Assembly (NCBI GenBank): GCA_011523655.1 | Contig: WTGH01000033.1 | Span: 1 to 64,000 of the forward strand | DNA from: Rhodospirillaceae bacterium | GTDB lineage: Bacteria > Pseudomonadota > Alphaproteobacteria > Bin65 | Reading direction: 5' to 3' | Length of the DNA stretch: 64,000 nucleotides | Shown: piece by piece, positions 1 through 64,000 of the stretch | How positions within the stretch are numbered: position 1 is the stretch's first letter | Layout of the letters: each line of letters starts with the position of its first letter | The notes under the pieces: model-generated | Told to the model about the DNA's origin: nothing | The model's input: the letters and a program-made list of their open reading frames with translations, nothing else | Databases searched by the model: none | Program-made: the position numbers and the translations under genes

Positions 1-232
1 CGCCGCCGCCGCGCGGTTCTGGGCGGTCGGCATCGGCGCGCTGATCGCCGTCGCCACCTCGGTTGCGATGTTCTCGAGCCTGAGCGGCCTTCTCCTCTCC
101 TACCATTTCAGCCTGCCTTCCGGGCCGGCGATCATTCTCGTCGCGGGTCTCGCCTACGCGCTGTCGCTGATCTTCGGACCGGTGGGCGGTCTCGCCGGGC
201 GGGCCTTCCCGCGCCGCTATCTCGAAGCCTGA
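1..232 (+). CDS. Metal ABC transporter permease, C-terminal fragment
   Basis: The reading frame is open from the window edge (codons begin at base 2) to TGA at 230-232, giving about 76 C-terminal residues. Two strongly hydrophobic stretches (around WAVGIGALIAVATSV and AIILVAGLAYALSLIFG) and a short basic tail ending RRYLEA fit the last membrane spans of an ABC-3 family (ZnuB/MntB-like) inner-membrane permease. The stop lies 11 bases before the start of the metal-binding protein gene, and the permease stop overlaps that gene's Shine-Dalgarno (AAAGGAG), so the two are almost certainly one operon. The start and the ATPase gene are outside the window. The family assignment rests mainly on hydrophobicity and the neighbour. 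Confidence 0.75.
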   Translation, partial: AAAARFWAVGIGALIAVATSVAMFSSLSGLLLSYHFSLPSGPAIILVAGLAYALSLIFGPVGGLAGRAFPRRYLEA

Positions 233-243
233 AAGGAGTTCCG

Positions 244-1236
244 ATGCCCGCGCGCAGAGCGTTTCTGATTTCCGCCACCGCCGCCCTGGCCCTGTCATAC
301 GCCCTGTCATTCGCCCTGGCGCCCGCCGGTCCGGCCGCCGCACAGACCGGCAGACCGATCCCGGTTGTCGCCACCTTCTCGATCCTCGGCGACATGGTGA
401 AGCGCATCGGCGGCGAGCACGTCGCCGTCACGACGCTCGTCGGCCCCGACGGGGATACCCATGTCTACCGGCCGACCCCTGCCGACGCGCGGGCGGTCAG
501 CGAAGCGAAGATCCTCGTCGTCAACGGGCTGCAGTTCGAAGGCTGGCTGGACCGCCTGATCGACGCTTCGGACTTCCGCGGCGTCCGGGTGGTGGCGACC
601 GACGGAATCGAGCCGATCGCTTTCGAGGAGGGCGGCCACGATGATCACGCCGGGCACGCCGGGCACGCCGGGCACGCCGGGCACGAAGGCCATGGCCACG
701 ACCACGGCGCCTTCGACCCCCATGCGTGGCAGAGCGTCCGCAATGCGACGGTGTATGCACACAACATCGCCGTGGCGCTGGCGAAGGCCGATCCGGCAAA
801 GGCCGGCGCGTTCGACCGCAATCGCGCGGCCTATCTGGACAGGCTTGAGGCCCTCGACGCGGAGATCGACAGGATCGTCGCCAAGCTTCCCGCAGGGCGC
901 CGGACCGTCGTCACCTCCCACGACGCGTTCCAGTATTTCGGCCGCCGATACGGGCTGACATTCATCGCGCCGCAGGGGCTCAGCACCGAGTCGGAGGCGT
1001 CGGCAAAAGATGTCGCCCGGCTGGTCCGGCAGATCCGCGCAGAAGGCATTCGCGCCGTCTTCGTCGAGAACATAACCGATTCCCGGCTCCTGACGCGCAT
1101 CGCGGAGGAGACGGGCGCCAGGATCGGCGGCACGCTCTATCCCGGCGCCCTGTCCGGCCCCGACGGTCCGGCGCCGACCTATCTCGACATGATGCGCCAC
1201 AACGCGAAGACGATCGCGAAAGCGCTGGCGCCGTGA
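244..1236 (+). CDS. znuA: Zn/Mn ABC transporter periplasmic binding protein (ZnuA/TroA-like)
   Basis: A 330-aa cluster-9 solute-binding protein that should capture Zn(II) or Mn(II) in the periplasm and deliver it to the permease encoded just upstream. A Sec signal peptide covers about residues 1-34, ending near PAAAQT. Candidate metal ligands are the His in DTHVYRPTPAD, in FDPHAWQSV and in TSHDAFQYFG, plus the acidic site near VENITDSR. Between the first two is a His-rich loop (about residues 128-160) built from AGH repeats, typical of zinc-binding ZnuA proteins. At DNA level the loop contains four near-identical 9-bp units around 646-680. The strong AAAGGAG at 231-237 supports this ATG. Zn rather than Mn is favoured by the loop but not proven. 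Confidence 0.88.
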   Translation: MPARRAFLISATAALALSYALSFALAPAGPAAAQTGRPIPVVATFSILGDMVKRIGGEHVAVTTLVGPDGDTHVYRPTPADARAVSEAKILVVNGLQFEGWLDRLIDASDFRGVRVVATDGIEPIAFEEGGHDDHAGHAGHAGHAGHEGHGHDHGAFDPHAWQSVRNATVYAHNIAVALAKADPAKAGAFDRNRAAYLDRLEALDAEIDRIVAKLPAGRRTVVTSHDAFQYFGRRYGLTFIAPQGLSTESEASAKDVARLVRQIRAEGIRAVFVENITDSRLLTRIAEETGARIGGTLYPGALSGPDGPAPTYLDMMRHNAKTIAKALAP

Positions 1237-1340
1237 GCCGGCCGGCGGCCCCCCGGCCGTCGTCGTGCCGGCGCGCGCGAGGGATCGAGGCCAAAGGCGC
1301 GGCAGGGCCGGGAATATCCGGGGGACCGCCGTCTGCATGT

Positions 1341-1370
1341 GTCATGAAATGTCATGATTCGTCATGATTC
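1341..1370. repeat. Three tandem 10-bp GTCATG repeats, array 1
   Basis: Three perfectly abutting 10-mers are seen: GTCATGAAAT, GTCATGATTC and GTCATGATTC. The 10-bp period matches about one DNA helical turn, as in direct-repeat sites of OmpR/PhoB-class response regulators. The core TGTCAT resembles the half-site of the Pho box, but the classic Pho box has an 11-bp period. Confidence 0.8.
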
Positions 1371-1623
1371 GTGGCGGTATCCTCCTCCGTTGCGCATGAG
1401 CGGCCCGGCCTCAAGGCTGAGACAGACCGGTCTATTTTTCCTGTTTTTTTCGCCGCCGGTCCGCTTTTTTCCGGCACGGAATTCGCAGAAATCCGCCATT
1501 TTGGTTCCGGCCGCTGTGCGGAAAAAAAGCATACTATGTATAATTTCCCAGCTTGTCCGCTTCGGACGGCCGCGCAGTTGCGGCGGCGGGGCTGCCGCGC
1601 CAGAGAGGTGGTTTCCGGCAGGC

Positions 1624-1653
1624 GTCATGAATTGTCATGGTCCGTCACGATGC
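1624..1653. repeat. Three tandem 10-bp GTCATG repeats, array 2
   Basis: The 10-mers GTCATGAATT, GTCATGGTCC and GTCACGATGC lie end to end in the same orientation and phase as the array at 1341-1370. The third unit is diverged at one core position. Confidence 0.75.
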
Positions 1654-1695
1654 ACCCCGATCCGGCGTCCGTTCCGCCCGTTGCCCCTGCCGGAT

Positions 1696-1715
1696 GTCAG
1701 GAAATGTCATGGTCC
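1696..1715. repeat. Two tandem 10-bp GTCATG repeats, array 3
   Basis: The 10-mers GTCAGGAAAT and GTCATGGTCC repeat the pattern of the two upstream arrays. The array ends 64 bp before the TATAAT at 1779-1784 that could serve the small gene at 1979. Confidence 0.7.
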
Positions 1716-1978
1716 GCCCCGGCCCCGCCTTTCCGGTCCCGCCCTTCCGGCCCCACTGGCCAAAGGCACATTTGTTCATATAATGTTCCATACAGGCCTG
1801 TCAAGCGGTTTTTCCGGCCCGGCCCGCCCGGCCCTTGCGCGAGGCAGGCGGCGGCGCCGTCAAAGGGTGCGGCGCCGAAAGCCTCTCGCGAAAGAAAATT
1901 CGGGACTCCTCCGGGCGGTGCGCCGGTCCGGAGTTTCACCGATTGACCTCGCTGGTCCGCGGGGGCTATCGTCACGGC

Positions 1979-2218
1979 ATGAACTTCGCCCCGGACACCT
2001 ATGCGATTATCGGCACGATCCTTGCCGTGGGCTTCGCCCTGGCCGGCATGGGCTGGCACATGGCAAGCCGCCTCGACAAACGGATCAGCGAAGACAGGGC
2101 CGCTGCCGAAGCGGACCGGCGGCAATGGCAGGCCTCCATGGACGCCTTCCGGCAGGAAATGCTGCGCCTTGCCGAACGGCAGTCCCATATCGAAGGCCGG
2201 ATCGAAGCGGCCGAATAA
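1979..2218 (+). CDS. Small single-span membrane protein with coiled-coil tail
   Basis: A 79-aa product of no family I recognise. Residues about 8-28 (AIIGTILAVGFALAGMGWHM) form one transmembrane helix. The rest (about 30-79) is rich in Glu, Arg, Gln and Ala with heptad-like spacing, ending HIEGRIEAAE, so a short cytoplasmic coiled coil is likely. The frame is open further upstream to 1835, but the ATG at 1979 gives the hydrophobic N-terminus expected for such a protein. The upstream extension is low-complexity and basic and is probably not translated. The protein stands alone between the repeat region and the 3' end of dnaE, which is convergent. Function unknown. Confidence 0.6.
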   Translation: MNFAPDTYAIIGTILAVGFALAGMGWHMASRLDKRISEDRAAAEADRRQWQASMDAFRQEMLRLAERQSHIEGRIEAAE

Positions 2219-2289
2219 CCGCCACCCTGCGCCGCTTCGCGGTGCGCCGGCCGCCCGGCGTTCAAGCGACAACCGGCGCCCGCCCCCCA

Positions 2290-5760
<3,471 letters not shown>

Positions 5761-5896
5761 GGGTGGTCCGGCGCGGCGCAACGAATTCGGATGAGTGGCG
5801 GCGCAAGCCTACACCCATTCCTCGCGCTGCGCGCCGCCCGCGCGCATCGTCAGCGCAGATTCCGGGGGATTATTCGGTGGAAAAGCCGGGGTTAAG

Positions 5897-6186
5897 CCGG
5901 ATTTCTCACAAGACTTGTCGCCCCGGCCGCCGAGCCGGGGCCCAGAGCCACAGGGTAAAGCGACGGATACGGGTCCGGGCGACGGCAAAGACCCGCGGCG
6001 CGGCGCGGCTTCGATTGCAGGGCTGCGAAACCCCAGCCGCCCATCTCTGAGCGCACCGCCCGTCGTGCGACTCTGGTCCCCGGATCGGGGGCCGGGGTAA
6101 CATGGTTCTTTATGCTAACCCGTTATCGTGAAACAATTTTCTTGCACACAAGTCTTGGACGCCCCGATTTCTTGTGAGAAATCCGG
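5897..6186. mobile_element. MITE-like element with 17-bp terminal inverted repeats
   Basis: The 17-mer CCGGATTTCTCACAAGA at 5897-5913 recurs as an exact reverse complement at 6170-6186, bounding 290 bp with no coding capacity. A second inverted pair (CAAGACTTG at 5909-5917, CAAGTCTTG at 6150-6158) lies inside. The interior carries degenerate arms (CCGGGGCCCAGAGCC, and ACTCTGGTCCCCGGATCG) related to the repeat at 52255-52359. Small size, perfect ends and no transposase fit a non-autonomous miniature element. The right end stops one base from the lolD stop codon, so it may also act as a transcription terminator. No clear target-site duplication was seen. Confidence 0.6.
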
Positions 6187-6187
6187 G

Positions 6188-6910
6188 CTATCCGGCCGGC
6201 CGCTCCCGGAGCCGGCCTTCGGCGATTTCGAGGACCCGGTCCATGCGCCCGGCCAGCGCGGGGTTGTGCGTTGCAACCAGGGCGCCGATGCCGCTTTCCT
6301 TCACGAGTTTCAGGAACTGCCCGAACACGCGCTCGGCCGTCGCCTGGTCCAGGTTGCCGGTCGGCTCGTCGGCCAGCAGCACCTGCGGCCGGTTCGCGAC
6401 GGCCCGGGCGATCGCGACCCGCTGCTGCTCGCCGCCGCTCAACTGCGCCGGCCGGTGCCTGATCCTGTCGTGCAGGCCGAGTCCCTCCAGCAGCTCCGCC
6501 GCCCGCGCCGCCGCGGCGGCCTTTCCCGCGCCGGCCAGCATTTGCGGCAGCATCGCATTTTCCTGCGCGCTGAATTCCGGCAGCAGGTGGTGATACTGGT
6601 AGACGAAGCCGAGCAGCCGGCGGCGCAGCAGCGCCCGCTGCTGGCCGGACAGGCCGGCACAATTCTCCCCGCACAGAGCGACCCGGCCGCCGTCCGGCCG
6701 CTCAAGCAGGCCGGCGATATGCAGCAGGGTCGACTTGCCGGCGCCCGACGGGCCGACCAGCGCCACCATCTCGCCCGGCCGGATCGCCAGGTCGGCGCCG
6801 CCCAGCACTTCGATATCCCGCCCGCCCTGCCGGAAGGCCTTGCGCACGCCTTCGAGCGCCAGCAGCGGCTCGGTCAACATCGACGTGGGCGCGGGCGCGG
6901 GTTCATTCAT
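6188..6910 (-). CDS. lolD: Lipoprotein-releasing ABC transporter ATP-binding protein
   Basis: A 240-aa ATPase of the LolCDE complex, which extracts outer-membrane lipoproteins from the inner membrane and hands them to LolA. Visible motifs are Walker A GPSGAGKST, the Q-loop region YQYHHLLPEFSA, signature LSGGEQQRVAIARA, Walker B VLLADEPTGNLD and the H-loop ATHNPAL. The LolD/MacB-type LLPEFSA..ENAMLP stretch supports Lol rather than a generic exporter. The gene overlaps the 3' end of the permease gene by 8 bp, giving translational coupling. An internal ATG at 6880 would remove ten residues and cannot be excluded as the start. Confidence 0.92.
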   Translation of the reverse strand: MNEPAPAPTSMLTEPLLALEGVRKAFRQGGRDIEVLGGADLAIRPGEMVALVGPSGAGKSTLLHIAGLLERPDGGRVALCGENCAGLSGQQRALLRRRLLGFVYQYHHLLPEFSAQENAMLPQMLAGAGKAAAAARAAELLEGLGLHDRIRHRPAQLSGGEQQRVAIARAVANRPQVLLADEPTGNLDQATAERVFGQFLKLVKESGIGALVATHNPALAGRMDRVLEIAEGRLRERPAG

Positions 6911-8168
6911 TGCGCAGGGCTTCCACCGGGTCGAGCCGCGACGCCCGCCAGGCCGGATAGATCGTCGCCAGGAAGGTCAGCGCCAGCGCCATCGCCACGA
7001 TCTGCGCAACCTCCGGAAGCTCGACCTTCGACGGCAGGCTGGAGAGGAAATAGACCGTCGCCGGAAACAGCTCGGCGCCGAGCAGGTCTTCGAGCCATCG
7101 CTTGAACCGGTCGATGTTGTAGGCGACGCCGAGCCCGAGCAGCACGCCGAAGAAGGTGCCGGCCACGCCGATGGTCGCGCCGGTCATGAAGAACAGGCGC
7201 AGGATGTTGCCGCGGGTCGCGCCCATGGTGCACAGGATGGCGATGGCCTGGCCCTTCTGCTTCACCAGCATGATCATGCTGGAGACGATGTTGAACGCGG
7301 CGACGAGGATGATCAGGGTCAGGATCAGGAACATGACGTTGCGCTCGACCTTGAGCGCGCCGAAAAAGGTCGCGTGGATGTCCTGCCAGGTCCGCACGAA
7401 GGCGCCCGGTATCTCCAGCGCCCGCACCCGCTCGGCCACCGCGTCGACCCGGTCCGGATCGTCGACCGCGATTTCGATATTGGTGACGCCGCCGTCGACG
7501 CTGAAGAAATCCTGCGCGGTCTCCAGCGGCATGAAGAGGTAGCCGCGGTCGTATTCCGACATGCCGACGTCGAACCGGCCGGCAACGGTGAAGGAGGCGA
7601 TGCCCGGCACGCAGCCGACCGGCGTCGGATCGCATTTCGGCGACAGCAGGCGGACGCGGCTCCCGGTCCCGGCTCCCAGATAGGAGGCCATGCGCTGCCC
7701 CAGGATCAGCGTCCCGTCGCGAAAGCGTGCGAAGGCGCCTTCGCTCAGGCTGCCGCTCAGCAGGCGGTGGCGTTTCAGATCCTCCGGCGCGATGCCGCGA
7801 ACAAAGGCGCCGCTGCTGCGCTTGCCGGCCGAGGCCATGACCTGGCCGTCGACCACCGCCGCCGCCGTCACGACGCCCTCGATCCTGCGGATTTCGGCGA
7901 CCAGCCGGCCATGGCCGCGGATCGGCCGGTCGCTGCCGTAGACGACGACGTGGCTGTTGAAGCCCAGCACGCGCGAGAGCAGTTCGGCGCGGAAGCCGTT
8001 CATCACCGACATGACGACGATCAGCGTCGCCACCCCGATCACGATGCCCAGGAAGGCGAAGGCGGCGATGAGGGAAATGAAGCCTTCGCTCCTGCGCGGC
8101 CGCAGATAGCGGAAGGCGACCATGCGTTCCGCCGGCGAAAACACCGAAAACTGCTGCCCGGCCGCCAT
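6903..8168 (-). CDS. lolC: Lipoprotein-releasing ABC transporter permease (LolC/LolE family)
   Basis: A 421-aa inner-membrane subunit. There is an N-terminal transmembrane helix (about residues 30-55, ISLIAAFAFLGIVIGVATLI), a large periplasmic MacB-type domain (about 60-270) and three C-terminal helices typical of FtsX-like permeases, ending with YPAWRASRLDPVEALRNE. The alphaproteobacterial arrangement is a single LolC/E-type permease followed by lolD, as here, so the protein probably works as a homodimer with LolD. It lies between proS (10 bp away) and lolD (8-bp overlap) on the same strand. Confidence 0.92.
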   Translation of the reverse strand: MAAGQQFSVFSPAERMVAFRYLRPRRSEGFISLIAAFAFLGIVIGVATLIVVMSVMNGFRAELLSRVLGFNSHVVVYGSDRPIRGHGRLVAEIRRIEGVVTAAAVVDGQVMASAGKRSSGAFVRGIAPEDLKRHRLLSGSLSEGAFARFRDGTLILGQRMASYLGAGTGSRVRLLSPKCDPTPVGCVPGIASFTVAGRFDVGMSEYDRGYLFMPLETAQDFFSVDGGVTNIEIAVDDPDRVDAVAERVRALEIPGAFVRTWQDIHATFFGALKVERNVMFLILTLIILVAAFNIVSSMIMLVKQKGQAIAILCTMGATRGNILRLFFMTGATIGVAGTFFGVLLGLGVAYNIDRFKRWLEDLLGAELFPATVYFLSSLPSKVELPEVAQIVAMALALTFLATIYPAWRASRLDPVEALRNE

Positions 8169-8178
8169 GCGCGCGGCC

Positions 8179-9534
8179 TCAGGCCGCGAGCCGCGCGAAC
8201 GCCGATTCGGCGCTGAGTTCCTCGCGCGCGCCGGTCTTGCGGTTCTTCAGCTCCACGGTTCCGGCCTTCACGCCGCGCGGCCCGATCACGATCTGCCAGG
8301 GCAGGCCGATCAGGTCCATCCGGGCGAATTTCGCGCCGGCGCTGTCTTCGCTGTCGTCGTAGAGGCATTCGACGCCGGCCCCGTTCAGCCGGCCGTAGAG
8401 CGCCTCGCACGCCGCGACGCAGGCCTCGTCCGACGGGCGCAGGTTGATCAGCCCGACCCGGAAGGGCGCGACCGCCTCCGGCCAGACAATGCCGTTATCG
8501 TCGTGGCTGGCCTCGATGATCGCGCCGGCCAGCCGCGACACGCCGATGCCGTAGGAGCCCATCTCAACCGGGACCTCCCTGCCGTCCGGCCCGGTCACGA
8601 CGGCGCCCAGGGGTTTTGAATATTTGGCGCCGAAATAGAAGATATGGCCGACCTCGATGCCCCGCGCCTCGACCAGATCTTCCGGCGCCACCGGGCAGGC
8701 TGCCGGATCGTGCTTGTCGTCGGCCGCCGCGTAGAGGCCGGTCCAGTGGTCGACGATCGGCTGCAGGTCGCTGTCATAGTCGACGTCTTCGGTGAAGATG
8801 TCGAAGGCGAGCATGTCCCTGTGGCAGTAGACGGCGCTTTCTCCGGTGTCTGCGAGGATGATGAACTCGTGGCTCAGGTCGCCGCCGATCGGCCCGGTCT
8901 CGGCCTGCATCGGGATCGCCTGGAGGCCCATCCGGGCGAAGGTGCGCAGGTAGGAGACGAACATCTGGTTGTAGGCGTGGACCGCCGAGGGATAATCGAG
9001 CGCGAAGGAATAGGCGTCCTTCATGAAGAATTCCCGGCCGCGCATGACGCCGAAGCGCGGTCGCACCTCGTCCCGGAACTTCCACTGGATGTGGTAGAGG
9101 TTTTTCGGCAGGTCGCGGTAGCTGCGCACCGAGGTGCGGAAGATTTCGGTGATCAGTTCCTCGTTCGTCGGGCCGTAGAGCATGTCGCGCCCGTGCCGGT
9201 CCTCGATGCGCAGCATCTCCTTGCCGTAATCGTCGTAGCGGCCGGAGACGCGCCACAGGTCGGCCGACTGGATGGTCGGCATGAGCATCTCGACCGCGCC
9301 GGCCCGGTCCTGCTCCTCGCGCACGATCTGCTCGATCTTCTTGAGCACGCGGTAGCCCAGCGGCAGCCACGAATAGATGCCGGCGCTGGCCTGGCGCACC
9401 ATGCCGGCCCGCAGCATGTAGCGGTGCGACACGATCTGCGCCTCGGCGGGCGTTTCCTTCAGCGTCGGCAGGAAAAAGCGGGTGAGGCGCATGGCGGTTC
9501 GGTCTCGGCTGGCTGGGGAGGCGTTGTCGGACAT
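8179..9534 (-). CDS. proS: Proline-tRNA ligase
   Basis: Class II aminoacyl-tRNA synthetase charging tRNA-Pro, 451 aa with the ATG at 9534. The alphaproteobacterial short form is recognisable from the start region [19 protein letters not shown], motif 2 ([25 protein letters not shown], split here as [12 protein letters not shown] and [11 protein letters not shown]) and motif 3 [13 protein letters not shown]; there is no large editing insertion. Two starts compete. The ATG at 9534 has GGAGG about 13 nt upstream, whereas the ATG at 9492 gives exactly the conserved family N-terminus but lacks an obvious ribosome site. It sits between the DUF1467 gene and lolC in one orientation. Confidence 0.95.
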
Positions 9535-9615
9535 GACTATTCGAGAGCCTCCGGGCCCGGCGGAAGCGTCCGGACTGTAGGGTTTCGGGCCGGGCAAGGC
9601 AACGGCGCGCGCGCC

Positions 9616-9843
9616 TCAGAAATCCGCGAAATAGCTCTGGACGGCCCAGCGGATCGCCACCGTCGCCACCGCCGCCAGCACGGTCGCGGCCAGCGCCTTG
9701 CGCACCAGCTTGGGCCGGACCGGGGCGCCGGCGTCGTGGCCCGGCTCGGGCGCACGGTTCCGTTCGACGCCCCACGGCAGCAGCATGAAGAAGAACAGCC
9801 ACCAGACGATGGCGAACACGACGATGGCTTCGACGATGCTCAT
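9616..9843 (-). CDS. DUF1467 family small membrane protein
   Basis: A 75-aa inner-membrane protein with two predicted helices: residues about 4-24 (VEAIVVFAIVWWLFFFMLLP) and about 50-68 (ALAATVLAAVATVAIRWA), linked by a Pro/Arg-rich loop. The WWLFFFMLLPWGV pattern matches DUF1467, a family I know only from Alphaproteobacteria and usually found beside mce, rnj and proS as here. The function is unknown. It lies 37 bp after the epimerase gene and 80 bp before proS. Confidence 0.85.
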   Translation of the reverse strand: MSIVEAIVVFAIVWWLFFFMLLPWGVERNRAPEPGHDAGAPVRPKLVRKALAATVLAAVATVAIRWAVQSYFADF

Positions 9844-9880
9844 GGGAAATCGTCGGGGGCCGGGGCCGGAAGCGGCGGTG

Positions 9881-10285
9881 TCAGACCTGTTCCAGCTCGA
9901 CCAGCGTGCCGCAGAAATCCTTGGGATGCAGGAACAGCACCGGCTTGTCGTGGGCACCGATGCGCGGCTCGCCGTCGCCCAGCACCCGGGCGCCTTCGGC
10001 CACCAGCCGGTCGCGGGCCGCCAGGATGTCGTCGACCTCGTAACAGACATGGTGCATGCCGCCGGACGGGTTCTTCTCGAGGAATTTCGCCACCGGCGAG
10101 CCCTCGCCCAGCGGGTGCAGCAGTTCGATCTTCGTATTGTCCAGCTCGACGAAGACGGTCGTGACGCCGTGGGCCGGCTGGTCCTTCGGCTCCGATACGG
10201 TTGCGCCGAGCGTATCCCGGTAGGTCGCCGAGGCGGCGGCCAGGTCGGGAACGACGATGGCGACATGGTTGAGGCGGCCGATCAT
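9881..10285 (-). CDS. mce: Methylmalonyl-CoA epimerase
   Basis: A 134-aa vicinal-oxygen-chelate protein that interconverts the (S) and (R) forms of methylmalonyl-CoA, linking propionyl-CoA carboxylation to methylmalonyl-CoA mutase. Seen are the first beta-alpha-beta module LNHVAIVVPDL, the metal-binding His of that stretch, the second module motif GMHHVCYEVDDI and the C-terminal metal Glu in GTLVELEQ. Length and motif spacing are normal for the family. It is 10 bp downstream of the RNase J gene in the same direction. The wider operon has no mutase or carboxylase gene. Confidence 0.93.
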   Translation of the reverse strand: MIGRLNHVAIVVPDLAAASATYRDTLGATVSEPKDQPAHGVTTVFVELDNTKIELLHPLGEGSPVAKFLEKNPSGGMHHVCYEVDDILAARDRLVAEGARVLGDGEPRIGAHDKPVLFLHPKDFCGTLVELEQV

Positions 10286-10295
10286 GCTTCTGCCC

Positions 10296-11981
10296 CTATT
10301 CCTGTGCCCGGTCGATCAGGGCCGGCGTCAGGCGCACGACATGGACGTCGGTCGACGGGCGCTTGCCGGTTTCGCTGCGGATCACCCGGCGTATCGCGGC
10401 GCGCACCGCCTGTTCAAGCTTTTCGTCGTCGCGCCGCCCGGCCGGCGACAGGCCGTCCACCACCTCGTCCACAGCGTCGATCAGCGCGTCGTAGAGCGCG
10501 TCGTCCCGCCGCTCGTCCTCGCCGCCAAGGCCGGCCAGCGTGACGACGGCGTCTTCCAGAAGCTCGCCCTTCGCGTCGACCACCACGGTGGCCACGGCCG
10601 CACCGTTTTCCATCAGGCGGCGGCGTTCGCGGATGACCGGGCCGTCGACCGGCAGCAGATTCTCGCCCTCGACCGCGAGACGGCCGCTGTGGACCTTCTC
10701 GACGATGGCCGCCGGTCCGGGCGCCAGCCGCACCATCTCGCCGTTCGTCGCAACGATGGCCTGGGGCGTCTGGCAGCGCCGGGCGAGCCGCCGGTGCTCG
10801 TGCAGATGGCGGCGCTCGCCATGGACCGGCACCGCGATCTGCGGCCGGATCCACTGATACATGTCGACCAGCTCGTCGCGCGCCGGGTGGCCGCTGACAT
10901 GGACGAAATGCTCGGATTCGGTGACGATCTCGACGCCGCGGTGCACCAGCATGTCCTGCAGCCGGGCGATGGCGCGTTCGTTGCCGGGGATCTTGCGCGA
11001 GGAGAAGATCACGGCGTCGCCTTCGTCGAGGCCGATCTTGGGATGGCTGCCCGCAGCGATCCGGGCGAGCGCCGCGCGCGGCTCGCCCTGGCTGCCGGTG
11101 CAGGCGATCAGCGCCCGTTCGCGCGGCAGCTTCGCGGCATCCTCCTCGCCGAGAAAGCGCGGCCAGTCCCGCAGATAGCCGTTTTCGCGGGCGGCCTCGT
11201 CCATCCGGCGCAGCGACCGGCCGCACAGGGCGGCGTGCCGCCCGGTCGCCTTTGCGACCGCCGCAATGGTTTCGAGCCGCGCGACATTCGAGGCGAACGC
11301 GGCGATCGCCACCCGCCTGTCGTACTTCCCGACCAGTTCGATCAGGCTCTGCCGGACGTCGGCCTCCGAGCCGGACCGGCCTTCCTCGAACACGTTGGTC
11401 GAATCGCCGATCAGCGCCAGGACGCCGGCATCGCCGATCCGCCGCAGGGCGGCTTCGTCGACCGGCGCGCCGATCAGGGGATCCGGATCGAGCTTCCAGT
11501 CGCCGGTGTGGAAGACGGCGCCCAGCGGCGTGCGGATCAGCAGGGCGTTCGGCTCGGGGATCGAATGGGTCAGCCGTATGAGCTCAACGCTGAAGGGGCC
11601 GACGTCGAACGGCGCGCCCGGTTCGATCGGGGTAATCCGGGCCTCGTCCTCCAGGTCGGCCTCGGCGAGCTTTCGCCTGAGCACCGAGGCGGTGAAGCCG
11701 GTGGCATAGATCGGGCATTTCAGCCGGCGCCAGAGGTGGGGCACCGCGCCGATATGGTCTTCATGGGCATGGGTCAGAACCAGCCCGGCCAGCCGGTCCC
11801 GGCGTTCGGCTATGAATTCCGGGTCCGGCGTAATCACTTCGATCCCCGGGATTGTCGGGTCCCCGAAGGTGACGCCGAGATCGACCATCAGCCAGCGGCC
11901 GCGATAGCCGAACAGGTTGAGGTTCATACCGATTTCGCCGGCGCCGCCGAGCGGCAGGAAATGGAGGGCGTCGCCGCTCAT
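10296..11981 (-). CDS. rnj: Ribonuclease J
   Basis: A 561-aa metallo-beta-lactamase/beta-CASP ribonuclease with endo- and 5'-exonuclease roles in RNA decay and rRNA maturation. The start region FLPLGGAGEIGMNLNLFGY and the zinc motif LTHAHEDHIGAVPH (HxHxDH) are clear. Further metal ligands lie near FHTGDWKLDPDP, followed by the beta-CASP domain (about residues 200-360) with CTGSQGEP, and VHVSGHPARDEL and VPVHGERRHL farther on. The ATG at 11981 overlaps the coaX stop by 4 bases (ATGA); the open frame continues upstream inside coaX, but this start matches the conserved N-terminus. Confidence 0.95.
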   Translation of the reverse strand: MSGDALHFLPLGGAGEIGMNLNLFGYRGRWLMVDLGVTFGDPTIPGIEVITPDPEFIAERRDRLAGLVLTHAHEDHIGAVPHLWRRLKCPIYATGFTASVLRRKLAEADLEDEARITPIEPGAPFDVGPFSVELIRLTHSIPEPNALLIRTPLGAVFHTGDWKLDPDPLIGAPVDEAALRRIGDAGVLALIGDSTNVFEEGRSGSEADVRQSLIELVGKYDRRVAIAAFASNVARLETIAAVAKATGRHAALCGRSLRRMDEAARENGYLRDWPRFLGEEDAAKLPRERALIACTGSQGEPRAALARIAAGSHPKIGLDEGDAVIFSSRKIPGNERAIARLQDMLVHRGVEIVTESEHFVHVSGHPARDELVDMYQWIRPQIAVPVHGERRHLHEHRRLARRCQTPQAIVATNGEMVRLAPGPAAIVEKVHSGRLAVEGENLLPVDGPVIRERRRLMENGAAVATVVVDAKGELLEDAVVTLAGLGGEDERRDDALYDALIDAVDEVVDGLSPAGRRDDEKLEQAVRAAIRRVIRSETGKRPSTDVHVVRLTPALIDRAQE

Positions 11982-12748
11982 GCGCGGTTTCTGGCGAATA
12001 TTTCGCGCAATCCCCGCAAGGTGACGTCGGGGTCCAGGAGATCGATGGCGTCCGTCGCTTCGCAGAAGATTTCGGCCAGACCGCCGGTGGCGACCACCTT
12101 CATCGGCGTACCGCGCTCTTCGCGGATCCGGCGGACCAGCCCTTCGATCAGGCCGACATAGCCCCAGTAGACCCCGGACTGCATGGCCGGAACCGTCGCC
12201 GTGCCGACGACGCTCGCCGGCCGGCGCACGTCGATGCGCGGCAGTTGCGCCGCGGCCCGGTGCAGCGCATCGACCGAATGGGCGGCCGAGGGCGCGATGA
12301 CGCCGCCGCAGTAGTTGCCCTCCCCGTCCACCACGTCGAGGGTCGTCGCCGTCCCGAAGTCGATCACGATCAGCGGTCCGCCATGCTCGCAGAAGGCGCC
12401 GACGGCGTTTGCGATCCGGTCGGCGCCGACCTCTTCCGGCGCGTCGGTCAGCAGTTCGATGCCGAGGCGGACGCCGGCGTCGCCGATGACCAGCGGTTCG
12501 ACGCCGAAATGGTCCCGGCACAGGGAACGCAGGCTGAAATCGTTGCTCGGCACCACATTGGCGATAATGGCGGCGTCGACGGCGCGGCGTTCCAGCCCTT
12601 TCATCTCGAAGAGTTGCATCATCCAGACCGCCAACTCGTCCGCCGTCCGGTCGCCGCTGGCCGCGCTGCGCCAGACGGCGCGCCACCCGGCCCCGTCGTG
12701 CACGCCGAAGACGATGTTCGTATTGCCGGAATCGATCGCGAGCAGCAT
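11978..12748 (-). CDS. coaX: Type III pantothenate kinase
   Basis: A 256-aa ASKHA-fold enzyme catalysing the first step of CoA synthesis, phosphorylation of pantothenate. The phosphate-1 motif MLLAIDSGNTNIVFGVHDG, the dimer/pantothenate motif EEVGADRIANAVGAF and the phosphate-2 motif IVIDFGTATTLDVVD are all present, as is the adenosine-side GGLAEIF. It is a complete copy of normal length. It overlaps birA by one base and rnj by four, so it is part of the same transcript. The coaX-birA pairing is common because biotin ligase and CoaX share this operon in many bacteria. Confidence 0.96.
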   Translation of the reverse strand: MLLAIDSGNTNIVFGVHDGAGWRAVWRSAASGDRTADELAVWMMQLFEMKGLERRAVDAAIIANVVPSNDFSLRSLCRDHFGVEPLVIGDAGVRLGIELLTDAPEEVGADRIANAVGAFCEHGGPLIVIDFGTATTLDVVDGEGNYCGGVIAPSAAHSVDALHRAAAQLPRIDVRRPASVVGTATVPAMQSGVYWGYVGLIEGLVRRIREERGTPMKVVATGGLAEIFCEATDAIDLLDPDVTLRGLREIFARNRA

Positions 12749-13551
12749 CAGCGCCCCCCGGCGGAGAAGACCTCTCCGCTGTGGACGATCTCCCGCCCGG
12801 CCGCCGTCTCGAGGATCAGGGCGCCGTCGCGATCGAGGCCGCCGAAGCGGCCTGCGACGCTGCGTTCGGACAGGACGACCCGAATTTCCGAGCCCACCGG
12901 CCCGGCCCGGTCGAGCCACGCCCCGCGGATGCAGTCGAAGCCGTCGCCGGTCCACCGGACCATCCACCCGTCGAGCGACCGGCTGAGCCGGGCCAGCACG
13001 GTTTCGGCATCGAGCCGGCTGCCGCCCTGCGCGTTCAGGCTGGTCGCGGGCCGCAGCGCGTCGGCCGGAGCGCTGACGACGTTGATGCCGATGCCGAGGA
13101 CGATCCATTCCAGCGCGCCGTTGGACCCGATCGAGGATTCGGGGAGGATTCCGGCGATCTTTTCCCCGCCGGCCAGCACGTCGTTCGGCCATTTGCACGC
13201 GACCGCCGAAGACCGGCCGGTCAACGCCGCGACCGTATCGTGGGCCGCCAGGGCGGCGACATAGCTGATCTGCCCGGCGTGCCGCGGCGCAACGGCCGGC
13301 CGGAAGACGAAGGAGGCGTACAGGTTGCCGCGCGGCGATTCCCATTGCCGGCTGTACCGCCCGCGGCCGGCGGTCTGAGTCTCGGCGAGTACGACCGTCC
13401 GATCCGGTGCGTCCTGCTGCGCCAGGCGCCGGGCCTCGTCGTTCGTGCTCGCGACGGCGCCCAGGCGGTGCAGGCGGAACCCGGCGGGAAGAGCGGCGGC
13501 CTCGCGAAGACCGCTTCCGGCGCCCCGGATTTCCGGCAACAGCGGTTCCAC
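12748..13551 (-). CDS. birA: Biotin-[acetyl-CoA-carboxylase] ligase
   Basis: A 267-aa monofunctional biotin protein ligase that activates biotin to biotinyl-AMP and attaches it to acyl-CoA carboxylase carrier domains. The adenylate loop GRGRYSRQWESPRGNLYAS and the KWPNDVLAGGEKIAGIL motif are intact. There is no N-terminal helix-turn-helix, so it is not a BirA-type repressor. The C-terminal small SH3-like cap (SVAGRFGGLDRDGALIL) is present. It lies 4 bp after the nuoN stop and overlaps coaX by one base, so it probably depends on read-through from the nuo operon. Confidence 0.94.
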   Translation of the reverse strand: MEPLLPEIRGAGSGLREAAALPAGFRLHRLGAVASTNDEARRLAQQDAPDRTVVLAETQTAGRGRYSRQWESPRGNLYASFVFRPAVAPRHAGQISYVAALAAHDTVAALTGRSSAVACKWPNDVLAGGEKIAGILPESSIGSNGALEWIVLGIGINVVSAPADALRPATSLNAQGGSRLDAETVLARLSRSLDGWMVRWTGDGFDCIRGAWLDRAGPVGSEIRVVLSERSVAGRFGGLDRDGALILETAAGREIVHSGEVFSAGGR

Positions 13552-13555
13552 GATC

Positions 13556-15001
13556 CTAGCCGCCGGTCAGGCTGAACACGGCCGTATCGGCCGCGCCGAC
13601 CAGGAGGCTGGGAAAGAGGAAAAACAGCAGCGTCGCCATTCCGGCAACGACCTGGATGGCGCCGAGGTCGCGGCCCGGCCGGGAATCGAGCGCATCTTCC
13701 GGCTCGTCGAAATACATCACCTTGACGATGCGGATGTAATAGTAGGCGCCGACCACGCTGGTCACCAGCCCGACCACGGCGAGGAAATACAGGCCGGCCT
13801 CGACCGCCGCCAGGAAAACGTAGAGCTTGGCGTAGAAGCCGGCGAGCGGCGGGATGCCGGCCATCGAGAACATGAAGATCAGCATCATGGCCGCCATCAC
13901 CGGGTTGGTGCGCGACAGGCCGGTCAGGTCTTCGATCTCCTCCACCATCCGGCCGCTGCGTTGCATGGCCAGGATCACGGCGAAGGCGCCCAGCGTCATC
14001 ACGATGTAGATCGCCATGTAGACCAGCACGGCGCTGTAGCCCTCGCCGGTGCCCGACGCCAGGCCGACCAGGGCATAGCCGATATGGCCGATCGAACTGT
14101 AGGCCATCAGCCGCTTGATGTTGGTCTGGGCGATCGCGGCGAAGGCGCCGAGCACCATCGAGGCGATGGCCAGAACGATGACGATCTGGCTCCATTGTTT
14201 CACGAGGCCGCCGAACGGACCGGCGAGCACGCTCACGAGCAGGCCCATCGCTGCCAGCTTCGGCGCCGCCGCGAAGAAGGCCGTCACCGGAGTCGGCGCG
14301 CCCTCGTAGACGTCCGGGGTCCACATATGGAACGGCACGGCGGAAACCTTGAAGGCCAGGCCGACCATGACGAAGACCAGGCCGACGACCAGGCCGACCG
14401 AGGGCGCGGAGGCGCCGGTCAGCTGGGCGGCGAGGCCGGCGAACGCCGTGGTGCCGCTGAAGCCGTAGACCAGCGAAGCGCCGAACAGGAGCATTCCCGA
14501 GGCCAGCGCGCCGAGCACGAAATATTTCAGGCCGGCCTCACTCGATTTTACCGAATCGCGCCGGATCGCGGCGACGACGTAGAGCGACAGGCTCTGCAGT
14601 TCGAGCCCGATATAGAGGGACAGCAGGTCGCTGGCCGAAACCATGACCATCATGCCGAGCGCCGCCAGCACGATCAGCACCGGGTATTCGAAGCGCTCGA
14701 TCGCTTCGCGGGCGTTGTAGCCGATCGACAGGACGATGCCGACTGCCGACGCCAGCAGGATGCCGACCTTCACGAAGGTCGTGTAGCCGTTGCTCACGAA
14801 CATGCCGGCAAAGGCCGACCGGCTCTCGACCGGCGACATCCAGACCATAACGGCGGCAGCCGCGACCAGCGCCAGGATCGACAGCACCGAGACCAGCCGA
14901 AACGAGCCTTCGCCCCGGAACACGCCGATCATCAGCAGGACCATCGCCGCGACGGCGACGAACATTTCCGATGCGGCATATTCCAGGTTCGGCAGGATCA
15001 T
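13556..15001 (-). CDS. nuoN: NADH-quinone oxidoreductase subunit N
   Basis: A 481-aa antiporter-like, proton-pumping membrane subunit of complex I with about 14 helices. Key polar residues of the family are visible in [20 protein letters not shown] and [20 protein letters not shown]. The ATG at 15001 is chosen because a Shine-Dalgarno-like CGGAG lies about 9 nt upstream and the N-terminus [12 protein letters not shown] fits the family. A GTG at 15019 would add six residues and would overlap the stop of the inserted 320-aa gene as GTGA. It is separated from nuoM by a three-gene AT-rich insert, which is unusual for this operon. Confidence 0.95.
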
Positions 15002-15015
15002 GGCGCCGTGCTCCG

Positions 15016-15978
15016 TCACCGTTTGGTTATTTTTGGACCAGCATATACAACATAAACTGGTCTACCTGCTTCGATCGGCCAAGAAAAATGAAGTCGAAGA
15101 TTCAAACGGGATACCTTGCCGTGCCATGTACAAAACAGCGAACTTTCATTGTCCTCAGGGTGGGCGAATGTCAATTCATTGCGATATCGTTGTTTTTCCG
15201 AATCTGACGAATCAGAAAACAGTGCCCTATCACCCGTAAAGTGATCTTGATAAATGCTATGGCCCTCTGCCGTGCGGGCACCACCTTCATCGAAAGCATG
15301 TGCTAGTCGATCTAGAATATCGAGCAATACGAAAAATCTCTCGGCTCCGCTCTGAGCGTAAGGGACTCCTGCTAGCGCTTCAAAGCAGTTTTCAGAGAAG
15401 ACCAAACCATCGAATCGGCTCGCAGATACTTCGCGTAAATCACTCCATGATCGAATCGGCGCAGCACAATTCCGCAATTCATCAGCCAGCGCTCCAGCAT
15501 CTCTCCAATTTTGTAAGATTGTGGTTTGATCATCCTGCCCTTCGGCCTCACGGCGCATTATCACTTTGATGGGTGTAAAGTCCCAGTCCGACGGCGTTAC
15601 GCTAATCAAACCACAAGTTATACCATGTAGCGCTCTGAACGCCGCTTCTCCGACTGCGCTATCTGTAACTATCTTGCCATCGCACTCCAGCCAGTCGTCG
15701 CTTTCATGTTTGCGTAAATCATCCCAAAACGGACCTAAACGCGTCATCCATCCCATCACCGAACGACGCTCACTTTCAACCGCAAGTTTCGCTATTGCCT
15801 GCTGCATAGAAACACCCGGCATTGGGCTCGTGACTAGCATCGCTCTATGGCAGTATAATTCTCTCCCGTAACGCTGAGCCGTCTGCCGCATGGCAACAAA
15901 CCGCGAAAGCGCATCTCGAAAAGTTGCTGTGTCATGAAATTGTTCGTGAACAGAAAGGTCATTGGCTAAGAGTTCCAT
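15016..15978 (-). CDS. Uncharacterised protein, third gene of the nuo-inserted cassette
   Basis: A 320-aa protein of no family I can name. There is no signal peptide, membrane span or recognisable catalytic motif. It is mostly helical-looking and acidic, with the C-terminal block [14 protein letters not shown] followed by [14 protein letters not shown] and ending [12 protein letters not shown]. The pattern of a Trp-His-Gly turn, an aromatic-rich strand and a positively charged tail looks like a small beta-rich terminal module. The ATG follows the ATPase stop after one base, and its TGA overlaps a possible GTG start of nuoN. Base composition is far below the flanking nuo genes. Given its partners, an effector or sensor role in a defence module is a reasonable guess, nothing more. 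Confidence 0.85.
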
Positions 15979-15979
15979 G

Positions 15980-17140
15980 TCAATTCCAGCCAGCGAAATA
16001 ATTCATATCCCGATCAAATTGATCGAAAAACCCGTCCGGCCATCTATCGACATTCCCATTTCCATCGAGAAGCGGACTTTGTACTTGTAGTCCGTCGTCT
16101 GCACCGTCTGTACGTCGTGGCTGGAAAAAATGTAACGAGACACTTTCACTAGACAATATTCCATCCTTTACAGTTCGCCGAATACCATTCAAAATATGAT
16201 CGCTGTGCGTTTCAATAATAACCTGCACACCTGACGCAGCAGTATTTGCTAAAAACCGCCCCATCGCTGCTTGCCCGCCGGGATGAAGATGTACCTCCGG
16301 GTTCTCTATCAGAATAATGTCGTCTTTTTCTGCCGAAAGAGCTGCTACAACAACTGGAAGAACCTGCGTTACACCGAAACCAGTGTTTACTGGTCTGTGA
16401 TAATCTGTATCATTCGAAATTCGGATCCCCAATGTTACTGCATTTGCACGCGGCACCTGCTCAATCTCAAGCACACACCCCGGAAAAAATCGAGCCATAT
16501 GGGCTTCTACTTGCCGAAAGCGAGTCGGCGGCACTCCTGCCTCAACCAAATTCGGCAATATATTTTGATCCCTTCCTGAGTAAAGAACACTAACGGCAAA
16601 TTCGCCCCGTGATCCAACCACTGGTGTAAGTTGCGGATCATCGTATATGTAGTACTCTCGTGGACCAAGTCTTTCTGCGGTCAGGTAGGTCAGCTTTCGC
16701 AGACGCTCTATCAACGAACGCTCATTCCACTCAGCCGGAAGCAACCAATGATATAACTGGGTATTATCGCTTTCCCAATCCACCCCTTTCGATGTCTCTC
16801 CCTTGAAACTTCGAACAGCCATCGACATCTCATCCCTTTCGCCCTCAAATTCCCAAGAATACTGCGCACCGTCTTGATCAAAAAGGCTAATATTGCAGCT
16901 ACGACGTCCATATACTTGGTCAATTACTTCGGCGGCAGTGCCGAGTCGAATTGCAGAACCATTGAGCATCAAGCGTGGAGACCATTCGTGTTCCCGCATC
17001 GTCTGATGCAAGAGAACAAGGGCCTGCATAACTGATGATTTTCCAGAAGCGTTAGTGCCAGACAACAGAGTCAGGGGGCTCAGCGGCAACTTCAATATAT
17101 CGAAGCATTTGAAATGCCGGAGATCAATTCGCGTAATCAC
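15980..17140 (-). CDS. AAA ATPase, DUF3696-type (OLD/SMC-like)
   Basis: A 386-aa ATPase with an ABC/SMC-type head split by a helical insert. The N-terminus ITRIDLRHFKCFDILKLPL leads to Walker A GTNASGKSS (about residues 29-37). The late half has a GFGVTQVLPVVVAAL region, Walker B IILIENPEVHLHPGGQ and the H-switch IIETHSDHILNGIRR. The C-terminus RWPDGFFDQFDRDMNYF matches what I recall of the DUF3696 tail. No TOPRIM nuclease domain follows, unlike OLD or GajA. A strong GGAGGAG lies just upstream of GTG 17140 (TTG 17143 is the alternative). The start region overlaps the DUF262 gene by 17 bp. Such ATPases occur in several anti-phage systems. Confidence 0.88.
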   Translation of the reverse strand: MITRIDLRHFKCFDILKLPLSPLTLLSGTNASGKSSVMQALVLLHQTMREHEWSPRLMLNGSAIRLGTAAEVIDQVYGRRSCNISLFDQDGAQYSWEFEGERDEMSMAVRSFKGETSKGVDWESDNTQLYHWLLPAEWNERSLIERLRKLTYLTAERLGPREYYIYDDPQLTPVVGSRGEFAVSVLYSGRDQNILPNLVEAGVPPTRFRQVEAHMARFFPGCVLEIEQVPRANAVTLGIRISNDTDYHRPVNTGFGVTQVLPVVVAALSAEKDDIILIENPEVHLHPGGQAAMGRFLANTAASGVQVIIETHSDHILNGIRRTVKDGILSSESVSLHFFQPRRTDGADDGLQVQSPLLDGNGNVDRWPDGFFDQFDRDMNYFAGWN

Positions 17141-18266
17141 CAAAAATCTCCTCCAATTTTTCTTGTACCATCCGAAACCGAGCCCTTACTTTATTTGAAT
17201 CGTTTGGCCCATATGTGATTGCAGTATTAAACTCTTCATTTTTGAATAACTCTAAAATAGAACTGCGGACAGCTTCAGAATGGGTTTGAAGGTGCTCCTC
17301 TTCATAGTGAGAAAAGCTCGTCGACATAACATCCCAAAATGATGCGTTAAGCACGCTACGACGTTCATATTCAGGCTTGTATTTTCTGAACGACTGTCGG
17401 CCAAACAGGATTAAGTTATTCGACAGCCCGCGGCGAAATTCCGACGAAAGTAATGAAAGCCGCGACGGTTCTTCTTTACCAATTTTATTCATTTTTCGCA
17501 AACCATTTGCGAGAAAATCATCCATGTCCCCGCGATAGTTTTCAACTCCCAAAATTTGAAATGCGCAAAATCTATTGACAAATTCTCGATCACGCATTGT
17601 TGTTGTTTTTAGACTGTAGTCAGTTGCTTTAAGAAAAATATTTGTAATAGATTCGTCTTTGAGAAAGCGCGTTGCAGGGCCCATAAACAAACAATTTCTC
17701 ATCTGTTGTCGTGTAAGTGGAACCCCACCGTTAACTCTTTCAAATATATCCAGCCGGGCACGCTCTGGAACATTTGAATCTATAATGTAGAATATTAGGT
17801 TACAGTCTTCAATTCGGTTTTGTATCTTAGATGATAAGTCTGAAAATCGTTTGCCATTAAGCTCACTACGATCAGGAAGCTTTAGCCGCAAGTCATCATT
17901 TACAAAGCGCCGAAAAGTTGACAGGCGCTGCAGTCCGTCGACTACTACCATACGCCCCTCATCATCTTCAGCCATATAAAATACGGGCAGAGGAATCCGC
18001 ATAATCACTGATTCAATAAGTTTACTTTGCTTATCTTCTTCCCAAATAAAATCACGCTGAAAATCGGGATCCATTATATAATTTTCTTGTTCAATCCGCC
18101 TAATAACATCATGAATAGTTCGATTTTCATGTCGTATTAGAAGATCGTCTAAAGGATAGTCACCCCAAGATCCTATCTCTGGATCAAGGCCTTCTATTTG
18201 TTCTTCCTCTTCCGGCTTGTTTTGAGGTTGATTTTCCATAACGGTATTTCCATCAAGTTCCTGCAT
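17124..18266 (-). CDS. DUF262 domain protein without an HNH domain
   Basis: About 380 aa. The N-terminal half is a ParB/sulfiredoxin-like DUF262 domain: the strand DPDFQRDFIWEEDKQSKLI, then RIPLPVFYMAED and VVVDGLQRLSTFRRFV, the last being the counterpart of the DGQQR nucleotide-handling motif with Leu in place of one Gln. INRVNGG-type motif IFERVNGGVPLT also fits DUF262. The C-terminal half is helical. I see none of the His-rich DUF1524/HNH motif of GmrSD-type nucleases, so cleavage would need a partner. GAGG overlapping the nuoM stop region gives ATG 18266; GTG 18272 and ATG 18239 are alternatives. It is the first gene of the cassette and only 15 bp after nuoM. Confidence 0.88.
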   Translation of the reverse strand: MQELDGNTVMENQPQNKPEEEEQIEGLDPEIGSWGDYPLDDLLIRHENRTIHDVIRRIEQENYIMDPDFQRDFIWEEDKQSKLIESVIMRIPLPVFYMAEDDEGRMVVVDGLQRLSTFRRFVNDDLRLKLPDRSELNGKRFSDLSSKIQNRIEDCNLIFYIIDSNVPERARLDIFERVNGGVPLTRQQMRNCLFMGPATRFLKDESITNIFLKATDYSLKTTTMRDREFVNRFCAFQILGVENYRGDMDDFLANGLRKMNKIGKEEPSRLSLLSSEFRRGLSNNLILFGRQSFRKYKPEYERRSVLNASFWDVMSTSFSHYEEEHLQTHSEAVRSSILELFKNEEFNTAITYGPNDSNKVRARFRMVQEKLEEIFGDYAN

Positions 18267-18281
18267 TACCACTATACCTCA

Positions 18282-19874
18282 CTACCGCGCCGCGAAACAG
18301 GCTTCGTTGACCCGGCAGGCGCCGGCCTTGAAGCTCGTCAGCAGGTTCTTGACCGACGCGTCGAACACGTCGAGGAACGGCTCGGGCCAGATGCCCATCC
18401 AGAGCACCAGGATGACCAGCGGCGCGAAGATCGCGACCTCGCGCGGGTGGAGGTCCTTCATCCGCATCAGGTCCGGCTTGACCAGCTCGCCGAAGATGAT
18501 CCGGCGGTAGAGCCACAGCATGTAGGCGGCGCCGAGGATCACGCCGGTCGCCGCCAGGGCCGCGGCCCAGACGTTGACCTGGAATACGCCGAACAGCACC
18601 AGGAACTCGCCGACGAAGCCGCTCGTGCCCGGCAGGCCGACCGAGGCCAGCGTAAACACCATGAACACGGCGGCGTAGCGCGGCATGCGGTGGACCAGCC
18701 CGCCGTAACGGTCTATCCGCCGCGTGTGGAGCCGGTCGTAGACCACCCCGACACACAGGAAGAGCGCGGCCGAGACGATGCCGTGGGACAGCATCTGGAA
18801 CATCGCCCCGCTCACCGCCTGCTCGCCCAGCAGGTTATCGGGCAGACTGCCGGCGCTGAACTGCACTGTCGCCGCGAAGATGCCGAGGGTCACGAAGCCC
18901 ATATGGGCGACCGACGAATAGGCGATCAGCTTCTTCATATCCTCCTGGGCCAGCGCGACCAGCGAGGTATAGATGATCGCCACGATGCTCAGCGTGTAGA
19001 CCAGCGGCGCGAAATAGACCGAGGCGTCGGGGAACATCGGCAGCGAGAAGCGCAGGAAGCCGTAGCCGCCCATCTTCAGCAGCACGCCGGCGAGGATGAC
19101 CGAACCCGCCGTCGGCGCCTCGACATGGGCGTCCGGCAGCCAGGTATGGACCGGCCACATCGGCAGCTTCACCGCGAAGGAGGCGAAGAAGGCGAGCCAC
19201 AGCCATTTCTGGGCTTCCGGGCTGAAGCCGGTTTCCCGGGCGAACCTGAGCAGGTCGACGATATCGGTGGTGCCCTGCCCGGCCGACTTGCTGAGGAAAT
19301 ACATCGCCATGACGGCGACCAGCATCAGGACGGAGCCGAGCAGCGTGTAGAGGAAAAACTTGAACGCCGAGTAGACCCGCCGGTCGCCGCCCCAGACGCC
19401 GATGATCAGGAACATCGGCAGCAGCACGCCTTCGAAGAAGACGTAGAAGGTGACGAGGTCGAGGGCGCAGAAGGTGCCGACCATAAAGGTTTCGAGCACC
19501 AGGAACGCCGCCATGTATTCGCGCACCCGGGATTTGATCTCCCAGCTGCACAGGATGCAGATCGGCGTCAGCAGGGTCGACAGCAGGACGAACATCATCG
19601 AGATGCCGTCCACGCCCATGTGGTAGCTCAGCGTGTAGCCGCCCGGAAAGCTGAACCAGGCCACCTTTTCGACGAACTGGAAGTCCGCCGTCCCGGTTTC
19701 GAAGTTGATCCAGATCAGCAGAGAAATCAGGAAGGTTGCGAGCGAGGCCCACAGGGCGAGCCAGCGGGCGTTGCGGTCCGTCGCCTCCCGGTCGCCGCGC
19801 ACCATAACGAGAATCAGCAGCGCCCCGATCAGCGGGGCGAAGGTGACGATGCTGAGCAGCGGCCAGGTTTCCAT
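18282..19874 (-). CDS. nuoM: NADH-quinone oxidoreductase subunit M
   Basis: A 530-aa antiporter-like membrane subunit of complex I with about 14 helices. Family marks include [40 protein letters not shown], with the conserved Lys, and [16 protein letters not shown]. It follows nuoL after 3 bp. The last residues ([16 protein letters not shown]) look unlike the usual NuoM tail, so the very C-terminus may have been altered when the adjacent AT-rich cassette arrived. The stop TAG is at 18284-18282, with cassette sequence beginning directly after. Confidence 0.96.
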
Positions 19875-19877
19875 CGC

Positions 19878-21842
19878 CTAGCCCCACAGCCCGAAGACGA
19901 AGAGGGAGACGAAGCCGAAGGCGCCGATCAGCACGGCGAAGGCGTAATGGTAGACGTAGCCGGTCTGCAACAGGGCGGCGAGCCGCGAGCCGCCCTGGGT
20001 CGCGACCGCCGCGCCGTCCGGGCCGAAGCGGTCGATCGTGCCGCCGTCGCCCTTCTGCCACAGGCCGCGGCCGACGATCATGGCCGGGCGCACGAGAAGC
20101 CGGTCGTACAGCTCGTCGAAATACCACTTGTGGAGCAGGAAGTAGTAGAGGCCGCGGAACTGCTTCGCGAGCGCCTTCGGCCAGGCGGGCCGCAGCATAT
20201 ACAGGGCATAGGCGAGCCCGATCCCGGCCAGACCGGCGACGACGGGCAGCACCTTGACCCACGCCGGCACATGGTGCGCGGCGTCGAGGATCGCGCCCTC
20301 CGCGCGCATGTAGATCGAGTCGCCCCAGAAGCCGCTCCAGTCGTGACCGGCGAACCAGGCGACGGCGATCGCGCCGGCGAAGACCGAACCGAACGCCAGC
20401 ACGAACAGCGGCGCCAGCATGACCATCGGCGATTCGTGGACATGGGCCTGGACGTCTTCGGGCGCCCGGCTCTCGCCGTGGAAGGTCATGATGATCAGCC
20501 GCCAGGAATAGAAGGCGGTCATGATCGCCGCGGCGATGCCCATCCAGAAGGCGAACAGGCCGAGCCCGGTATGGGCGCCGAACGCCGCCTCCAGGATCAG
20601 GTCCTTGGAATAGAAGCCGGCGAAGCCGAAGACGAAGGGGATGCCGACTCCGGCGAGCGCCAGCGAGCCGATCCACATCAGGATGTAGGTCGTCTGCATC
20701 TTGCGCCAGAGGCCGCCCATGCGGCGCATGTCCTGCTCGTCCGACATGCCGTGGATGACCGATCCGGCGCCGAGGAACAGCAGCGCTTTGAAGAAGGCGT
20801 GGGTCATCAGGTGGAACATCGCGACCGGATAGGCGCCGATGCCGGCGGCGAAGAACATGTAGCCGAGCTGCGAACAGGTCGAATAGGCGATGACCCGCTT
20901 GATGTCGTTCTGCACCAGGCCGACGGTCGCGGCGAAGAAGGCGGTGAGCGCGCCGACCGTGACGACGGTCGCGAGGGCGAGCGGCGCGAATTCGAACATC
21001 GGCGACAGGCGGCAGACCATGAACACGCCCGCCGTCACCATGGTCGCGGCGTGGATCAGGGCGGAAACCGGCGTCGGGCCCTCCATCGCGTCGGGCAGCC
21101 AGGTGTGCAGCAGGATCTGGGCCGACTTGCCCATGGCGCCGATAAACAGGAGGATGCAGGTCCAGTCGAGCGCGGTCTGGCCGTCGATGACATAGCCGCC
21201 GACGGTCGTGATTTCCTTGCCGGGAAGCTCCCGCGCCGCCGGCAGCACAGTCGAGAAATCGAGCGAACCGAAAATGGCGAACACGGCGAAGATGCCGAGC
21301 GCGAAGCCGAAATCGCCGATCCGGTTGACCAGGAACGCCTTGATGGCCGCGGCGTTGGCGCTCTCGCGCTTGTACCAGAAGCCGATCAGCAGGTAGGAGC
21401 ACAGGCCGACGCCTTCCCAGCCGAAGAACATCTGGGCGAAGTTCTCCGCCGTCACCAGCATCAGCATGGAGAAGGTGAACAGGCTGAGATAGGCGAAGAA
21501 CCGCGGCTTGTGCGGGTCGTGGCCCATATAGCCGATCGAGTAGACGTGGACGACGGCGGAGACCAGCGTCACCACCACCACCATGACGGCAGCGAGCGTA
21601 TCGAAGCGCAGCGCCCAGTCGACGCTCAGCTCGCCCGACGCCATCCAGGTGAACAGGCGGATCGGCTCCTGCGGGCCGGTCTTCGCGAAACCGACCTCGT
21701 ACAGGATGATCGCGCCCAGCACCGCGGAGACGCAGAGCAGGCCGGACGTGACGTACATCGAGGCCCGGTCCCCGATGCGCCGGCCGAACAGTCCCGCGAT
21801 GATGGCGCCGAGCAGCGGCAGGAAGATGGCGGCGACATACAT
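19878..21842 (-). CDS. nuoL: NADH-quinone oxidoreductase subunit L
   Basis: A 654-aa, the largest antiporter-like subunit of complex I, with 15-16 predicted helices including the long lateral helix at the C-terminus. Recognisable stretches are FFGWEGVGLCSYLLIGFWY, LLHTWLPDAMEGPTPVSAL and AYSTCSQLGYMFFAAG, and the C-terminal KWYFDELYDRLLVRP. Length and motifs are normal. It starts 7 bp after nuoK and ends 3 bp before nuoM. Confidence 0.97.
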   Translation of the reverse strand: MYVAAIFLPLLGAIIAGLFGRRIGDRASMYVTSGLLCVSAVLGAIILYEVGFAKTGPQEPIRLFTWMASGELSVDWALRFDTLAAVMVVVVTLVSAVVHVYSIGYMGHDPHKPRFFAYLSLFTFSMLMLVTAENFAQMFFGWEGVGLCSYLLIGFWYKRESANAAAIKAFLVNRIGDFGFALGIFAVFAIFGSLDFSTVLPAARELPGKEITTVGGYVIDGQTALDWTCILLFIGAMGKSAQILLHTWLPDAMEGPTPVSALIHAATMVTAGVFMVCRLSPMFEFAPLALATVVTVGALTAFFAATVGLVQNDIKRVIAYSTCSQLGYMFFAAGIGAYPVAMFHLMTHAFFKALLFLGAGSVIHGMSDEQDMRRMGGLWRKMQTTYILMWIGSLALAGVGIPFVFGFAGFYSKDLILEAAFGAHTGLGLFAFWMGIAAAIMTAFYSWRLIIMTFHGESRAPEDVQAHVHESPMVMLAPLFVLAFGSVFAGAIAVAWFAGHDWSGFWGDSIYMRAEGAILDAAHHVPAWVKVLPVVAGLAGIGLAYALYMLRPAWPKALAKQFRGLYYFLLHKWYFDELYDRLLVRPAMIVGRGLWQKGDGGTIDRFGPDGAAVATQGGSRLAALLQTGYVYHYAFAVLIGAFGFVSLFVFGLWG

Positions 21843-21849
21843 GCCGCGC

Positions 21850-22161
21850 TCAGCCTTTCATCACGTTCACGTCTTCCACCGCGATCGAGCCGCGGTTGCG
21901 GAAGTAGATGACGAGGATGGCGAGCCCGATGGCGGCCTCGGCGGCGGCCACGGTCAGCACGAACATCGCGAAAATCTGGCCGACCAGGTCTTCCAGCGCC
22001 CAGGAGAAGGCGACCAGGTTGATGTTGACGGCGAGCAGGATCAGCTCGATCGACATCAGGATGATGATGACGTTCTTCCGGTTCAGGAAAATGCCGAAGA
22101 TCCCGATGGTGAACAGGATCGCGGCGACCGTCAGATAGTGCGCGAGGCCGATCTCCCACAT
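21850..22161 (-). CDS. nuoK: NADH-quinone oxidoreductase subunit K
   Basis: A 103-aa subunit with three transmembrane helices. The conserved Glu in [20 protein letters not shown] and the second Glu in [17 protein letters not shown], both part of the proton path, are present. The product begins [15 protein letters not shown] and ends soon after helix 3. The gene lies 4 bp after nuoJ and 7 bp before nuoL. Confidence 0.97.
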
Positions 22162-22165
22162 CGTC

Positions 22166-22780
22166 TCAGACGCCCTCCCCCGGCCGCACCTGCTTCAGCT
22201 CCACCGTCTCCTCGCGGCGGCGGCGGACCTGTTCGCCGATCTTCTGCTTGCGCACGCCGGGGCGCTGGCGCAGCGTCAGCACGATGGCGCCGACCATGGC
22301 GACGAACAGCACCATGCCGGCAAGCTGGAACAGGTAGACGTATTTCGTGTAGAGCAGCCGGCCGAGCATCTCGGTGTTGGTGAGCGCGCTGCCCTCCGGC
22401 ACCTTCTCGGTCAACGCGCCCTTCAGCTCGGGGGCCACGGCCCAGATGCCGCCGACGAAGACGATCTCGCCGAGCAGGATCGCCGCGATCAGGCCGCCGA
22501 CCGGCAGGTAGCGCTGAAAGCCCTCGCGCAGTTCGACGAAGTTGATGTCCAGCATCATCACGACGAACAGGAACAGCACCGCGACCGCGCCGACATAGAC
22601 GATCACCAGGATCATCGCGAGAAACTCGGCCCCGGTCAGCACGAACAGCCCGGCGGCGTTGAAGAAGGTCAGAACCAGGAACAGCACGGAATGAACGGGA
22701 TTGCGCGCCGTCACGACCATGACGGCGGCGGCCACGGCGATGAAGGCGAACAGGTAGAAGGCGAGGGCTTGCAGGATCAT
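22166..22780 (-). CDS. nuoJ: NADH-quinone oxidoreductase subunit J
   Basis: A 204-aa membrane subunit with five helices. The family pattern [40 protein letters not shown] (helix with the pi-bulge Tyr) and [13 protein letters not shown] is clear. A charged, soluble tail of about 35 residues ([20 protein letters not shown]) follows the last helix, as is usual in Alphaproteobacteria. It starts 6 bp after nuoI. Confidence 0.96.
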
Positions 22781-22786
22781 CGGCGG

Positions 22787-23266
22787 CTACCGGTAGGGTG
22801 CGTCGGCGGCGAGCGCCTGCGCAATTTCGCTTTCCCAACGGTCGCCGTTCGCCAGCAGCTTCTCCTTGTTGTACATCAGCTCTTCGCGGGTCTCGGCCGC
22901 GAATTCGAAATTCGGCCCCTCGACGATGGCATCGACCGGGCAGGCCTCCTCGCAGAAGCCGCAATAGATGCATTTCGTCATGTCGATGTCGTAGCGCGTC
23001 GTCCGGCGGCTGCCGTCGGCGCGCGGTTCGGCCTCTATGGTGATCGCCTGGGCCGGGCAGATCGCCTCGCACAGCTTGCAGGCGATGCAGCGCTCCTCGC
23101 CGTTCGGATAGCGGCGCAGGGCGTGCTCGCCGCGGAAGCGCGGGCTGAGCGGCCCTTTCTCGTAAGGGTAGTTGATCGTCACCTTGGGCTTGAAGAAGTA
23201 GACCAGCGTCTTCCACAGGCCGACGCCGATCTCCCAAAGCAGGACGGTTCGTGCCGCGCGCAGCAT
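22787..23266 (-). CDS. nuoI: NADH-quinone oxidoreductase subunit I
   Basis: A 159-aa peripheral-arm subunit carrying two [4Fe-4S] clusters (N6a and N6b). Both ferredoxin motifs are complete: [12 protein letters not shown] and [12 protein letters not shown]. The N-terminus forms an amphipathic helix that contacts NuoH, and [20 protein letters not shown] is the family signature. It lies 13 bp after nuoH and 6 bp before nuoJ. Confidence 0.98.
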
Positions 23267-23279
23267 GGTTCTCGCTCCC

Positions 23280-24311
23280 CTAGGCCGGCAGCCAGCCGGC
23301 GTACAGCAACACGCCGGAATACGCCACGACGGCGATCAGCGACAGGGGCAGGAAGACCTTCCAGCCCAGCCGCATCAGTTGGTCGTAGCGATAGCGCGGC
23401 AGCGTCGCGCGCACCCAGATGAAGACGAACAGCAGGAACGCGATCTTCAGGGCGAGCCAGATCGGCCCCGGAATCCAGTTCAGCCACCAGACGTCGAGCG
23501 GCGGCAGCCAGCCGCCCATGAACAGGACGGCGGTGATGCCGCTCATCATGATCATGTTGATGTATTCGCCCAGGAAGAACAGAGCGAACGGGAAGGCGGA
23601 ATATTCGACGAAATAGCCGGCGACCAGTTCGGCCTCGGCCTCCGGCAGGTCGAAGGGATGGCGGTTGGTCTCGGCCAGCGCGGAGATGAAGAACACCACG
23701 AACATCGGCGCCAGCGGAATCCAGTACCAGTTCCAGAAGCCGCCCTGCTGGGCGAGCACGATCTCCGCAAGGTTGAGCGATCCGGCCGCGATCAGCACCG
23801 TGATCATCACGAATCCGATGGAGACTTCGTAGGACACCATCTGGGCCGCCGAGCGCAGCGCGCCGAGAAAGGCGTAGCGCGAATTGCTCGCCCAGCCGGC
23901 CATGATGATGCCGTAGACGCCGAGCGAAGATATGGCGAACAGGTAGAGGATGCCGACGTTGATGTTGGAGATGACCCAGATGCCGCTCTCGCTCTGGCCC
24001 AGCGGGATGACCGCCCAGGCGATCAGGGCGAGGGTGAAGGTCAGGACCGGCGCGAACAGGAACACCGCCCGGTTCGCCCCGGACGGAATCACCGTCTCCT
24101 TCATCAGCAGCTTGAGGCCGTCGGCCATCGGCTGGAGCAGGCCAAACGGGCCGACCACGTTCGGCCCCTTGCGCAGCATCATGGCGGCGAGGACCTTGCG
24201 CTCGTACCAGGTGAGCAGGGCCATGCCGCCCAGCAGCGGCACGACGATCAGCAGGATCCAGCCGATCAGGATCAGCGCCGGCAGGGCGTAGCCTTCCCAG
24301 AACACCATCAT
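23280..24311 (-). CDS. nuoH: NADH-quinone oxidoreductase subunit H
   Basis: A 343-aa membrane subunit with about eight helices that forms part of the quinone channel. Conserved loops [35 protein letters not shown] and [20 protein letters not shown] (with its acidic residues) are intact, and the C-terminus keeps [15 protein letters not shown]. It starts 6 bp after nuoG and ends 13 bp before nuoI. Confidence 0.98.
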
Positions 24312-24317
24312 GGGGCG

Positions 24318-26393
24318 CTACCCGTCCGTGCCCGTGCGTGCGCCGGCGTCGAGCGACCGGCGCATCTGCGTGCATTGCGCCATGGTCTCCGAGCAGCGGC
24401 CGATCGGGTCGGTCATGTAGAAATTCCCGACCGGCGAGCGGAACGGCGCGGAATCCGGTGCGGCGCCCGAAAGTTCGCCGCCAAAGCCCTCCCATTCGGC
24501 CGGCACGATTTCGTCGATGGCGTCGAAGACCGGATTGGCGTCGGCCAGCCGCGCGCGGACCTGGGCCAGCGAATCGTAGGGCAGCGTGTGTCCTGCCGCT
24601 TCCGAGAACGCGCGGACGATGGTCCAGTCCTCGCGCGCGTCGCCGGGCGGGAAGATGGCAAGCGCCGTCCGTTGCGGCCGGCCCTCGACATTCACATAGG
24701 TCGCGCTTTTCTCGGTATAGGCCGCACCGGGAAGGATCACGTCCGCCCGCCCCGCGCCGGCGTCGCCGTGATGGCCCTGGTAGACGACGAAAGATTTGCC
24801 GAGGCGCTCCATGTCGATCTCGTCCGCGCCAAGCAGCCAGACCAGGCCGATTTCGCCCGTTGCCGCGCCGTCGAGGATCGCGGCGGTGTCGCGGCCGCCC
24901 GGCCCCGGCGCAAAGCCGAGATCGAGACCGCCGACCCGCGACGCCGCGGCATGCAGGACGTTGAAGCCGTTCCAGCCATCGCCAACCATGCCGAAGCGTT
25001 CAGCTGCCGCGCGCGCCAGGCCGAGCATCGCGGCGCCGTCGTCACGCGCCAGCACGCCCGGTCCGACGATCAGCATCGGCCGTTCCGCCCGTCCCAGCAC
25101 ATCTGCGAAACCGTGGTCGCCGCCGGCGAGCGCGGCCAGCGTCTCCGCGCCGGCGCCGAGATGGTCGGTACGGTAGGTCAGGTCCGCAGCCTCGCCGATC
25201 AGGCCGATCCGGAAACCGCCAGCCCGCCAGCGCCGCCGGATGCGCGCGTTGAGCACCGCGGCCTCGATCCGAGGGTTGGCGCCGATCAACAGCAGGGCAT
25301 CGGCCTCGTCGATTCCCGTGATCCCGCTGTTGAAAAGGTAACTTGCGCGCACAGACGGATCGACCTTCGCCCCGTCCTGGCGGCAGTCGATATTCTCCGA
25401 CCCGCAGGCCGCAAACAGGTCTTTCAGCGCGATCATGGCTTCGCAGTCGGCCTGGTCGCCGGCGATCGCCGCCATGCCCGCACCGCCGGTCTCCGCGATC
25501 CTGTCGGCGATCGCGGCGAAGGCTTCGGACCAGGAGGCGGGCTGAAGCCTGCCGTCACGGCGGACATAGGGCCGATCGAGCCGCTGGCGTTTCAGCCCGT
25601 CGCAGGCGAAGCGCGTCTTGTCGGAGATCCACTCCTCGTTGATGTCGTCGTTGAGCCGCGGCAGCACCCGCATGACCTCGGCGCCGCGGCTGTCGACCCG
25701 GATGTTGGAGCCGACGGCGTCCATCACGTCGACCGATTCGGTCTTGCGCAATTCCCACGACCGGGCCGTGAAGGCGTAGGGCTTGGAGGTCAGCGCGCCG
25801 ACCGGGCACAGGTCGATGACGTTGCCCGAAAGTTCGGAGGTCAGCGAGCGTTCGAGATAGGTCGCGATCTCCATATGCTCGCCGCGGTGCAGCGCGCCGA
25901 TCTCCTCGACGCCGGCGACCTCCTCGGCGAAGCGGATGCAGCGGGTGCAATGGATGCAGCGGGTCATGATGGTCTTGACCAGCGGCCCCATCTCCTTGTC
26001 GTGCACCGCCCGCTTGTTTTCCTCGAAGCGCGTCCTGTCGTGGCCGTAGGCCATCGCCTGGTCCTGCAGGTCGCATTCGCCGCCCTGGTCGCAGATCGGG
26101 CAATCGAGCGGATGGTTGATCAGCAGGAACTCCATCACGCCCTTGCGGGCCTTGATCGTCTTCTCCGAATCGGTGAACACGACCATGCCGTCCATGATCG
26201 GCTGCGCGCAGGACGCCACCGGCTTGGGCGCCTTCTCGACCTCGACCAGGCACATGCGGCAGTTGCCGGCGATCGACAGCCGCTCGTGGAAGCAGAAATG
26301 CGGCACTTCCTTGCCGATCGACTGCAGCGCCTGAAACAGGGTCAGGCGGCCGTCGACCTCGTACTCGCTGCCGTCAACGGTAATCGTCGCCAT
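24318..26393 (-). CDS. nuoG: NADH-quinone oxidoreductase subunit G
   Basis: A 691-aa subunit of the electron-input arm. The N-terminal ferredoxin domain binds [2Fe-2S] N1b (CNFHE-like FCFHERLSIAGNCRMCLVEV). Next come the His-Cys3 cluster N5 site (HPLDCPICDQGGECDLQDQA) and a [4Fe-4S] N4 motif (CIHCTRCIRFAEEV). The C-terminal two-thirds is a degenerate molybdopterin-oxidoreductase fold with no catalytic cofactor. ATG 26393 gives the expected MATITVDG start; the open frame runs upstream into nuoF but has no role. Gap to nuoF is 5 bp. Confidence 0.97.
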   Translation of the reverse strand: MATITVDGSEYEVDGRLTLFQALQSIGKEVPHFCFHERLSIAGNCRMCLVEVEKAPKPVASCAQPIMDGMVVFTDSEKTIKARKGVMEFLLINHPLDCPICDQGGECDLQDQAMAYGHDRTRFEENKRAVHDKEMGPLVKTIMTRCIHCTRCIRFAEEVAGVEEIGALHRGEHMEIATYLERSLTSELSGNVIDLCPVGALTSKPYAFTARSWELRKTESVDVMDAVGSNIRVDSRGAEVMRVLPRLNDDINEEWISDKTRFACDGLKRQRLDRPYVRRDGRLQPASWSEAFAAIADRIAETGGAGMAAIAGDQADCEAMIALKDLFAACGSENIDCRQDGAKVDPSVRASYLFNSGITGIDEADALLLIGANPRIEAAVLNARIRRRWRAGGFRIGLIGEAADLTYRTDHLGAGAETLAALAGGDHGFADVLGRAERPMLIVGPGVLARDDGAAMLGLARAAAERFGMVGDGWNGFNVLHAAASRVGGLDLGFAPGPGGRDTAAILDGAATGEIGLVWLLGADEIDMERLGKSFVVYQGHHGDAGAGRADVILPGAAYTEKSATYVNVEGRPQRTALAIFPPGDAREDWTIVRAFSEAAGHTLPYDSLAQVRARLADANPVFDAIDEIVPAEWEGFGGELSGAAPDSAPFRSPVGNFYMTDPIGRCSETMAQCTQMRRSLDAGARTGTDG

Positions 26394-26398
26394 CGCGC

Positions 26399-27682
26399 TT
26401 ACGCCGCCACCTTGCGTTCGAGAATCCGGCGCTCCAGTTCGGGCCGGAAATGCCGGATCAGGCCCTGGATCGGCCAGGCCGCCGCGTCGCCGAGGGCGCA
26501 GATCGTGTGGCCTTCGACCTGGTAGGTCACCTCTTCCAGCATGTCGATCTCGCCGATGTCCGCGTCGCCGCGCACCAGCCGCGTCATGACGCGCCACATC
26601 CAGCCGGTGCCCTCGCGGCAGGGCGTACACTGGCCGCAGCTCTCGTGCATGTAGAATTTCGACAGGCGGCAGATCGCGTCGACGATATCGGTCGACCGGT
26701 CCATCACGATGACCGCCGCGGTGCCGAGGCCCGATTTGAGGCCGGCCAGCGTGTCGAAGTCCATCGGCAGGTCCTGGCAGATATCCGCCGGCAGGCAGGG
26801 CACCGAGGAACCGCCGGGAATGACGGCCAGCAGGTTGTCCCAGCCGCCGCGCACGCCGCCGGCGTGTTTCTCGATCAGCTCGCGGAACGGGATGCCCATC
26901 GCTTCTTCGACGTTGCACGGCGTGTTCACATGGCCGGAAATGCAGAACAGCTTGGTGCCGGTGTTGCGCGCGTCGCGGCCGATGCCGGCGAACCAGGCGG
27001 CGCCGCGGCGCAGGATCGTCGGCACGACGGCGATGGATTCGACGTTGTTCACCGTGGTCGGGCAACCGTAGAGGCCGGCGTTGGCCGGGAACGGCGGCTT
27101 GAGGCGCGGCTGGCCCTTCTTGCCTTCCAGGCTCTCCAGCAGCGCGGTCTCCTCGCCGCAGATGTAGGCGCCGGCGCCGCGATGGATGTGGATGTCGAAA
27201 TCCCAGCCCGAGCCGCTGGCATTCTTGCCGATCAGCCCGGCCCCGTAGGCCTGGTCGACCGCGGCCTGCAGCCGCTCCCCCTCGCGGTAGAATTCGCCGC
27301 GGACATAGATGTAGGCCGTGTTGGCGCCCATCGCGAAACCGGCGATCAGGCAGCCTTCGACCAGCTTGTGCGGATCGTGCCGCATGATGTCCCGGTCCTT
27401 GCAGGTGCCGGGCTCGGATTCGTCGGCGTTGACGACCAGATAGTGCGGGCGGCCGTCGCGCTTGTCGTCCGGCGGCATGAAGGTCCATTTGAGGCCGGTC
27501 GGGAAGCCGGCGCCGCCCCGGCCGCGCAGGCCCGATTCCTTGACCTGCTGGCAGATCCAGGCGCGGCCCTGTTCCAGGAACCAGGCAGTCTGGTCCCAGT
27601 CGCCGCGCCGGCGCGCGCCCTCGAGGCCCCAGTCGTCGAAGCCGTAGAGGTTGGTGAAGATGCGGTCGCGGTCGTCGAGCAT
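26399..27682 (-). CDS. nuoF: NADH-quinone oxidoreductase subunit F
   Basis: A 427-aa flavoprotein that binds NADH and FMN. Visible motifs are [17 protein letters not shown] (NADH), [20 protein letters not shown] (FMN), [25 protein letters not shown] and, near the C-terminus, the [4Fe-4S] N3 ligands [13 protein letters not shown] plus the later Cys in [13 protein letters not shown]. The ATG at 27682 overlaps the nuoE stop as ATGA. Confidence 0.98.
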
Positions 27683-28620
27683 CAGGCGCCGCCCTCCCCC
27701 GCACCCGCTGCGGCCAGCGCCGCGGCCTGCGCAATCCAGTCGTCCCGTTCGATCCGGCCGCCGAGCTTCAGTGCGTCGTTGACCCACTGCCGTTCGCCGG
27801 GTGTCCAGGCGGCGATCTGGTCGAAATGGTAGACGCCGATGCCGTGCAGGGCGCTTTCGATCTTCGGCCCGAGGCCCTTGAGGCGGGCGAGCGCATCCGC
27901 CTTGCCGCCGCGCGGCCCGTCGAGCGCGGGCGGACGTCCGTCCGCAGCGGCGGGCGCCTCGGCCGCGGCCGCCAAAGGATCGCCGTAGACCGCCGCCGGA
28001 TCGAAGCGCATCGGAGGCGGCACGTCGAGCAGGGTCAGGGCGCCGCCTTCCGGCTCCGAGGAGCGGCGACCGGCCTGCGATCCCGCCGGCAGGTCGTCGC
28101 CGTTTTTCAGCGCGCGCAGGACGGCGGCGAAATTCTCGTAGGTCAGATCCTCGACGAAATCGTCGTTCACCTGGACCATCGGCGCGTTCACGCAGGCGCC
28201 CAGACACTCGACCTCGGTGCAGGTGAACTGCCCGTCATCGCTGGTTTCGCCGGGGCCGATGCCGACCTCGTCGCGGATGGCGCGGAAGACCTCTCCGGCA
28301 CCGCGAATCATGCAGGGGGTGGTGCCGCAGACCTGGAGATGGAATGTCCCGACCGGCGCGAGGTTGATCATTGTGTAGAAGGTCGCGACCTCCATCACGC
28401 GGATCTTCGCCATGCCGAGCCGCCCGGCGATGTGCTCGATCGCGGCCCGCGGCACCCAGCCGCCGTGCTGGCGCTGCGCCAGGTCGAGCAGCGGCAGCAC
28501 CGCGCTCGCCAGCCGGCCCTCCGGATAGCAGGCGATCGCGCGCTCCGCCGCCCGGCCGTGCTCGCCGTCAAAGGCGAAGCTGTCCGGCTGCTCGACAGCC
28601 GCCTGGGCCGGCCCACTCAC
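27682..28620 (-). CDS. nuoE: NADH-quinone oxidoreductase subunit E with C-terminal extension
   Basis: 312 aa. Residues about 20-180 form the usual thioredoxin-like [2Fe-2S] subunit, with cluster ligands in [10 protein letters not shown] and [10 protein letters not shown] further ~130 residues follow: a Pro/Ala-rich linker, then a compact helical domain with [20 protein letters not shown] and [20 protein letters not shown], resembling a helix-hairpin-helix fold that I know from NuoE of some other Alphaproteobacteria. The start is GTG at 28620, overlapping the nuoD TGA by 4 bases (GTGA). Confidence 0.95.
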
Positions 28621-29858
28621 CGGTCGACCTCGCCGAACACGATGTCCATGGAGCCGACGATGGCGCAGACGTCGGCCAGCATGTGGCCTTTCGACATGAA
28701 TTCGGTCGCCTGGAGATGGGCGAAGCCCGGCGCCCGGATCTTGCAGCGGTAGGGCTTGTTGCTGCCGTCGGCGACCAGATAGACGCCGAACTCGCCCTTC
28801 GGCGCCTCGACCGCCGTGTAGGTCTCGCCGGCCGGAACGCGATAGCCCTCGGTATAGAGCTTGAAATGATGGATCAGCGCCTCCATCGAGCGCTTCATCT
28901 CGCCCCGCTTCGGCGGCGTCACTTTGTTGTCGTCGGCCGCCACCGGCCCGTCGAGGGTCTCCAGCCGGTCGAGCGCCTGGTCGATGATGCGCAGGCTCTG
29001 GCGCATCTCCTCGACGCGCACGAGATAGCGGTCGTAGCAGTCGCCGTTCCTGCCGACCGGAATGTCGAAATCGTAATCCTCGTAGCCGTCGTAGGGCTGC
29101 GCCTTGCGCAGGTCCCAAGCGAGGCCGGAGGCGCGCAGCATCGGGCCGGAAAAGCCCCAGTCCAGCGCGTCCTTCGCCGTGACGACGCCGATATCGACCG
29201 AACGCTGCTTGAAGATGCGGTTTTCGGTCAGCAGCGTCTCGATATCGTCGACGATCTTCGGGAAGGCCGCGCGCCAGGCCCTGATGTCGCCGATCAGGCC
29301 GGCCGGCAGGTCCTGATGCACGCCGCCGGGCCGGAAATAGGCCGCGTGGAGCCGCGCGCCGCACACCCGTTCGTAGAAGCCCATCAGCTTCTCGCGCTCC
29401 TCGAAGGCCCAGAGGAAGGGCGTCAGCGCGCCGACGTCCATGGCGTAGGCCGGCACGTTCAGCAGATGGTTGAGCACCCGGCCGATCTCGGCGTAGAGCA
29501 CGCGGATCGCCTGGCCGCGCGGCGGCACCACAAGGCCCAGCAGCGTCTCCGTCGCCAGCGCGAAGGCGTGTTCCTGGTTCATCGGCGCGACATAGTCGAG
29601 CCGGTCGAAATAGGGCACGGCCTGGAGATAGGTCTTGTGCTCGATCAGCTTCTCGGTGCCGCGGTGCAGCAGGCCGATATGGGGATCGGCGCGCTCGACG
29701 ATCTCGCCGTCCATCTCCAGCACCAGGCGCAATACGCCGTGGGCCGCCGGATGCTGCGGCCCGAAATTCAGATTGAGGTTCTTGATCTCGACGTCGCCGG
29801 GCCCGGAATCCTGCCCGGAACCTTGCGCTACGCCCACCGCCGGCCGTCCGTCAGGCAT
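28617..29858 (-). CDS. nuoD: NADH-quinone oxidoreductase subunit D
   Basis: A 413-aa 49-kDa-type subunit that lines the quinone site with NuoB. Recognised from [59 protein letters not shown] and the C-terminal DIVFGEVDR. The ATG at 29858 has GGAGG inside the end of nuoC at a good distance; the frame is open upstream but codes only repetitive basic sequence from the nuoC tail. About 25 residues precede the conserved core. Confidence 0.97.
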
Positions 29859-29862
29859 GTCG

Positions 29863-30549
29863 CTAGCCCTCCGCTGCCCCAGCCGATGCGCCCGATGCGC
29901 CCGATGCACCCGATGCGGCCTTTTCGTCGCCCGGCGCAACCGGCGGCAGGCCGCGGGTCATGCCTTCCCAGGGCGAGAGGAAATCGAAGGTCCGGTAGTC
30001 CTGCTGCAGCGTCACGGGTTCGTAGACGACGCGCTTCTGCTCCTCGTCGTAGCGCACCTCGACGAAGCCGGTGAGCGGGAAATCCTTGCGCAGCGGATGG
30101 CCGTCGAAGCCGTAGTCGGTCAGCAGGCGGCGCAGGTCGGGGTTGTCGGCGAAATAGATGCCGTACAGGTCCCACGCCTCGCGTTCGAACCAGCCGGCGG
30201 CGCTGTAGACCTCTGCGACCGACGGCACCGGAGTTTCCTCGTCGGTATGGACCTTGACCCGGCAGCGCAGGTTCGCGGTGACGCTCAGCAGGTTGTAGAC
30301 GACGTCGAACCGCTCCGCGCGCGCCGGCCAGTCGACGCCGCACAGATCGACCAGGCAGGTGAAGGCGCAGTTCGGATCGTCGCGCAGGCGCGTCAGCACC
30401 GTGACGATCGCCGCCCGGTCGACCGTGAGGCACAATTCGCCGTGCACGATGTCCGCCTCGATCGCCGCCCCGGTCGCGTCCCCCATTGCGTCGGGGGGCA
30501 GGACGGCAAGGACGTGCTCTTTCAGTTCGTTGAGCGCTTCCGGGGTCAT
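29863..30549 (-). CDS. nuoC: NADH-quinone oxidoreductase subunit C
   Basis: A 228-aa 30-kDa-type subunit of the peripheral arm. Core motifs are [40 protein letters not shown] and [19 protein letters not shown]. The C-terminal tail after about residue 205 is a low-complexity stretch (repeated GAS triplets) encoded by a 9-bp tandem repeat near 29884-29918, likely a recent slippage product with no structural role. It lies 21 bp after nuoB and 4 bp before nuoD. Confidence 0.97.
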
Positions 30550-30570
30550 CGGCTGCCGGGTTTCGCGGGG

Positions 30571-31125
30571 CTACCGGGCAAAGCTCGCCGTGCGGCGGAT
30601 TTTCTTCTGGAGTTGCAGAACGCCGTAGAGCAGCGCCTCCGCGGTCGGCGGACAGCCGGGGACGTAGACGTCGACCGGCACGATCCGGTCGCAGCCGCGG
30701 ACCACCGAATAGGAATAATGATAGTAGCCGCCGCCGTTGGCGCACGAGCCCATCGAGATCACCCAGCGCGGCTCGGCCATCTGGTCGTAGACCCGGCGCA
30801 GCGCCGGCGCCATCTTGTTGGTCAGCGTGCCGGCGACGATCATCACGTCCGACTGGCGGGGACTGGGGAAGAACACCGTGCCGAACCGGTCGAGATCGTA
30901 GCGGCTCGCCCCGGTATGCATCATCTCGACGGCGCAGCAGGCGAGGCCGAAGGTCATCGGCCAGAGCGAGCCCGACTGGGCCCAGCCGACCAGCGAATCG
31001 AGGCTGGACACGACGAAACCCTTGGACCGGAACTCCTTGTCGAGAAAGGCGTCCAGTTCCGGCAGCTGCGCCGGGGCGGCCCCGGCCGCGCTGCCCGCTG
31101 CGCTTTCGGGAGCGGCTACTCCCAT
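30571..31125 (-). CDS. nuoB: NADH-quinone oxidoreductase subunit B
   Basis: A 184-aa subunit carrying [4Fe-4S] N2, the last cluster before quinone. The unusual adjacent cysteines in [10 protein letters not shown], plus [12 protein letters not shown] and [14 protein letters not shown], supply the ligands. An Ala-rich N-terminal tail precedes the core. ATG 31125 overlaps the nuoA stop by 10 bases. Confidence 0.98.
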
Positions 31126-31481
31126 TCCAGCGCCCCCTTCTTCCATTCGTAGACGAAACCGACGGTCAGGATGATGAGGAACACGACCATCGACCAGAAG
31201 CCGAAATGCTGGGTCTCCGAAAGCGTGATCGCCCAGGGAAACAGGAAGGCGACTTCGAGGTCGAAAATGATGAACAGGATGGCGACGAGATAGAAGCGGA
31301 CATCGAACTGGCCGCGCGAATCCTCGAACGCGTCGAAGCCGCACTCATAGGCGGCGAGTTTCTCCGAATAGGGCTTCTGCTTCGCCAGGATCCACGAGGC
31401 GGCGACCATCGCGATCGCCAGCCCCAGGGCAATCCCCAGAAAGATGGCGATCGGCAGGTATTCGGCCAGAATATCGCTCAT
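31116..31481 (-). CDS. nuoA: NADH-quinone oxidoreductase subunit A
   Basis: A 121-aa membrane subunit with three helices and the long TMH1-2 loop at the quinone cavity. Family features are [20 protein letters not shown] and [17 protein letters not shown]. It opens the 14-gene nuo block; nuoA-N are all present with no missing subunit. The leader directly upstream holds four 13-14 bp direct repeats (31485-31531). Confidence 0.98.
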
Positions 31482-31484
31482 GGT

Positions 31485-31531
31485 TTCCGTCGGGGGGTTC
31501 CGTCAGGGGTTTCCGTCAGGGGCGGTCCGTC
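31485..31531. repeat. Four direct repeats in the nuoA leader
   Basis: Read on the plus strand, TTCCGTC occurs at 31485, 31498 and 31511, and a GTCCGTC variant begins at 31525, spaced 13, 13 and 14 bp and each followed by a G-run. On the nuo coding strand this is a repeated CCTGACGGAAACC-type unit ending three bases before the nuoA ATG. It therefore sits where the ribosome-binding site must be. Confidence 0.8.
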
Positions 31532-31713
31532 AGGATTGCCGTGTCGCCCGGCGTTCCGCCGGTCCGGACAGGCCGGTTATAGGGCCGGCCGCGTCGATTG
31601 CATAGCCTTAGCACGGTCTCGCCCGGCCGCACAGCCGGCGCACCGCCGCGCGCGGCAAATTTTCGTGATCGGTCGCCTGTTTCGGCGGGAATTCCGCGGG
31701 CCGGTGGCGGGAG

Positions 31714-31791
31714 TGGCGGGAGTGACGGGACTCGAACCCGCGGCCTCTGGCGTGACAGGCCAGCGCTCTAACCAAACTGAGCTACACCCCC
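31714..31791 (-). tRNA. tRNA-Asp (GTC)
   Basis: Read on the minus strand, the acceptor stem GGGGGTG pairs with CACTCCC (one G-T), followed by discriminator G and encoded CCA. The anticodon stem CTGGC/GCCAG holds loop CTGTCAC with anticodon GTC, and the T-arm has GGTTCGAGTCC. The 9-bp 3' end including CCA (CTCCCGCCA) is repeated directly downstream at 31705-31713. It lies upstream of nuoA in the same direction. Confidence 0.95.
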
Positions 31792-31945
31792 GCAGCAGGC
31801 ACGGCGCCCCTGCCGGCCCTCGACCGGAACCATCCCGGAAATCGCCCCGGAATGCGCCCCTGAACACCGCGTTGCAGAGCGCGGCATGTAGGGCAGCGCC
31901 CGGCGGGTGTCAAGCAAGCGGCCCGGGGCTGCGGGGGCCGCCGTG

Positions 31946-32722
31946 CTATCCTGCGCCGACGCCCGCCACCCGTTCGGCGAAGCGCTGGCGGGCCGGGGGT
32001 AGTTGGCGGTCGTGGGGCGCGAAGACGTGGCGCTCGAGGAAATAGCCGCTGAGCTTCAGCCCGTCGGCGATGTCGGGCCAGGAGACCGCCGCCGGCCCGG
32101 CCCCCGTTGCTGTCCCCGTCGCGGACCCGGCCGCAACATCGGCCCCGCCGTTGAGGAAATCCGGCAGGCGCAGCAGCTTTTCGGCATAGGGCGCGCCGGC
32201 GGACAGGCTGACCGCCCGGCCGCTGTTCGGCGACACGAAAGCGAGCCGGTCGTTGCTGCCCGTGGCGGCGCAGCGTTCCAGGTCCAGCCCGAAGCCGAGT
32301 TCGCCGAGCAGCGCGATCTCCCACGCGACGTAGGCTTCGCCCCAGTCGTCCCGCTCCAGCGCGTCGAGCAGCGCCAGCAGCCCGCGGTAGACGGCGGGCA
32401 CGGGCGCGCGCTCCGGCAGCGCGGCCTCGGCGAGCGCACAGGCGGCGCCGAGGCCGGCGAGGCGCAGCGGATCGGCGATCCAGCGCCCGGCCCGGCCGGT
32501 CTGCAATTCCGCGGTCAGGGTGCCGAGATGCTCGGCCAGCCGGCCGCGCCAGGTCGCCCGGACGCCGTTGCCCGGCTGGTAGACCGGCCGCTGCCGCCGC
32601 GAGCCGCCGCCGCGGGCGAGCCCGGCATGGCGGCCGTGCTCCGCCGTCAGAAGCTGCACCACCAGCCCGCCCTCGCCCAGCCGCCGTGCCGCCAGCACAA
32701 TGGCGTCGTCGGTCCATTCCAT
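31946..32722 (-). CDS. recO: DNA repair protein RecO
   Basis: A 258-aa recombination mediator that works with RecR and RecF to load RecA on SSB-coated gaps. The N-terminal OB fold begins MEWTDDAIVLAARRLGEGGL and HGRHAGLARGGGSRR. The helical domain includes LGELGFGLDLERCAATGS, as in alphaproteobacterial RecO, and FVSPNSGRAVS. The zinc-finger cysteines of some RecO proteins are absent except for the single CAA. An Ala/Gly-rich insertion is present around residues 195-215. Confidence 0.92.
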   Translation of the reverse strand: MEWTDDAIVLAARRLGEGGLVVQLLTAEHGRHAGLARGGGSRRQRPVYQPGNGVRATWRGRLAEHLGTLTAELQTGRAGRWIADPLRLAGLGAACALAEAALPERAPVPAVYRGLLALLDALERDDWGEAYVAWEIALLGELGFGLDLERCAATGSNDRLAFVSPNSGRAVSLSAGAPYAEKLLRLPDFLNGGADVAAGSATGTATGAGPAAVSWPDIADGLKLSGYFLERHVFAPHDRQLPPARQRFAERVAGVGAG

Positions 32723-32787
32723 AGAGGGAGATATGGCGCGCGGCGGCGGGAGGGGGCAAGGCTTCCGGTCACCGCAACGTCGGTAAG

Positions 32788-32979
32788 GTGGTGGCGAACC
32801 TAGTAGCCCCGGTCCGGTTCGGCTTCGATTGGTTGTCTGCTTCCGACACTCAGGGCTTGGCGCGGGCGTTCAAGTCCTTTGTTGACGGGGGCATGGACAA
32901 GGCAGAAGCCGCCGGCGTCACGGGCATGGCCGAAAGCAGTTACCCGGCAACCGGTTCGACCGGCGCGGGAACGTTATAG
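32788..32979 (+). pseudogene. Short phage-portal-like relic
   Basis: A 63-codon open frame (GTG start) whose core VRFGFDWLSASDTQGLARAF, then KSFVDGGMDKAEAAGVTG, resembles from memory the C-terminal part of phage portal-type proteins, which share a DWLSxxDTQ...ARA...GM...A pattern. It has no ribosome site and no phage neighbours, but lies between two tRNA genes, a typical place for decayed integrative elements. It is best read as a fragment, not a functional gene. Confidence 0.4.
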
Positions 32980-33006
32980 CGCCTAGTGCGGGTGGCGCTG
33001 ACGCTG

Positions 33007-33372
33007 CTACTTTTCCATGATTGTCACGTTATACGGCTTTCCCTTGCCGGCTTTCCGGGTAATGGTCGCTATGTTGCCCTTCACTGTGACTGTCCGGCAG
33101 TCATATTGAGCATTCCCTCCATCCGCCGTCATCGTTCGGCAATATGTGTTGCCGACCCAATTCCAGGTCCCGGCAAGCTTCCTGCCCTTCCAAGTTCCGC
33201 TGATACTGCCGTCAGCATGGAACATCACGTAGCCGGTTTTCCAGTCCAGCTTTTTGTCAGCGATGACCTTGCGGAATTCTGCCTCGGTCTTGATCTGCAT
33301 CATGTCTGCGCTGAGCGCCGCGCCAGCCGACAGCGCCAACGCCGCCCCGGCGAGAATTAGAATTCTAAACAT
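33007..33372 (-). CDS. Small secreted protein, function unknown
   Basis: 121 aa with a Sec signal peptide (about residues 1-20, FRILILAGAALALSAGAALS) and a compact mature domain. Features are ISGTWKGRKLAGTWNWVGN, then YCRTMTADGG, YDCRTVTVKGNIATITRKAG and a Lys-rich end. Two Cys (in YCRT and YDCR) could form a disulfide. It resembles small secreted alphaproteobacterial proteins that databases sometimes label dihydrodipicolinate reductase, a label I regard as unhelpful. GGAGGAAAAT immediately before ATG 33372 decides the start; the open frame continues upstream. It is a lone gene in an AT-richer patch between a phage relic and tRNA-Met, so it may be acquired. Confidence 0.75.
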   Translation of the reverse strand: MFRILILAGAALALSAGAALSADMMQIKTEAEFRKVIADKKLDWKTGYVMFHADGSISGTWKGRKLAGTWNWVGNTYCRTMTADGGNAQYDCRTVTVKGNIATITRKAGKGKPYNVTIMEK

Positions 33373-33601
33373 ATTTTCCTCCAGAGTGCTGAGCCCGTTC
33401 CATATTTGCATGTAATAAATATTTAGATTTAATTAAATCGATTAATTGGATGCTGTTTCGTCCCGGTAGAGGCACCCCGCCGGACTCGGTGTTCTTCCGT
33501 GTCGGCACCGATTTGCCCACATAGTGCTGACATGAGAAAGTTCTCGGCCCGCCACCGGTTCCACGAATTTCCGTAAATGATTGTTTATAATTTAGAAAAT
33601 T

Positions 33602-33678
33602 TGGTAGCGGAGGAGGGACTTGAACCCCCGACACGCGGATTATGATTCCGCTGCTCTAACCAGCTGAGCTACTCCGCC
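33602..33678 (-). tRNA. tRNA-Met (CAT), elongator type
   Basis: On the minus strand the acceptor GGCGGAG pairs with CTCCGCT (G1-T72 wobble), discriminator A and encoded CCA. The anticodon stem GCGGA/TCCGC encloses ATCATAA, anticodon CAT. The D-arm AGCTCAGCTGGTTAGAGC and the T-arm GGGGGTTCAAGTCCC fit the elongator Met gene of Alphaproteobacteria rather than initiator tRNA (which would lack a 1-72 pair) or Ile2. Confidence 0.93.
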
Positions 33679-33870
33679 CCAATCCTGTCGCCCTGCCCCG
33701 GATCGTCCGCCCGGATTTCCGGCGGCGGCACCCGGCGGACGGGCTGCCCGGCGACGCGCGAAACGCCCGCCCCGCGGGACGCGGCGAGATAGGGTCAAGG
33801 CCCCGCTCCTGTCAAGCGGGGCAAAGGGTCGATCCGTTCATTCGGCCGACGGAAGAAGCGGGCGCCCGTC

Positions 33871-33991
33871 CTTCGATACGCCGCTTCGCGCCTACTCAGG
33901 ATGAGGGTGTGTGTGGTGCCGCGGCAGCGACATGGCTTCGTCAGTCTCCTCATCCCGAGTAGCCCCGGATTTAATCCGGGGCGTATCGAGG
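33871..33991. repeat. Dispersed inverted repeat overlapping the mnmA 3' end
   Basis: CTTCGATACGCC at 33871-33882 is matched in inverted form by GGCGTATCGAGG at 33980-33991 (11 of 12). Inner arms CTACTCAGGATGAGG (33892-33906) and CCTCATCCCGAGTAG (about 33949-33963) extend the hairpin. At its right side CCCCGGATT/AATCCGGGG (33963-33981) is a perfect 9-bp hairpin. The type resembles widespread alphaproteobacterial palindromic repeats. Confidence 0.75.
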
Positions 33992-35116
33992 GGCGATCCA
34001 GCCGCCGCCGAGCAGCCGCGTATCGTCGTAGAGCACCGCCGCCTGGCCCGCGGCGACGCCGTATTGCGGGTCGTCGAAGGTCAGCGTCGCGCCGCCGCCG
34101 CCGTCCACCTCGACCCGGCAGGGCATGGCGGCGCCAGTGTTGCGGATGCGGGCTTCGGCGCGGATCGCCCCGCCCTCCGGCGCCCCGTCATCAAGCACAC
34201 CGTCGCCCAGCCAGTTCAGCCGGTCGATCGCGATGGTGCGGCGCGCCAGCGCTTCGCGCGGGCCGACCGTGACCTCGCGGCTCTCCGCGTCGATGCGCAC
34301 GACATAGAGCGGCTCCGCCGCGCCGCCGACGCCGAGGCCCCGGCGCTGGCCGACGGTGAAGCGGACGATGCCGTCGTGGGCGCCCAGTTCGTTGCCGTCG
34401 AGATCGACGATCCGGCCGGGATCGCAGGCGCCGGGCCGCAGCTTTTCGACCACCGCGGCATAGTCGCCGTTCGGGACGAAACAGATGTCCTGGCTGTCGG
34501 GCTTTTCGGCGACGGGCACATCCAGTTCCCGGGCGACGCGCCGGGTCTCCGCCTTCGGCATGCCGCCCAGGGGAAAGCGCAGGTAGCCGAGCTGTTCGCG
34601 GGTCGTGGCGAACAGGAAATAGCTCTGGTCCTTGGCCGGGTCGGCGGCCTTGTGCAACTCCGCCCCGCTCTCCGTCTCGACGCGGCGGACATAGTGCCCG
34701 GTCGCCAGGCAGTCAGCGTCGAGGTCGCGCGCCGTCGCCATGAGGTCGGTGAACTTGACCGTCTGGTTGCAGCGCACGCAGGGCAGCGGGGTCTCGCCGC
34801 GCAGGTAGCTGTCGGCGAAATCGTCGATCACGCTCTCCCGGAAGCGCGATTCGTAGTCGAGGACATAGTGCGGGAAACCGGCCTCCTCGGCGACCCGGCG
34901 GGCGTCGCGGATGTCCTGCCCGGCGCAGCAGGCGCCCGGCCGGCGGACGGCGGCGCCGTGGTCGTAGAGCTGCAGGGTGACGCCGACGACCTCATAGCCT
35001 TCGGCGTGCAGCATCGCGGCGGTGACGGAACTGTCGACACCGCCGGACATCGCCACCACGACCCGCGTCCGCGCGGGCGCCCTGGCAAAGCCGAGACTGT
35101 TGATCTGCGCAGCCAT
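33971..35116 (-). CDS. mnmA: tRNA-specific 2-thiouridylase MnmA
   Basis: A 381-aa ATP-pyrophosphatase that puts sulfur on wobble U34 of tRNA-Lys, -Glu and -Gln. The PP-loop is [18 protein letters not shown]. The catalytic cysteines lie in [10 protein letters not shown] and [12 protein letters not shown]. The C-terminal beta-barrel has [16 protein letters not shown] 35116 gives the normal N-terminus; the frame extends to 35194 but with an unlike sequence. The last residues, APRYAPD, and the stop codon are encoded by the inverted repeat at 33871-33991, suggesting that the original C-terminus was replaced by the inserted repeat. Confidence 0.95.
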
Positions 35117-35193
35117 GGAGCCGGATATAGGCGGAGCGCGGGGGAACGCAACGCAGTTTGCGCCGACCGTCTGTGTACTATATCTTACATTCA

Positions 35194-35493
35194 ATGGAAA
35201 TCAGGCAGACCCGCGCCTTCTCCGACTGGCTGGAAAAACTTCGGGATTTACAGGCGGTTGCGCGGATCGACCTGCGAATCCGCCGAATGTCGCTGGGCAA
35301 TCCCGGCGACGTGCGCCAGGTCGGCGGCGGCGTGAGCGAAATGCGTGTCGACGTCGGTCCCGGTTACCGGGTCTATTTTACGCGGCGTCCGGACGGGACC
35401 GTTATCCTCCTGTGCGGCGGCGACAAGAGGCGGCAGCGCGCCGACATTATGCGGGCAAGGCAAATGGCGAAGGAGCTTGACGATGGCGCTTGA
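35194..35493 (+). CDS. higB: RelE/HigB-family toxin (Gp49-like killer protein)
   Basis: A 99-aa RelE-superfamily mRNA endonuclease toxin, predicted to cut translated mRNA at the ribosome. It matches the addiction-module killer type: [75 protein letters not shown]. The gene begins only about 11 nt after a possible -10 (TATATC, 35172-35177 region) and has no Shine-Dalgarno, so it could be nearly leaderless. It is divergent from mnmA with 77 bp between, and overlaps the antitoxin gene by 11 bp. Toxin-first order is the usual HigBA arrangement. Confidence 0.87.
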
Positions 35494-35803
35494 AACCGAA
35501 CCCTGGGATCCGGCCGTCCGGCTATCCGCCCCGGAAGCCCAGGCGGCCTATCTCGAAGCGGCCTTCGAGGACGGCGACCCCGATCTGATCGTCGCGGCGA
35601 TCGGCGATGTCGCACGGGCGCGCGGAATGTCGTCGGTCGCCGGTTCCGCCTCCGTCAGCCGCGAAGCGCTATACAAGGCGTTCCGGCCGGGCGGCAATCC
35701 GACGCTTGCGACCCTTGCCAGCGTCATGAAGGCACTTGGTTACAGGCTCTCCGTCTCGCCCGTGCCGGCGGCCGGCGGCGATTCCCGGCCCCCGGCCGGA
35801 TAG
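35483..35803 (+). CDS. higA: HigA-type antitoxin
   Basis: A 106-aa addiction-module antidote with a helix-turn-helix: LIVAAIGDVARARGMSSVAG, then SVSREALYKAFRPGGNPTLA, then TLASVMKALGYRLSV. It should bind and neutralise the upstream toxin and repress their shared promoter. The Pro/Gly-rich tail after about residue 93 is disordered. ATG 35483 lies within the toxin gene with AAGGAG just ahead. Confidence 0.88.
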   Translation: MALETEPWDPAVRLSAPEAQAAYLEAAFEDGDPDLIVAAIGDVARARGMSSVAGSASVSREALYKAFRPGGNPTLATLASVMKALGYRLSVSPVPAAGGDSRPPAG

Positions 35804-35918
35804 CCCGGTGCCCGGCCGCCGCCTGGCGACCAGGATCCGCCTCTTGACAGGCGATTCTTGACAGGCGGGCGGCCATGCGGAAAGCATCCGGCCGCTCGGA
35901 AATACCGGATGGCCCGCC

Positions 35919-36920
35919 ATGCGCCTTGCCAGTATCCATTGGGACGGACAGGACCGGATCGCGGCGGCGGCCGGCGAGGACGCGCTTGTCGACCTCAACC
36001 TGGCGCTCGAAGCGACCGGCGGACCGGCGTTCGGTTCGATGCTGGACCTCGTCCGCGGCGGGCCCGAAGCCCTGAACCGCGCCCGGCGCGCCCTGGACTG
36101 GGCGCAGCAAAACCCGGACAGCCTTCCGACGATTCCCGCCCGTGCGGTCATCTGGCAGCCGCCGGTGCGCCGGCCCGGCAAGATTATCGGCGTGGCGCTC
36201 AACAACTCGGCGGCCGACGACCGCAAGATCAGCGCGCCGGACCATCCGACGATCTTCATGAAGCCGGCGACCTGCCTGATCGGCCACGGCGCGCCGATCC
36301 CGGTCCGCCCGCATTACGGCCGGCTGCATCCGGAGCCGGAACTGGCGGTCGTCGTCGGCCGGGACGGCAGGGACATCGATCCGGCCCGGGCGATGGACCA
36401 CGTTTTCGGCTACACCATCTTCAACGACATGACCGGCAACGACATGCGCGGCGAAGACCGGGTCCATTACTGGGCGCTCTATCCCGATCCGGACGACCCG
36501 GACTCCGTCCGCAAGGTCGAACAGCATCTCTCCTACACCGCGCGCTACAAGGGCGCCGACGGTTTCGGCCCGGCCGGCCCCTGGCTGGTCACGGCCGACG
36601 GGGTGCCCGACCCGCACGATCTCGACATTTCGTGCAGCCTGGCCGGCGAGGTCTTCACCGACGACAACACGCGCCACTACACCTACCGGGTCGAGGAAGT
36701 GCTCGCCTTCATCTCCCGCTTCATGACCCTGGAGGCCGGCGACATGATCTCCATGGGCACTGCCTTCCGCGCCGCGAAAACCGGCGGCCGGCCGCTGCAC
36801 GCTGCCGATCTCAGCCGGTTCGACGGCCCGGTCGAGGTCGCGATCTCCGGGCTGGGGCGCCTGTCGAACCCGGTGCGGCGCGATCCGGCGCCGGCGACGG
36901 ACTGGCGGCTGGCGCGATGA
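35919..36920 (+). CDS. Fumarylacetoacetate hydrolase family protein
   Basis: A 333-aa FAH-fold enzyme, a family of divalent-metal hydrolases, isomerases and decarboxylases acting on beta-diketo or 2-oxo acids from aromatic ring cleavage. Core features are KIIGVALNNSAADDRKIS, FMKPATCLIGHGAPIPV, LHPEPELAVVVGRDG (metal-binding Glu-Glu) and GYTIFNDMTGNDM. The C-terminal half ends with EVLAFISRFMTLEAGDMISM. Next genes are an NTF2-like protein (4-bp overlap) and an MhpB-type dioxygenase, so it probably processes the ring-cleavage product. The exact reaction is not shown by sequence. Confidence 0.85.
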   Translation: MRLASIHWDGQDRIAAAAGEDALVDLNLALEATGGPAFGSMLDLVRGGPEALNRARRALDWAQQNPDSLPTIPARAVIWQPPVRRPGKIIGVALNNSAADDRKISAPDHPTIFMKPATCLIGHGAPIPVRPHYGRLHPEPELAVVVGRDGRDIDPARAMDHVFGYTIFNDMTGNDMRGEDRVHYWALYPDPDDPDSVRKVEQHLSYTARYKGADGFGPAGPWLVTADGVPDPHDLDISCSLAGEVFTDDNTRHYTYRVEEVLAFISRFMTLEAGDMISMGTAFRAAKTGGRPLHAADLSRFDGPVEVAISGLGRLSNPVRRDPAPATDWRLAR

Positions 36921-37374
36921 CCGGTCCCCTGCTCCGCCTCGAAATCGAGGCGCTGATCGCCGAGTTTGCCTGGCGGATCGACCGCGGCGACCCGGCGACC
37001 GTGGCCGACCTGTTCACGCCGGACGGCTGGTACGGCCGCGAGAGCGGCGCGCGCAGCGTCGGGCGCGCCGCCATCCGGGCCGCCTATGCCGCGCGGGCCG
37101 AACGCCAGGCCGAAGCCGGCGTCCGCACCGCCCGCCACCTGTTCACCAACCTGCGCCTGGAACGGATCGACGAGGACAGCGCCGCCGGCAGCTGCATCCT
37201 ACTGCTGTTCGCCGCCGACGGTCCGCCGCCCCACCCGGCGGTGCCGCTGCTGGTGCAGGATTACGACGACACCTACCGGCGGATCGACGGGCGATGGCTG
37301 TTCGCCAGCCGGTCGGTCGCCAGGGTGTTCGTCGGGGAGAATTTCGCGCCGGTCCTGCCGCTGGGGGTGTCCGC

Positions 37375-37378
<4 letters not shown>
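36917..37378 (+). CDS. NTF2/SnoaL-like domain protein
   Basis: A 153-aa alpha+beta cone-fold protein. LEIEALIAEFAWRIDRGDPA, VADLFTPDGWYGRESGARSV and VGRAAIRAAYAARAERQ are characteristic of SnoaL-like/ring-hydroxylating-beta-subunit folds. The middle strand RTARHLFTNLRLERIDED supports this. It may be a lyase, isomerase or binding subunit acting on the same aromatic intermediates as its neighbours. ATG overlaps the FAH gene stop (ATGA), and its stop overlaps the dioxygenase start in the same way. Confidence 0.8.
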
Positions 37379-39422
<2,044 letters not shown>

Positions 39423-39595
39423 CAAGCGGCCTGCCAAGGCCGAAACGAGGCCGTTTGCCGGCAGCGCGAAAATTTCGGACCCGCAATGAGCGACGAGGGT
39501 CTTCGATAGCGCCGGATTGCATTCTTTCGAAAAATCTCTGGCCACCCGGCGGCGACGGCCTATATGCGCCGCCGGGATTCGATACGGCCGCTCAT

Positions 39596-40387
39596 ATGAA
39601 ACATCTGCTCGACCTTGAACGCTTTCCCCTCGACGGGCCCGACAGCGCCCGGGGGCGATCGTTGCTTGCCGGATGCCGGCAGGAATTGCAGGACGCCGGC
39701 ATGTTCAGCCTTGAAGGCCTGATTCTGCCCGAGGCGCTGGAGCGCTGCGTTACCGAACTGGAGCCGCTGTTCGAAACCTCGGCGTTCACCCATTGCCGCG
39801 AACACAACATCTATTTCGACGATGCAATTCGCGACGTGCCGCCGGATCACCCTGCGCTTCGCCGCTTCCGCACGATCAACCATACGATTTGCGCCGACCG
39901 GATTCCATCGAGCCCGATTGCGCAGATCTACGCCTGGCAGCCGCTGATCGATTTTCTGGCCGCCGCAATGGACAAGCCTCGGCTGTATCCGATGGCCGAC
40001 CCGCTGGCGCGGATCAACGTCATGGCCTACGGCGCGGGAGAACAGCTCAACTGGCATTTCGACCGGGCCGAGTTCACCACGACCTGCCTGCTCCAGGCGC
40101 CGCTCGCCGGCGGCGTGTTCCGGTATCGCAACGGTCTGCGGAGCGACACGGACCCGAACTACGACGGCGTCGGCCGGCTGCTCGCCGGGGAGGACGGTTT
40201 CGTCCGGTCGCTGCCGCTGGCGCCGGGCACGCTCAACGTCTTCAAGGGGAAGAACACGGCCCACCGGGTCACGCCGGTCGAAGGAGACCGGGCGCGCATC
40301 GTCGCCGTCTTCTCCTATTTCGAGGAACCGGACGTTGCGTTCACGGAAGAGGAAAGGCTCGGATTTTACGGCCGGGCCGGGCCATAG
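39596..40387 (+). CDS. 2-oxoglutarate/Fe(II)-dependent oxygenase-like protein
   Basis: A 263-aa protein with a double-stranded beta-helix. The facial triad is visible: HFD in LNWHFDRAEFTTTCLLQAP, and the distal His in GKNTAHRVTPVEGDRARIV, whose following Arg would bind 2-oxoglutarate. The N-terminal half (about residues 1-110) is helical and includes FSLEGLILPEALERC. From memory it resembles the ArpA/HalD-like oxygenase group, which hydroxylate or halogenate small amines and amino acids, but no substrate can be assigned. It is a lone gene after hemB; ATG 39596 is favoured over an upstream in-frame start at 39455. Confidence 0.8.
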   Translation: MKHLLDLERFPLDGPDSARGRSLLAGCRQELQDAGMFSLEGLILPEALERCVTELEPLFETSAFTHCREHNIYFDDAIRDVPPDHPALRRFRTINHTICADRIPSSPIAQIYAWQPLIDFLAAAMDKPRLYPMADPLARINVMAYGAGEQLNWHFDRAEFTTTCLLQAPLAGGVFRYRNGLRSDTDPNYDGVGRLLAGEDGFVRSLPLAPGTLNVFKGKNTAHRVTPVEGDRARIVAVFSYFEEPDVAFTEEERLGFYGRAGP

Positions 40388-40463
40388 CCGCCGCTTCCGG
40401 GGGATGCGATATCGGGTGCCGATGTCTTTCGGCGAGCCGGCACCTAATCTATCTGAAGCGAAA

Positions 40464-40476
40464 ACTTGGACCAAGT
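40464..40476. promoter_or_regulatory. 13-bp palindrome upstream of the Phd/VapC operon
   Basis: ACTTGGACCAAGT is a perfect palindrome with a single central base, 67 bp before the antitoxin ATG and followed by a further TTGACCAA that repeats half of it. Antitoxins of this class bind such sites to repress their own operon, so this is a candidate operator. Confidence 0.45.
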
Positions 40477-40542
40477 GTTGACCAAATAAGCAATATACAT
40501 TAGGAAATCGACATTCGGAAACCGCTATCAGGAACTTATCCG

Positions 40543-40776
40543 ATGTCCCTTACGGTCAATGTTGCGGACGCGAAGGCCAAACTCTCGCATCTCATTGCGC
40601 AGGCTGAGGCCGGCGAAGACGTCATCATCGCGCGTCACGGCGTACCGGCTGCCCGGATCGTAGCGCTGAACAGCCCGGTTGCTGAAACAGTTGCGCTTAT
40701 CCGTGCGGAGCGGACCCGGCGGCCGAGAGTATCGGCTGCGGAAATCCGCGCGGCCAGGGATCAGGGGCGCGCCTGA
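40543..40776 (+). CDS. Phd/YefM-family antitoxin
   Basis: A 77-aa antitoxin. The N-terminal DNA-binding half has VNVADAKAKLSHLIAQAEAG, then EDVIIARHGVPAARIVAL, the canonical Phd/YefM pattern. The C-terminal third (RTRRPRVSAAEIRAARDQGR) is the flexible toxin-masking helix. The stop overlaps the toxin start as TGATG, so the two are translationally coupled. Confidence 0.9.
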   Translation: MSLTVNVADAKAKLSHLIAQAEAGEDVIIARHGVPAARIVALNSPVAETVALIRAERTRRPRVSAAEIRAARDQGRA

Positions 40777-41177
40777 TGGCGATCGTCATCGATGCGTCGA
40801 TCGCTGCTTCGTGGTGTTTCGAGGACGAACAGGCCGCGGCGTCCGATAGGGTCCTGAACGATCTGCCTCGGGTCGGCGGTGCGATCCCGGCACTTTTCTG
40901 GCATGAGATTCGCAATGTGCTGATCGTCAACGAAAGGCGCGCAAGAATCGAGCCGTCGGATAGTGCGCGCTTCCTGATGCGTCTCCGAAATCTTCGTCTG
41001 CACCATGACGACGATCATGACGAAGAGTCAGTCATGGGACTCGCGCGTTCGCATTCTCTAAGCGCGTACGACGCCGCTTATCTGGAATGCGCACTGCGCC
41101 GCGGAGATATCCTGGCGACGCTGGACCGGTCTTTGGCAACCGCCGCCATCGCCGAGGGAGTATCCGTTATCCATTGA
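40776..41177 (+). CDS. vapC: PIN-domain ribonuclease toxin (VapC family)
   Basis: A 133-aa PIN-domain RNase. The acidic metal site is intact: Asp in MAIVIDASIAASW, Glu in FWHEIRNVL, Asp in SAYDAAYLECA and Asp in ILATLDRSLATAA. VapC toxins cut tRNA or rRNA at specific sites when freed from the antitoxin encoded directly upstream. Length is normal and no residue of the active site is missing. Confidence 0.92.
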   Translation: MAIVIDASIAASWCFEDEQAAASDRVLNDLPRVGGAIPALFWHEIRNVLIVNERRARIEPSDSARFLMRLRNLRLHHDDDHDEESVMGLARSHSLSAYDAAYLECALRRGDILATLDRSLATAAIAEGVSVIH

Positions 41178-41276
41178 TCGAGACTACGCCACAAATCCGG
41201 CTAAGCCCCTTAACCGGGGTTCCTCGGTTTCAACACCAGAATCTTCTTCCGGCCGCCCGACCGCCAGTCCGGACGA

Positions 41277-42314
41277 TCAGTGCACCACCCGCTCGCCGAT
41301 GCGGTGGCCGTCCTGGGCCATCAGGCCGAGCAGGATGCCTTCGCGCAGGCCGCGGTCGGCGATGCGCATGCGCCCGACCGGCCACATGCGGATGATCGCC
41401 TCCAGGATCGCCACGCCGCCGACGACCAGATCGGCCCGTTCGGCGCCGATGCAGGTGATGGCCGCGCGCTCGTCGCGGCTCAATCCGGCCAGCATCCGGC
41501 CGATGCGCAGCAGATCGTCGAAGCGCATGGTGGCGCCGTCGATGCGGGAGCGGACATACCGGCGCAGACCGAGATGCACGCTCGCCAGCGTCGTCACCGT
41601 GCCGGAGGACCCGACCATCTGGAGCTGTCCGTCCGCAATGCGCGGCGCGAGCCGTTGCTCCTGCTCGAAGTCTTCCAGGAGGCCCGTCGTCTCCCCGACC
41701 ATGGCGGCGAAGTCTTCGTCCGAAATCCGGTCGCCGCCGAACCGTTCGTAGAGGTTGACGACTCCGAGCGGCACCGAGAGAACGCGGATGGCGGCCTCCC
41801 GGCCGGGGCGGCAGACGATTTCGGTGCTGCCGCCGCCGATATCGAACACCATGGCGCCGGGGATCTTCGGGTCGAACAGCGGCGTGCAACTGCTCAGCGC
41901 CAGGCGCGCTTCCTCGGCCGGGGAGATAATTTCGAAATCCAGGCCGGTTTCGGTCAGGGCGCGCTCCACGAACCGGTCGCGGTTGGCGGCCTGGCGGCAG
42001 GCCGCCGTCGCCACGTTGCGCACGCGGATCACGTCGGCCCGGCGCATCTTGGCGGCGCAGATGCGCAGGGCGTCGATCGTCCGGTCGATGGCCGCTTCGG
42101 AAAGCCGGCCCGTCGCCGCAACGCCCTCGCCCAGCCGGACGATCCGCGAGAAGGAATCGATGACCCGGAAGCCTTTGGCCGAAGGCTCCGCGACCAGCAG
42201 ACGGCAATTGTTCGTACCGAGATCGACGGCGGCGTAGGCCGGCCGGTTGGCCCGTCGCGAGCGGGGCGGATGGTCCCTTTTCCTGAACGGCTGCCGCACC
42301 CGCGGGTTTGTCAT
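41277..42314 (-). CDS. Ppx/GppA family phosphatase
   Basis: A 345-aa ASKHA-fold enzyme hydrolysing polyphosphate or pppGpp. The phosphate-1 motif AYAAVDLGTNNCRLLVAEPS, the catalytic-Glu helix region LALSSCTPLF, and the phosphate-2 motif AMVFDIGGGSTEIVC are present, followed by GSSGTVTTLASVHLG. It is the short form without the HD-domain extension, which in Alphaproteobacteria often accompanies rlmE. The N-terminus is basic (RKRDHPPRSRRANR). It is convergent with the toxin-antitoxin operon. Confidence 0.9.
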   Translation of the reverse strand: MTNPRVRQPFRKRDHPPRSRRANRPAYAAVDLGTNNCRLLVAEPSAKGFRVIDSFSRIVRLGEGVAATGRLSEAAIDRTIDALRICAAKMRRADVIRVRNVATAACRQAANRDRFVERALTETGLDFEIISPAEEARLALSSCTPLFDPKIPGAMVFDIGGGSTEIVCRPGREAAIRVLSVPLGVVNLYERFGGDRISDEDFAAMVGETTGLLEDFEQEQRLAPRIADGQLQMVGSSGTVTTLASVHLGLRRYVRSRIDGATMRFDDLLRIGRMLAGLSRDERAAITCIGAERADLVVGGVAILEAIIRMWPVGRMRIADRGLREGILLGLMAQDGHRIGERVVH

Positions 42315-42528
42315 TCTTGTTCTCCGACCCGGCCTGTTGCCGAAAATCTAATGGTTTGAACCGGGAATTTCAAACTTGGGATGACGAAGTCGTGACAGCC
42401 GCCCGCTCCGCCGCACCGAATCCGCCGGCCCCCGCGGCGCGGGATCGCCAAGGGGCTTTGGATGGGGGCTTGAGAAGCGGCCGCGCCTGCCTTATCTGGC
42501 CGGACCGAGGGCGCACCGCCCTTCCGGT

Positions 42529-42602
42529 TGGGGAATAGTTTAACGGTAGAACAGCGGACTCTGACTCCGTCGGTCCTGGTTCGAATCCAGGTTCCCCAGC
42601 CA
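42529..42602 (+). tRNA. tRNA-Gln (CTG)
   Basis: Acceptor TGGGGAA pairs with TTCCCCA, with discriminator G and encoded CCA. The anticodon stem GCGGA/TCCGT encloses CTCTGAC, anticodon CTG. The T-arm is CCTGGTTCGAATCCAGG. The U1-A72 pair is typical of glutamine tRNA. Confidence 0.95.
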
Positions 42603-42895
42603 TTCCCCGCACAAATCCCAAACCGTCCCTCCGCCACCGGTCTGCCTGCGGCGCAACCGGCGGCAATTCAGCCTGCAAGCGGTGTATCCGCACTATCGGA
42701 CCGGCCCGGAAACCGGCTCCGTCGGCACCGGAACCGTGCGGCCGGCCGCTTGCGATTGACCCGCCACACCGACATCCCTATGGTGGCAGGCGGCTGCACG
42801 GGGTCCGTTCCGGTTTCCGGGCTGCATTGCCGACTCAATTCTGGGTGCCGATGGCAACGTTCACGCCGGCGCCCGATGGAATAGGGAGGAACATC

Positions 42896-44092
42896 GTGAA
42901 ATATCCAATCATGTTTGCCGCCACTGCCGCGCTCGCGTTCGTGGGAACGCAAGGCGCCGCCGTGTCGGCCGATCGCGAAGTCCATGTCGCCGGTTTCGGC
43001 GCCAAGTCCGGCGTCGTCCGCTCGTTCGGCGTCAACACCGAAGCGGTGATGCGCGCCGCGGCCGAGAAGATCAACAAGGAAGGCGGAATCAAGCTCGGCG
43101 ACGGCACGAAGGGCAAGGTGGTCGTGACCTTCTACGACGACCGCTGCAAGGCCGAGGAAGGCATCTCCGTCGTCCGCCGCATCGCGTCGGGCAAGGCCGT
43201 CGTGGCGATCGGCCCGACCTGCTCGAACGTCGCCGAGCCGCTGTTCGGCGTCCTGCAGAAGAAGGCCGGCGACGCTTCGGATACGGGCCTCCAGTTCCCG
43301 ATCTTCACCGACACGGCCATCAAGGGTGGCCTGGCGAAGATTTCGGAATGGGCGTTCCGCAACGTGCCGAACGAAAGCCAAATGTACCAGAGCCTGTTCA
43401 AATGGGTGAAGAAGACGAATCCGGGCTTCAAGTCCGTCTTCGGCGGCGTGGAAGAGGATTTCGCCCACTCGCGCTTCACTTGGTACCAGGTCATGGAAAA
43501 GCGCGCCGCGGAAGCCGGCTTCGAGGTTAAGGGCCGGGTCAAGTGGCTGCTCAACGACACCAACTTCACCACCCAGGTGCGGCAGATGAAGAAGGCGAAA
43601 GCCGACGTCATCTCCATTTCCTCGCACCCCTTCACCCTGTGCGGTGTGCTCAAGGAGATGAAGCGCCAGCGCGTGAAGTATAAGATGCTGATCGGCCTTA
43701 CCAGCTCGTCGAGCATGGAGACCCTCAGGGGCTGCTCGCGCCAAGCTGCCGGAATCATCATCCCGACCAGCTACGCGCCGGTAACCCCGGCGGCCAAGGA
43801 AGCGGCAGCCGGAGCAGCCAAGTATAACGGCAGCGCCGACCTGCACAGCGCCGCAGCCTGGGAGAACATGTTCATCCTGAAGAGCGTCATCGAGAAAACC
43901 GGCGTCATGGCCAAGGGCGACACGGTGCAGGCCGACCGCCGCAAGATCCGCGACGGACTGGCCGCGTTGAAGTCGACCGGCGGCCTGATCGGCGGCATCC
44001 AGCGCACGAAAGAAGGCGAAGCCGTCAAGCCGTATGTCTATGTCCATGCGCAAGGGAAAGAGTGGAAGATCCTCCACGACCCGCGCAAATAG
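42896..44092 (+). CDS. Branched-chain amino-acid-type ABC transporter binding protein
   Basis: A 398-aa periplasmic type-I binding protein (LivJ/K-like, Peripla_BP_6). The signal peptide spans about residues 1-23 (PIMFAATAALAFVGTQGAAVS). The mature protein has AAAEKINKEGGIKLGDGTKG, VVVTFYDDRCKAEEGISVVR and AIGPTCSNVAEPLFGVLQ in lobe 1. GTG 42896 is preceded by AGGGAGGAAC. It is the only binding-protein gene for two complete permease/ATPase sets that follow, so both may share it or another set's partner may lie elsewhere. The ligand is not readable; HAAT transporters also import aromatic acids, amides and urea. Confidence 0.9.
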   Translation: MKYPIMFAATAALAFVGTQGAAVSADREVHVAGFGAKSGVVRSFGVNTEAVMRAAAEKINKEGGIKLGDGTKGKVVVTFYDDRCKAEEGISVVRRIASGKAVVAIGPTCSNVAEPLFGVLQKKAGDASDTGLQFPIFTDTAIKGGLAKISEWAFRNVPNESQMYQSLFKWVKKTNPGFKSVFGGVEEDFAHSRFTWYQVMEKRAAEAGFEVKGRVKWLLNDTNFTTQVRQMKKAKADVISISSHPFTLCGVLKEMKRQRVKYKMLIGLTSSSSMETLRGCSRQAAGIIIPTSYAPVTPAAKEAAAGAAKYNGSADLHSAAAWENMFILKSVIEKTGVMAKGDTVQADRRKIRDGLAALKSTGGLIGGIQRTKEGEAVKPYVYVHAQGKEWKILHDPRK

Positions 44093-44109
44093 GCTGACGG
44101 TCTAGAATC

Positions 44110-44136
44110 CCGCCGGCGCCCGTGCGGCGCCGGCGG
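44110..44136 (+). terminator. GC-rich stem-loop between binding-protein and permease genes
   Basis: CCGCCGGCGCC and GGCGCCGGCGG form a perfect 11-bp stem around the loop CGTGC, followed by ATTTCTCT. Placed 17 bp after the binding-protein stop and 60 bp before livH, it probably attenuates transcription or protects the upstream mRNA, allowing more binding protein than membrane components. Confidence 0.7.
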
Positions 44137-44195
44137 ATTTCTCTCGCATTTAATCTCCACTCCATCCGCTCCCGTTCGGGAAGAAGGGCGGCCCC

Positions 44196-45110
44196 GTGGA
44201 ATTTGTCGATTATCTTCAGGCGGTCACCGACGGCGTGATGCAGGGCGCGTATTACGCGCTCATCGGAATCGGCTTCACGCTGATCTTCGGCGTGATGAAC
44301 AAGATCAACCTGGCCTATGCAGCGGCGGCGTTCGGCGGCGCCTACGCCAGCCTCGGCGTCGCGGCGTTGATCGGCGCCGGCGACGATTTCGGCCTGCCGC
44401 CGTTGCTTATGTTCCTGGTATCGGCGATCGCCGCGGGCCTGTTCGCCTGGGTCGTCTATACGATCTGCTTCCGATTCACGCCGGACCATTACGAACTCGC
44501 CACGCTGATGGCGACGGTTGGCGCATTCTTCCTGATCGAAGAGATCGCCGTCCACGCCACCGACGGGGAACCGATGGATTTCCCGGAGGTGCTGCAGGGC
44601 ATCATCGACGATCCGATGATCGAATTCAGCGACGCCTTCGCGGTCCGCGGCGACCTGCTGACGATCTTCCTGCTCGCCCTGATCGCGATGGGGCTGCTGC
44701 TCACGCTGCTGTACCGGACCAAGCTCGGCCTGGCGACCCGGGCGGTCGCGCAGCAGAGGACCGCAGCGCAGCTTTGCGGCATCAGCGTCGACCGGACCAA
44801 CGCGACGACCTTCATCATCGCCGGCGTCCTGGGCGGCCTGGCCGGCGCCATGATCGGCGCGGCTGTCGGCGTCCTGTCGCCGCTGCTCTTCGTTCCGCTG
44901 ACCGTCAAGGGCCTGATCGTCACCGTGATGGGCGGCCTGGGCAGCATTCCGGGCGCGATCGTCGCCGGCCTGCTGGTCGGCGGGCTGGAAAATGTATTTC
45001 TTGCCCTGCGCGGCATCACCGAGCGCGACATGTATGTCATGCTCCTGCTGTTCCTGTTCCTTGCGTTCCGTCCGCAGGGGCTGTTCGGCAAGAAGGTGTT
45101 GAGGGACTGA
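44196..45110 (+). CDS. livH: HAAT transporter permease LivH (set 1)
   Basis: A 304-aa inner-membrane subunit with about eight helices. The N-terminal VTDGVMQGAYYALIGIGFTL, then IFGVMNKINLAYAAAAFGGA, and the cytoplasmic EAA-like region LGLATRAVAQQRTAAQLCGI and VTVMGGLGSIPGAIVAGLLV mark LivH. The GTG start is preceded by a weak AAGGGCG. It pairs with the LivM-type permease 4 bp downstream. Confidence 0.9.
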   Translation: MEFVDYLQAVTDGVMQGAYYALIGIGFTLIFGVMNKINLAYAAAAFGGAYASLGVAALIGAGDDFGLPPLLMFLVSAIAAGLFAWVVYTICFRFTPDHYELATLMATVGAFFLIEEIAVHATDGEPMDFPEVLQGIIDDPMIEFSDAFAVRGDLLTIFLLALIAMGLLLTLLYRTKLGLATRAVAQQRTAAQLCGISVDRTNATTFIIAGVLGGLAGAMIGAAVGVLSPLLFVPLTVKGLIVTVMGGLGSIPGAIVAGLLVGGLENVFLALRGITERDMYVMLLLFLFLAFRPQGLFGKKVLRD

Positions 45111-45114
45111 GGCG

Positions 45115-46026
45115 ATGGACGACTTTACCTGGGGCCTGGTCCAGATCGTCGGGGTCCACACCATCTTGGGCCTGTCGGCCTATGTGATCCTTCTGACCGG
45201 CCAGGTCTCGATGGCCCAGGCCGGCTTCGTGGCGATCGGCGCCTATGTCGCCGGCATGCTCACGGTGCTCGCCGAATGGCACATCATTCCGTCCATGATC
45301 ACCGGCGGGCTCGCTGCTGCCGTGCTGGCCTGCATCGTCGGCTTCCCCGCGCTGCGGGTGCGCGGGCTGATGCTGGTCGTGGCGACCATCGCGTTCGGCG
45401 AATTCGTGCGCCTGTTCTGGTTCAACTTCGACTACCGGATCGCCAAGGGCGATATCATCGTCGGCCCGGAAGGCGGTGAGGGCTTCAAGCAGATCCGCTT
45501 CTTCCCGGAAAACGGATGGACGACCCAGGACGTTGCAGCCTTCATATGGATTGTCGCCGCGATCATCCTGGCCACCCTTTGGTGGATGGACCGTTCGCGC
45601 GCCGGCAAGGTGCTGCGCGCGGTCGGCGAAGACGAGATGGCGGCCCAGAGCGTGGGCATCAATCTGACCGTGGTGAAGGTGTCCGCCTTTACCGCCGGCG
45701 GTTTCATCGCCGGGATCGCGGGCGCCCTGTATGCCCATTACACGACCCACATCGAGCATCTGAACTTCGACATCCTCATGGCGACCTTCGCGATCGCCTA
45801 TCCGATCCTGGGCGGCCTCGCGAATGTCTGGGGTACGCTGTTCGCCGCGATCTTCATCCAGGTGATCGTTATCGAAGTGCTCCGCGACCTTGGCGACGTT
45901 CGAAACCTGATGTTCGGTGCGCTGATCATCCTGGTGATGAACTTCCTGCCCCGGGGCCTGTTCAGCGCCCAGGTGGTGCGCAAGCTGAAGGAATGGATCG
46001 GCGCCGGGAAGACGTCCGATGCTTGA
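45115..46026 (+). CDS. livM: HAAT transporter permease LivM (set 1)
   Basis: A 303-aa permease. GLSAYVILLTGQVSMAQAGF, VGFPALRVRGLMLVVATIAF and KVLRAVGEDEMAAQSVGINL are the family marks, with YPILGGLANVWGTLFAAIFI near the C-terminus. It forms a heterodimer with the LivH protein. The stop overlaps the livG start by 8 bp. Confidence 0.9.
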   Translation: MDDFTWGLVQIVGVHTILGLSAYVILLTGQVSMAQAGFVAIGAYVAGMLTVLAEWHIIPSMITGGLAAAVLACIVGFPALRVRGLMLVVATIAFGEFVRLFWFNFDYRIAKGDIIVGPEGGEGFKQIRFFPENGWTTQDVAAFIWIVAAIILATLWWMDRSRAGKVLRAVGEDEMAAQSVGINLTVVKVSAFTAGGFIAGIAGALYAHYTTHIEHLNFDILMATFAIAYPILGGLANVWGTLFAAIFIQVIVIEVLRDLGDVRNLMFGALIILVMNFLPRGLFSAQVVRKLKEWIGAGKTSDA

Positions 46027-46780
46027 AGTCGCCAACCTCTCCAAACATTTCGGCGGCGTGCGCGCCGTCGACGAACTGGACTTCACGGTCGAGGCCGGGG
46101 AAATCTTCGGCCTGATCGGCCCCAACGGTTCGGGCAAGAGCACGACCGTCAATATGATCGCCGGTATCTTCGCGCCGACCGACGGCAAGATCGTCTTCGA
46201 CGGCGAGGACATCACGGAAGCGCCGCCGCACGTCACGCTGCACGCCGGCATCGCGCGGACCTTCCAGAACATCCGCCTGTTCAACAACATGACGGTCTGG
46301 GAAAATCTCTGGGTCGCCCAGAACTCGGCCGAGCAGAAGCGGACCGGCAATCCGCTCGCGCGCTGGATGGGCGGGTCGCGACGCGCCGCCGCCGCCGTCG
46401 AGGACTATCTCGAATTCTCCAACCTCGCCCACAAGCGCGACGAACTGGCCGGCAACCTGGCTTTCGGCGAGCAGCGCCGGCTCGAGGTGGCCCGGGCGCT
46501 CGCTGCGCAGCCTAAATTCCTGCTGCTCGACGAGCCGGCCGCCGGCATGAACCTGGAAGAGGTCAAGGAACTGGACGAGCGCCTGCGCGTGCTTCGGGAC
46601 CGCGGCGTCACGATCCTGCTGGTCGAGCATGTCATGGAGCTGGTGATGGAGGTCACGGACCGGATTGCCGTGCTCAATTTCGGCCGCAAGATCGCCGAAG
46701 GTACTCCATCGGAGGTGCAACAGAACCAGGCCGTGATGGACGCCTATCTCGGCGCCGGCGAAGGCGGGTCCGATGCTTGA
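46019..46780 (+). CDS. livG: HAAT transporter ATP-binding protein LivG (set 1)
   Basis: A 253-aa ATPase. Walker A is GPNGSGKST, the Q-loop region is ARTFQNIRLFNNMTVWENL, the signature-equivalent LAFGEQRRLEVARAL and Walker B LLLDEPAAGMNLEE follow, with H-loop VEHVMELVMEV. The degenerate LAFGEQ signature is normal for LivG. It overlaps livF by 8 bp. Confidence 0.9.
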   Translation: MLEVANLSKHFGGVRAVDELDFTVEAGEIFGLIGPNGSGKSTTVNMIAGIFAPTDGKIVFDGEDITEAPPHVTLHAGIARTFQNIRLFNNMTVWENLWVAQNSAEQKRTGNPLARWMGGSRRAAAAVEDYLEFSNLAHKRDELAGNLAFGEQRRLEVARALAAQPKFLLLDEPAAGMNLEEVKELDERLRVLRDRGVTILLVEHVMELVMEVTDRIAVLNFGRKIAEGTPSEVQQNQAVMDAYLGAGEGGSDA

Positions 46781-47486
46781 GATCACGGATATCGTCACCT
46801 CCTACGGCAAGATCGAGGCGCTGAAAGGGGTCTCCCTTTCCGTTGCGCCCGGCAAGATCACCTGCCTGCTCGGCCCGAACGGCGCCGGCAAGACCACGAC
46901 GATGATGACCGTCTCCGGCCTGCTGAAGCCGCGCCGCGGAAACATCACGTTCGAAGAGCGGAACATCACCGGGCGCGATCCCGGCCATATCGTGCAGAGC
47001 GGTATCGCGCTGGTCCCGGAAAACCGGCTGGTCTTCCCGGACATGACCGTTCACGACAATCTGCGCACCGGCGCCTACAGCCGTTCGGACAACGAGATCG
47101 AAGACGATATCGAGCACATGTTCGAACGGTTCCCGCGCTTGCACGAGCGCCAGTTGCAGCATGCCGGGACGCTATCGGGCGGCGAACAGCAGATGCTGGC
47201 GGTCGCCCGCGCCCTGATGGCCCGGCCCAAGCTGCTGCTGATGGACGAGCCGTCGCTCGGCCTAGCGCCGCTGATCGTCGAGGAGATTTTCCGGATCATC
47301 CGCGATCTCAACGCCGAAGGTGTGTCGATCTTCCTCGTCGAGCAGAATGTCCACCAGGCGCTCAAGGTGGCCCACCATTTCTACCTGCTGGAACAGGGCC
47401 GCGTGACCTTCGGCGGATCGCCCGGCGACCTCGAGGAAGACGAGGTGATCCAGCGGGCCTATCTGGGGTCGGCCGAACAGACATAG
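46773..47486 (+). CDS. livF: HAAT transporter ATP-binding protein LivF (set 1)
   Basis: A 237-aa ATPase: Walker A GPNGAGKTT, LVPENRLVFPDMTVHDNLR, signature LSGGEQQMLAVARAL, Walker B LLLMDEPSLGLAP and H-loop VEQNVHQALKVA. It pairs with LivG in the first set. Its stop is followed by a G-rich leader with three GGAG-containing repeats before the second permease gene. Confidence 0.9.
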   Translation: MLEITDIVTSYGKIEALKGVSLSVAPGKITCLLGPNGAGKTTTMMTVSGLLKPRRGNITFEERNITGRDPGHIVQSGIALVPENRLVFPDMTVHDNLRTGAYSRSDNEIEDDIEHMFERFPRLHERQLQHAGTLSGGEQQMLAVARALMARPKLLLMDEPSLGLAPLIVEEIFRIIRDLNAEGVSIFLVEQNVHQALKVAHHFYLLEQGRVTFGGSPGDLEEDEVIQRAYLGSAEQT

Positions 47487-47509
47487 CGCGGGCGCAGCCC
47501 CCGGGGGAT

Positions 47510-47551
47510 GGGGAGAAGCCGGCGGGGAGAAACCGGCGGGGGAGAAACCGG
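47510..47551 (+). repeat. Three tandem 14-15-bp repeats, each with a Shine-Dalgarno-like GGAG
   Basis: Units GGGGAGAAGCCGGC (47510-47523), GGGGAGAAACCGGC (47524-47537) and GGGGGAGAAACCGG (47538-47551) are offset by 14 and 15 bp. Each contains GGGGAG, and the last sits about 7 nt before the first codon of the second LivH gene, ATT. An ATG lies at 47508, at the left edge, out of frame with LivH. Confidence 0.9.
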
Positions 47552-48451
47552 ATTCTCGATTTCATCCAGAACACCCTCGACGGCATTACCGTAGGTTCGG
47601 GTTACGCCCTGCTTGCCATCGGCTTCACGCTGATTTTCGGCGTCCTGCGCCGCCTCAACCTGTCCTACGGCCCGTCGATCATGGTCGGCGTGTTCTTCGG
47701 GACCTTCCTGTTCCTCCAGTTCCAGGCCGGCTGGTACGCCGTGCTGGTGGCGACCGTCCTGGGCGCGGTGATCGCCGGCGCCTATGTCGAACGCCTGTGT
47801 TTCTGGGCGATCAAGAAAGGCGCGGCGGTGGCCTCGATGGTTTCGAGCTTCGCCGTCTGGATGCAGCTCGAAGAAGCCGTCACCATCGCCTTTCCCGACC
47901 GCACCTACGAATTTCCCGCGCTGGGCGATTTCGAGCTCATCGAACTGGGGGAGCTTTCGGTCCGCCAGGAGCACCTGATCATGCTGGGCATCGCGGCGCT
48001 CCTCGTCTTCGCGCTGCATCAGCTGCTCTTCCGCACGCGCTTCGGCCTGGCGGTGCGGGCGGTCTCCGAGGATCCCGACGCCGCGCTCTTCATGGGCGTC
48101 AACACCGGGCGGGTGATCTTTCTCGCCTTCATTCTGGCGTCTGCCATCGGCGGCATCGCCGGCTATTTCATCATGGCGACCGAAGAGGTCATCACGCCGA
48201 AATTCGGCCTGCAGGCGACCTTCAAGGGGCTGATCGCCATGATGCTGGGCGGCATGGGATCGGTGCCGGGCGCAATCGCCGGCGGGCTTCTGCTCGGCGT
48301 CGTCGAGAAACAGGCGGAGTGGTATGCCGGCGCGGTCTGGCGCGACATCGCCGCCTTCCTGCTGCTGTTCGTGTTCCTGATCTTCCGGCCGGGCGGCCTG
48401 CTCGCGCAAGGGGCGGCGGCCCGCGACCTGGCCGCGCTCAGGCGGGTCTAG
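47552..48451 (+). CDS. livH: HAAT transporter permease LivH (set 2), ATT start likely
   Basis: A 299-aa LivH-type permease if read from ATT 47552. The expected N-terminal block ILDFIQNTLDGITVGSGYAL, then LAIGFTLIFGVLRRLNLSYG lies before the first in-frame ATG (47681), and no ATG, GTG, TTG or CTG occurs in frame upstream of it. Starting at 47681 would delete the first helix. The downstream helices and FGLAVRAVSEDPDAALFMGV and MMLGGMGSVPGAIAGGLLLG are normal. Either ATT initiates after GGAG, or the ATG at 47508 was displaced by repeat expansion; removal of one 14-bp unit would bring it into frame. Confidence 0.8.
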   Translation: MLDFIQNTLDGITVGSGYALLAIGFTLIFGVLRRLNLSYGPSIMVGVFFGTFLFLQFQAGWYAVLVATVLGAVIAGAYVERLCFWAIKKGAAVASMVSSFAVWMQLEEAVTIAFPDRTYEFPALGDFELIELGELSVRQEHLIMLGIAALLVFALHQLLFRTRFGLAVRAVSEDPDAALFMGVNTGRVIFLAFILASAIGGIAGYFIMATEEVITPKFGLQATFKGLIAMMLGGMGSVPGAIAGGLLLGVVEKQAEWYAGAVWRDIAAFLLLFVFLIFRPGGLLAQGAAARDLAALRRV

Positions 48452-48488
48452 AGGCGGCGGGCGAGGGCGAGGGGCGCGGGGCCGGATC

Positions 48489-49412
48489 ATGGACGACCAT
48501 GTCATCACGGTGCTGAACAATATCGGCGGTTTTTCGTTCATCGCGCTGTCCGCCTATCTGCTTCTGCTTAGCGGCGAGATTTCCTTCGGCCAGCAGGCCT
48601 TCTACGGCATCGGCGCCTATGCCTCCGGGATCATGACGGCCATGTTCGGCATGAGCTTCTGGCTTGCCCTGCCGCTCGCCATGATCGTCTCGGGGCTGGC
48701 GGCGGCCCTCGTCGGCGGCCTGACGCTGCGCCTGCGCGGCCTCTATTTCGCCATCGCAACCCTCGCATTTGCGGAAACGATCCGCCTGATCCTGGTCGCG
48801 ACCACCTGGCAGGTCGAGGTCGACGGCGAACCGGTCGGCCCGAACGGCTCGGAAGGGCTCGGCAGCATCCGCTGGGGCTTCGATAACGAATACGAGCCGG
48901 TCGACTTCCTGTGGATGATCTACGGCTCGCTGGGCATCGTGCTGCTTCTCTTCTTCCTGATGGAGCGCAGCCGCCTCGGCTCGATCGTCCGGACCATCGG
49001 GGCGGACCGGCTGCTGGCCGAAACCCAGGGCATCAACGTGACCCGGTACAAGATCCTTGTGGCGGGGCTTGCCGGCGCCATTGCAGCGATCGGCGGCGCC
49101 TTCTACGCCCATATCCAGACGACCGTTTATCCCGAGAATTTCGATGTCATGCTCGGCGTTCACAGCCTCGCCTACGGGCTGATCGGCGGCCTCGGCACGG
49201 CGGTCGGACCGATCCTCGGCGTGCTGCTCGACGTCGGGTTTCTCGAAGCCGTCGAATGGGTCCAGGGCTACCGGATGATCGTGTTCGGCGGGCTCGTGGC
49301 CGTCCTTCTGATCTTCATGCCGCGCGGGATCCTCGACGAGCGCCGCGTGCACCGGCTGCGGACGATGCTGCGCGGATGGCGGGCCGAAACCCATGGCGCT
49401 GCTGGAAATTAG
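48489..49412 (+). CDS. livM: HAAT transporter permease LivM (set 2)
   Basis: A 307-aa permease with ALSAYLLLLSGEISFGQQAF, YGIGAYASGIMTAMFGMSFW, LRLRGLYFAIATLAFAETIR and SIVRTIGADRLLAETQGINV. C-terminal GLIGGLGTAVGPILGVLLDV precedes a soluble, Arg-rich tail. Its stop overlaps the next ATPase gene by 20 bp. It lies 37 bp after livH of set 2. Confidence 0.9.
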   Translation: MDDHVITVLNNIGGFSFIALSAYLLLLSGEISFGQQAFYGIGAYASGIMTAMFGMSFWLALPLAMIVSGLAAALVGGLTLRLRGLYFAIATLAFAETIRLILVATTWQVEVDGEPVGPNGSEGLGSIRWGFDNEYEPVDFLWMIYGSLGIVLLLFFLMERSRLGSIVRTIGADRLLAETQGINVTRYKILVAGLAGAIAAIGGAFYAHIQTTVYPENFDVMLGVHSLAYGLIGGLGTAVGPILGVLLDVGFLEAVEWVQGYRMIVFGGLVAVLLIFMPRGILDERRVHRLRTMLRGWRAETHGAAGN

Positions 49413-50154
49413 CGGGATCGGCCGGCGGTTCGGCGCGGTCGAGGCGCTCAACGCGATCGACCTCAGTGTCGAGGAAGGCGAGGTCTTCGGGCTGATCGGG
49501 CCGAACGGCTCCGGCAAGACCACCCTGTTCAACGTGCTGACCGGAGTCTATCCGCCGAGCGCGGGGGAAATCCGCCTGGACGGCGCGCCGATCGGCGGTG
49601 TCCGGCCCGAGCGCATCGCCGGAATGGGCCTCGCCCGCACCTTTCAGAATTTGCGCCTGGTCCCGCATATGAGCGCCTTCGACAATGTCTGGCTGGCCCA
49701 GCACCGGCGCCCCGGCATGGGGATGCGCGATATCCTCGCCGTCGGCGGACGCAAGGAGCGCGCGCGCCGCGACGAGGTCGAGGCGCTGCTGGAACAGACC
49801 GGCCTGGCCGCCCGGCGCGATACCTTCGCCGGCGACCTGCCCCTGCCCGACCAGCGCCGGCTGGAGATTGCCCGGGCCCTGGTCCGCCAGCCGCGGCTGC
49901 TGTTGCTCGACGAACCGGCCGGCGGCATGACGCCGCTGGAAACCCGCGAGATGGCCGACCTGATCCGCACGGTGGCGGCGCCGGGACGGACGCTGATCGT
50001 GATCGAGCACAAGATGGACCTGATCGCCGAAATCTGCGACCGGCTGTGCGTGCTCGACTTCGGCCGCAAGATCGCCGAGGGCCCGCCCGGCCGCGTGCTC
50101 AGCGATCCGAAAGTCCTCGACGTCTATCTCGGCCGCGAGGACGGCGATGATTGA
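49393..50154 (+). CDS. livG: HAAT transporter ATP-binding protein LivG (set 2)
   Basis: A 253-aa ATPase: Walker A GPNGSGKTT, Q-loop ARTFQNLRLVPHMSAFDNV, the signature-equivalent LPLPDQRRLEIARAL, Walker B LLLLDEPAGGMTPLE and H-loop IEHKMDLIAEI. The signature is more degenerate than in set 1: Pro-Asp occupies the usual Gly positions. It overlaps livF of set 2 by 8 bp. Confidence 0.88.
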   Translation: MALLEISGIGRRFGAVEALNAIDLSVEEGEVFGLIGPNGSGKTTLFNVLTGVYPPSAGEIRLDGAPIGGVRPERIAGMGLARTFQNLRLVPHMSAFDNVWLAQHRRPGMGMRDILAVGGRKERARRDEVEALLEQTGLAARRDTFAGDLPLPDQRRLEIARALVRQPRLLLLDEPAGGMTPLETREMADLIRTVAAPGRTLIVIEHKMDLIAEICDRLCVLDFGRKIAEGPPGRVLSDPKVLDVYLGREDGDD

Positions 50155-50866
50155 GGTCCGCAGCCTCGCCGTCAGCTATGGCAACATCCGGGCGGTGCAG
50201 GGCATCGATCTGGATGTCGCCGCCGGCGAGATCGTCGCCCTGATCGGCGCCAACGGAGCCGGCAAGAGTTCGACCCTGCGGGCGGTCTCGGGCATCGAGA
50301 AGCCGGCCGGGGGCACGATCCGTTTCGAAGGCCGGGACATCGCCGGCCGCCCGCCGCACGAGATCATCGCCGCCGGGATCACCCAGGTGCCGGAAGGCCG
50401 CCAGATTTTCGGCCGGCTAAGCGTGCGCGAAAATCTCCGCCTCGGCGCCTATCTGCGCTCCGCCGACGAGATCGACGATGCCGTCGCCGGAGTCGTCACG
50501 CTCTTCCCGATCCTGCGGGACCGGCTGGACGCGCCCGGCTCGGAACTTTCCGGGGGTCAGGCGCAGATGCTGGCGCTGGCCCGCGGCGTGATCGCCCGCC
50601 CGCGCCTGTTGATGCTGGACGAGCCGACGCTCGGCCTGGCGCCCAAGACGGCGGGCGAAATCTTCGCGATCATTCGCCGGCTGCGCGCCGACGGCCTGAC
50701 GATTATGCTGGTCGAACAGAATCTGCGCCAGGCCCTGAAAATCGCGGACCGCGCCTATGTGCTGGAGAGCGGCCGGATCGTCCTGCAGGGCACGGCCGCC
50801 GAACTGGCCGCCGACCGCCGTCTTCACGACGCCTATCTCGGCGTCAGCAGGGAGGATTTATCATGA
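50147..50866 (+). CDS. livF: HAAT transporter ATP-binding protein LivF (set 2)
   Basis: A 239-aa ATPase: Walker A GANGAGKSS, TQVPEGRQIFGRLSVRENL, signature LSGGQAQMLALARGV, Walker B LMLDEPTLGLAPKT and H-loop VEQNLRQALKIA. Overlaps livG by 8 bp and the periplasmic-protein gene by 4 (ATGA). Confidence 0.9.
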   Translation: MIEVRSLAVSYGNIRAVQGIDLDVAAGEIVALIGANGAGKSSTLRAVSGIEKPAGGTIRFEGRDIAGRPPHEIIAAGITQVPEGRQIFGRLSVRENLRLGAYLRSADEIDDAVAGVVTLFPILRDRLDAPGSELSGGQAQMLALARGVIARPRLLMLDEPTLGLAPKTAGEIFAIIRRLRADGLTIMLVEQNLRQALKIADRAYVLESGRIVLQGTAAELAADRRLHDAYLGVSREDLS

Positions 50867-51231
50867 GATTCGTTCTTGCCGGTTTGGCCGCCGCCGCCCT
50901 TATGACCGGCCCGGCTCTTGCGAAGGAGCGGGCCGCGGTGAAGGTCGAGTGCACGGAAACGGAGACCGGCCTGGTCTACGATTGCATGCTGCATCTCAGC
51001 GGCAGGAAAAGCGGGAAACCTGTCGACGGCGCGAAGGTGGCCGTGAAACCCGACATGCCGACGATGCCCGGCGCCCACAATATCCGCGCGTCGATCGCAA
51101 CCCCGGCCGGCACGCCCGGCGCCTACGGCTTCCGGATGAAGCTCGACATGTACGGCATCTGGGCCCTGAAGGTGACCGTCACCGGCCCGCTGCGGGACAT
51201 CGTCGTGCAGAAGATCGAGTTCCGGAAATAG
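50863..51231 (+). CDS. FixH/YtkA-like periplasmic protein
   Basis: A 122-aa exported protein with a short signal peptide (about residues 1-20). The mature domain carries KPDMPTMPGAHNIRASIATP, then GTPGAYGFRMKLDMYGIWAL, matching the Met/His-rich beta-sandwich pattern I associate with FixH/YtkA-like proteins, some linked to copper or oxidase assembly. Two Cys (in ECTE and YDCM) may bind metal or form a disulfide. It is coupled to livF of the transporter by a 4-base overlap, an unusual partner. It may help the transporter's substrate binding or be a passenger; function not established. Confidence 0.7.
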   Translation: MRFVLAGLAAAALMTGPALAKERAAVKVECTETETGLVYDCMLHLSGRKSGKPVDGAKVAVKPDMPTMPGAHNIRASIATPAGTPGAYGFRMKLDMYGIWALKVTVTGPLRDIVVQKIEFRK

Positions 51232-51265
51232 CCGCCGGCCCAAAACCGCCGGGCGCTGCCGCGGC

Positions 51266-51511
51266 TCAACCGGAATAGAATTTGCGCTGTAATTCTGCGC
51301 TATCGACGAACCGGGAAGCCTGCCGGTAGATCGCCCGGATCGTGCCGACCGACAATTCGGCGTGGACCGGAACCGTCAACACCTGCCGTCCCTCCGATGC
51401 CGTCACCCGCACCAGCTTGGCGTGGCTGCCGCGGATCGAAACGACCTCGAAGCCGACACCCCGGAGGATGCTCAGCACCTCCCGCGAGGTCAGCCGTTTC
51501 AGGCGCGCCAT
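51266..51511 (-). CDS. hicA: HicA-type toxin (double-stranded-RNA-binding-like mRNA interferase)
   Basis: An 81-aa protein of the HicA/YcfA family. LTSREVLSILRGVGFEVVSI, then RGSHAKLVRVTASEGRQVLT with the catalytic His in GSHAKL, then VPVHAELSVGTIRAIYRQAS. It should degrade mRNA when freed from the antitoxin. The order antitoxin-first then toxin, with a 13-bp overlap, differs from the classic hicA-hicB order but is common. Confidence 0.88.
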   Translation of the reverse strand: MARLKRLTSREVLSILRGVGFEVVSIRGSHAKLVRVTASEGRQVLTVPVHAELSVGTIRAIYRQASRFVDSAELQRKFYSG

Positions 51512-52095
51512 TCGGGGGCGACGGCGGAGGTTTCGTAACTGACCGCGAGACGCGGCGCCGGGGAGAGGCCGGTCCGCGAAAGTTCTTCGTCGTCGAGATG
51601 GAGCGCCAGCGCGCTTCGCAGGTTCGCCAGCGTCTCATCCAGCGTCCGGCCCTGTGTTACGACCGCCACTTCGAGGCATTCGGCGACGAACCATCCCTCG
51701 CTCTCTGTGACGACGGCATGGATCGCCGACTTTCCTTCGCCTTGCGCCGAATCGCGCGCTGTGAGCGGATAGCCGGTTCGGTCGTTGGCTACAGCCTGTT
51801 CGTACGTTACCGGGTCGCTGGGCACGCCTCCGCGATACGCCGGCAGGATCTCGTAAACGCCCCTGCACACCCGGCGGAAATAGGGCCAGCGGTGCGCATG
51901 ATTCTCCGGCGCGTTCTCGCAACACCGGCTCGCGACATGCGTGCGGACCGAGCGTTCGTTCAGGTGGGAAAGAGCGCGAACGACATCCACAAGCCTGAAT
52001 GTCCAATCCGCCGTCCCGCACAAGAGTTGCGCCGCAGCGAGAACCTCGGCATGGATCGGCGGGTTCCGGGTTCCGGGTCCGATGCGATCGGCCAT
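51499..52095 (-). CDS. hicB: HicB-type antitoxin with extra N-terminal domain
   Basis: 198 aa. The C-terminal half (about residues 110-198) is a HicB partial RNase-H fold: SAIHAVVTESEGWFVAECLE, then VAVVTQGRTLDETLANLRSA. The N-terminal ~100 residues are additional: TFRLVDVVRALSHLNERSVR, THVASRCCENAPENHAHRWP, then YFRRVCRGVYEIL. This resembles a winged-helix domain seen alone beside restriction or modification genes, and could provide DNA binding that normal HicB takes from its C-terminus. ATG 52095 has GGAGG just ahead; the open frame upstream is spurious. Confidence 0.8.
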   Translation of the reverse strand: MADRIGPGTRNPPIHAEVLAAAQLLCGTADWTFRLVDVVRALSHLNERSVRTHVASRCCENAPENHAHRWPYFRRVCRGVYEILPAYRGGVPSDPVTYEQAVANDRTGYPLTARDSAQGEGKSAIHAVVTESEGWFVAECLEVAVVTQGRTLDETLANLRSALALHLDDEELSRTGLSPAPRLAVSYETSAVAPEWRA

Positions 52096-52254
52096 AACGC
52101 CTCCGGTCGAAAAGAAAACTGAACCCGTATTATTTACAGCTTGTAACATAAATTTACAAGTCACCGGTCGGCCCGGTCGTGCGCCGGTTTGGATTTTCAG
52201 TCCGGGCAGAGCCCAATGTCCTCGCTGACAAACCGAAGCATCACTCCCCAAAGT

Positions 52255-52359
52255 GTCACCCCGGACGGCCGCAGGCCGATCCGGGGTCCAGGGCCGCCGG
52301 CACGGCCCGAGCACGCGGCTCTGGTCCCCGGATCGTCGCTCCGCTCCGTCCGGGGTGAC
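52255..52359. repeat. Inverted-repeat element, GTCACCCCGG family
   Basis: GTCACCCCGGACGG at 52255-52268 and CCGTCCGGGGTGAC at 52346-52359 are exact inverted copies. Inside lie TCCGGGGTCCAGGGCC and GGCTCTGGTCCCCGGATCG, a second imperfect pair. The remaining bases of the gap 52096-52572 hold no gene that I can see. The inner arms match the interior of the 5897-6186 element, so this is a dispersed family. Confidence 0.85.
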
Positions 52360-52572
52360 AATAAAAGGGATGCCGGGCTACGGCGTATCGGACGATTTCA
52401 AACCGACCGACTGCCGAACCGCAAATTCCCCCTCCGCGGCACCGGCCGGCGCGACCCCTCTCGTTTACCGGGCCGGTCGGGGACCGGCGCCATACGCGCC
52501 CTTGCCCTTCCCGGCCGAAGGTGCGATTGCCGGCCCTGCCACGTTTCCTGACGACCGACCCGAAAGGCGCCC

Positions 52573-54234
52573 ATGAGGGGAAAACGCAACGTCCTGTGGA
52601 TCATGGCCGACCAGTTGCGCTTCGACTATCTGTCCTGCGCCGGGCACCCGACGCTGGACACGCCGCATCTGGACGCGCTCGCGGCGCGCGGCGTCCGCTT
52701 CGACCGCGCCTATGTCCAGTCGCCCTTCTGCGGTCCGTCGCGCGCCAGCTACTATACCGGGCGCTACTGCCGGTCCCACGGCGCGACCTGGAACGGTTTC
52801 CCGGTGCGCGTCGGCGAACCCTCGCTCGGCGACCATCTGCGCGACCTGGACGTGCGCTGCGCCCTGGTCGGCAAGACCCACATGGTTCCCGACCGGGAGG
52901 GCATGGCGCGCTTTGGCATCGATCCGGACTCGCCGGCCGGGCGCAGCATCGCCGAATGCGGCTTCGAGCCGTTCGAGCGGGACGACGGGCTGCACCCCTT
53001 CGCCTCGGTCGACAAGGCGCCGGATTACAACGAATACCTGCGCCGGCACGGCTTCGAGGCCGACAATCCGTGGGAGGAATGGGCCAATTCCGGCGAAGGG
53101 CCGGACGGCGAGATCCTCTCGGGATGGCTCCTGAAAAACTCCGGCCTGCCCGCGCGCATCCCGGCCGAGCATTCCGAAACGGCCTACATGACGAACCGCG
53201 CCATGGAGTTCATGGCGGAGGCGGAAGCCCGGGAGCCGGACCGGGGCTGGCTGCTCCATCTCAGCTTCATCAAGCCGCACTGGCCCTATATCGCGCCGGC
53301 ACCCTACCACGCCCTGTACAGCGCCGACGATATCCTGCCGGCGGTGCGCTCCAACGCCGAGCGGCAGACCGACCATGCGCTCTACCGGGCCTATCAGGAT
53401 TCGCGCATCTGCCAGACGATGGCGCGGGACGACGTCCGGCGCGCGGTCATCCCGGCCTATATGGGCCTGGTCAAGCAGATCGACGACGAACTTGGCCGCC
53501 TGTTCGCCTGGATGGCGGAAAAGGGCCTGACGGAGAACACGATGATCGTGTTCTGCTCCGATCACGGCGACTATCTGGGCGACCACTGGATGGGCGAAAA
53601 GGACCTGTTCCACGAGCCGTCGATCCGCACGCCGCTCATTCTCTACGATCCCCGCCCGGAGGCGGACGCAACCCGGGGCAGCGCCAGCAGCGCCCTCGTC
53701 GAAGGGATCGACCTGGTCCCGACCTTCCTCGAGTTTTTCGGCGGCCCGGAGCTGCCGCACCTTCTCGAAGGCCGCTCGCTTTCGCCGCTGCTGTACGGCG
53801 CGGATTCCGGCTGGCGGCAATACGCTTTCGCCGAATACGACTACGCCACCCGCCCTGCCCGGGTCGCGCTGGGCGAACATGCGAACGACTCCCGGCTCGT
53901 CATGGTGTGCGACGCGCGCTGGAAATTCGTCTGGTGCAAGGCGCACCGGCCGATCCTGTTCGACCTGGAAAACGATCCGAAGGAGCTGATCGACCTGGGC
54001 GACGACCCGGACCATACCGAGGTCCGCGCCCGCATGACCGACGCGCTTCTGGAATGGGCGACCCGCTTCCACGCACGCACCACGAAGACCCATGCCGAAC
54101 TCGACCGGATCGCCGGCGGCGAACCGCGCAACATCCTGATCGGCATCTGGGACGAAGCCGACTACGAAGCCGCGTTCGGCCACCGGTTCGACGAGCGTCC
54201 GGGCTTCCGGAAAGCGCCGGCGATAGAGCCCTAG
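52573..54234 (+). CDS. Sulfatase/phosphonate monoester hydrolase family enzyme
   Basis: A 553-aa alkaline-phosphatase-superfamily hydrolase. VLWIMADQLRFDYLSCAG gives the first metal Asp. The formylglycine motif CGPSRASYYTGRYC is intact (C-x-P-S-R), HMVPDREGMARFGID and IKPHWPYIAPAPYHALYSAD follow, and FCSDHGDYLGDHWMGEKDLF supplies Asp-His metal ligands. Overall layout and the long helical C-terminus resemble arylsulfatase/phosphonate monoester hydrolases of Rhizobiales. No signal peptide, so it acts in the cytoplasm, as expected for that subfamily. A formylglycine-generating enzyme would be needed from elsewhere. Confidence 0.88.
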   Translation: MRGKRNVLWIMADQLRFDYLSCAGHPTLDTPHLDALAARGVRFDRAYVQSPFCGPSRASYYTGRYCRSHGATWNGFPVRVGEPSLGDHLRDLDVRCALVGKTHMVPDREGMARFGIDPDSPAGRSIAECGFEPFERDDGLHPFASVDKAPDYNEYLRRHGFEADNPWEEWANSGEGPDGEILSGWLLKNSGLPARIPAEHSETAYMTNRAMEFMAEAEAREPDRGWLLHLSFIKPHWPYIAPAPYHALYSADDILPAVRSNAERQTDHALYRAYQDSRICQTMARDDVRRAVIPAYMGLVKQIDDELGRLFAWMAEKGLTENTMIVFCSDHGDYLGDHWMGEKDLFHEPSIRTPLILYDPRPEADATRGSASSALVEGIDLVPTFLEFFGGPELPHLLEGRSLSPLLYGADSGWRQYAFAEYDYATRPARVALGEHANDSRLVMVCDARWKFVWCKAHRPILFDLENDPKELIDLGDDPDHTEVRARMTDALLEWATRFHARTTKTHAELDRIAGGEPRNILIGIWDEADYEAAFGHRFDERPGFRKAPAIEP

Positions 54235-54362
54235 TCACAATCTCGTCGGCCGCTCCGGCGAAGCCGAAACTGCCCTAGACAGTGCCGGTGGCCTCGGCTT
54301 AAGTGCGCGCGCTGCACCGGCGGGCCCGACAACGCTGCGGCAGCCGTAAAGGGAGGCGCTCG

Positions 54363-55262
54363 TTGGAACTGATCCAGGTTCTGGTCGCCGGGATTGCGCA
54401 AGGCTGTGTCTACGGCCTGATCGCGCTCGGCTTCGTACTGATCTACAAGGCGACCGAGCAGGTCAATTTCGCCCAGGGCGACATCATGATGCTCGGCATG
54501 TTCGCGGCCTTCACGCTGATCGCGATCGCCGGCTTTCCCTGGTGGCTTGGCGCGCTCATCGGCATCGCGATTACCGGCGTTTTCGGTTTCATCCTCGACG
54601 CCGCCGTGCTGCGCCGGATCATCGGCCAGCCCCAGTTTGCCGTCATCATCCTGACGATCGCCGTGGGGTTCATCTTCCGGTCGGTCGCCGGCGGTGTGTG
54701 GGGCGCCGACCCGGTCTCCTTCGATACGCCCTATGGCGGCATGGTCATCACGATCGACGAAAACGAGACCGGCCGGACGGTCCTCGACGTGGCCGAACTG
54801 GCGATCATCCTCGGCACCGTCGTGCTGGTCGGCGCGCTCTATGCCTTTTTCCGCTTCACCCGGATCGGCGTCGCGATGCAGGCATCGTCGCAGAACCAGC
54901 TTGCGGCCTACTATATGGGCATACCCGTCAAGTATGTGATTTCGCTGATCTGGGGCATCAGCGCGGCGGTTTCGTGCATCGCCGGCATCCTGCTGGCGCC
55001 GAAGATCGCCACCTTCGATCCCGACGTCGGCTTTCTGGCGATCACCGCCTTTGCGGCGGCGGTGATCGGCGGCTTCGGCAGCCTGCCCGGCGCCGTGCTC
55101 GGCGGCCTCATCATCGGCATAACCGAGCAGCTGGCCCAGGCCTATCTGCCCGGCGAATACGCCCGCAGCATCGCGCCGATCTCCGGCTTCATCATCCTGC
55201 TGGTCGTGCTGCTGATCCGGCCCGACGGCCTGTTTGCGCAGATCCAGCGCAAGAAGGTGTAG
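54363..55262 (+). CDS. livH: HAAT transporter permease LivH (set 3)
   Basis: A 299-aa permease: VLVAGIAQGCVYGLIALGFV, LIYKATEQVNFAQGDIMMLG, FGIGVAMQASSQNQLAAYYM-type region (seen as RIGVAMQASSQNQLAAYYMG), AAVIGGFGSLPGAVLGGLII. TTG 54363 is chosen because GGGAGG lies about 8 nt before it. It begins the third HAAT operon, separated from the sulfatase gene by 128 bp. Confidence 0.9.
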   Translation: MELIQVLVAGIAQGCVYGLIALGFVLIYKATEQVNFAQGDIMMLGMFAAFTLIAIAGFPWWLGALIGIAITGVFGFILDAAVLRRIIGQPQFAVIILTIAVGFIFRSVAGGVWGADPVSFDTPYGGMVITIDENETGRTVLDVAELAIILGTVVLVGALYAFFRFTRIGVAMQASSQNQLAAYYMGIPVKYVISLIWGISAAVSCIAGILLAPKIATFDPDVGFLAITAFAAAVIGGFGSLPGAVLGGLIIGITEQLAQAYLPGEYARSIAPISGFIILLVVLLIRPDGLFAQIQRKKV

Positions 55263-55269
55263 CCGGCCC

Positions 55270-56352
55270 ATGCGCTTCGTCTTCAAGACCGACTACGACC
55301 AGGACGTCCGCTTTTTCAAGCATGCGGGATACTGGCAATCCTACGGCTTCCTGTTCGTCGCAGCGGTCACCGCGCCGCTTTATCTCGGCAATTTCGAAAT
55401 CTCCGAGCTGACCCAGGCGATCAGCTTCGCCATCGCCGGGCTGGGCCTGATGCTGCTGGTCGGCTTCACCGGCCAGGTCAGCCTCGGCCACGCCGCCTTT
55501 TTCGGCATCGGCGCCTACGCCCAGGCCTGGCTGCTCGCCACGTTCGACATCGCCTTCCTCGTGGCCATGCCGATCGCCGCCGTCTTCACCGGCATCGTCG
55601 GCTTCCTGCTGGCGATCCCGCTCCTGCGCATGACGGGCATCTATCTCGCCATCGGCACGCTGGCGCTGTCCATCGTGCTCGAGCAGATCCTGAAGTCGTG
55701 GAAATCGGTCACCGGCGGGTTCGACGGCAAGGCGGTCGAGCCGGCGTCCCTTCTGGGCTACCAGTTCAACCCGGACAGCTGGGATTTCTACTATGTCGCC
55801 CTGGCGATCCTGATCCTCGTGCTGGCGCTGTGCGCCAACCTGCTGCGCAGCCCGACCGGCCGGGCCATGGTCGCCGTGCGCGATTCGGAGGTCTCGGCGC
55901 GCAGCATGGGCGTCAACATCGCCCGGACCAAGATCACCGCCTTCGGGATCAGCACGGCGATCACCGGCCTGGGCGGCGCCCTGTTCGCCCACAAGCTGCA
56001 ATATCTGGCGCCCGACGGTTTCAACCTGATCATCTCGATCACCTTCCTGCTGATGATCGTCGTCGGCGGGCTCGGCTCCCTGCAAGGGGCGATCCTCGGC
56101 GCGCTGGTCGTGATCCTGCTGCCCCAGGCGATCACCATCATGAAGGATTACCTGCCGCCGTCGATCGGCCACCAGCCCGGCCTGGAACCCGGCATCTTCG
56201 GCCTGATCCTGGTCGCCTTCATCCTGTTCGAGCCGATGGGCATCTACGGCCGCTGGCGCAAGATCAAGCTGTTCTTCGATATCTTCCCGGTTTACCGCAA
56301 GGCGACGTTCCGGCGGCAGAAGGCCTATCTGAAGACGGAGCGGATGCGGTGA
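55270..56352 (+). CDS. livM: HAAT transporter permease LivM (set 3)
   Basis: A 360-aa permease, longer than the other two LivM proteins, with an extra N-terminal cytoplasmic and helical segment before LMLLVGFTGQVSLGHAAFFG. LLRMTGIYLAIGTLALSIVL, RAMVAVRDSEVSARSMGVNI and LMIVVGGLGSLQGAILGALV follow. ATG 55270 begins MRFVFKTDYDQDVRF. The basic tail ends LKTERMR; its TGA overlaps livG's GTG. Confidence 0.9.
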   Translation: MRFVFKTDYDQDVRFFKHAGYWQSYGFLFVAAVTAPLYLGNFEISELTQAISFAIAGLGLMLLVGFTGQVSLGHAAFFGIGAYAQAWLLATFDIAFLVAMPIAAVFTGIVGFLLAIPLLRMTGIYLAIGTLALSIVLEQILKSWKSVTGGFDGKAVEPASLLGYQFNPDSWDFYYVALAILILVLALCANLLRSPTGRAMVAVRDSEVSARSMGVNIARTKITAFGISTAITGLGGALFAHKLQYLAPDGFNLIISITFLLMIVVGGLGSLQGAILGALVVILLPQAITIMKDYLPPSIGHQPGLEPGIFGLILVAFILFEPMGIYGRWRKIKLFFDIFPVYRKATFRRQKAYLKTERMR

Positions 56353-57110
56353 GTGCGGTTCTGTCAGCCGACGATCTTACGATCCGCTTCGGCGGGCTGA
56401 CCGCGGTCGACAGCGTGTCGTTCGAGGTGCGCGAACGCGAGGTCTACACGATCGTCGGCCCGAACGGCGCGGGCAAGACGACGATCTTCAACCTGATCAG
56501 CCGGATCTACGATCCATCGGCCGGCCGTATCCATTTCTGCGGCGAGGACATCACCGAAACCCCGGCGCACCGGATCGCCGGCCTCGGCATCGCGCGGACC
56601 TTCCAGAATATCGAACTGTTCGAGCACGCCACCGTGCTGCACAACCTTCTGGTCGGGCGGCATTGCAAGAGCCGGACCAACGTGTTCGAGGAACTGGCCT
56701 TTCTTCCGAAGGTGCGCCGGGCCGAATACGAGCATCGCGAGAAGGTCGAGGCGGTGATCGACTTCCTCGACCTCCAGCCCTACCGCGAGCAGTATATCGC
56801 CAACCTGCCCTACGGCGTGCGCAAGGTCGTCGAGCTGGCGCGCGCCCTGTGCACCGAACCGAAGCTGCTGCTGCTCGACGAGCCGGCCTCGGGCCTCAGC
56901 GTCGAGGAAACGGAAAACGTCGCCTTCTGGATCGACGACATCAAGAACGACCTGGGGATCGCGATCCTCATGGTCGAACACGACATGTCGCTGGTGACGG
57001 AGGTTTCCGACCGGGTGATGGCGATGAACGACGGCCGGACGATCGCCGAAGGCACGTCGGACGAGGTCCAGAACCACCCCGACGTGCTGCGCGCCTATCT
57101 GGGAGCGTGA
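56349..57110 (+). CDS. livG: HAAT transporter ATP-binding protein LivG (set 3)
   Basis: A 253-aa ATPase starting at GTG 56349 in a GTGA overlap with livM. Walker A GPNGAGKTT, Q-loop ARTFQNIELFEHATVLHNLL, signature-equivalent LPYGVRKVVELARAL, Walker B LLLLDEPASGLSVEE and H-loop VEHDMSLVTEV. It is 4 bp from livF. Confidence 0.9.
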   Translation: MSAVLSADDLTIRFGGLTAVDSVSFEVREREVYTIVGPNGAGKTTIFNLISRIYDPSAGRIHFCGEDITETPAHRIAGLGIARTFQNIELFEHATVLHNLLVGRHCKSRTNVFEELAFLPKVRRAEYEHREKVEAVIDFLDLQPYREQYIANLPYGVRKVVELARALCTEPKLLLLDEPASGLSVEETENVAFWIDDIKNDLGIAILMVEHDMSLVTEVSDRVMAMNDGRTIAEGTSDEVQNHPDVLRAYLGA

Positions 57111-57114
57111 GGCG

Positions 57115-57900
57115 ATGGCCGAATCCCTGCCCGACTCCCTGTTGAGCGTGCGCAATATCGAGACCTACTACGGCCCGATCATGGCGATCCGCGGCGTCAG
57201 CCTCGACGTGCCGAAAGGCCGGATCGTGACCGTCCTGGGCGCCAACGGCGCCGGCAAGACGACGATCCTGAAGACGATCAGCGGCGTCATGGACCCGCAA
57301 AAGGGCAGCGTGACCTTCGAAGGCGCGGAAATCCAGGGCCGCGACCCGGACTGGGTGGCGCGCCGCGGCATCGCCCATGTCCCGGAGGGCCGGGAGGTCT
57401 TTCCCTTCCTCACGGTGCGCGAGAACCTGCTGATGGGCGCCTTCGCCCGCAGCGACCGCGCCGCCGTCGCGGAAGATCTGGACATGGTCTACGGCTACTT
57501 CCCGATCCTGAAGGAGCGGGCGGAGCAGCAGGCCGGCTATCTTTCCGGCGGCCAGCAGCAGATGCTCGTCATTGCCCGGGCCCTGATGGCGCGGCCCCGG
57601 CTCATGCTGCTCGACGAACCGTCGCTCGGCCTGTCGCCGATCCTGGTCAAGGAAATCTTCGGCATCGTGCGGCGCCTGAACGAGGAACAGGGCGTCACCA
57701 TGCTGCTGGTCGAGCAGAACGCCAACATGGCCCTGCAAACCGCCAACTACGGCTATGTCCTGGAACTCGGCCGCATCGTGATGGACGACGAATGCGGCCG
57801 CCTGCTCGAGAGCGACGACATCAAGGAATTCTACCTTGGCGTCAAGAAGGACGCGGTGCGCGGCAAGAAACGCTGGCGCCGCAAGAAGACCTGGCGCTGA
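57115..57900 (+). CDS. livF: HAAT transporter ATP-binding protein LivF (set 3)
   Basis: A 261-aa ATPase: Walker A GANGAGKTT, AHVPEGREVFPFLTVRENLL, signature LSGGQQQMLVIARAL, Walker B LMLLDEPSLGLSPI, H-loop VEQNANMALQTA. It is about 20 residues longer than the other LivF proteins, ending in a very basic tail (KDAVRGKKRWRRKKTWR) that could contact membrane or RNA. Confidence 0.9.
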   Translation: MAESLPDSLLSVRNIETYYGPIMAIRGVSLDVPKGRIVTVLGANGAGKTTILKTISGVMDPQKGSVTFEGAEIQGRDPDWVARRGIAHVPEGREVFPFLTVRENLLMGAFARSDRAAVAEDLDMVYGYFPILKERAEQQAGYLSGGQQQMLVIARALMARPRLMLLDEPSLGLSPILVKEIFGIVRRLNEEQGVTMLLVEQNANMALQTANYGYVLELGRIVMDDECGRLLESDDIKEFYLGVKKDAVRGKKRWRRKKTWR

Positions 57901-57937
57901 GCCGGCCCGGCGGACGAGGACGACAGGCGAGGACGAT

Positions 57938-59788
57938 ATGGACGGCCCAACCGGTACGGCGACACCAGAGAGCATCGTCTTCGACGGCTGCGATACGCTG
58001 CCCGGACTGTTCCGCAAGCGCTACACGGAAGAGGCTGGCAAGGTCGCGATGCGCGAGAAGGACCTCGGCATCTGGCGGTCGATCTCCTGGGCGGACTACG
58101 GCGAGGCGGCGCGCAACGCCGGCCAGGGCCTGATGGCGATGGGGCTGGCGCGCGGCGAGGTCGTCTCGATCCTGTCCGAGACCAACAAGGAATGGATGTT
58201 CGCCGACCTGGGCGCGATCTGCGCCGGCGCGTCGAGCAGCGGCGTCTACACGACGGATTCGGCCAAGCAGCTCGAATATATCGTCAACGATTCAAGCTCG
58301 GCCTTCCTGTTCGTCGAGAACGAGGAGCAGCTCGACAAGTATCTCCAGGTCCGGGATCGGGTGCCGACGCTACGCAAAGTCATCATCATGGATCTCGAAG
58401 GCCTGCGGGATTTCGACGATCCGATGACCATGAGCTGGGACGAGCTGCTCGAACTCGGCCGGCAGTTCGGACGCGACAACCCGGCCGCCTGGGACGAACG
58501 GATCGACGGCTCCGCGCCCGACGACACGCCGATCCTGGTCTATACGTCCGGGACGACGGGCCCGCCGAAAGGCGCCATGATCTCGAACAGGAACGTCATC
58601 TTCCAGGTCAGCAACGCCAACGCGATGCTGCACTTCCGGGAAGGCGACAACCAGCTCGCCTTCCTGCCGCTGTGCCATATCGCCGAGCGCGGATTTTCGA
58701 TGTTCCTGTCGATCGCCTACAAGACGGTCGTCAACTTCGCCGAAAGCCCGGAAACCGTGGCGGAAAACGTCCGCGAAGTGGCGCCCCACTACCTCTTCGC
58801 CGTGCCGCGGGTCTGGGAAAAATTCTATTCCACCTTCACGATCCGGATGCAGGACGCGACCTGGACCGGCAAACGCCTGTACGACTGGGCGATCGGCGTC
58901 GGCATGCGCATGGCCGAGCACCGGATCGAGGGCACGGCGCCGGGCGTCCGGGACCGCCTGCTCTATGCAATCGCCGGATTCCTGGTGCTGAACAACGTCA
59001 AGACCATGATCGGCCTGCGCCGCACGCGCTGGACCGCGACCGGCGCGGCGCCGATCTCGCCGGACCTGATCCGCTGGTATCTCGCGCTCGGCATCAACAT
59101 GGTGGAACTGTACGGCCAGACCGAGAATACCGGGGTCGCCACGAGCAACCGGCCCGATGAATTCAAGGTCGGCACCGTCGGCCTGGCCCTGCCGAACACC
59201 GAAGTGAAAATCTCCGAGCGGGGCGAAATCCTGATCAAGGGGCCCCACGTCTTCAAGGGCTACCTGAACAACCCGGAAAAGACGGCGGAAACCGTGGTCG
59301 ACGGCTGGCTGCACACCGGCGATGTCGGCTCGGTCGACAACCAGGGCTATTTCCGCATCACCGACCGCATCAAGGACATCATCATTACGGCCGGCGGCAA
59401 GAATGTGACGCCGTCGGAAATCGAGAACCAGCTGAAATTCTCGCCCTATATCGCCGACGCGGTTATCGTCGGCGACCAGCGCAAGTTCCTGTCCTGCCTC
59501 GTGATGATCGACGAGGACACGGTGATGAAATTCGCCCAGGACAACAACGTGCCCTTTTCCAACTATGCCAGCCTGTGCCGCGCCGACGCGGTGCAGCGGC
59601 TGATCCAGGCCGAGATCGACACGGTGAACCGGGACTTCGCCCGGGTCGAGCAGGTCAAGGCGTTCCGGCTGATCGAACAGGTGCTGATGCCGGAGGACGA
59701 CGAGCTGACGCCGACCATGAAGCTCAAGCGCAGTTTCGTGAGCGCCAAATACAAGGATTTGATCGACTCGATGTATGAGGCGGCGTAA
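57938..59788 (+). CDS. Long-chain/aryl acyl-CoA synthetase (AMP-binding family)
   Basis: A 616-aa ANL-superfamily ligase that activates a carboxylic acid to its CoA thioester through an acyl-AMP. The P-loop VYTSGTTGPPKGAMISNRN, ELYGQTENTGVATSNRPDEF, GWLHTGDVGSVDNQGYFRIT and KDIIITAGGKNVTPSEIENQ are all present; the C-terminal catalytic Lys region TPTMKLKRSFVSAKY is intact. The form resembles FadD15-type long-chain synthetases. Position between LivF and a second binding protein suggests that it traps the imported acid as a CoA ester. ATG 57938; the GAGGACGAT leader is weak. Confidence 0.9.
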   Translation: MDGPTGTATPESIVFDGCDTLPGLFRKRYTEEAGKVAMREKDLGIWRSISWADYGEAARNAGQGLMAMGLARGEVVSILSETNKEWMFADLGAICAGASSSGVYTTDSAKQLEYIVNDSSSAFLFVENEEQLDKYLQVRDRVPTLRKVIIMDLEGLRDFDDPMTMSWDELLELGRQFGRDNPAAWDERIDGSAPDDTPILVYTSGTTGPPKGAMISNRNVIFQVSNANAMLHFREGDNQLAFLPLCHIAERGFSMFLSIAYKTVVNFAESPETVAENVREVAPHYLFAVPRVWEKFYSTFTIRMQDATWTGKRLYDWAIGVGMRMAEHRIEGTAPGVRDRLLYAIAGFLVLNNVKTMIGLRRTRWTATGAAPISPDLIRWYLALGINMVELYGQTENTGVATSNRPDEFKVGTVGLALPNTEVKISERGEILIKGPHVFKGYLNNPEKTAETVVDGWLHTGDVGSVDNQGYFRITDRIKDIIITAGGKNVTPSEIENQLKFSPYIADAVIVGDQRKFLSCLVMIDEDTVMKFAQDNNVPFSNYASLCRADAVQRLIQAEIDTVNRDFARVEQVKAFRLIEQVLMPEDDELTPTMKLKRSFVSAKYKDLIDSMYEAA

Positions 59789-59878
59789 CCTGAAAACCGC
59801 AAACCGTGCGGCGAATTCCGGCACAGCGAACCGGAGCGCCGCCTGCTCCTGCTCAGGCCTGCCACAGGGAGAAACACC

Positions 59879-61054
59879 ATGAAAATCAAGATGAAAGCGT
59901 TGCTGGCCGGTGTTTCCGGCGTCGCGCTGGTCGCCTCCGCCGGCGCCACTGCGCAAACCCGCGGGGTGACCGACAAGGAAGTCGTTGTCGGCAGCCATAC
60001 GGCGCTCACCGGCCCGGTCGCACCCTGGGGCGTCGGCGCCACCACCGGCACGCGGATGGCGTTCGACGAAGCGAACGCGAAAGGCGGCGTCCACGGCCGC
60101 AAGATCAGGTTTATCGTCGAGGACCACGGCTACCAGGTGCCGAAGGCCGTCCAGGCCGCCAACAAGCTGCTCAACCGCGACAACATCTTCGCCATGGTCG
60201 GCGCGCTCGGCACGCCGATGAACAATGCGGTCCTGCCGCGCCAGATCAAGGCGAACGTGCCGAACTTCGTGCCGTTCACCGCATCCCGGCAGATGATCGA
60301 CCCCTATCACAAGATGAAGTTCCTGGCCTTCGCGAGCTACTACGACCAGATGCGCGCCGCGACGAACTATTTCGTCAAGGAAAAGGGCTTCAACAAAGTC
60401 TGCGCCATGTATCAGGATACCGACTACGGGCGCGAAATCTCCCAGGCGGTGAACGATGAGCTGAAGGCGCTGAACCTGAAGCTCGCCGGCGAGTCCGCGC
60501 ACAGCCCGCGTGAAAAGTCCTTCGTCGGCGCGATCACCAAGCTGCGCAAGGCGGGCTGCCAGGTCACCATGATGGGAACGATCATCACCGATACCATCGG
60601 CCCGTTCCTGACCGCGAAGAAACTGGGCTGGAAGACGACCTTCGTCGGCAACATCGCGACCTACGACCTGATCGTCTCGGGCTTCAAGAAGGGCCTGATG
60701 AACGGCTATTACGCCATGACATCCTTCGAGATGATCTATCCGGACACGACCAACCCGGACCACAAGGCGTGGGCCGACGCTTATCAGAAATACGCCGGCA
60801 AGCCGCATAACGGCGCGGCTCAGCTCGGCTACGGCAGCGGCATTCTGTTCCTGGAGGCCCTGAAACGCGCCGGCAGGAACCTGACGACCGACGGATTCAT
60901 CAAGGCGATGGAGAGCATCAAGAGCTTCGAGATGGCGCTCGGCGGCCCGCCGCTCACCTTCGGTCCGAACGATCACCAGGGTTCGACCGACGCCTACCTG
61001 GCCGTCGTCGAGAACGCGCGCTGGAAGACGCTGACCAGGCCGCTGTCCTACTGA
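59879..61054 (+). CDS. HAAT transporter binding protein (set 3)
   Basis: A 391-aa periplasmic binding protein with signal peptide about residues 1-25 (ALLAGVSGVALVASAGATAQ). The mature protein has VVGSHTALTGPVAPWGVGAT, GTRMAFDEANAKGGVHGRKI, and VPNFVPFTASRQMIDPYHKM, as in LivJ/LivK. It belongs to the set-3 permease/ATPase genes, from which it is separated only by the CoA ligase gene. GGGAGAAACACC precedes the ATG. Confidence 0.9.
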   Translation: MKIKMKALLAGVSGVALVASAGATAQTRGVTDKEVVVGSHTALTGPVAPWGVGATTGTRMAFDEANAKGGVHGRKIRFIVEDHGYQVPKAVQAANKLLNRDNIFAMVGALGTPMNNAVLPRQIKANVPNFVPFTASRQMIDPYHKMKFLAFASYYDQMRAATNYFVKEKGFNKVCAMYQDTDYGREISQAVNDELKALNLKLAGESAHSPREKSFVGAITKLRKAGCQVTMMGTIITDTIGPFLTAKKLGWKTTFVGNIATYDLIVSGFKKGLMNGYYAMTSFEMIYPDTTNPDHKAWADAYQKYAGKPHNGAAQLGYGSGILFLEALKRAGRNLTTDGFIKAMESIKSFEMALGGPPLTFGPNDHQGSTDAYLAVVENARWKTLTRPLSY

Positions 61055-61104
61055 GGACCGCCCCTGCCGAGGACTGTCATGCGCCTCGCGCATGCGACTT
61101 GAGG

Positions 61105-61140
61105 CGCCGCCGCCGTCCGGTTGATCCGGCCGGCGGCGGG
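61105..61140 (+). terminator. GC-rich stem-loop after the set-3 binding-protein gene
   Basis: An imperfect hairpin forms between GCCGCCGCCG-T-CCGG and CCGG-C-CGGCGGCGGG around TTGAT. It follows the binding-protein stop by about 50 bp and is not followed by a T-run. It could partially terminate or protect the upstream mRNA. Confidence 0.45.
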
Positions 61141-61181
61141 CCCTACTCTCCGCCGCGCTTCCACTACGCAGCGGAGGAACC

Positions 61182-61946
61182 ATGACCGATCCGCAGGCCG
61201 GCGGCCCCCAAGCCGCCCAATCCGGCGTCGCCCTGATTGTCGGCGCCGGGGTGGCGACCGGCAGCGCCATCGCCCGGCGCTTCGCCCGCGAGGGCTTCAC
61301 CATCTGCGCGACCCGGCGCGACCGGGCGGACGGCCTGAAGGATCTGGCCGCCGACATCGAAACGCTCGGCGCCAAAATCCACACCTTCGCCTCCGACGCC
61401 CGCAAGGAAGACGCGGTCGTCGAACTCGTCGACACGATCGAGGGCACCATCGGGCCGATCGAGGTCTGCGTCCACAATATCGGCGCCAATGTGCGCTTCG
61501 ATATCGGCGAGACGACCTCCCGGGTCTATTACAAGGTCTGGGAAATGGCGGCGTTCAGCGCCTTCCTGCTCGGCCGCGAGGTCTCGCAACGGATGGTGCC
61601 TCGGGGCCGCGGCACCATCGTCTTCACCGGCGCGACGGCGAGCGTCCGCGGCGCCGCCGGCTTCGCCGCCTTCTCCGGCGCCATGCAGGCCAAGCGGGCA
61701 TTGGCCCAAGCGATGGCCCGCGAACTGGGGCCGAAGGGCATCCATGTCGCCCACACCGTGATCGACGGGCCGATCGACACGCCCTGGACCCGCGAACTGA
61801 TGCCGAACCTGATCGCCGAGCGGGACTGGGACGACAACCTGTTGCAGCCCGACCATATCGCGGAAATGTACTGGCAGATCCATTGCCAGCGACGGACGGC
61901 CTGGACCTTCGAGATGGACATGCGGCCCTGGGCCGAACCCTGGTAG
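61182..61946 (+). CDS. SDR-fold protein lacking the catalytic tyrosine
   Basis: A 254-aa Rossmann-fold short-chain dehydrogenase/reductase-like protein. The cofactor loop is VALIVGAGVATGSAIARRFA, instead of the classic TGxxxGIG; NxIGANVRFDIGETT and TGATASVRGAAGF (Ser) follow. Where the catalytic Tyr of YxxxK is expected there is FSGAMQAKRALAQAMA, with Ala at that position while the Lys is kept. It is not a standard NAD(P)-dependent oxidoreductase by this criterion; it may be a divergent subfamily using other chemistry or a regulatory relative. Next gene is a HCCA-isomerase-like protein. Confidence 0.8.
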   Translation: MTDPQAGGPQAAQSGVALIVGAGVATGSAIARRFAREGFTICATRRDRADGLKDLAADIETLGAKIHTFASDARKEDAVVELVDTIEGTIGPIEVCVHNIGANVRFDIGETTSRVYYKVWEMAAFSAFLLGREVSQRMVPRGRGTIVFTGATASVRGAAGFAAFSGAMQAKRALAQAMARELGPKGIHVAHTVIDGPIDTPWTRELMPNLIAERDWDDNLLQPDHIAEMYWQIHCQRRTAWTFEMDMRPWAEPW

Positions 61947-61984
61947 CCCCGCAACAAGGCCCGCAACAAGGAAAGACCGCACGC

Positions 61985-62572
61985 ATGAGCAAGACCGTCG
62001 AATTCTGGTACGACGTGCAGAGCCCCACGGCCTATCTGGCCTACTGGCAGTTGAAGAGAATCGCCGCGCGTACCGGCGCGACGATCGATTACCGCCCGAT
62101 GCTGCTGGGCGGCGTGTTCAAGGCGATCAGCAGCCAGACCCCGGTCAACAACAAAGCCAAGGGCAGGTGGATGTTCTTCGACATGTCCAATTTTGCCCGG
62201 AAATACGATGTGCCCTTCCAGTCCAATCCGTATTTTGTCTTCAGCTCCCTGCCGCTGATGCGCGGAGCGATCCTGGCCCAGCAACGCGGCGAACTCGAGC
62301 GCTACAACGACACGATCTTCTACGGCATCTGGCGCGATGCAAAAAATCTCGGCGATCCCGCGGTCATCGTCGAGACGCTGAAAGAAGCCGGACTGGACGC
62401 CGGCGCCTATGTCGAAGGCATCCAGCAGCAGGACGTGAAGGACAGGCTGATCGCCAACACCGAGGAGGCGGTCGGGAAAGGCGTGTTCGGCGCGCCGACC
62501 TTCTTCGTCGGCGACAAAATGTGGTGGGGCCAGGACCGGCTGGACTGGGTCGAAGAGGAACTGGCAGCGTGA
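61985..62572 (+). CDS. 2-hydroxychromene-2-carboxylate isomerase/DsbA-like protein
   Basis: A 195-aa thioredoxin-fold protein of the kappa-GST/HCCA-isomerase group, with the Ser-Pro motif in YDVQSPTAYLAYWQLKRIA in place of DsbA's CxxC. PVNNKAKGRWMFFDMSNFAR and VFGAPTFFVGDKMWWGQDRL support it. These enzymes use glutathione in naphthalene or aromatic-acid breakdown. It is coupled to the thioesterase gene by a GTGA overlap. Confidence 0.87.
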   Translation: MSKTVEFWYDVQSPTAYLAYWQLKRIAARTGATIDYRPMLLGGVFKAISSQTPVNNKAKGRWMFFDMSNFARKYDVPFQSNPYFVFSSLPLMRGAILAQQRGELERYNDTIFYGIWRDAKNLGDPAVIVETLKEAGLDAGAYVEGIQQQDVKDRLIANTEEAVGKGVFGAPTFFVGDKMWWGQDRLDWVEEELAA

Positions 62573-62985
62573 GCGCCGAGCTGACGAAGCTGTTCACCGA
62601 ACATACCGTCCCCATGGCCCGGACCCTCGGGATCGAACTGGTCGACGTCGATCCCGACAGGATCGTTGCAAAGGTCGAGGCGCGCGCAGAGCTGAGCACG
62701 TCGGCGGACGCCATGCACGGCGGCGCGATCATGGCGGTGGCGGATACGCTGGGCGCCATCGGCACGGTCGCCAACATGCCGCGCGGCGCGCGCACCACCA
62801 CCATCGAGAGCAAGACCAACTTCTTCCGCGCCGTCCCGGTCGGCTCGACGCTGACCGCCGAAGCGACGCCGCTGCACAAGGGGCGCACGACCCAGGTCTG
62901 GCAGACAAGGCTGACCGGCGAAAACGGCAAGCTGGCCGCGCTGGTCACCCAGACGCAGATGGTGCTGTATCCGGAAGGGAAATAA
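62569..62985 (+). CDS. PaaI-type hotdog thioesterase
   Basis: A 138-aa hotdog-fold protein with the family motif SADAMHGGAIMAVADTLGAI, then GTVANMPRGARTTTIESKTN, FFRAVPVGSTLTAEATPLHK. It probably releases CoA from stalled aryl or acyl thioesters, which suits an operon with a CoA ligase. GTG 62569 overlaps the preceding stop. Confidence 0.88.
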   Translation: MSAELTKLFTEHTVPMARTLGIELVDVDPDRIVAKVEARAELSTSADAMHGGAIMAVADTLGAIGTVANMPRGARTTTIESKTNFFRAVPVGSTLTAEATPLHKGRTTQVWQTRLTGENGKLAALVTQTQMVLYPEGK

Positions 62986-63088
62986 CGCGGCGGGTCGTGT
63001 CCCGGATTGACGCTTCGTGCCGGCCGGAGCCGGTTCACAGACTCGATCTCCTCCCCGTCATTTCGACTGGAGCGCCTGCCCCCTTCCC

Positions 63089-63229
63089 GTCATTTCGACC
63101 GAGCGAAGCGAGCGGAGAAATCTATTTTCGCCGGAACACGGTCCAAGGCATCGTACCGGAAAGATTTCTCCCCTTCGACTTCGCTCAGGGCAAGCTGCTC
63201 CGCGGCTGCGCCGCTCCGGTCGAAATGAC
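63089..63229. repeat. Inverted-repeat element, GTCATTTCGACCG family
   Basis: GTCATTTCGACCG (63089-63101) and CGGTCGAAATGAC (63217-63229) are exact inverted copies, with a nested GAGAAATCT/AGATTTCTC pair. A third, partial left arm GTCATTTCGACTGG precedes at 63057-63070. The 278-bp gap between the thioesterase and TrmJ genes, which are convergent, holds nothing else that I can see. This type is a known dispersed repeat in Alphaproteobacteria, and its hairpin could terminate both flanking transcripts. Confidence 0.8.
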
Positions 63230-63263
63230 GGAAAGGGCTGACGGCGCATCGGGCCGAAGCGCC

Positions 63264-64000
63264 CTATCGCCGGCGCTTGCGTTCCCGTGACAGGGATTCG
63301 ATGACGCCGCGCAGGCCGCGGACTTCCGAATCGGTCAGCTCCGCCCGGTGGAGAATGTTGCGCAGGTTGCGCACCATGACCGGGCGCTTCTCCGCCGGAA
63401 TGAAATGGCCGGCCTCGTCGAGCGCGCCTTCGAGATGCGCGAACATGTTGAGCAGATCGGACTGCAGTGCCGGCCCGTCGGCCGCCCCGGCGCCCGAATC
63501 CGGCTCGGCCGCTTCCGCTGCCCCCGGACCGGCGCTCCACCATTCCCAACCGACCAGCAGCACGGCCTGGGCGAGGTTGAGCGACGTGTGCGCCGGATTG
63601 AGCCGGGCCTCTATGATCGTGCCGGCCAGGACGACCTCGTCGTTGTGCAGCCCCTTGGATTCCTTGCCGAACAGGATGCCGTTGCGCGCGCCCGCCGCTT
63701 CGGCCCGGCGCATCGCGATGCCGGCTTCGCGCGGGCCGAGCACCGGCTTGTTCATGTCGCGCGGCCGGGCGGTCGTCGCGTAGACATGGTGCAGGCCGTC
63801 CAGCGCCGCGGCGGCGGAATCGTAAAGGCGCGCGTTTTCCAGGATCCCCTCGGCGCCCGAGGAGGCGGCGAGCGCCTGTTCGCTGGGCCAGCCGTCCCGC
63901 GGGTTGACCAGCCGCAGGTCGGACAGGCCGCAATTCATCATGGCGCGCGCGGCCGTGCCGATATTCTCGCCGAGCTGCGGCTCGACCAGGATCACCGCAG
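63264..64000 (-). CDS. trmJ: TrmJ-like SPOUT RNA methyltransferase, N-terminus outside the window
   Basis: About 245 residues of a TrmH-family, group 1 methyltransferase; the start is beyond the window edge because the frame is still open at 64000. The AdoMet-knot motifs are clear: VEPQLGENIGTAARAMMNCG, then ILFGKESKGLHNDEVVLAGT, then AHTSLNLAQAVLLVGWEWW. An acidic Gly/Ala-rich linker (about PGAAEAAEPDSGAGAADG) leads to a helical C-terminal domain. Predicted to 2'-O-methylate the wobble nucleotide of certain tRNAs. Convergent with the thioesterase gene. Confidence 0.85.
   Translation of the reverse strand, partial: AVILVEPQLGENIGTAARAMMNCGLSDLRLVNPRDGWPSEQALAASSGAEGILENARLYDSAAAALDGLHHVYATTARPRDMNKPVLGPREAGIAMRRAEAAGARNGILFGKESKGLHNDEVVLAGTIIEARLNPAHTSLNLAQAVLLVGWEWWSAGPGAAEAAEPDSGAGAADGPALQSDLLNMFAHLEGALDEAGHFIPAEKRPVMVRNLRNILHRAELTDSEVRGLRGVIESLSRERKRRR

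Follow-up and report, generated by a model that had tools for sequence, protein, structure and literature searches.

The short direct repeats to the right of znuA in the window (the whole analysed stretch of 64,000 nucleotides, from the genome designated G000) belong to a dispersed family of strictly phased GTCATG arrays of one polarity. We consider it rather probable that these arrays are the protein-bound borders of noncoding cassettes that are gained, lost and exchanged by recombination at the arrays. The modules between the arrays recur at other loci, the GTCATG core is under selection, and orthologous loci differ by whole modules, with many breakpoints at the arrays.

The array cluster next to znuA

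On the + strand of the window three arrays comprise eight units of 10 bp, six with an exact GTCATG and two with one mismatch. The cluster starts 105 bp past the stop of znuA (244-1236, identified by a PF01297 match) with array 1 (1341-1366; GTCATG-AAAT-GTCATG-ATTC-GTCATG, then ATTC), which has three exact units and forms the left border. It is followed on the same strand by module M1 (1367-1623, 257 bp), a member of a dispersed family that is found between arrays at other loci as well. M1 contains a AGACCGGTCT palindrome (1424-1433) with T tracts after it, which recurs in M1 copies elsewhere and which we take to be TetR-operator-like. Array 2 (1624-1649, + strand; GTCATG-AATT-GTCATG-GTCC-GTCACG, with one mismatch in the third unit) is separated from array 3 (1696-1711, + strand; GTCAGG-AAAT-GTCATG, then GTCC, with one mismatch in the first unit) by a slot of 46 bp (1650-1695) that has no relatives among 111 slots. 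The right end of the cluster carries an SOS-type box GTTC-N7-GTTC (GTTCATATAATGTTC, 1774-1788), overlapped on the - strand by a putative leftward promoter, TTGACA-N16-TATATG (1777-1804). Tandem Repeats Finder reports only 1351-1372 as an array in this region.

An earlier note on this DNA had described eight units of exactly 10 bp in three arrays of one orientation, located in a gene-free region. Phase and strand were right, but GTCATG is exact in only six of the eight units and the AATT spacer had been missed; no known gene lies between znuA and the ORF at 1979, as the note had said. This ORF (1979-2218, 79 aa) to the right of the arrays has no Pfam match; dnaE comes next, on the opposite strand. 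Two tandem copies of the same small ORF are present in G001 (L231:3288-3870), and it is absent beside dnaE in G002. Within znuA itself, at 646-685, an in-frame 9-bp tandem repeat CACGCCGGG adds a His-rich stretch.

Distribution of the arrays

The number of arrays is far beyond chance. In the 4,272,420 bases (70 contigs) of G000 the triple pattern GTCATGN4GTCATGN4GTCATG occurs 34 times against 0 for the reversed control, and the pair pattern 86 times against 0; the matches group into about 29 intergenic clusters. Such a scan for the triple repeat and its flanking genes had been envisaged in the earlier note, and no recurring flanking gene family came out of it.

Within the genus, six of the seven species (the window's own included) carry 24-36 triples and G006 carries none, and no triples were found in 4 genomes from other genera of the family or in 50 genomes of the class. 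Among 385 genomes sampled from the class, 8 matched, namely four of the window's genus, G372 and three genomes with a single match. G372, which belongs to another family, has 106 triples, and 30-108 triples are present in seven of the eight species of its genus; none were found in six genomes from the other genera of that family, which brings the count for other genera of both families together to 0 of 10 genomes with arrays. A scan of named genomes gave, among the matches listed, for instance 'Rhodospirillaceae bacterium Spongia_Bin9'; apart from the one with Spongia in its title, several array-bearing MAGs presumably originate from sponges as well.

In G000-G005 and G391-G393 many of the arrays are found near contig ends, at a distance of about 1 kb or less, as though assemblies tended to break at the clusters. 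Among the matches listed there were also Dyadobacter and similar genomes (L105, L139, L113, L192) with intergenic decamer arrays of their own, of the GTCATGNGTT / CATGACAANN type, which at some loci point both ways and may represent a separate adoption of the GTCATG core.

A phased, polar and conserved separator

Phase and polarity were determined over 101 loci of G000-G004, each with at least one exact pair. Copies of GTCATG less than 46 bp apart were spaced by 10 bp (333 pairs), 20 bp (158) or 30 bp (28), with any other distance occurring at most four times; all 333 neighbouring pairs were in the forward orientation and none were opposite. Where two exact units were 20 bp apart, the one between them was itself exact in 150 of 158 cases and GTCAGG in 6. 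The 4-bp spacers vary, AAAT being the commonest first and ATTC the commonest second spacer. Most arrays have 2-4 units, with three units in 116 of 214, and a solitary array is found in 28 of the 101 loci. The Pho box consists of TGTCA half-sites with a period of about 11 bp, and the resemblance to it that the earlier note had seen breaks down on this point, all 333 neighbouring pairs being spaced by 10 bp.

In orthologous arrays (25 chosen pairs, 40 alignments) mismatches amounted to 8/487 in the core, 33/221 in the spacers and 194/1634 in the 40-bp flanks. The comparison (Fisher p 3e-11 for core against spacers) is somewhat biased in favour of the core, as the array of one species had to be exact, with changes in the other species still being counted. 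A near-invariant hexamer between changing spacers and flanks indicates that something reads the GTCATG core. Together with the exact phase and the polarity, this selection on the core suggests that a protein sits along a single face of the helix.

The second clade shows the same separator: distances again peak at 10, 20 and 30 bp, all 98 middle units are exact, and pairs in both orientations occur at only one of 72 loci (L169). Its modules are mostly different and many slots measure just 15-30 bp.

Modules between the arrays

We found 111 inter-array slots in 72 loci, with a median length of 194 bp, and in 93 of them the module belongs to a family that is also found at non-orthologous loci. 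Modules begin directly after GTCATG. M1 is characterized by the AGACCGGTCT palindrome and T tracts, M2 and M3 by REP-like hairpin cores and M4 by C-rich/G-rich hairpins. The best matches between non-orthologous slots were on the same strand in 674 cases and on the opposite strand in 195, the latter at least partly because the cores come close to being palindromes and a number of M3 cores seem to be inverted; M3 cores do occur in both orientations. M3 is found in the six array-bearing genomes of the genus and not in G006, G372 or G295, and near-identical copies (94% over 213 bp) occupy the non-orthologous loci L062 and L335. The M2 core has 46 matches in G000, most of them array-free; array-associated copies reach the array-adjacent ends, whereas most free copies lack these ends.

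Whole-module differences at orthologous loci

Next to znuA the window shows the order array-M1-array-46 bp-array, G001 array-M2-array-M1-array, G002 array-M3-array-M1, and G003 array-M2-array with a diverged M1-like part. Array 1 of the window aligns to both M2-flanking arrays in G001 and to both M3-flanking arrays in G002. The arrays are therefore neither unique to the window nor lost from relatives that keep the flanks, an outcome that would have spoken for the chance repeats considered in the earlier note; in G004 they are absent and a CobW-like gene (recognised by eye) follows znuA. A close znuA match was not found in G005 and G006.

Differences of entire modules were seen not only at this locus (window/L231/L232) but also between L068 and L334 (one M3 slot more), L069 and L265 (M1 and M2 more or fewer), L063 and L244 (M4 versus M3 in the same slot) and L073 and L245 (a different first slot), with L060/L235/L247/L362 and L077/L240/L267/L259 as further loci. 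Other loci, L071/L333 and L080/L266, are unchanged between species. In 32 chosen pairs with 63 breakpoints, the nearest array is at most 2 bp away for 24 breakpoints and at most 15 bp away for 37, against means of 10.0 and 18.8 for random placement, the observed values never being reached in 5000 draws; local alignments often stop at the edges of conserved islands, which inflates the count near arrays, and several breakpoints are well away from any array, by as much as 147 bp.

Six array features were compared with the family of the module on the right, orthologues being retained. The last spacer of the left array was associated with it (in 2 of 2000 within-genome shuffles the observed value was reached), and the five other features showed no association. 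A last spacer that travels with the module is expected if exchange falls inside the arrays. The two arrays flanking a module were identical in 4 of 64 cases, compared with 8.7% for random pairs from the same genome, so that fresh duplications are not seen; a model in which the arrays are target-site duplications was rejected on the same grounds.

The SOS-type box at the right end

GTTC-N7-GTTC boxes, mostly GTTCATATAATGTTC, number 35 and are spread over 33 of 61 loci, all of them to the right of an array. Most boxes are followed after 9-12 bp by TGTCAAG, which in the window reads TTGACA-N16-TATATG on the opposite strand and would provide the right end of the cluster with a leftward promoter facing the arrays, as far as the sequence can tell. 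A consensus promoter scan, which needs a final T, did not return this candidate and gave TGGCCA-N16-TATAAT on the + strand (1757-1784) instead. GTTC-N7-GTTC is, we assume, the alphaproteobacterial SOS box consensus, and its presence about 95 bp upstream of the recA start in G000 (L369:2436-2450) supports calling it an SOS box. The box was not found in 28 of the 61 loci, and the exact box occurs in none of the 72 loci of the second clade.

G000 has 23 sites of the GTTCATATAATGTTC type with at most one mismatch, against 0 for the reversed sequence, and 13 of these are in array clusters. Several of the sites outside clusters are in array-free elements with the AGACCGGTCT palindrome. L271, L276, L281, L286 and L288, for instance, are array-free dispersed elements with an SOS-type box less than 100 bp from a AGACCGGTCT-like palindrome.

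Gene context and search for an enzyme

Genes were called with a self-trained caller, and 61 of 63 clusters were free of overlap with them. The gene to the left was on the + strand in 30 cases, on the - strand in 30 and of unknown strand in one, and the flanking pairs were convergent in 15 cases, divergent in 12, tandem in 27 and incomplete in 7. No gene family was found as a regular neighbour of the clusters. This lack of bias in strand or neighbour family makes the arrays unlike operator sites for particular genes. There was no signal of replication polarity either, the GC skew on the array strand being positive in 39 of 95 loci.

Integrase-like genes were noticed by eye near only a few loci (L076, L082 and L356), and a visual check of the five intervals in which arrays are over 700 bp apart turned up no transposase gene. 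Y1_Tnp is present in 4 of 13 genomes and absent from the array-rich G000, G001, G003, G005 and G372. Tyrosine recombinases number 2-33 per genome, occur in array-free genomes too and are too widespread to single out a linked enzyme. Three tyrosine-recombinase domains in a row were observed in G000 (C20:63668-66046), with similar runs in G001, G295 and others.

Proposed mechanism and alternative explanations

We propose that a putative protein contacts one GTCATG per helical turn, always from the same side of the helix, and that the arrays would delimit noncoding cassettes of about 20-600 bp, usually 120-250 bp. Clusters take the form array-(module-array)n, often with a putative SOS-type promoter at the right end that would face the arrays, and recombination at the arrays would lead to gain, loss and exchange of cassettes, the modules moving as units with their polarity kept. 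The binding protein, recombination at the arrays as the process and any SOS control are what we infer from the anatomy and the comparisons given above. In a modest version RecA-type recombination at the 26-46-bp arrays may be enough. The bold version, which we regard as speculative, holds that two unrelated alphaproteobacterial genera possess a dedicated recombinase which is guided by a protein polymerised on the arrays and shuffles intergenic modules of a regulatory or structural kind, with SOS-type control over the process. The free M2 and M3 cores, the M3 cores in both orientations, the flanking arrays that resemble each other no more than random pairs do, the unchanged loci, the breakpoints far from arrays, the alignment bias and the failure to find a binding protein, a recombinase or a recurring neighbour gene count against the cassette reading.

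Several of these observations would also fit with arrays that are conserved sites for a nucleoid protein or global regulator, between which REP-like repeats pile up harmlessly and where differences between orthologues are ordinary insertion and deletion. Selection on the core, M2 and M3 cores that are also array-free, flanking arrays that are not near-identical and the existence of solitary arrays all agree with this explanation. We nevertheless give it a limited chance, since array-associated M2 copies reach the array-adjacent ends that most free copies lack, slot changes swap entire modules, a single array of the window matches two arrays in relatives, which carry an additional module, and the last spacer accompanies the module. 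The earlier note had instead suggested that a response regulator of the PhoB/OmpR family binds cooperatively and controls the adjacent ORF at 1979, taken to be a small membrane protein. A cooperative, sequence-specific protein does fit the strict 10-bp phase and the conserved core of these TGTCAT-like direct repeats, and this part of the proposal survives. The control of the ORF does not: G002 has arrays at the orthologous site but not the ORF, there is no bias to gene starts or strands, modules sit between arrays and genes, and with the period of 10 rather than 11 this makes the response-regulator model as a whole very improbable.

The single polarity, the modules that start immediately past GTCATG and the REP-like hairpin cores are also reminiscent of HUH/Y1 single-strand transposition, by which hairpin modules would insert 3' of GTCATG in one orientation, as in IS200/IS605 and REP elements; with Y1_Tnp missing from five array-rich genomes we give it slightly less room than the response regulator, although an enzyme may have been present in the past. 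Least probable of all, with a very slim chance, appears a noncoding RNA that is transcribed leftward from an SOS-type promoter through arrays and modules and in which the CAUGAC arrays would be protein-binding sites. That every box lies on the right side of an array, with TGTCAAG after most of them, and that recA has such a box are in line with it, but the boxless loci, the lack of the exact box in the second clade and the putative nature of the promoter are not. Rfam gave zero matches across window 1-6000, which argues against a known RNA where the earlier note had considered an unannotated one; a new RNA is possible.

Relation to known systems

Neither the array sequence nor such an element was found in the literature searched, partly by title or start of abstract, so that absence in print is not proven. 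In integrons, recombination sites of one polarity separate mobile units and a LexA-type box is present at one end of the array. The GTCATG clusters share the separators of one polarity between units and the SOS/LexA-type box at one end, but their modules are noncoding, phased direct repeats take the place of attC hairpins, and they have no regular integrase neighbour. On cassette excision or insertion by a site-specific recombinase, the comparisons give footprints between species. With the Pho box they share direct repeats and a TGTCA-like core, but not the period or an association with neighbouring promoters, and they differ from IS200/IS605 or RAYT-REP systems in that the Y1 transposase is missing from the five array-rich genomes named above.

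The closest known kinds are the neisserial intergenic mosaic elements (NIMEs) and the STAR elements. NIMEs, according to PMC3898611, combine dRS3 (20 bp, almost 700 copies) with families of RS elements of 30-160 bp into intergenic arrays of 200-2700 bp, for which recombination at dRS3 was proposed; NIMEs are also treated in PMC3046118, and small variable segments are the subject of PMC2884548. Here too a short repeat separates recurring element families in intergenic DNA (93 of 111 slots, and 61 of 63 clusters gene-free). However, dRS3 is described in PMC3898611 as an inverted repeat, ATTCCC-N8-GGGAAT, whereas the GTCATG separator is (GTCATGNNNN)n with 2-6 direct units of one polarity, phased and under selection, its modules are unrelated alphaproteobacterial sequences and many clusters close with an SOS-type box. 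The arrays work like a NIME but are not one, because the separator differs in sequence and symmetry. The STAR elements of staphylococci likewise consist of intergenic short direct repeats with at least 40 bp of recurring sequence and are stable at their loci, and PMC3532100 states that no function is known. Their 14-bp GC-rich repeat, T(G/A/T)TGTTG(G/T)GGCCC(C/A) in the same text, differs from the GTCATG unit, and their positions are not conserved across species, whereas GTCATG arrays are often orthologous with the modules between them changing.

Intergenic mosaic repeats are known in few bacteria and what holds such mosaics together is mostly unknown. With a sharp, selected and phased separator the binding protein can be searched for, and the orthologous loci of several species allow gains and losses of modules to be assigned to individual arrays. 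Should recombination take place at the arrays, these bacteria would swap noncoding modules much as integrons swap genes. A dedicated system, if it exists, would be an integron-like system for intergenic DNA, and through exchange of this kind regulatory variation would arise in uncultured symbionts.

Follow-up and report, generated by a model that had tools for sequence, protein, structure and literature searches.

The second of two tandem transporter gene sets in this DNA raises a simple question: at which codon does translation of its permease gene, livH, begin? The window, by which we mean the whole 64,000-nucleotide stretch analysed, comes from a 4.27-Mb draft genome (G000 in our species comparison) of an alphaproteobacterium that is apparently sponge-associated, judging from the record name of one relative and from general knowledge. 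An earlier note had placed the conserved N-terminus of this LivH at ATT 47552, behind three short repeats and without a standard start codon, and had offered two explanations: a rare ATT start, or an on/off switch operated by contraction and expansion of the repeats. It had proposed comparing the leader among close relatives and checking the G-runs for indel errors.

The locus and the livH reading frame

Two branched-chain-amino-acid-type ABC transporter gene sets lie in tandem at 42.9-50.9 kb (42902-50866). Set 1 has the gene order binding protein, LivH, LivM, LivG, LivF, and set 2 then follows with LivH, LivM, LivG and LivF; LivG and the second LivF were named by position and sequence type. 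The site under study is the junction between set-1 livF and set-2 livH (Table 1). Set-2 livH scored 130 bits against Pfam BPD_transp_2 (PF02653; gathering score 26.8), which makes its product a LivH-type permease, and reached 134.5 of the 379 required for the NCBIfam LivH equivalog. Because the equivalog cut-offs were not reached, the substrate of this livH is uncertain, as are the substrates of both sets. There is one obvious binding protein gene for the two sets (42.9-44.1 kb), and no second one was seen between set 1 and set 2.

Table 1. Features at the livF-livH junction, with positions in the window
Feature	Position	Strand	Remarks
livF, set-1 ATP-binding protein	46773..47486	+	Best NCBIfam model LivF, E 9e-74, under equivalog cut-off; stop TAG 47484-47486
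Out-of-frame ATG, 28-codon frame	47508..47594	+	Confined to G000, G001 and G002; function unlikely
Outer repeat unit 1, GGGGAGAAGCCGGC	47510..47523	+	TAG in livH frame in G001 and G002
Repeat unit 2, GGGGAGAAACCGGC plus one extra G	47524..47538	+	Contains GGGGAG
Proximal unit GGGGAGAAACCGG, livH Shine-Dalgarno site	47539..47551	+	GGAG 47541-47544, 7 nt before ATT; kept in six species
ATT, proposed livH start codon	47552..47554	+	ATT in 6/6 same-genus orthologs; ATG/GTG in same column of most distant orthologs
Set-2 livH, branched-chain amino acid type ABC permease, 299 aa	47552..48451	+	PF02653, E 1.1e-37
Set-2 livM permease	48489..49412	+	Ordinary ATG start

When rechecked in the sequence, the letters and frames that the earlier note gave for the livH leader were all correct, including its claim that the livH frame holds no ATG, GTG, TTG or CTG from the livF stop to ATT 47552. 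The conceivable starts further upstream in this frame are ATA 47483, ATC 47417, ATC 47174 and CTG 46862, beyond which TGA 46778 closes the frame. The nearest upstream CTG of G000 thus lies 690 nt before ATT, within livF. We rejected a livH start inside livF, which this CTG would allow in G000, since stops cut it off in all other species.

ATT at the probable start of livH across the genus

Five further species of the same genus (G001-G005) carry a livH ortholog, giving six with G000; an order-wide ortholog search found no further species. The genomes compared are draft or metagenome assemblies, and the named same-genus relatives are metagenome-assembled "Rhodospirillaceae" or "Alphaproteobacteria" bacteria (VXNK01000106, JAJEGH010000032, FZLR01000063 "Spongia_Bin9" and MPMX01000045). 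Identity of the orthologs in the five relatives was 94-100% in the search, and amino acid identity between species pairs was 93-99.7% in the codon comparison.

The proposed first codon of livH is ATT at the identical position in all six species. Upstream of it, the livH frame is closed by TAG at -36 in G001 and G002, TAA at -24 in G003, TGA at -90 in G004 and TGA at -75 in G005, and no standard start codon stands between these stops and ATT. With an in-frame stop only 24-90 nt upstream, therefore, no standard start is left to use in these five species. Three of the five stops (G001, G002 and G003) fall within a repeat unit. The six species have no standard start in common either upstream of ATT or in the first 43 codons; the first downstream ATG, GTG or TTG common to all of them is the ATG at codon 44, past the first conserved membrane segment. 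In every one of the six, ATT opens the conserved coding sequence, and its vicinity offers no usable standard start.

Most of the more distant orthologs carry a standard start in the same column of the alignment: ATG in G009 (72% identity), L041 (69%), G008 (60%), L044 (59%) and L045 (52%), and GTG in L042 (64%) and G054 (50%). The exception is L046, with an apparent ATG start a few codons upstream of the ATT column. Because most distant orthologs have ATG or GTG there, the simplest history would be a single change from ATG to ATT in the stem lineage of the genus, before its radiation.

To what extent is the ATT itself preserved? Fourfold-degenerate sites of livH differ by 6-29% between species pairs, and the first 11 codons, ATT included, are identical in all six species. 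For 33 internal ATT isoleucine codons of sampled genes, G003 and G004 both have ATT at just eight. Within livH there are two conserved internal ATT codons, neither of which stays ATT across all six species. Judged from the alignment, ATT is not singled out by conservation from the codons that flank it. Since the whole 11-codon 5' stretch is invariant, the argument concerns a conserved initiation region and not one codon.

The Shine-Dalgarno unit and the leader repeats

The three GGGGAG-bearing repeats reported directly before ATT are present at 47510-47523, 47524-47537 and 47539-47552, with spacings of 14 and 15. The unit adjoining ATT, GGGAGAAACCGR, is conserved in 6/6 species, and this proximal unit is the only one intact in every species, reading GGGAGAAACCG, then G or A, then ATT. 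The arrangement of GGAG, 7 nt and ATT has a good and conserved Shine-Dalgarno spacing, with the anti-Shine-Dalgarno sequence assumed (searches of three draft genomes, G000, G003 and G004, turned up no 16S rRNA and thus no 3' end of it). The comparison of leaders proposed in the earlier note showed ATT kept in six of six, and between one and three repeat units as read from the aligned leaders: one in G005, two in G004 and three in G000-G003. The outer copies have decayed; the middle unit of G003, for example, is GGGTAAAACCGG, with its GGAG lost.

The leader array has a TRF score of 70. Ten random 64-kb sequences, generated by a second-order Markov model to match the trinucleotide composition, contained none this good, which places the array beyond chance. 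Two other places in the window hold arrays of similar or better score, so that the livH array is not unique. A nuoA-like gene on the minus strand has tandem CCCCTGACGGAAA-like units at 31482-31542, directly before its ATG at 31481; this array, in the same style as that of livH, is present in G000 and G002 and absent in G004. The stretch 47484-47600 folds more weakly than its shuffles (z = +1.4), and no RNA switch is indicated. We also considered GGGAGAAACCGG as a dispersed element and discarded it, as only 1-4 copies per genome were found and no repeat family emerged. The tandem copies of the Shine-Dalgarno unit are probably lineage-specific duplications that drift.

Start codons of other genes

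To put livH in context, gene starts were surveyed over 226 kb of G000, a sample of the genome, against the orthologous stretches of other species. There were 43 frames with a coding substitution pattern, two of which were judged probable antisense shadows, leaving 41 gene sets. An ATG, GTG or TTG common to all species compared lies near the start of conservation in 39 of the 41. Only livH and infC are without a shared standard start. The start of infC is ATA in 6/6 species (loci L053-L058 of G000-G005), with AAAGGAAG upstream and a stop 21-27 nt upstream. Gene callers allowing only ATG, GTG or TTG would start infC 19 codons late.

Alternative explanations

The on/off switch proposed for this leader would work through ATG 47508, which would move into and out of the livH frame as a 14-bp unit is gained or lost. 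Its arithmetic is sound: this ATG sits in another frame, 44 nt before ATT, and loss of 14 nt would bring it in frame, though loss of 15 nt would not. There are also three near-identical tandem units, and the number of repeats does vary between species. On the other hand, the array has few units and these have decayed, with 15 nt rather than 14 nt as one of its two spacings. ATG 47508 is absent from G003, G004 and G005, and in each of G000-G002 it lies out of frame at 44 nt before ATT, so that none of the six species has an in-frame ATG in the livH leader. Across them, the differing unit numbers do not shift a start into and out of the reading frame as they would in a phase-variable gene. Because a similar lineage-specific duplication also precedes the nuoA-like gene with its ordinary ATG, drift of the repeats is favoured over a switch, which we regard as very improbable. 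A -1 frameshift in the G-run from ATG 47508 was rejected too, the ATG being missing in three species. Of the two explanations originally offered, the rare ATT start is the one supported, by the ATT of six species, the five upstream stops, the ATG or GTG of most outgroups and the conserved Shine-Dalgarno site; the switch, with its ATG in 3/6 species and never in frame, is not.

An ordinary start could also be hidden by an assembly or sequencing error, since both G-rich runs and tandem repeats invite errors and the assemblies are of draft or metagenome quality. However, six separately assembled genomes share the same ATT and the unit adjacent to it, and differ around them in a phylogenetically sensible way, which makes an indel or assembly error very unlikely. 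A further explanation is that livH is hardly translated from ATT, its decaying start being kept by drift, with possible re-initiation after livF at a mix of near-cognate codons (ATT or the ATC of codon 5). In other bacteria ATT starts are weak, and a very inefficient start in a little-used gene would look alike. Against this, the protein is under strong selection, keeping its 93-99.7% amino acid identity despite up to 29% fourfold-site difference, and the spacing of the conserved Shine-Dalgarno site is ideal for a start at ATT but not for one at codon 5. We consider such a decaying start unlikely. ATT 47552, by contrast with these alternatives, is very probably the real start codon of livH, from which the N-terminus of LivH is predicted to be (f)M-LDFIQNTLDGITVGSGY.

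Discussion

The livH gene at this locus is very probably an additional case of the rare AUU start, a known phenomenon. Its effect on expression could be pictured as follows. In the stem lineage of the genus an ancestral ATG would have become ATT; AUU would be read by the initiator tRNA as a near-cognate codon; and IF3 would destabilise the AUU initiation complexes, as it does at E. coli infC. LivH output would then fall below the level of an AUG start and be IF3-sensitive, and the strong Shine-Dalgarno site would partly offset the loss. That site is in line with the tendency of starts weakened to GUG or UUG to have stronger Shine-Dalgarno sequences (PMC5622118). A rare start at infC, such as this genus has, is classically what allows IF3 autoregulation (PMC5472188). 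IF3 therefore probably discriminates against near-cognate starts in these species, and the start of livH would fall under that discrimination. Taking the IF3 sensitivity from E. coli and Streptomyces, we lean towards a LivH translation that is both reduced and IF3-sensitive. It is a good deal more doubtful that the ATT start, instead of being a tolerated accident, acts as a regulator, in which the level of IF3, reporting translation capacity, would set the amount of LivH and hence the activity of the transporter, with duplications of the Shine-Dalgarno unit tuning the level in each species. If true, this would link the initiation machinery to nutrient uptake in these bacteria, and livH offers a concrete gene for asking whether IF3 tunes a transporter. 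There is also a practical side: gene callers restricted to ATG, GTG and TTG are expected to start livH at ATG 47681, losing 43 residues and the first membrane segment. The locus illustrates how sequence comparison with close relatives can be enough by itself to establish a rare start.

Several known systems resemble livH in part. Phase-variable genes are a known class with repeats at the start codon, and in livH, as in them, tandem repeats separate a candidate ATG from the coding frame. The livH units, however, are few and decayed, and the ATG lacks conservation and is out of frame wherever it occurs. In E. coli, infC starts at AUU and is autoregulated by IF3, and pcnB is also an AUU-start gene; very few genes beyond these two are known to have conserved AUU starts. 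AUU starts have in addition been supported by mutation for rcsD-Hpt of Y. pestis (PMC10191623) and by genetics and structure for pncA/bbe22 of B. burgdorferi (PMC13398362). Like livH, pcnB, pncA/bbe22 and rcsD-Hpt are single genes starting at AUU; they differ from it in not encoding transporters and in their experimental proof, livH being known from its sequence. In Streptomyces, infC starts with AUC, and the GTC start of sigR, a rare start other than that of infC, is repressed by IF3 (PMC5472188). The infC genes of E. coli and Streptomyces share with livH a conserved AUN near-cognate start behind a good Shine-Dalgarno site, and infC of the present genus has ATA; infC, however, closes a feedback loop on IF3, whereas LivH, a transporter permease, is not known to feed back on IF3. 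The codon and the gene are different in sigR, for which IF3 regulation has been shown while we infer it for livH, but sigR resembles livH in having a conserved rare start without belonging to the initiation machinery, and both products have partner proteins to which their ratio may be important.
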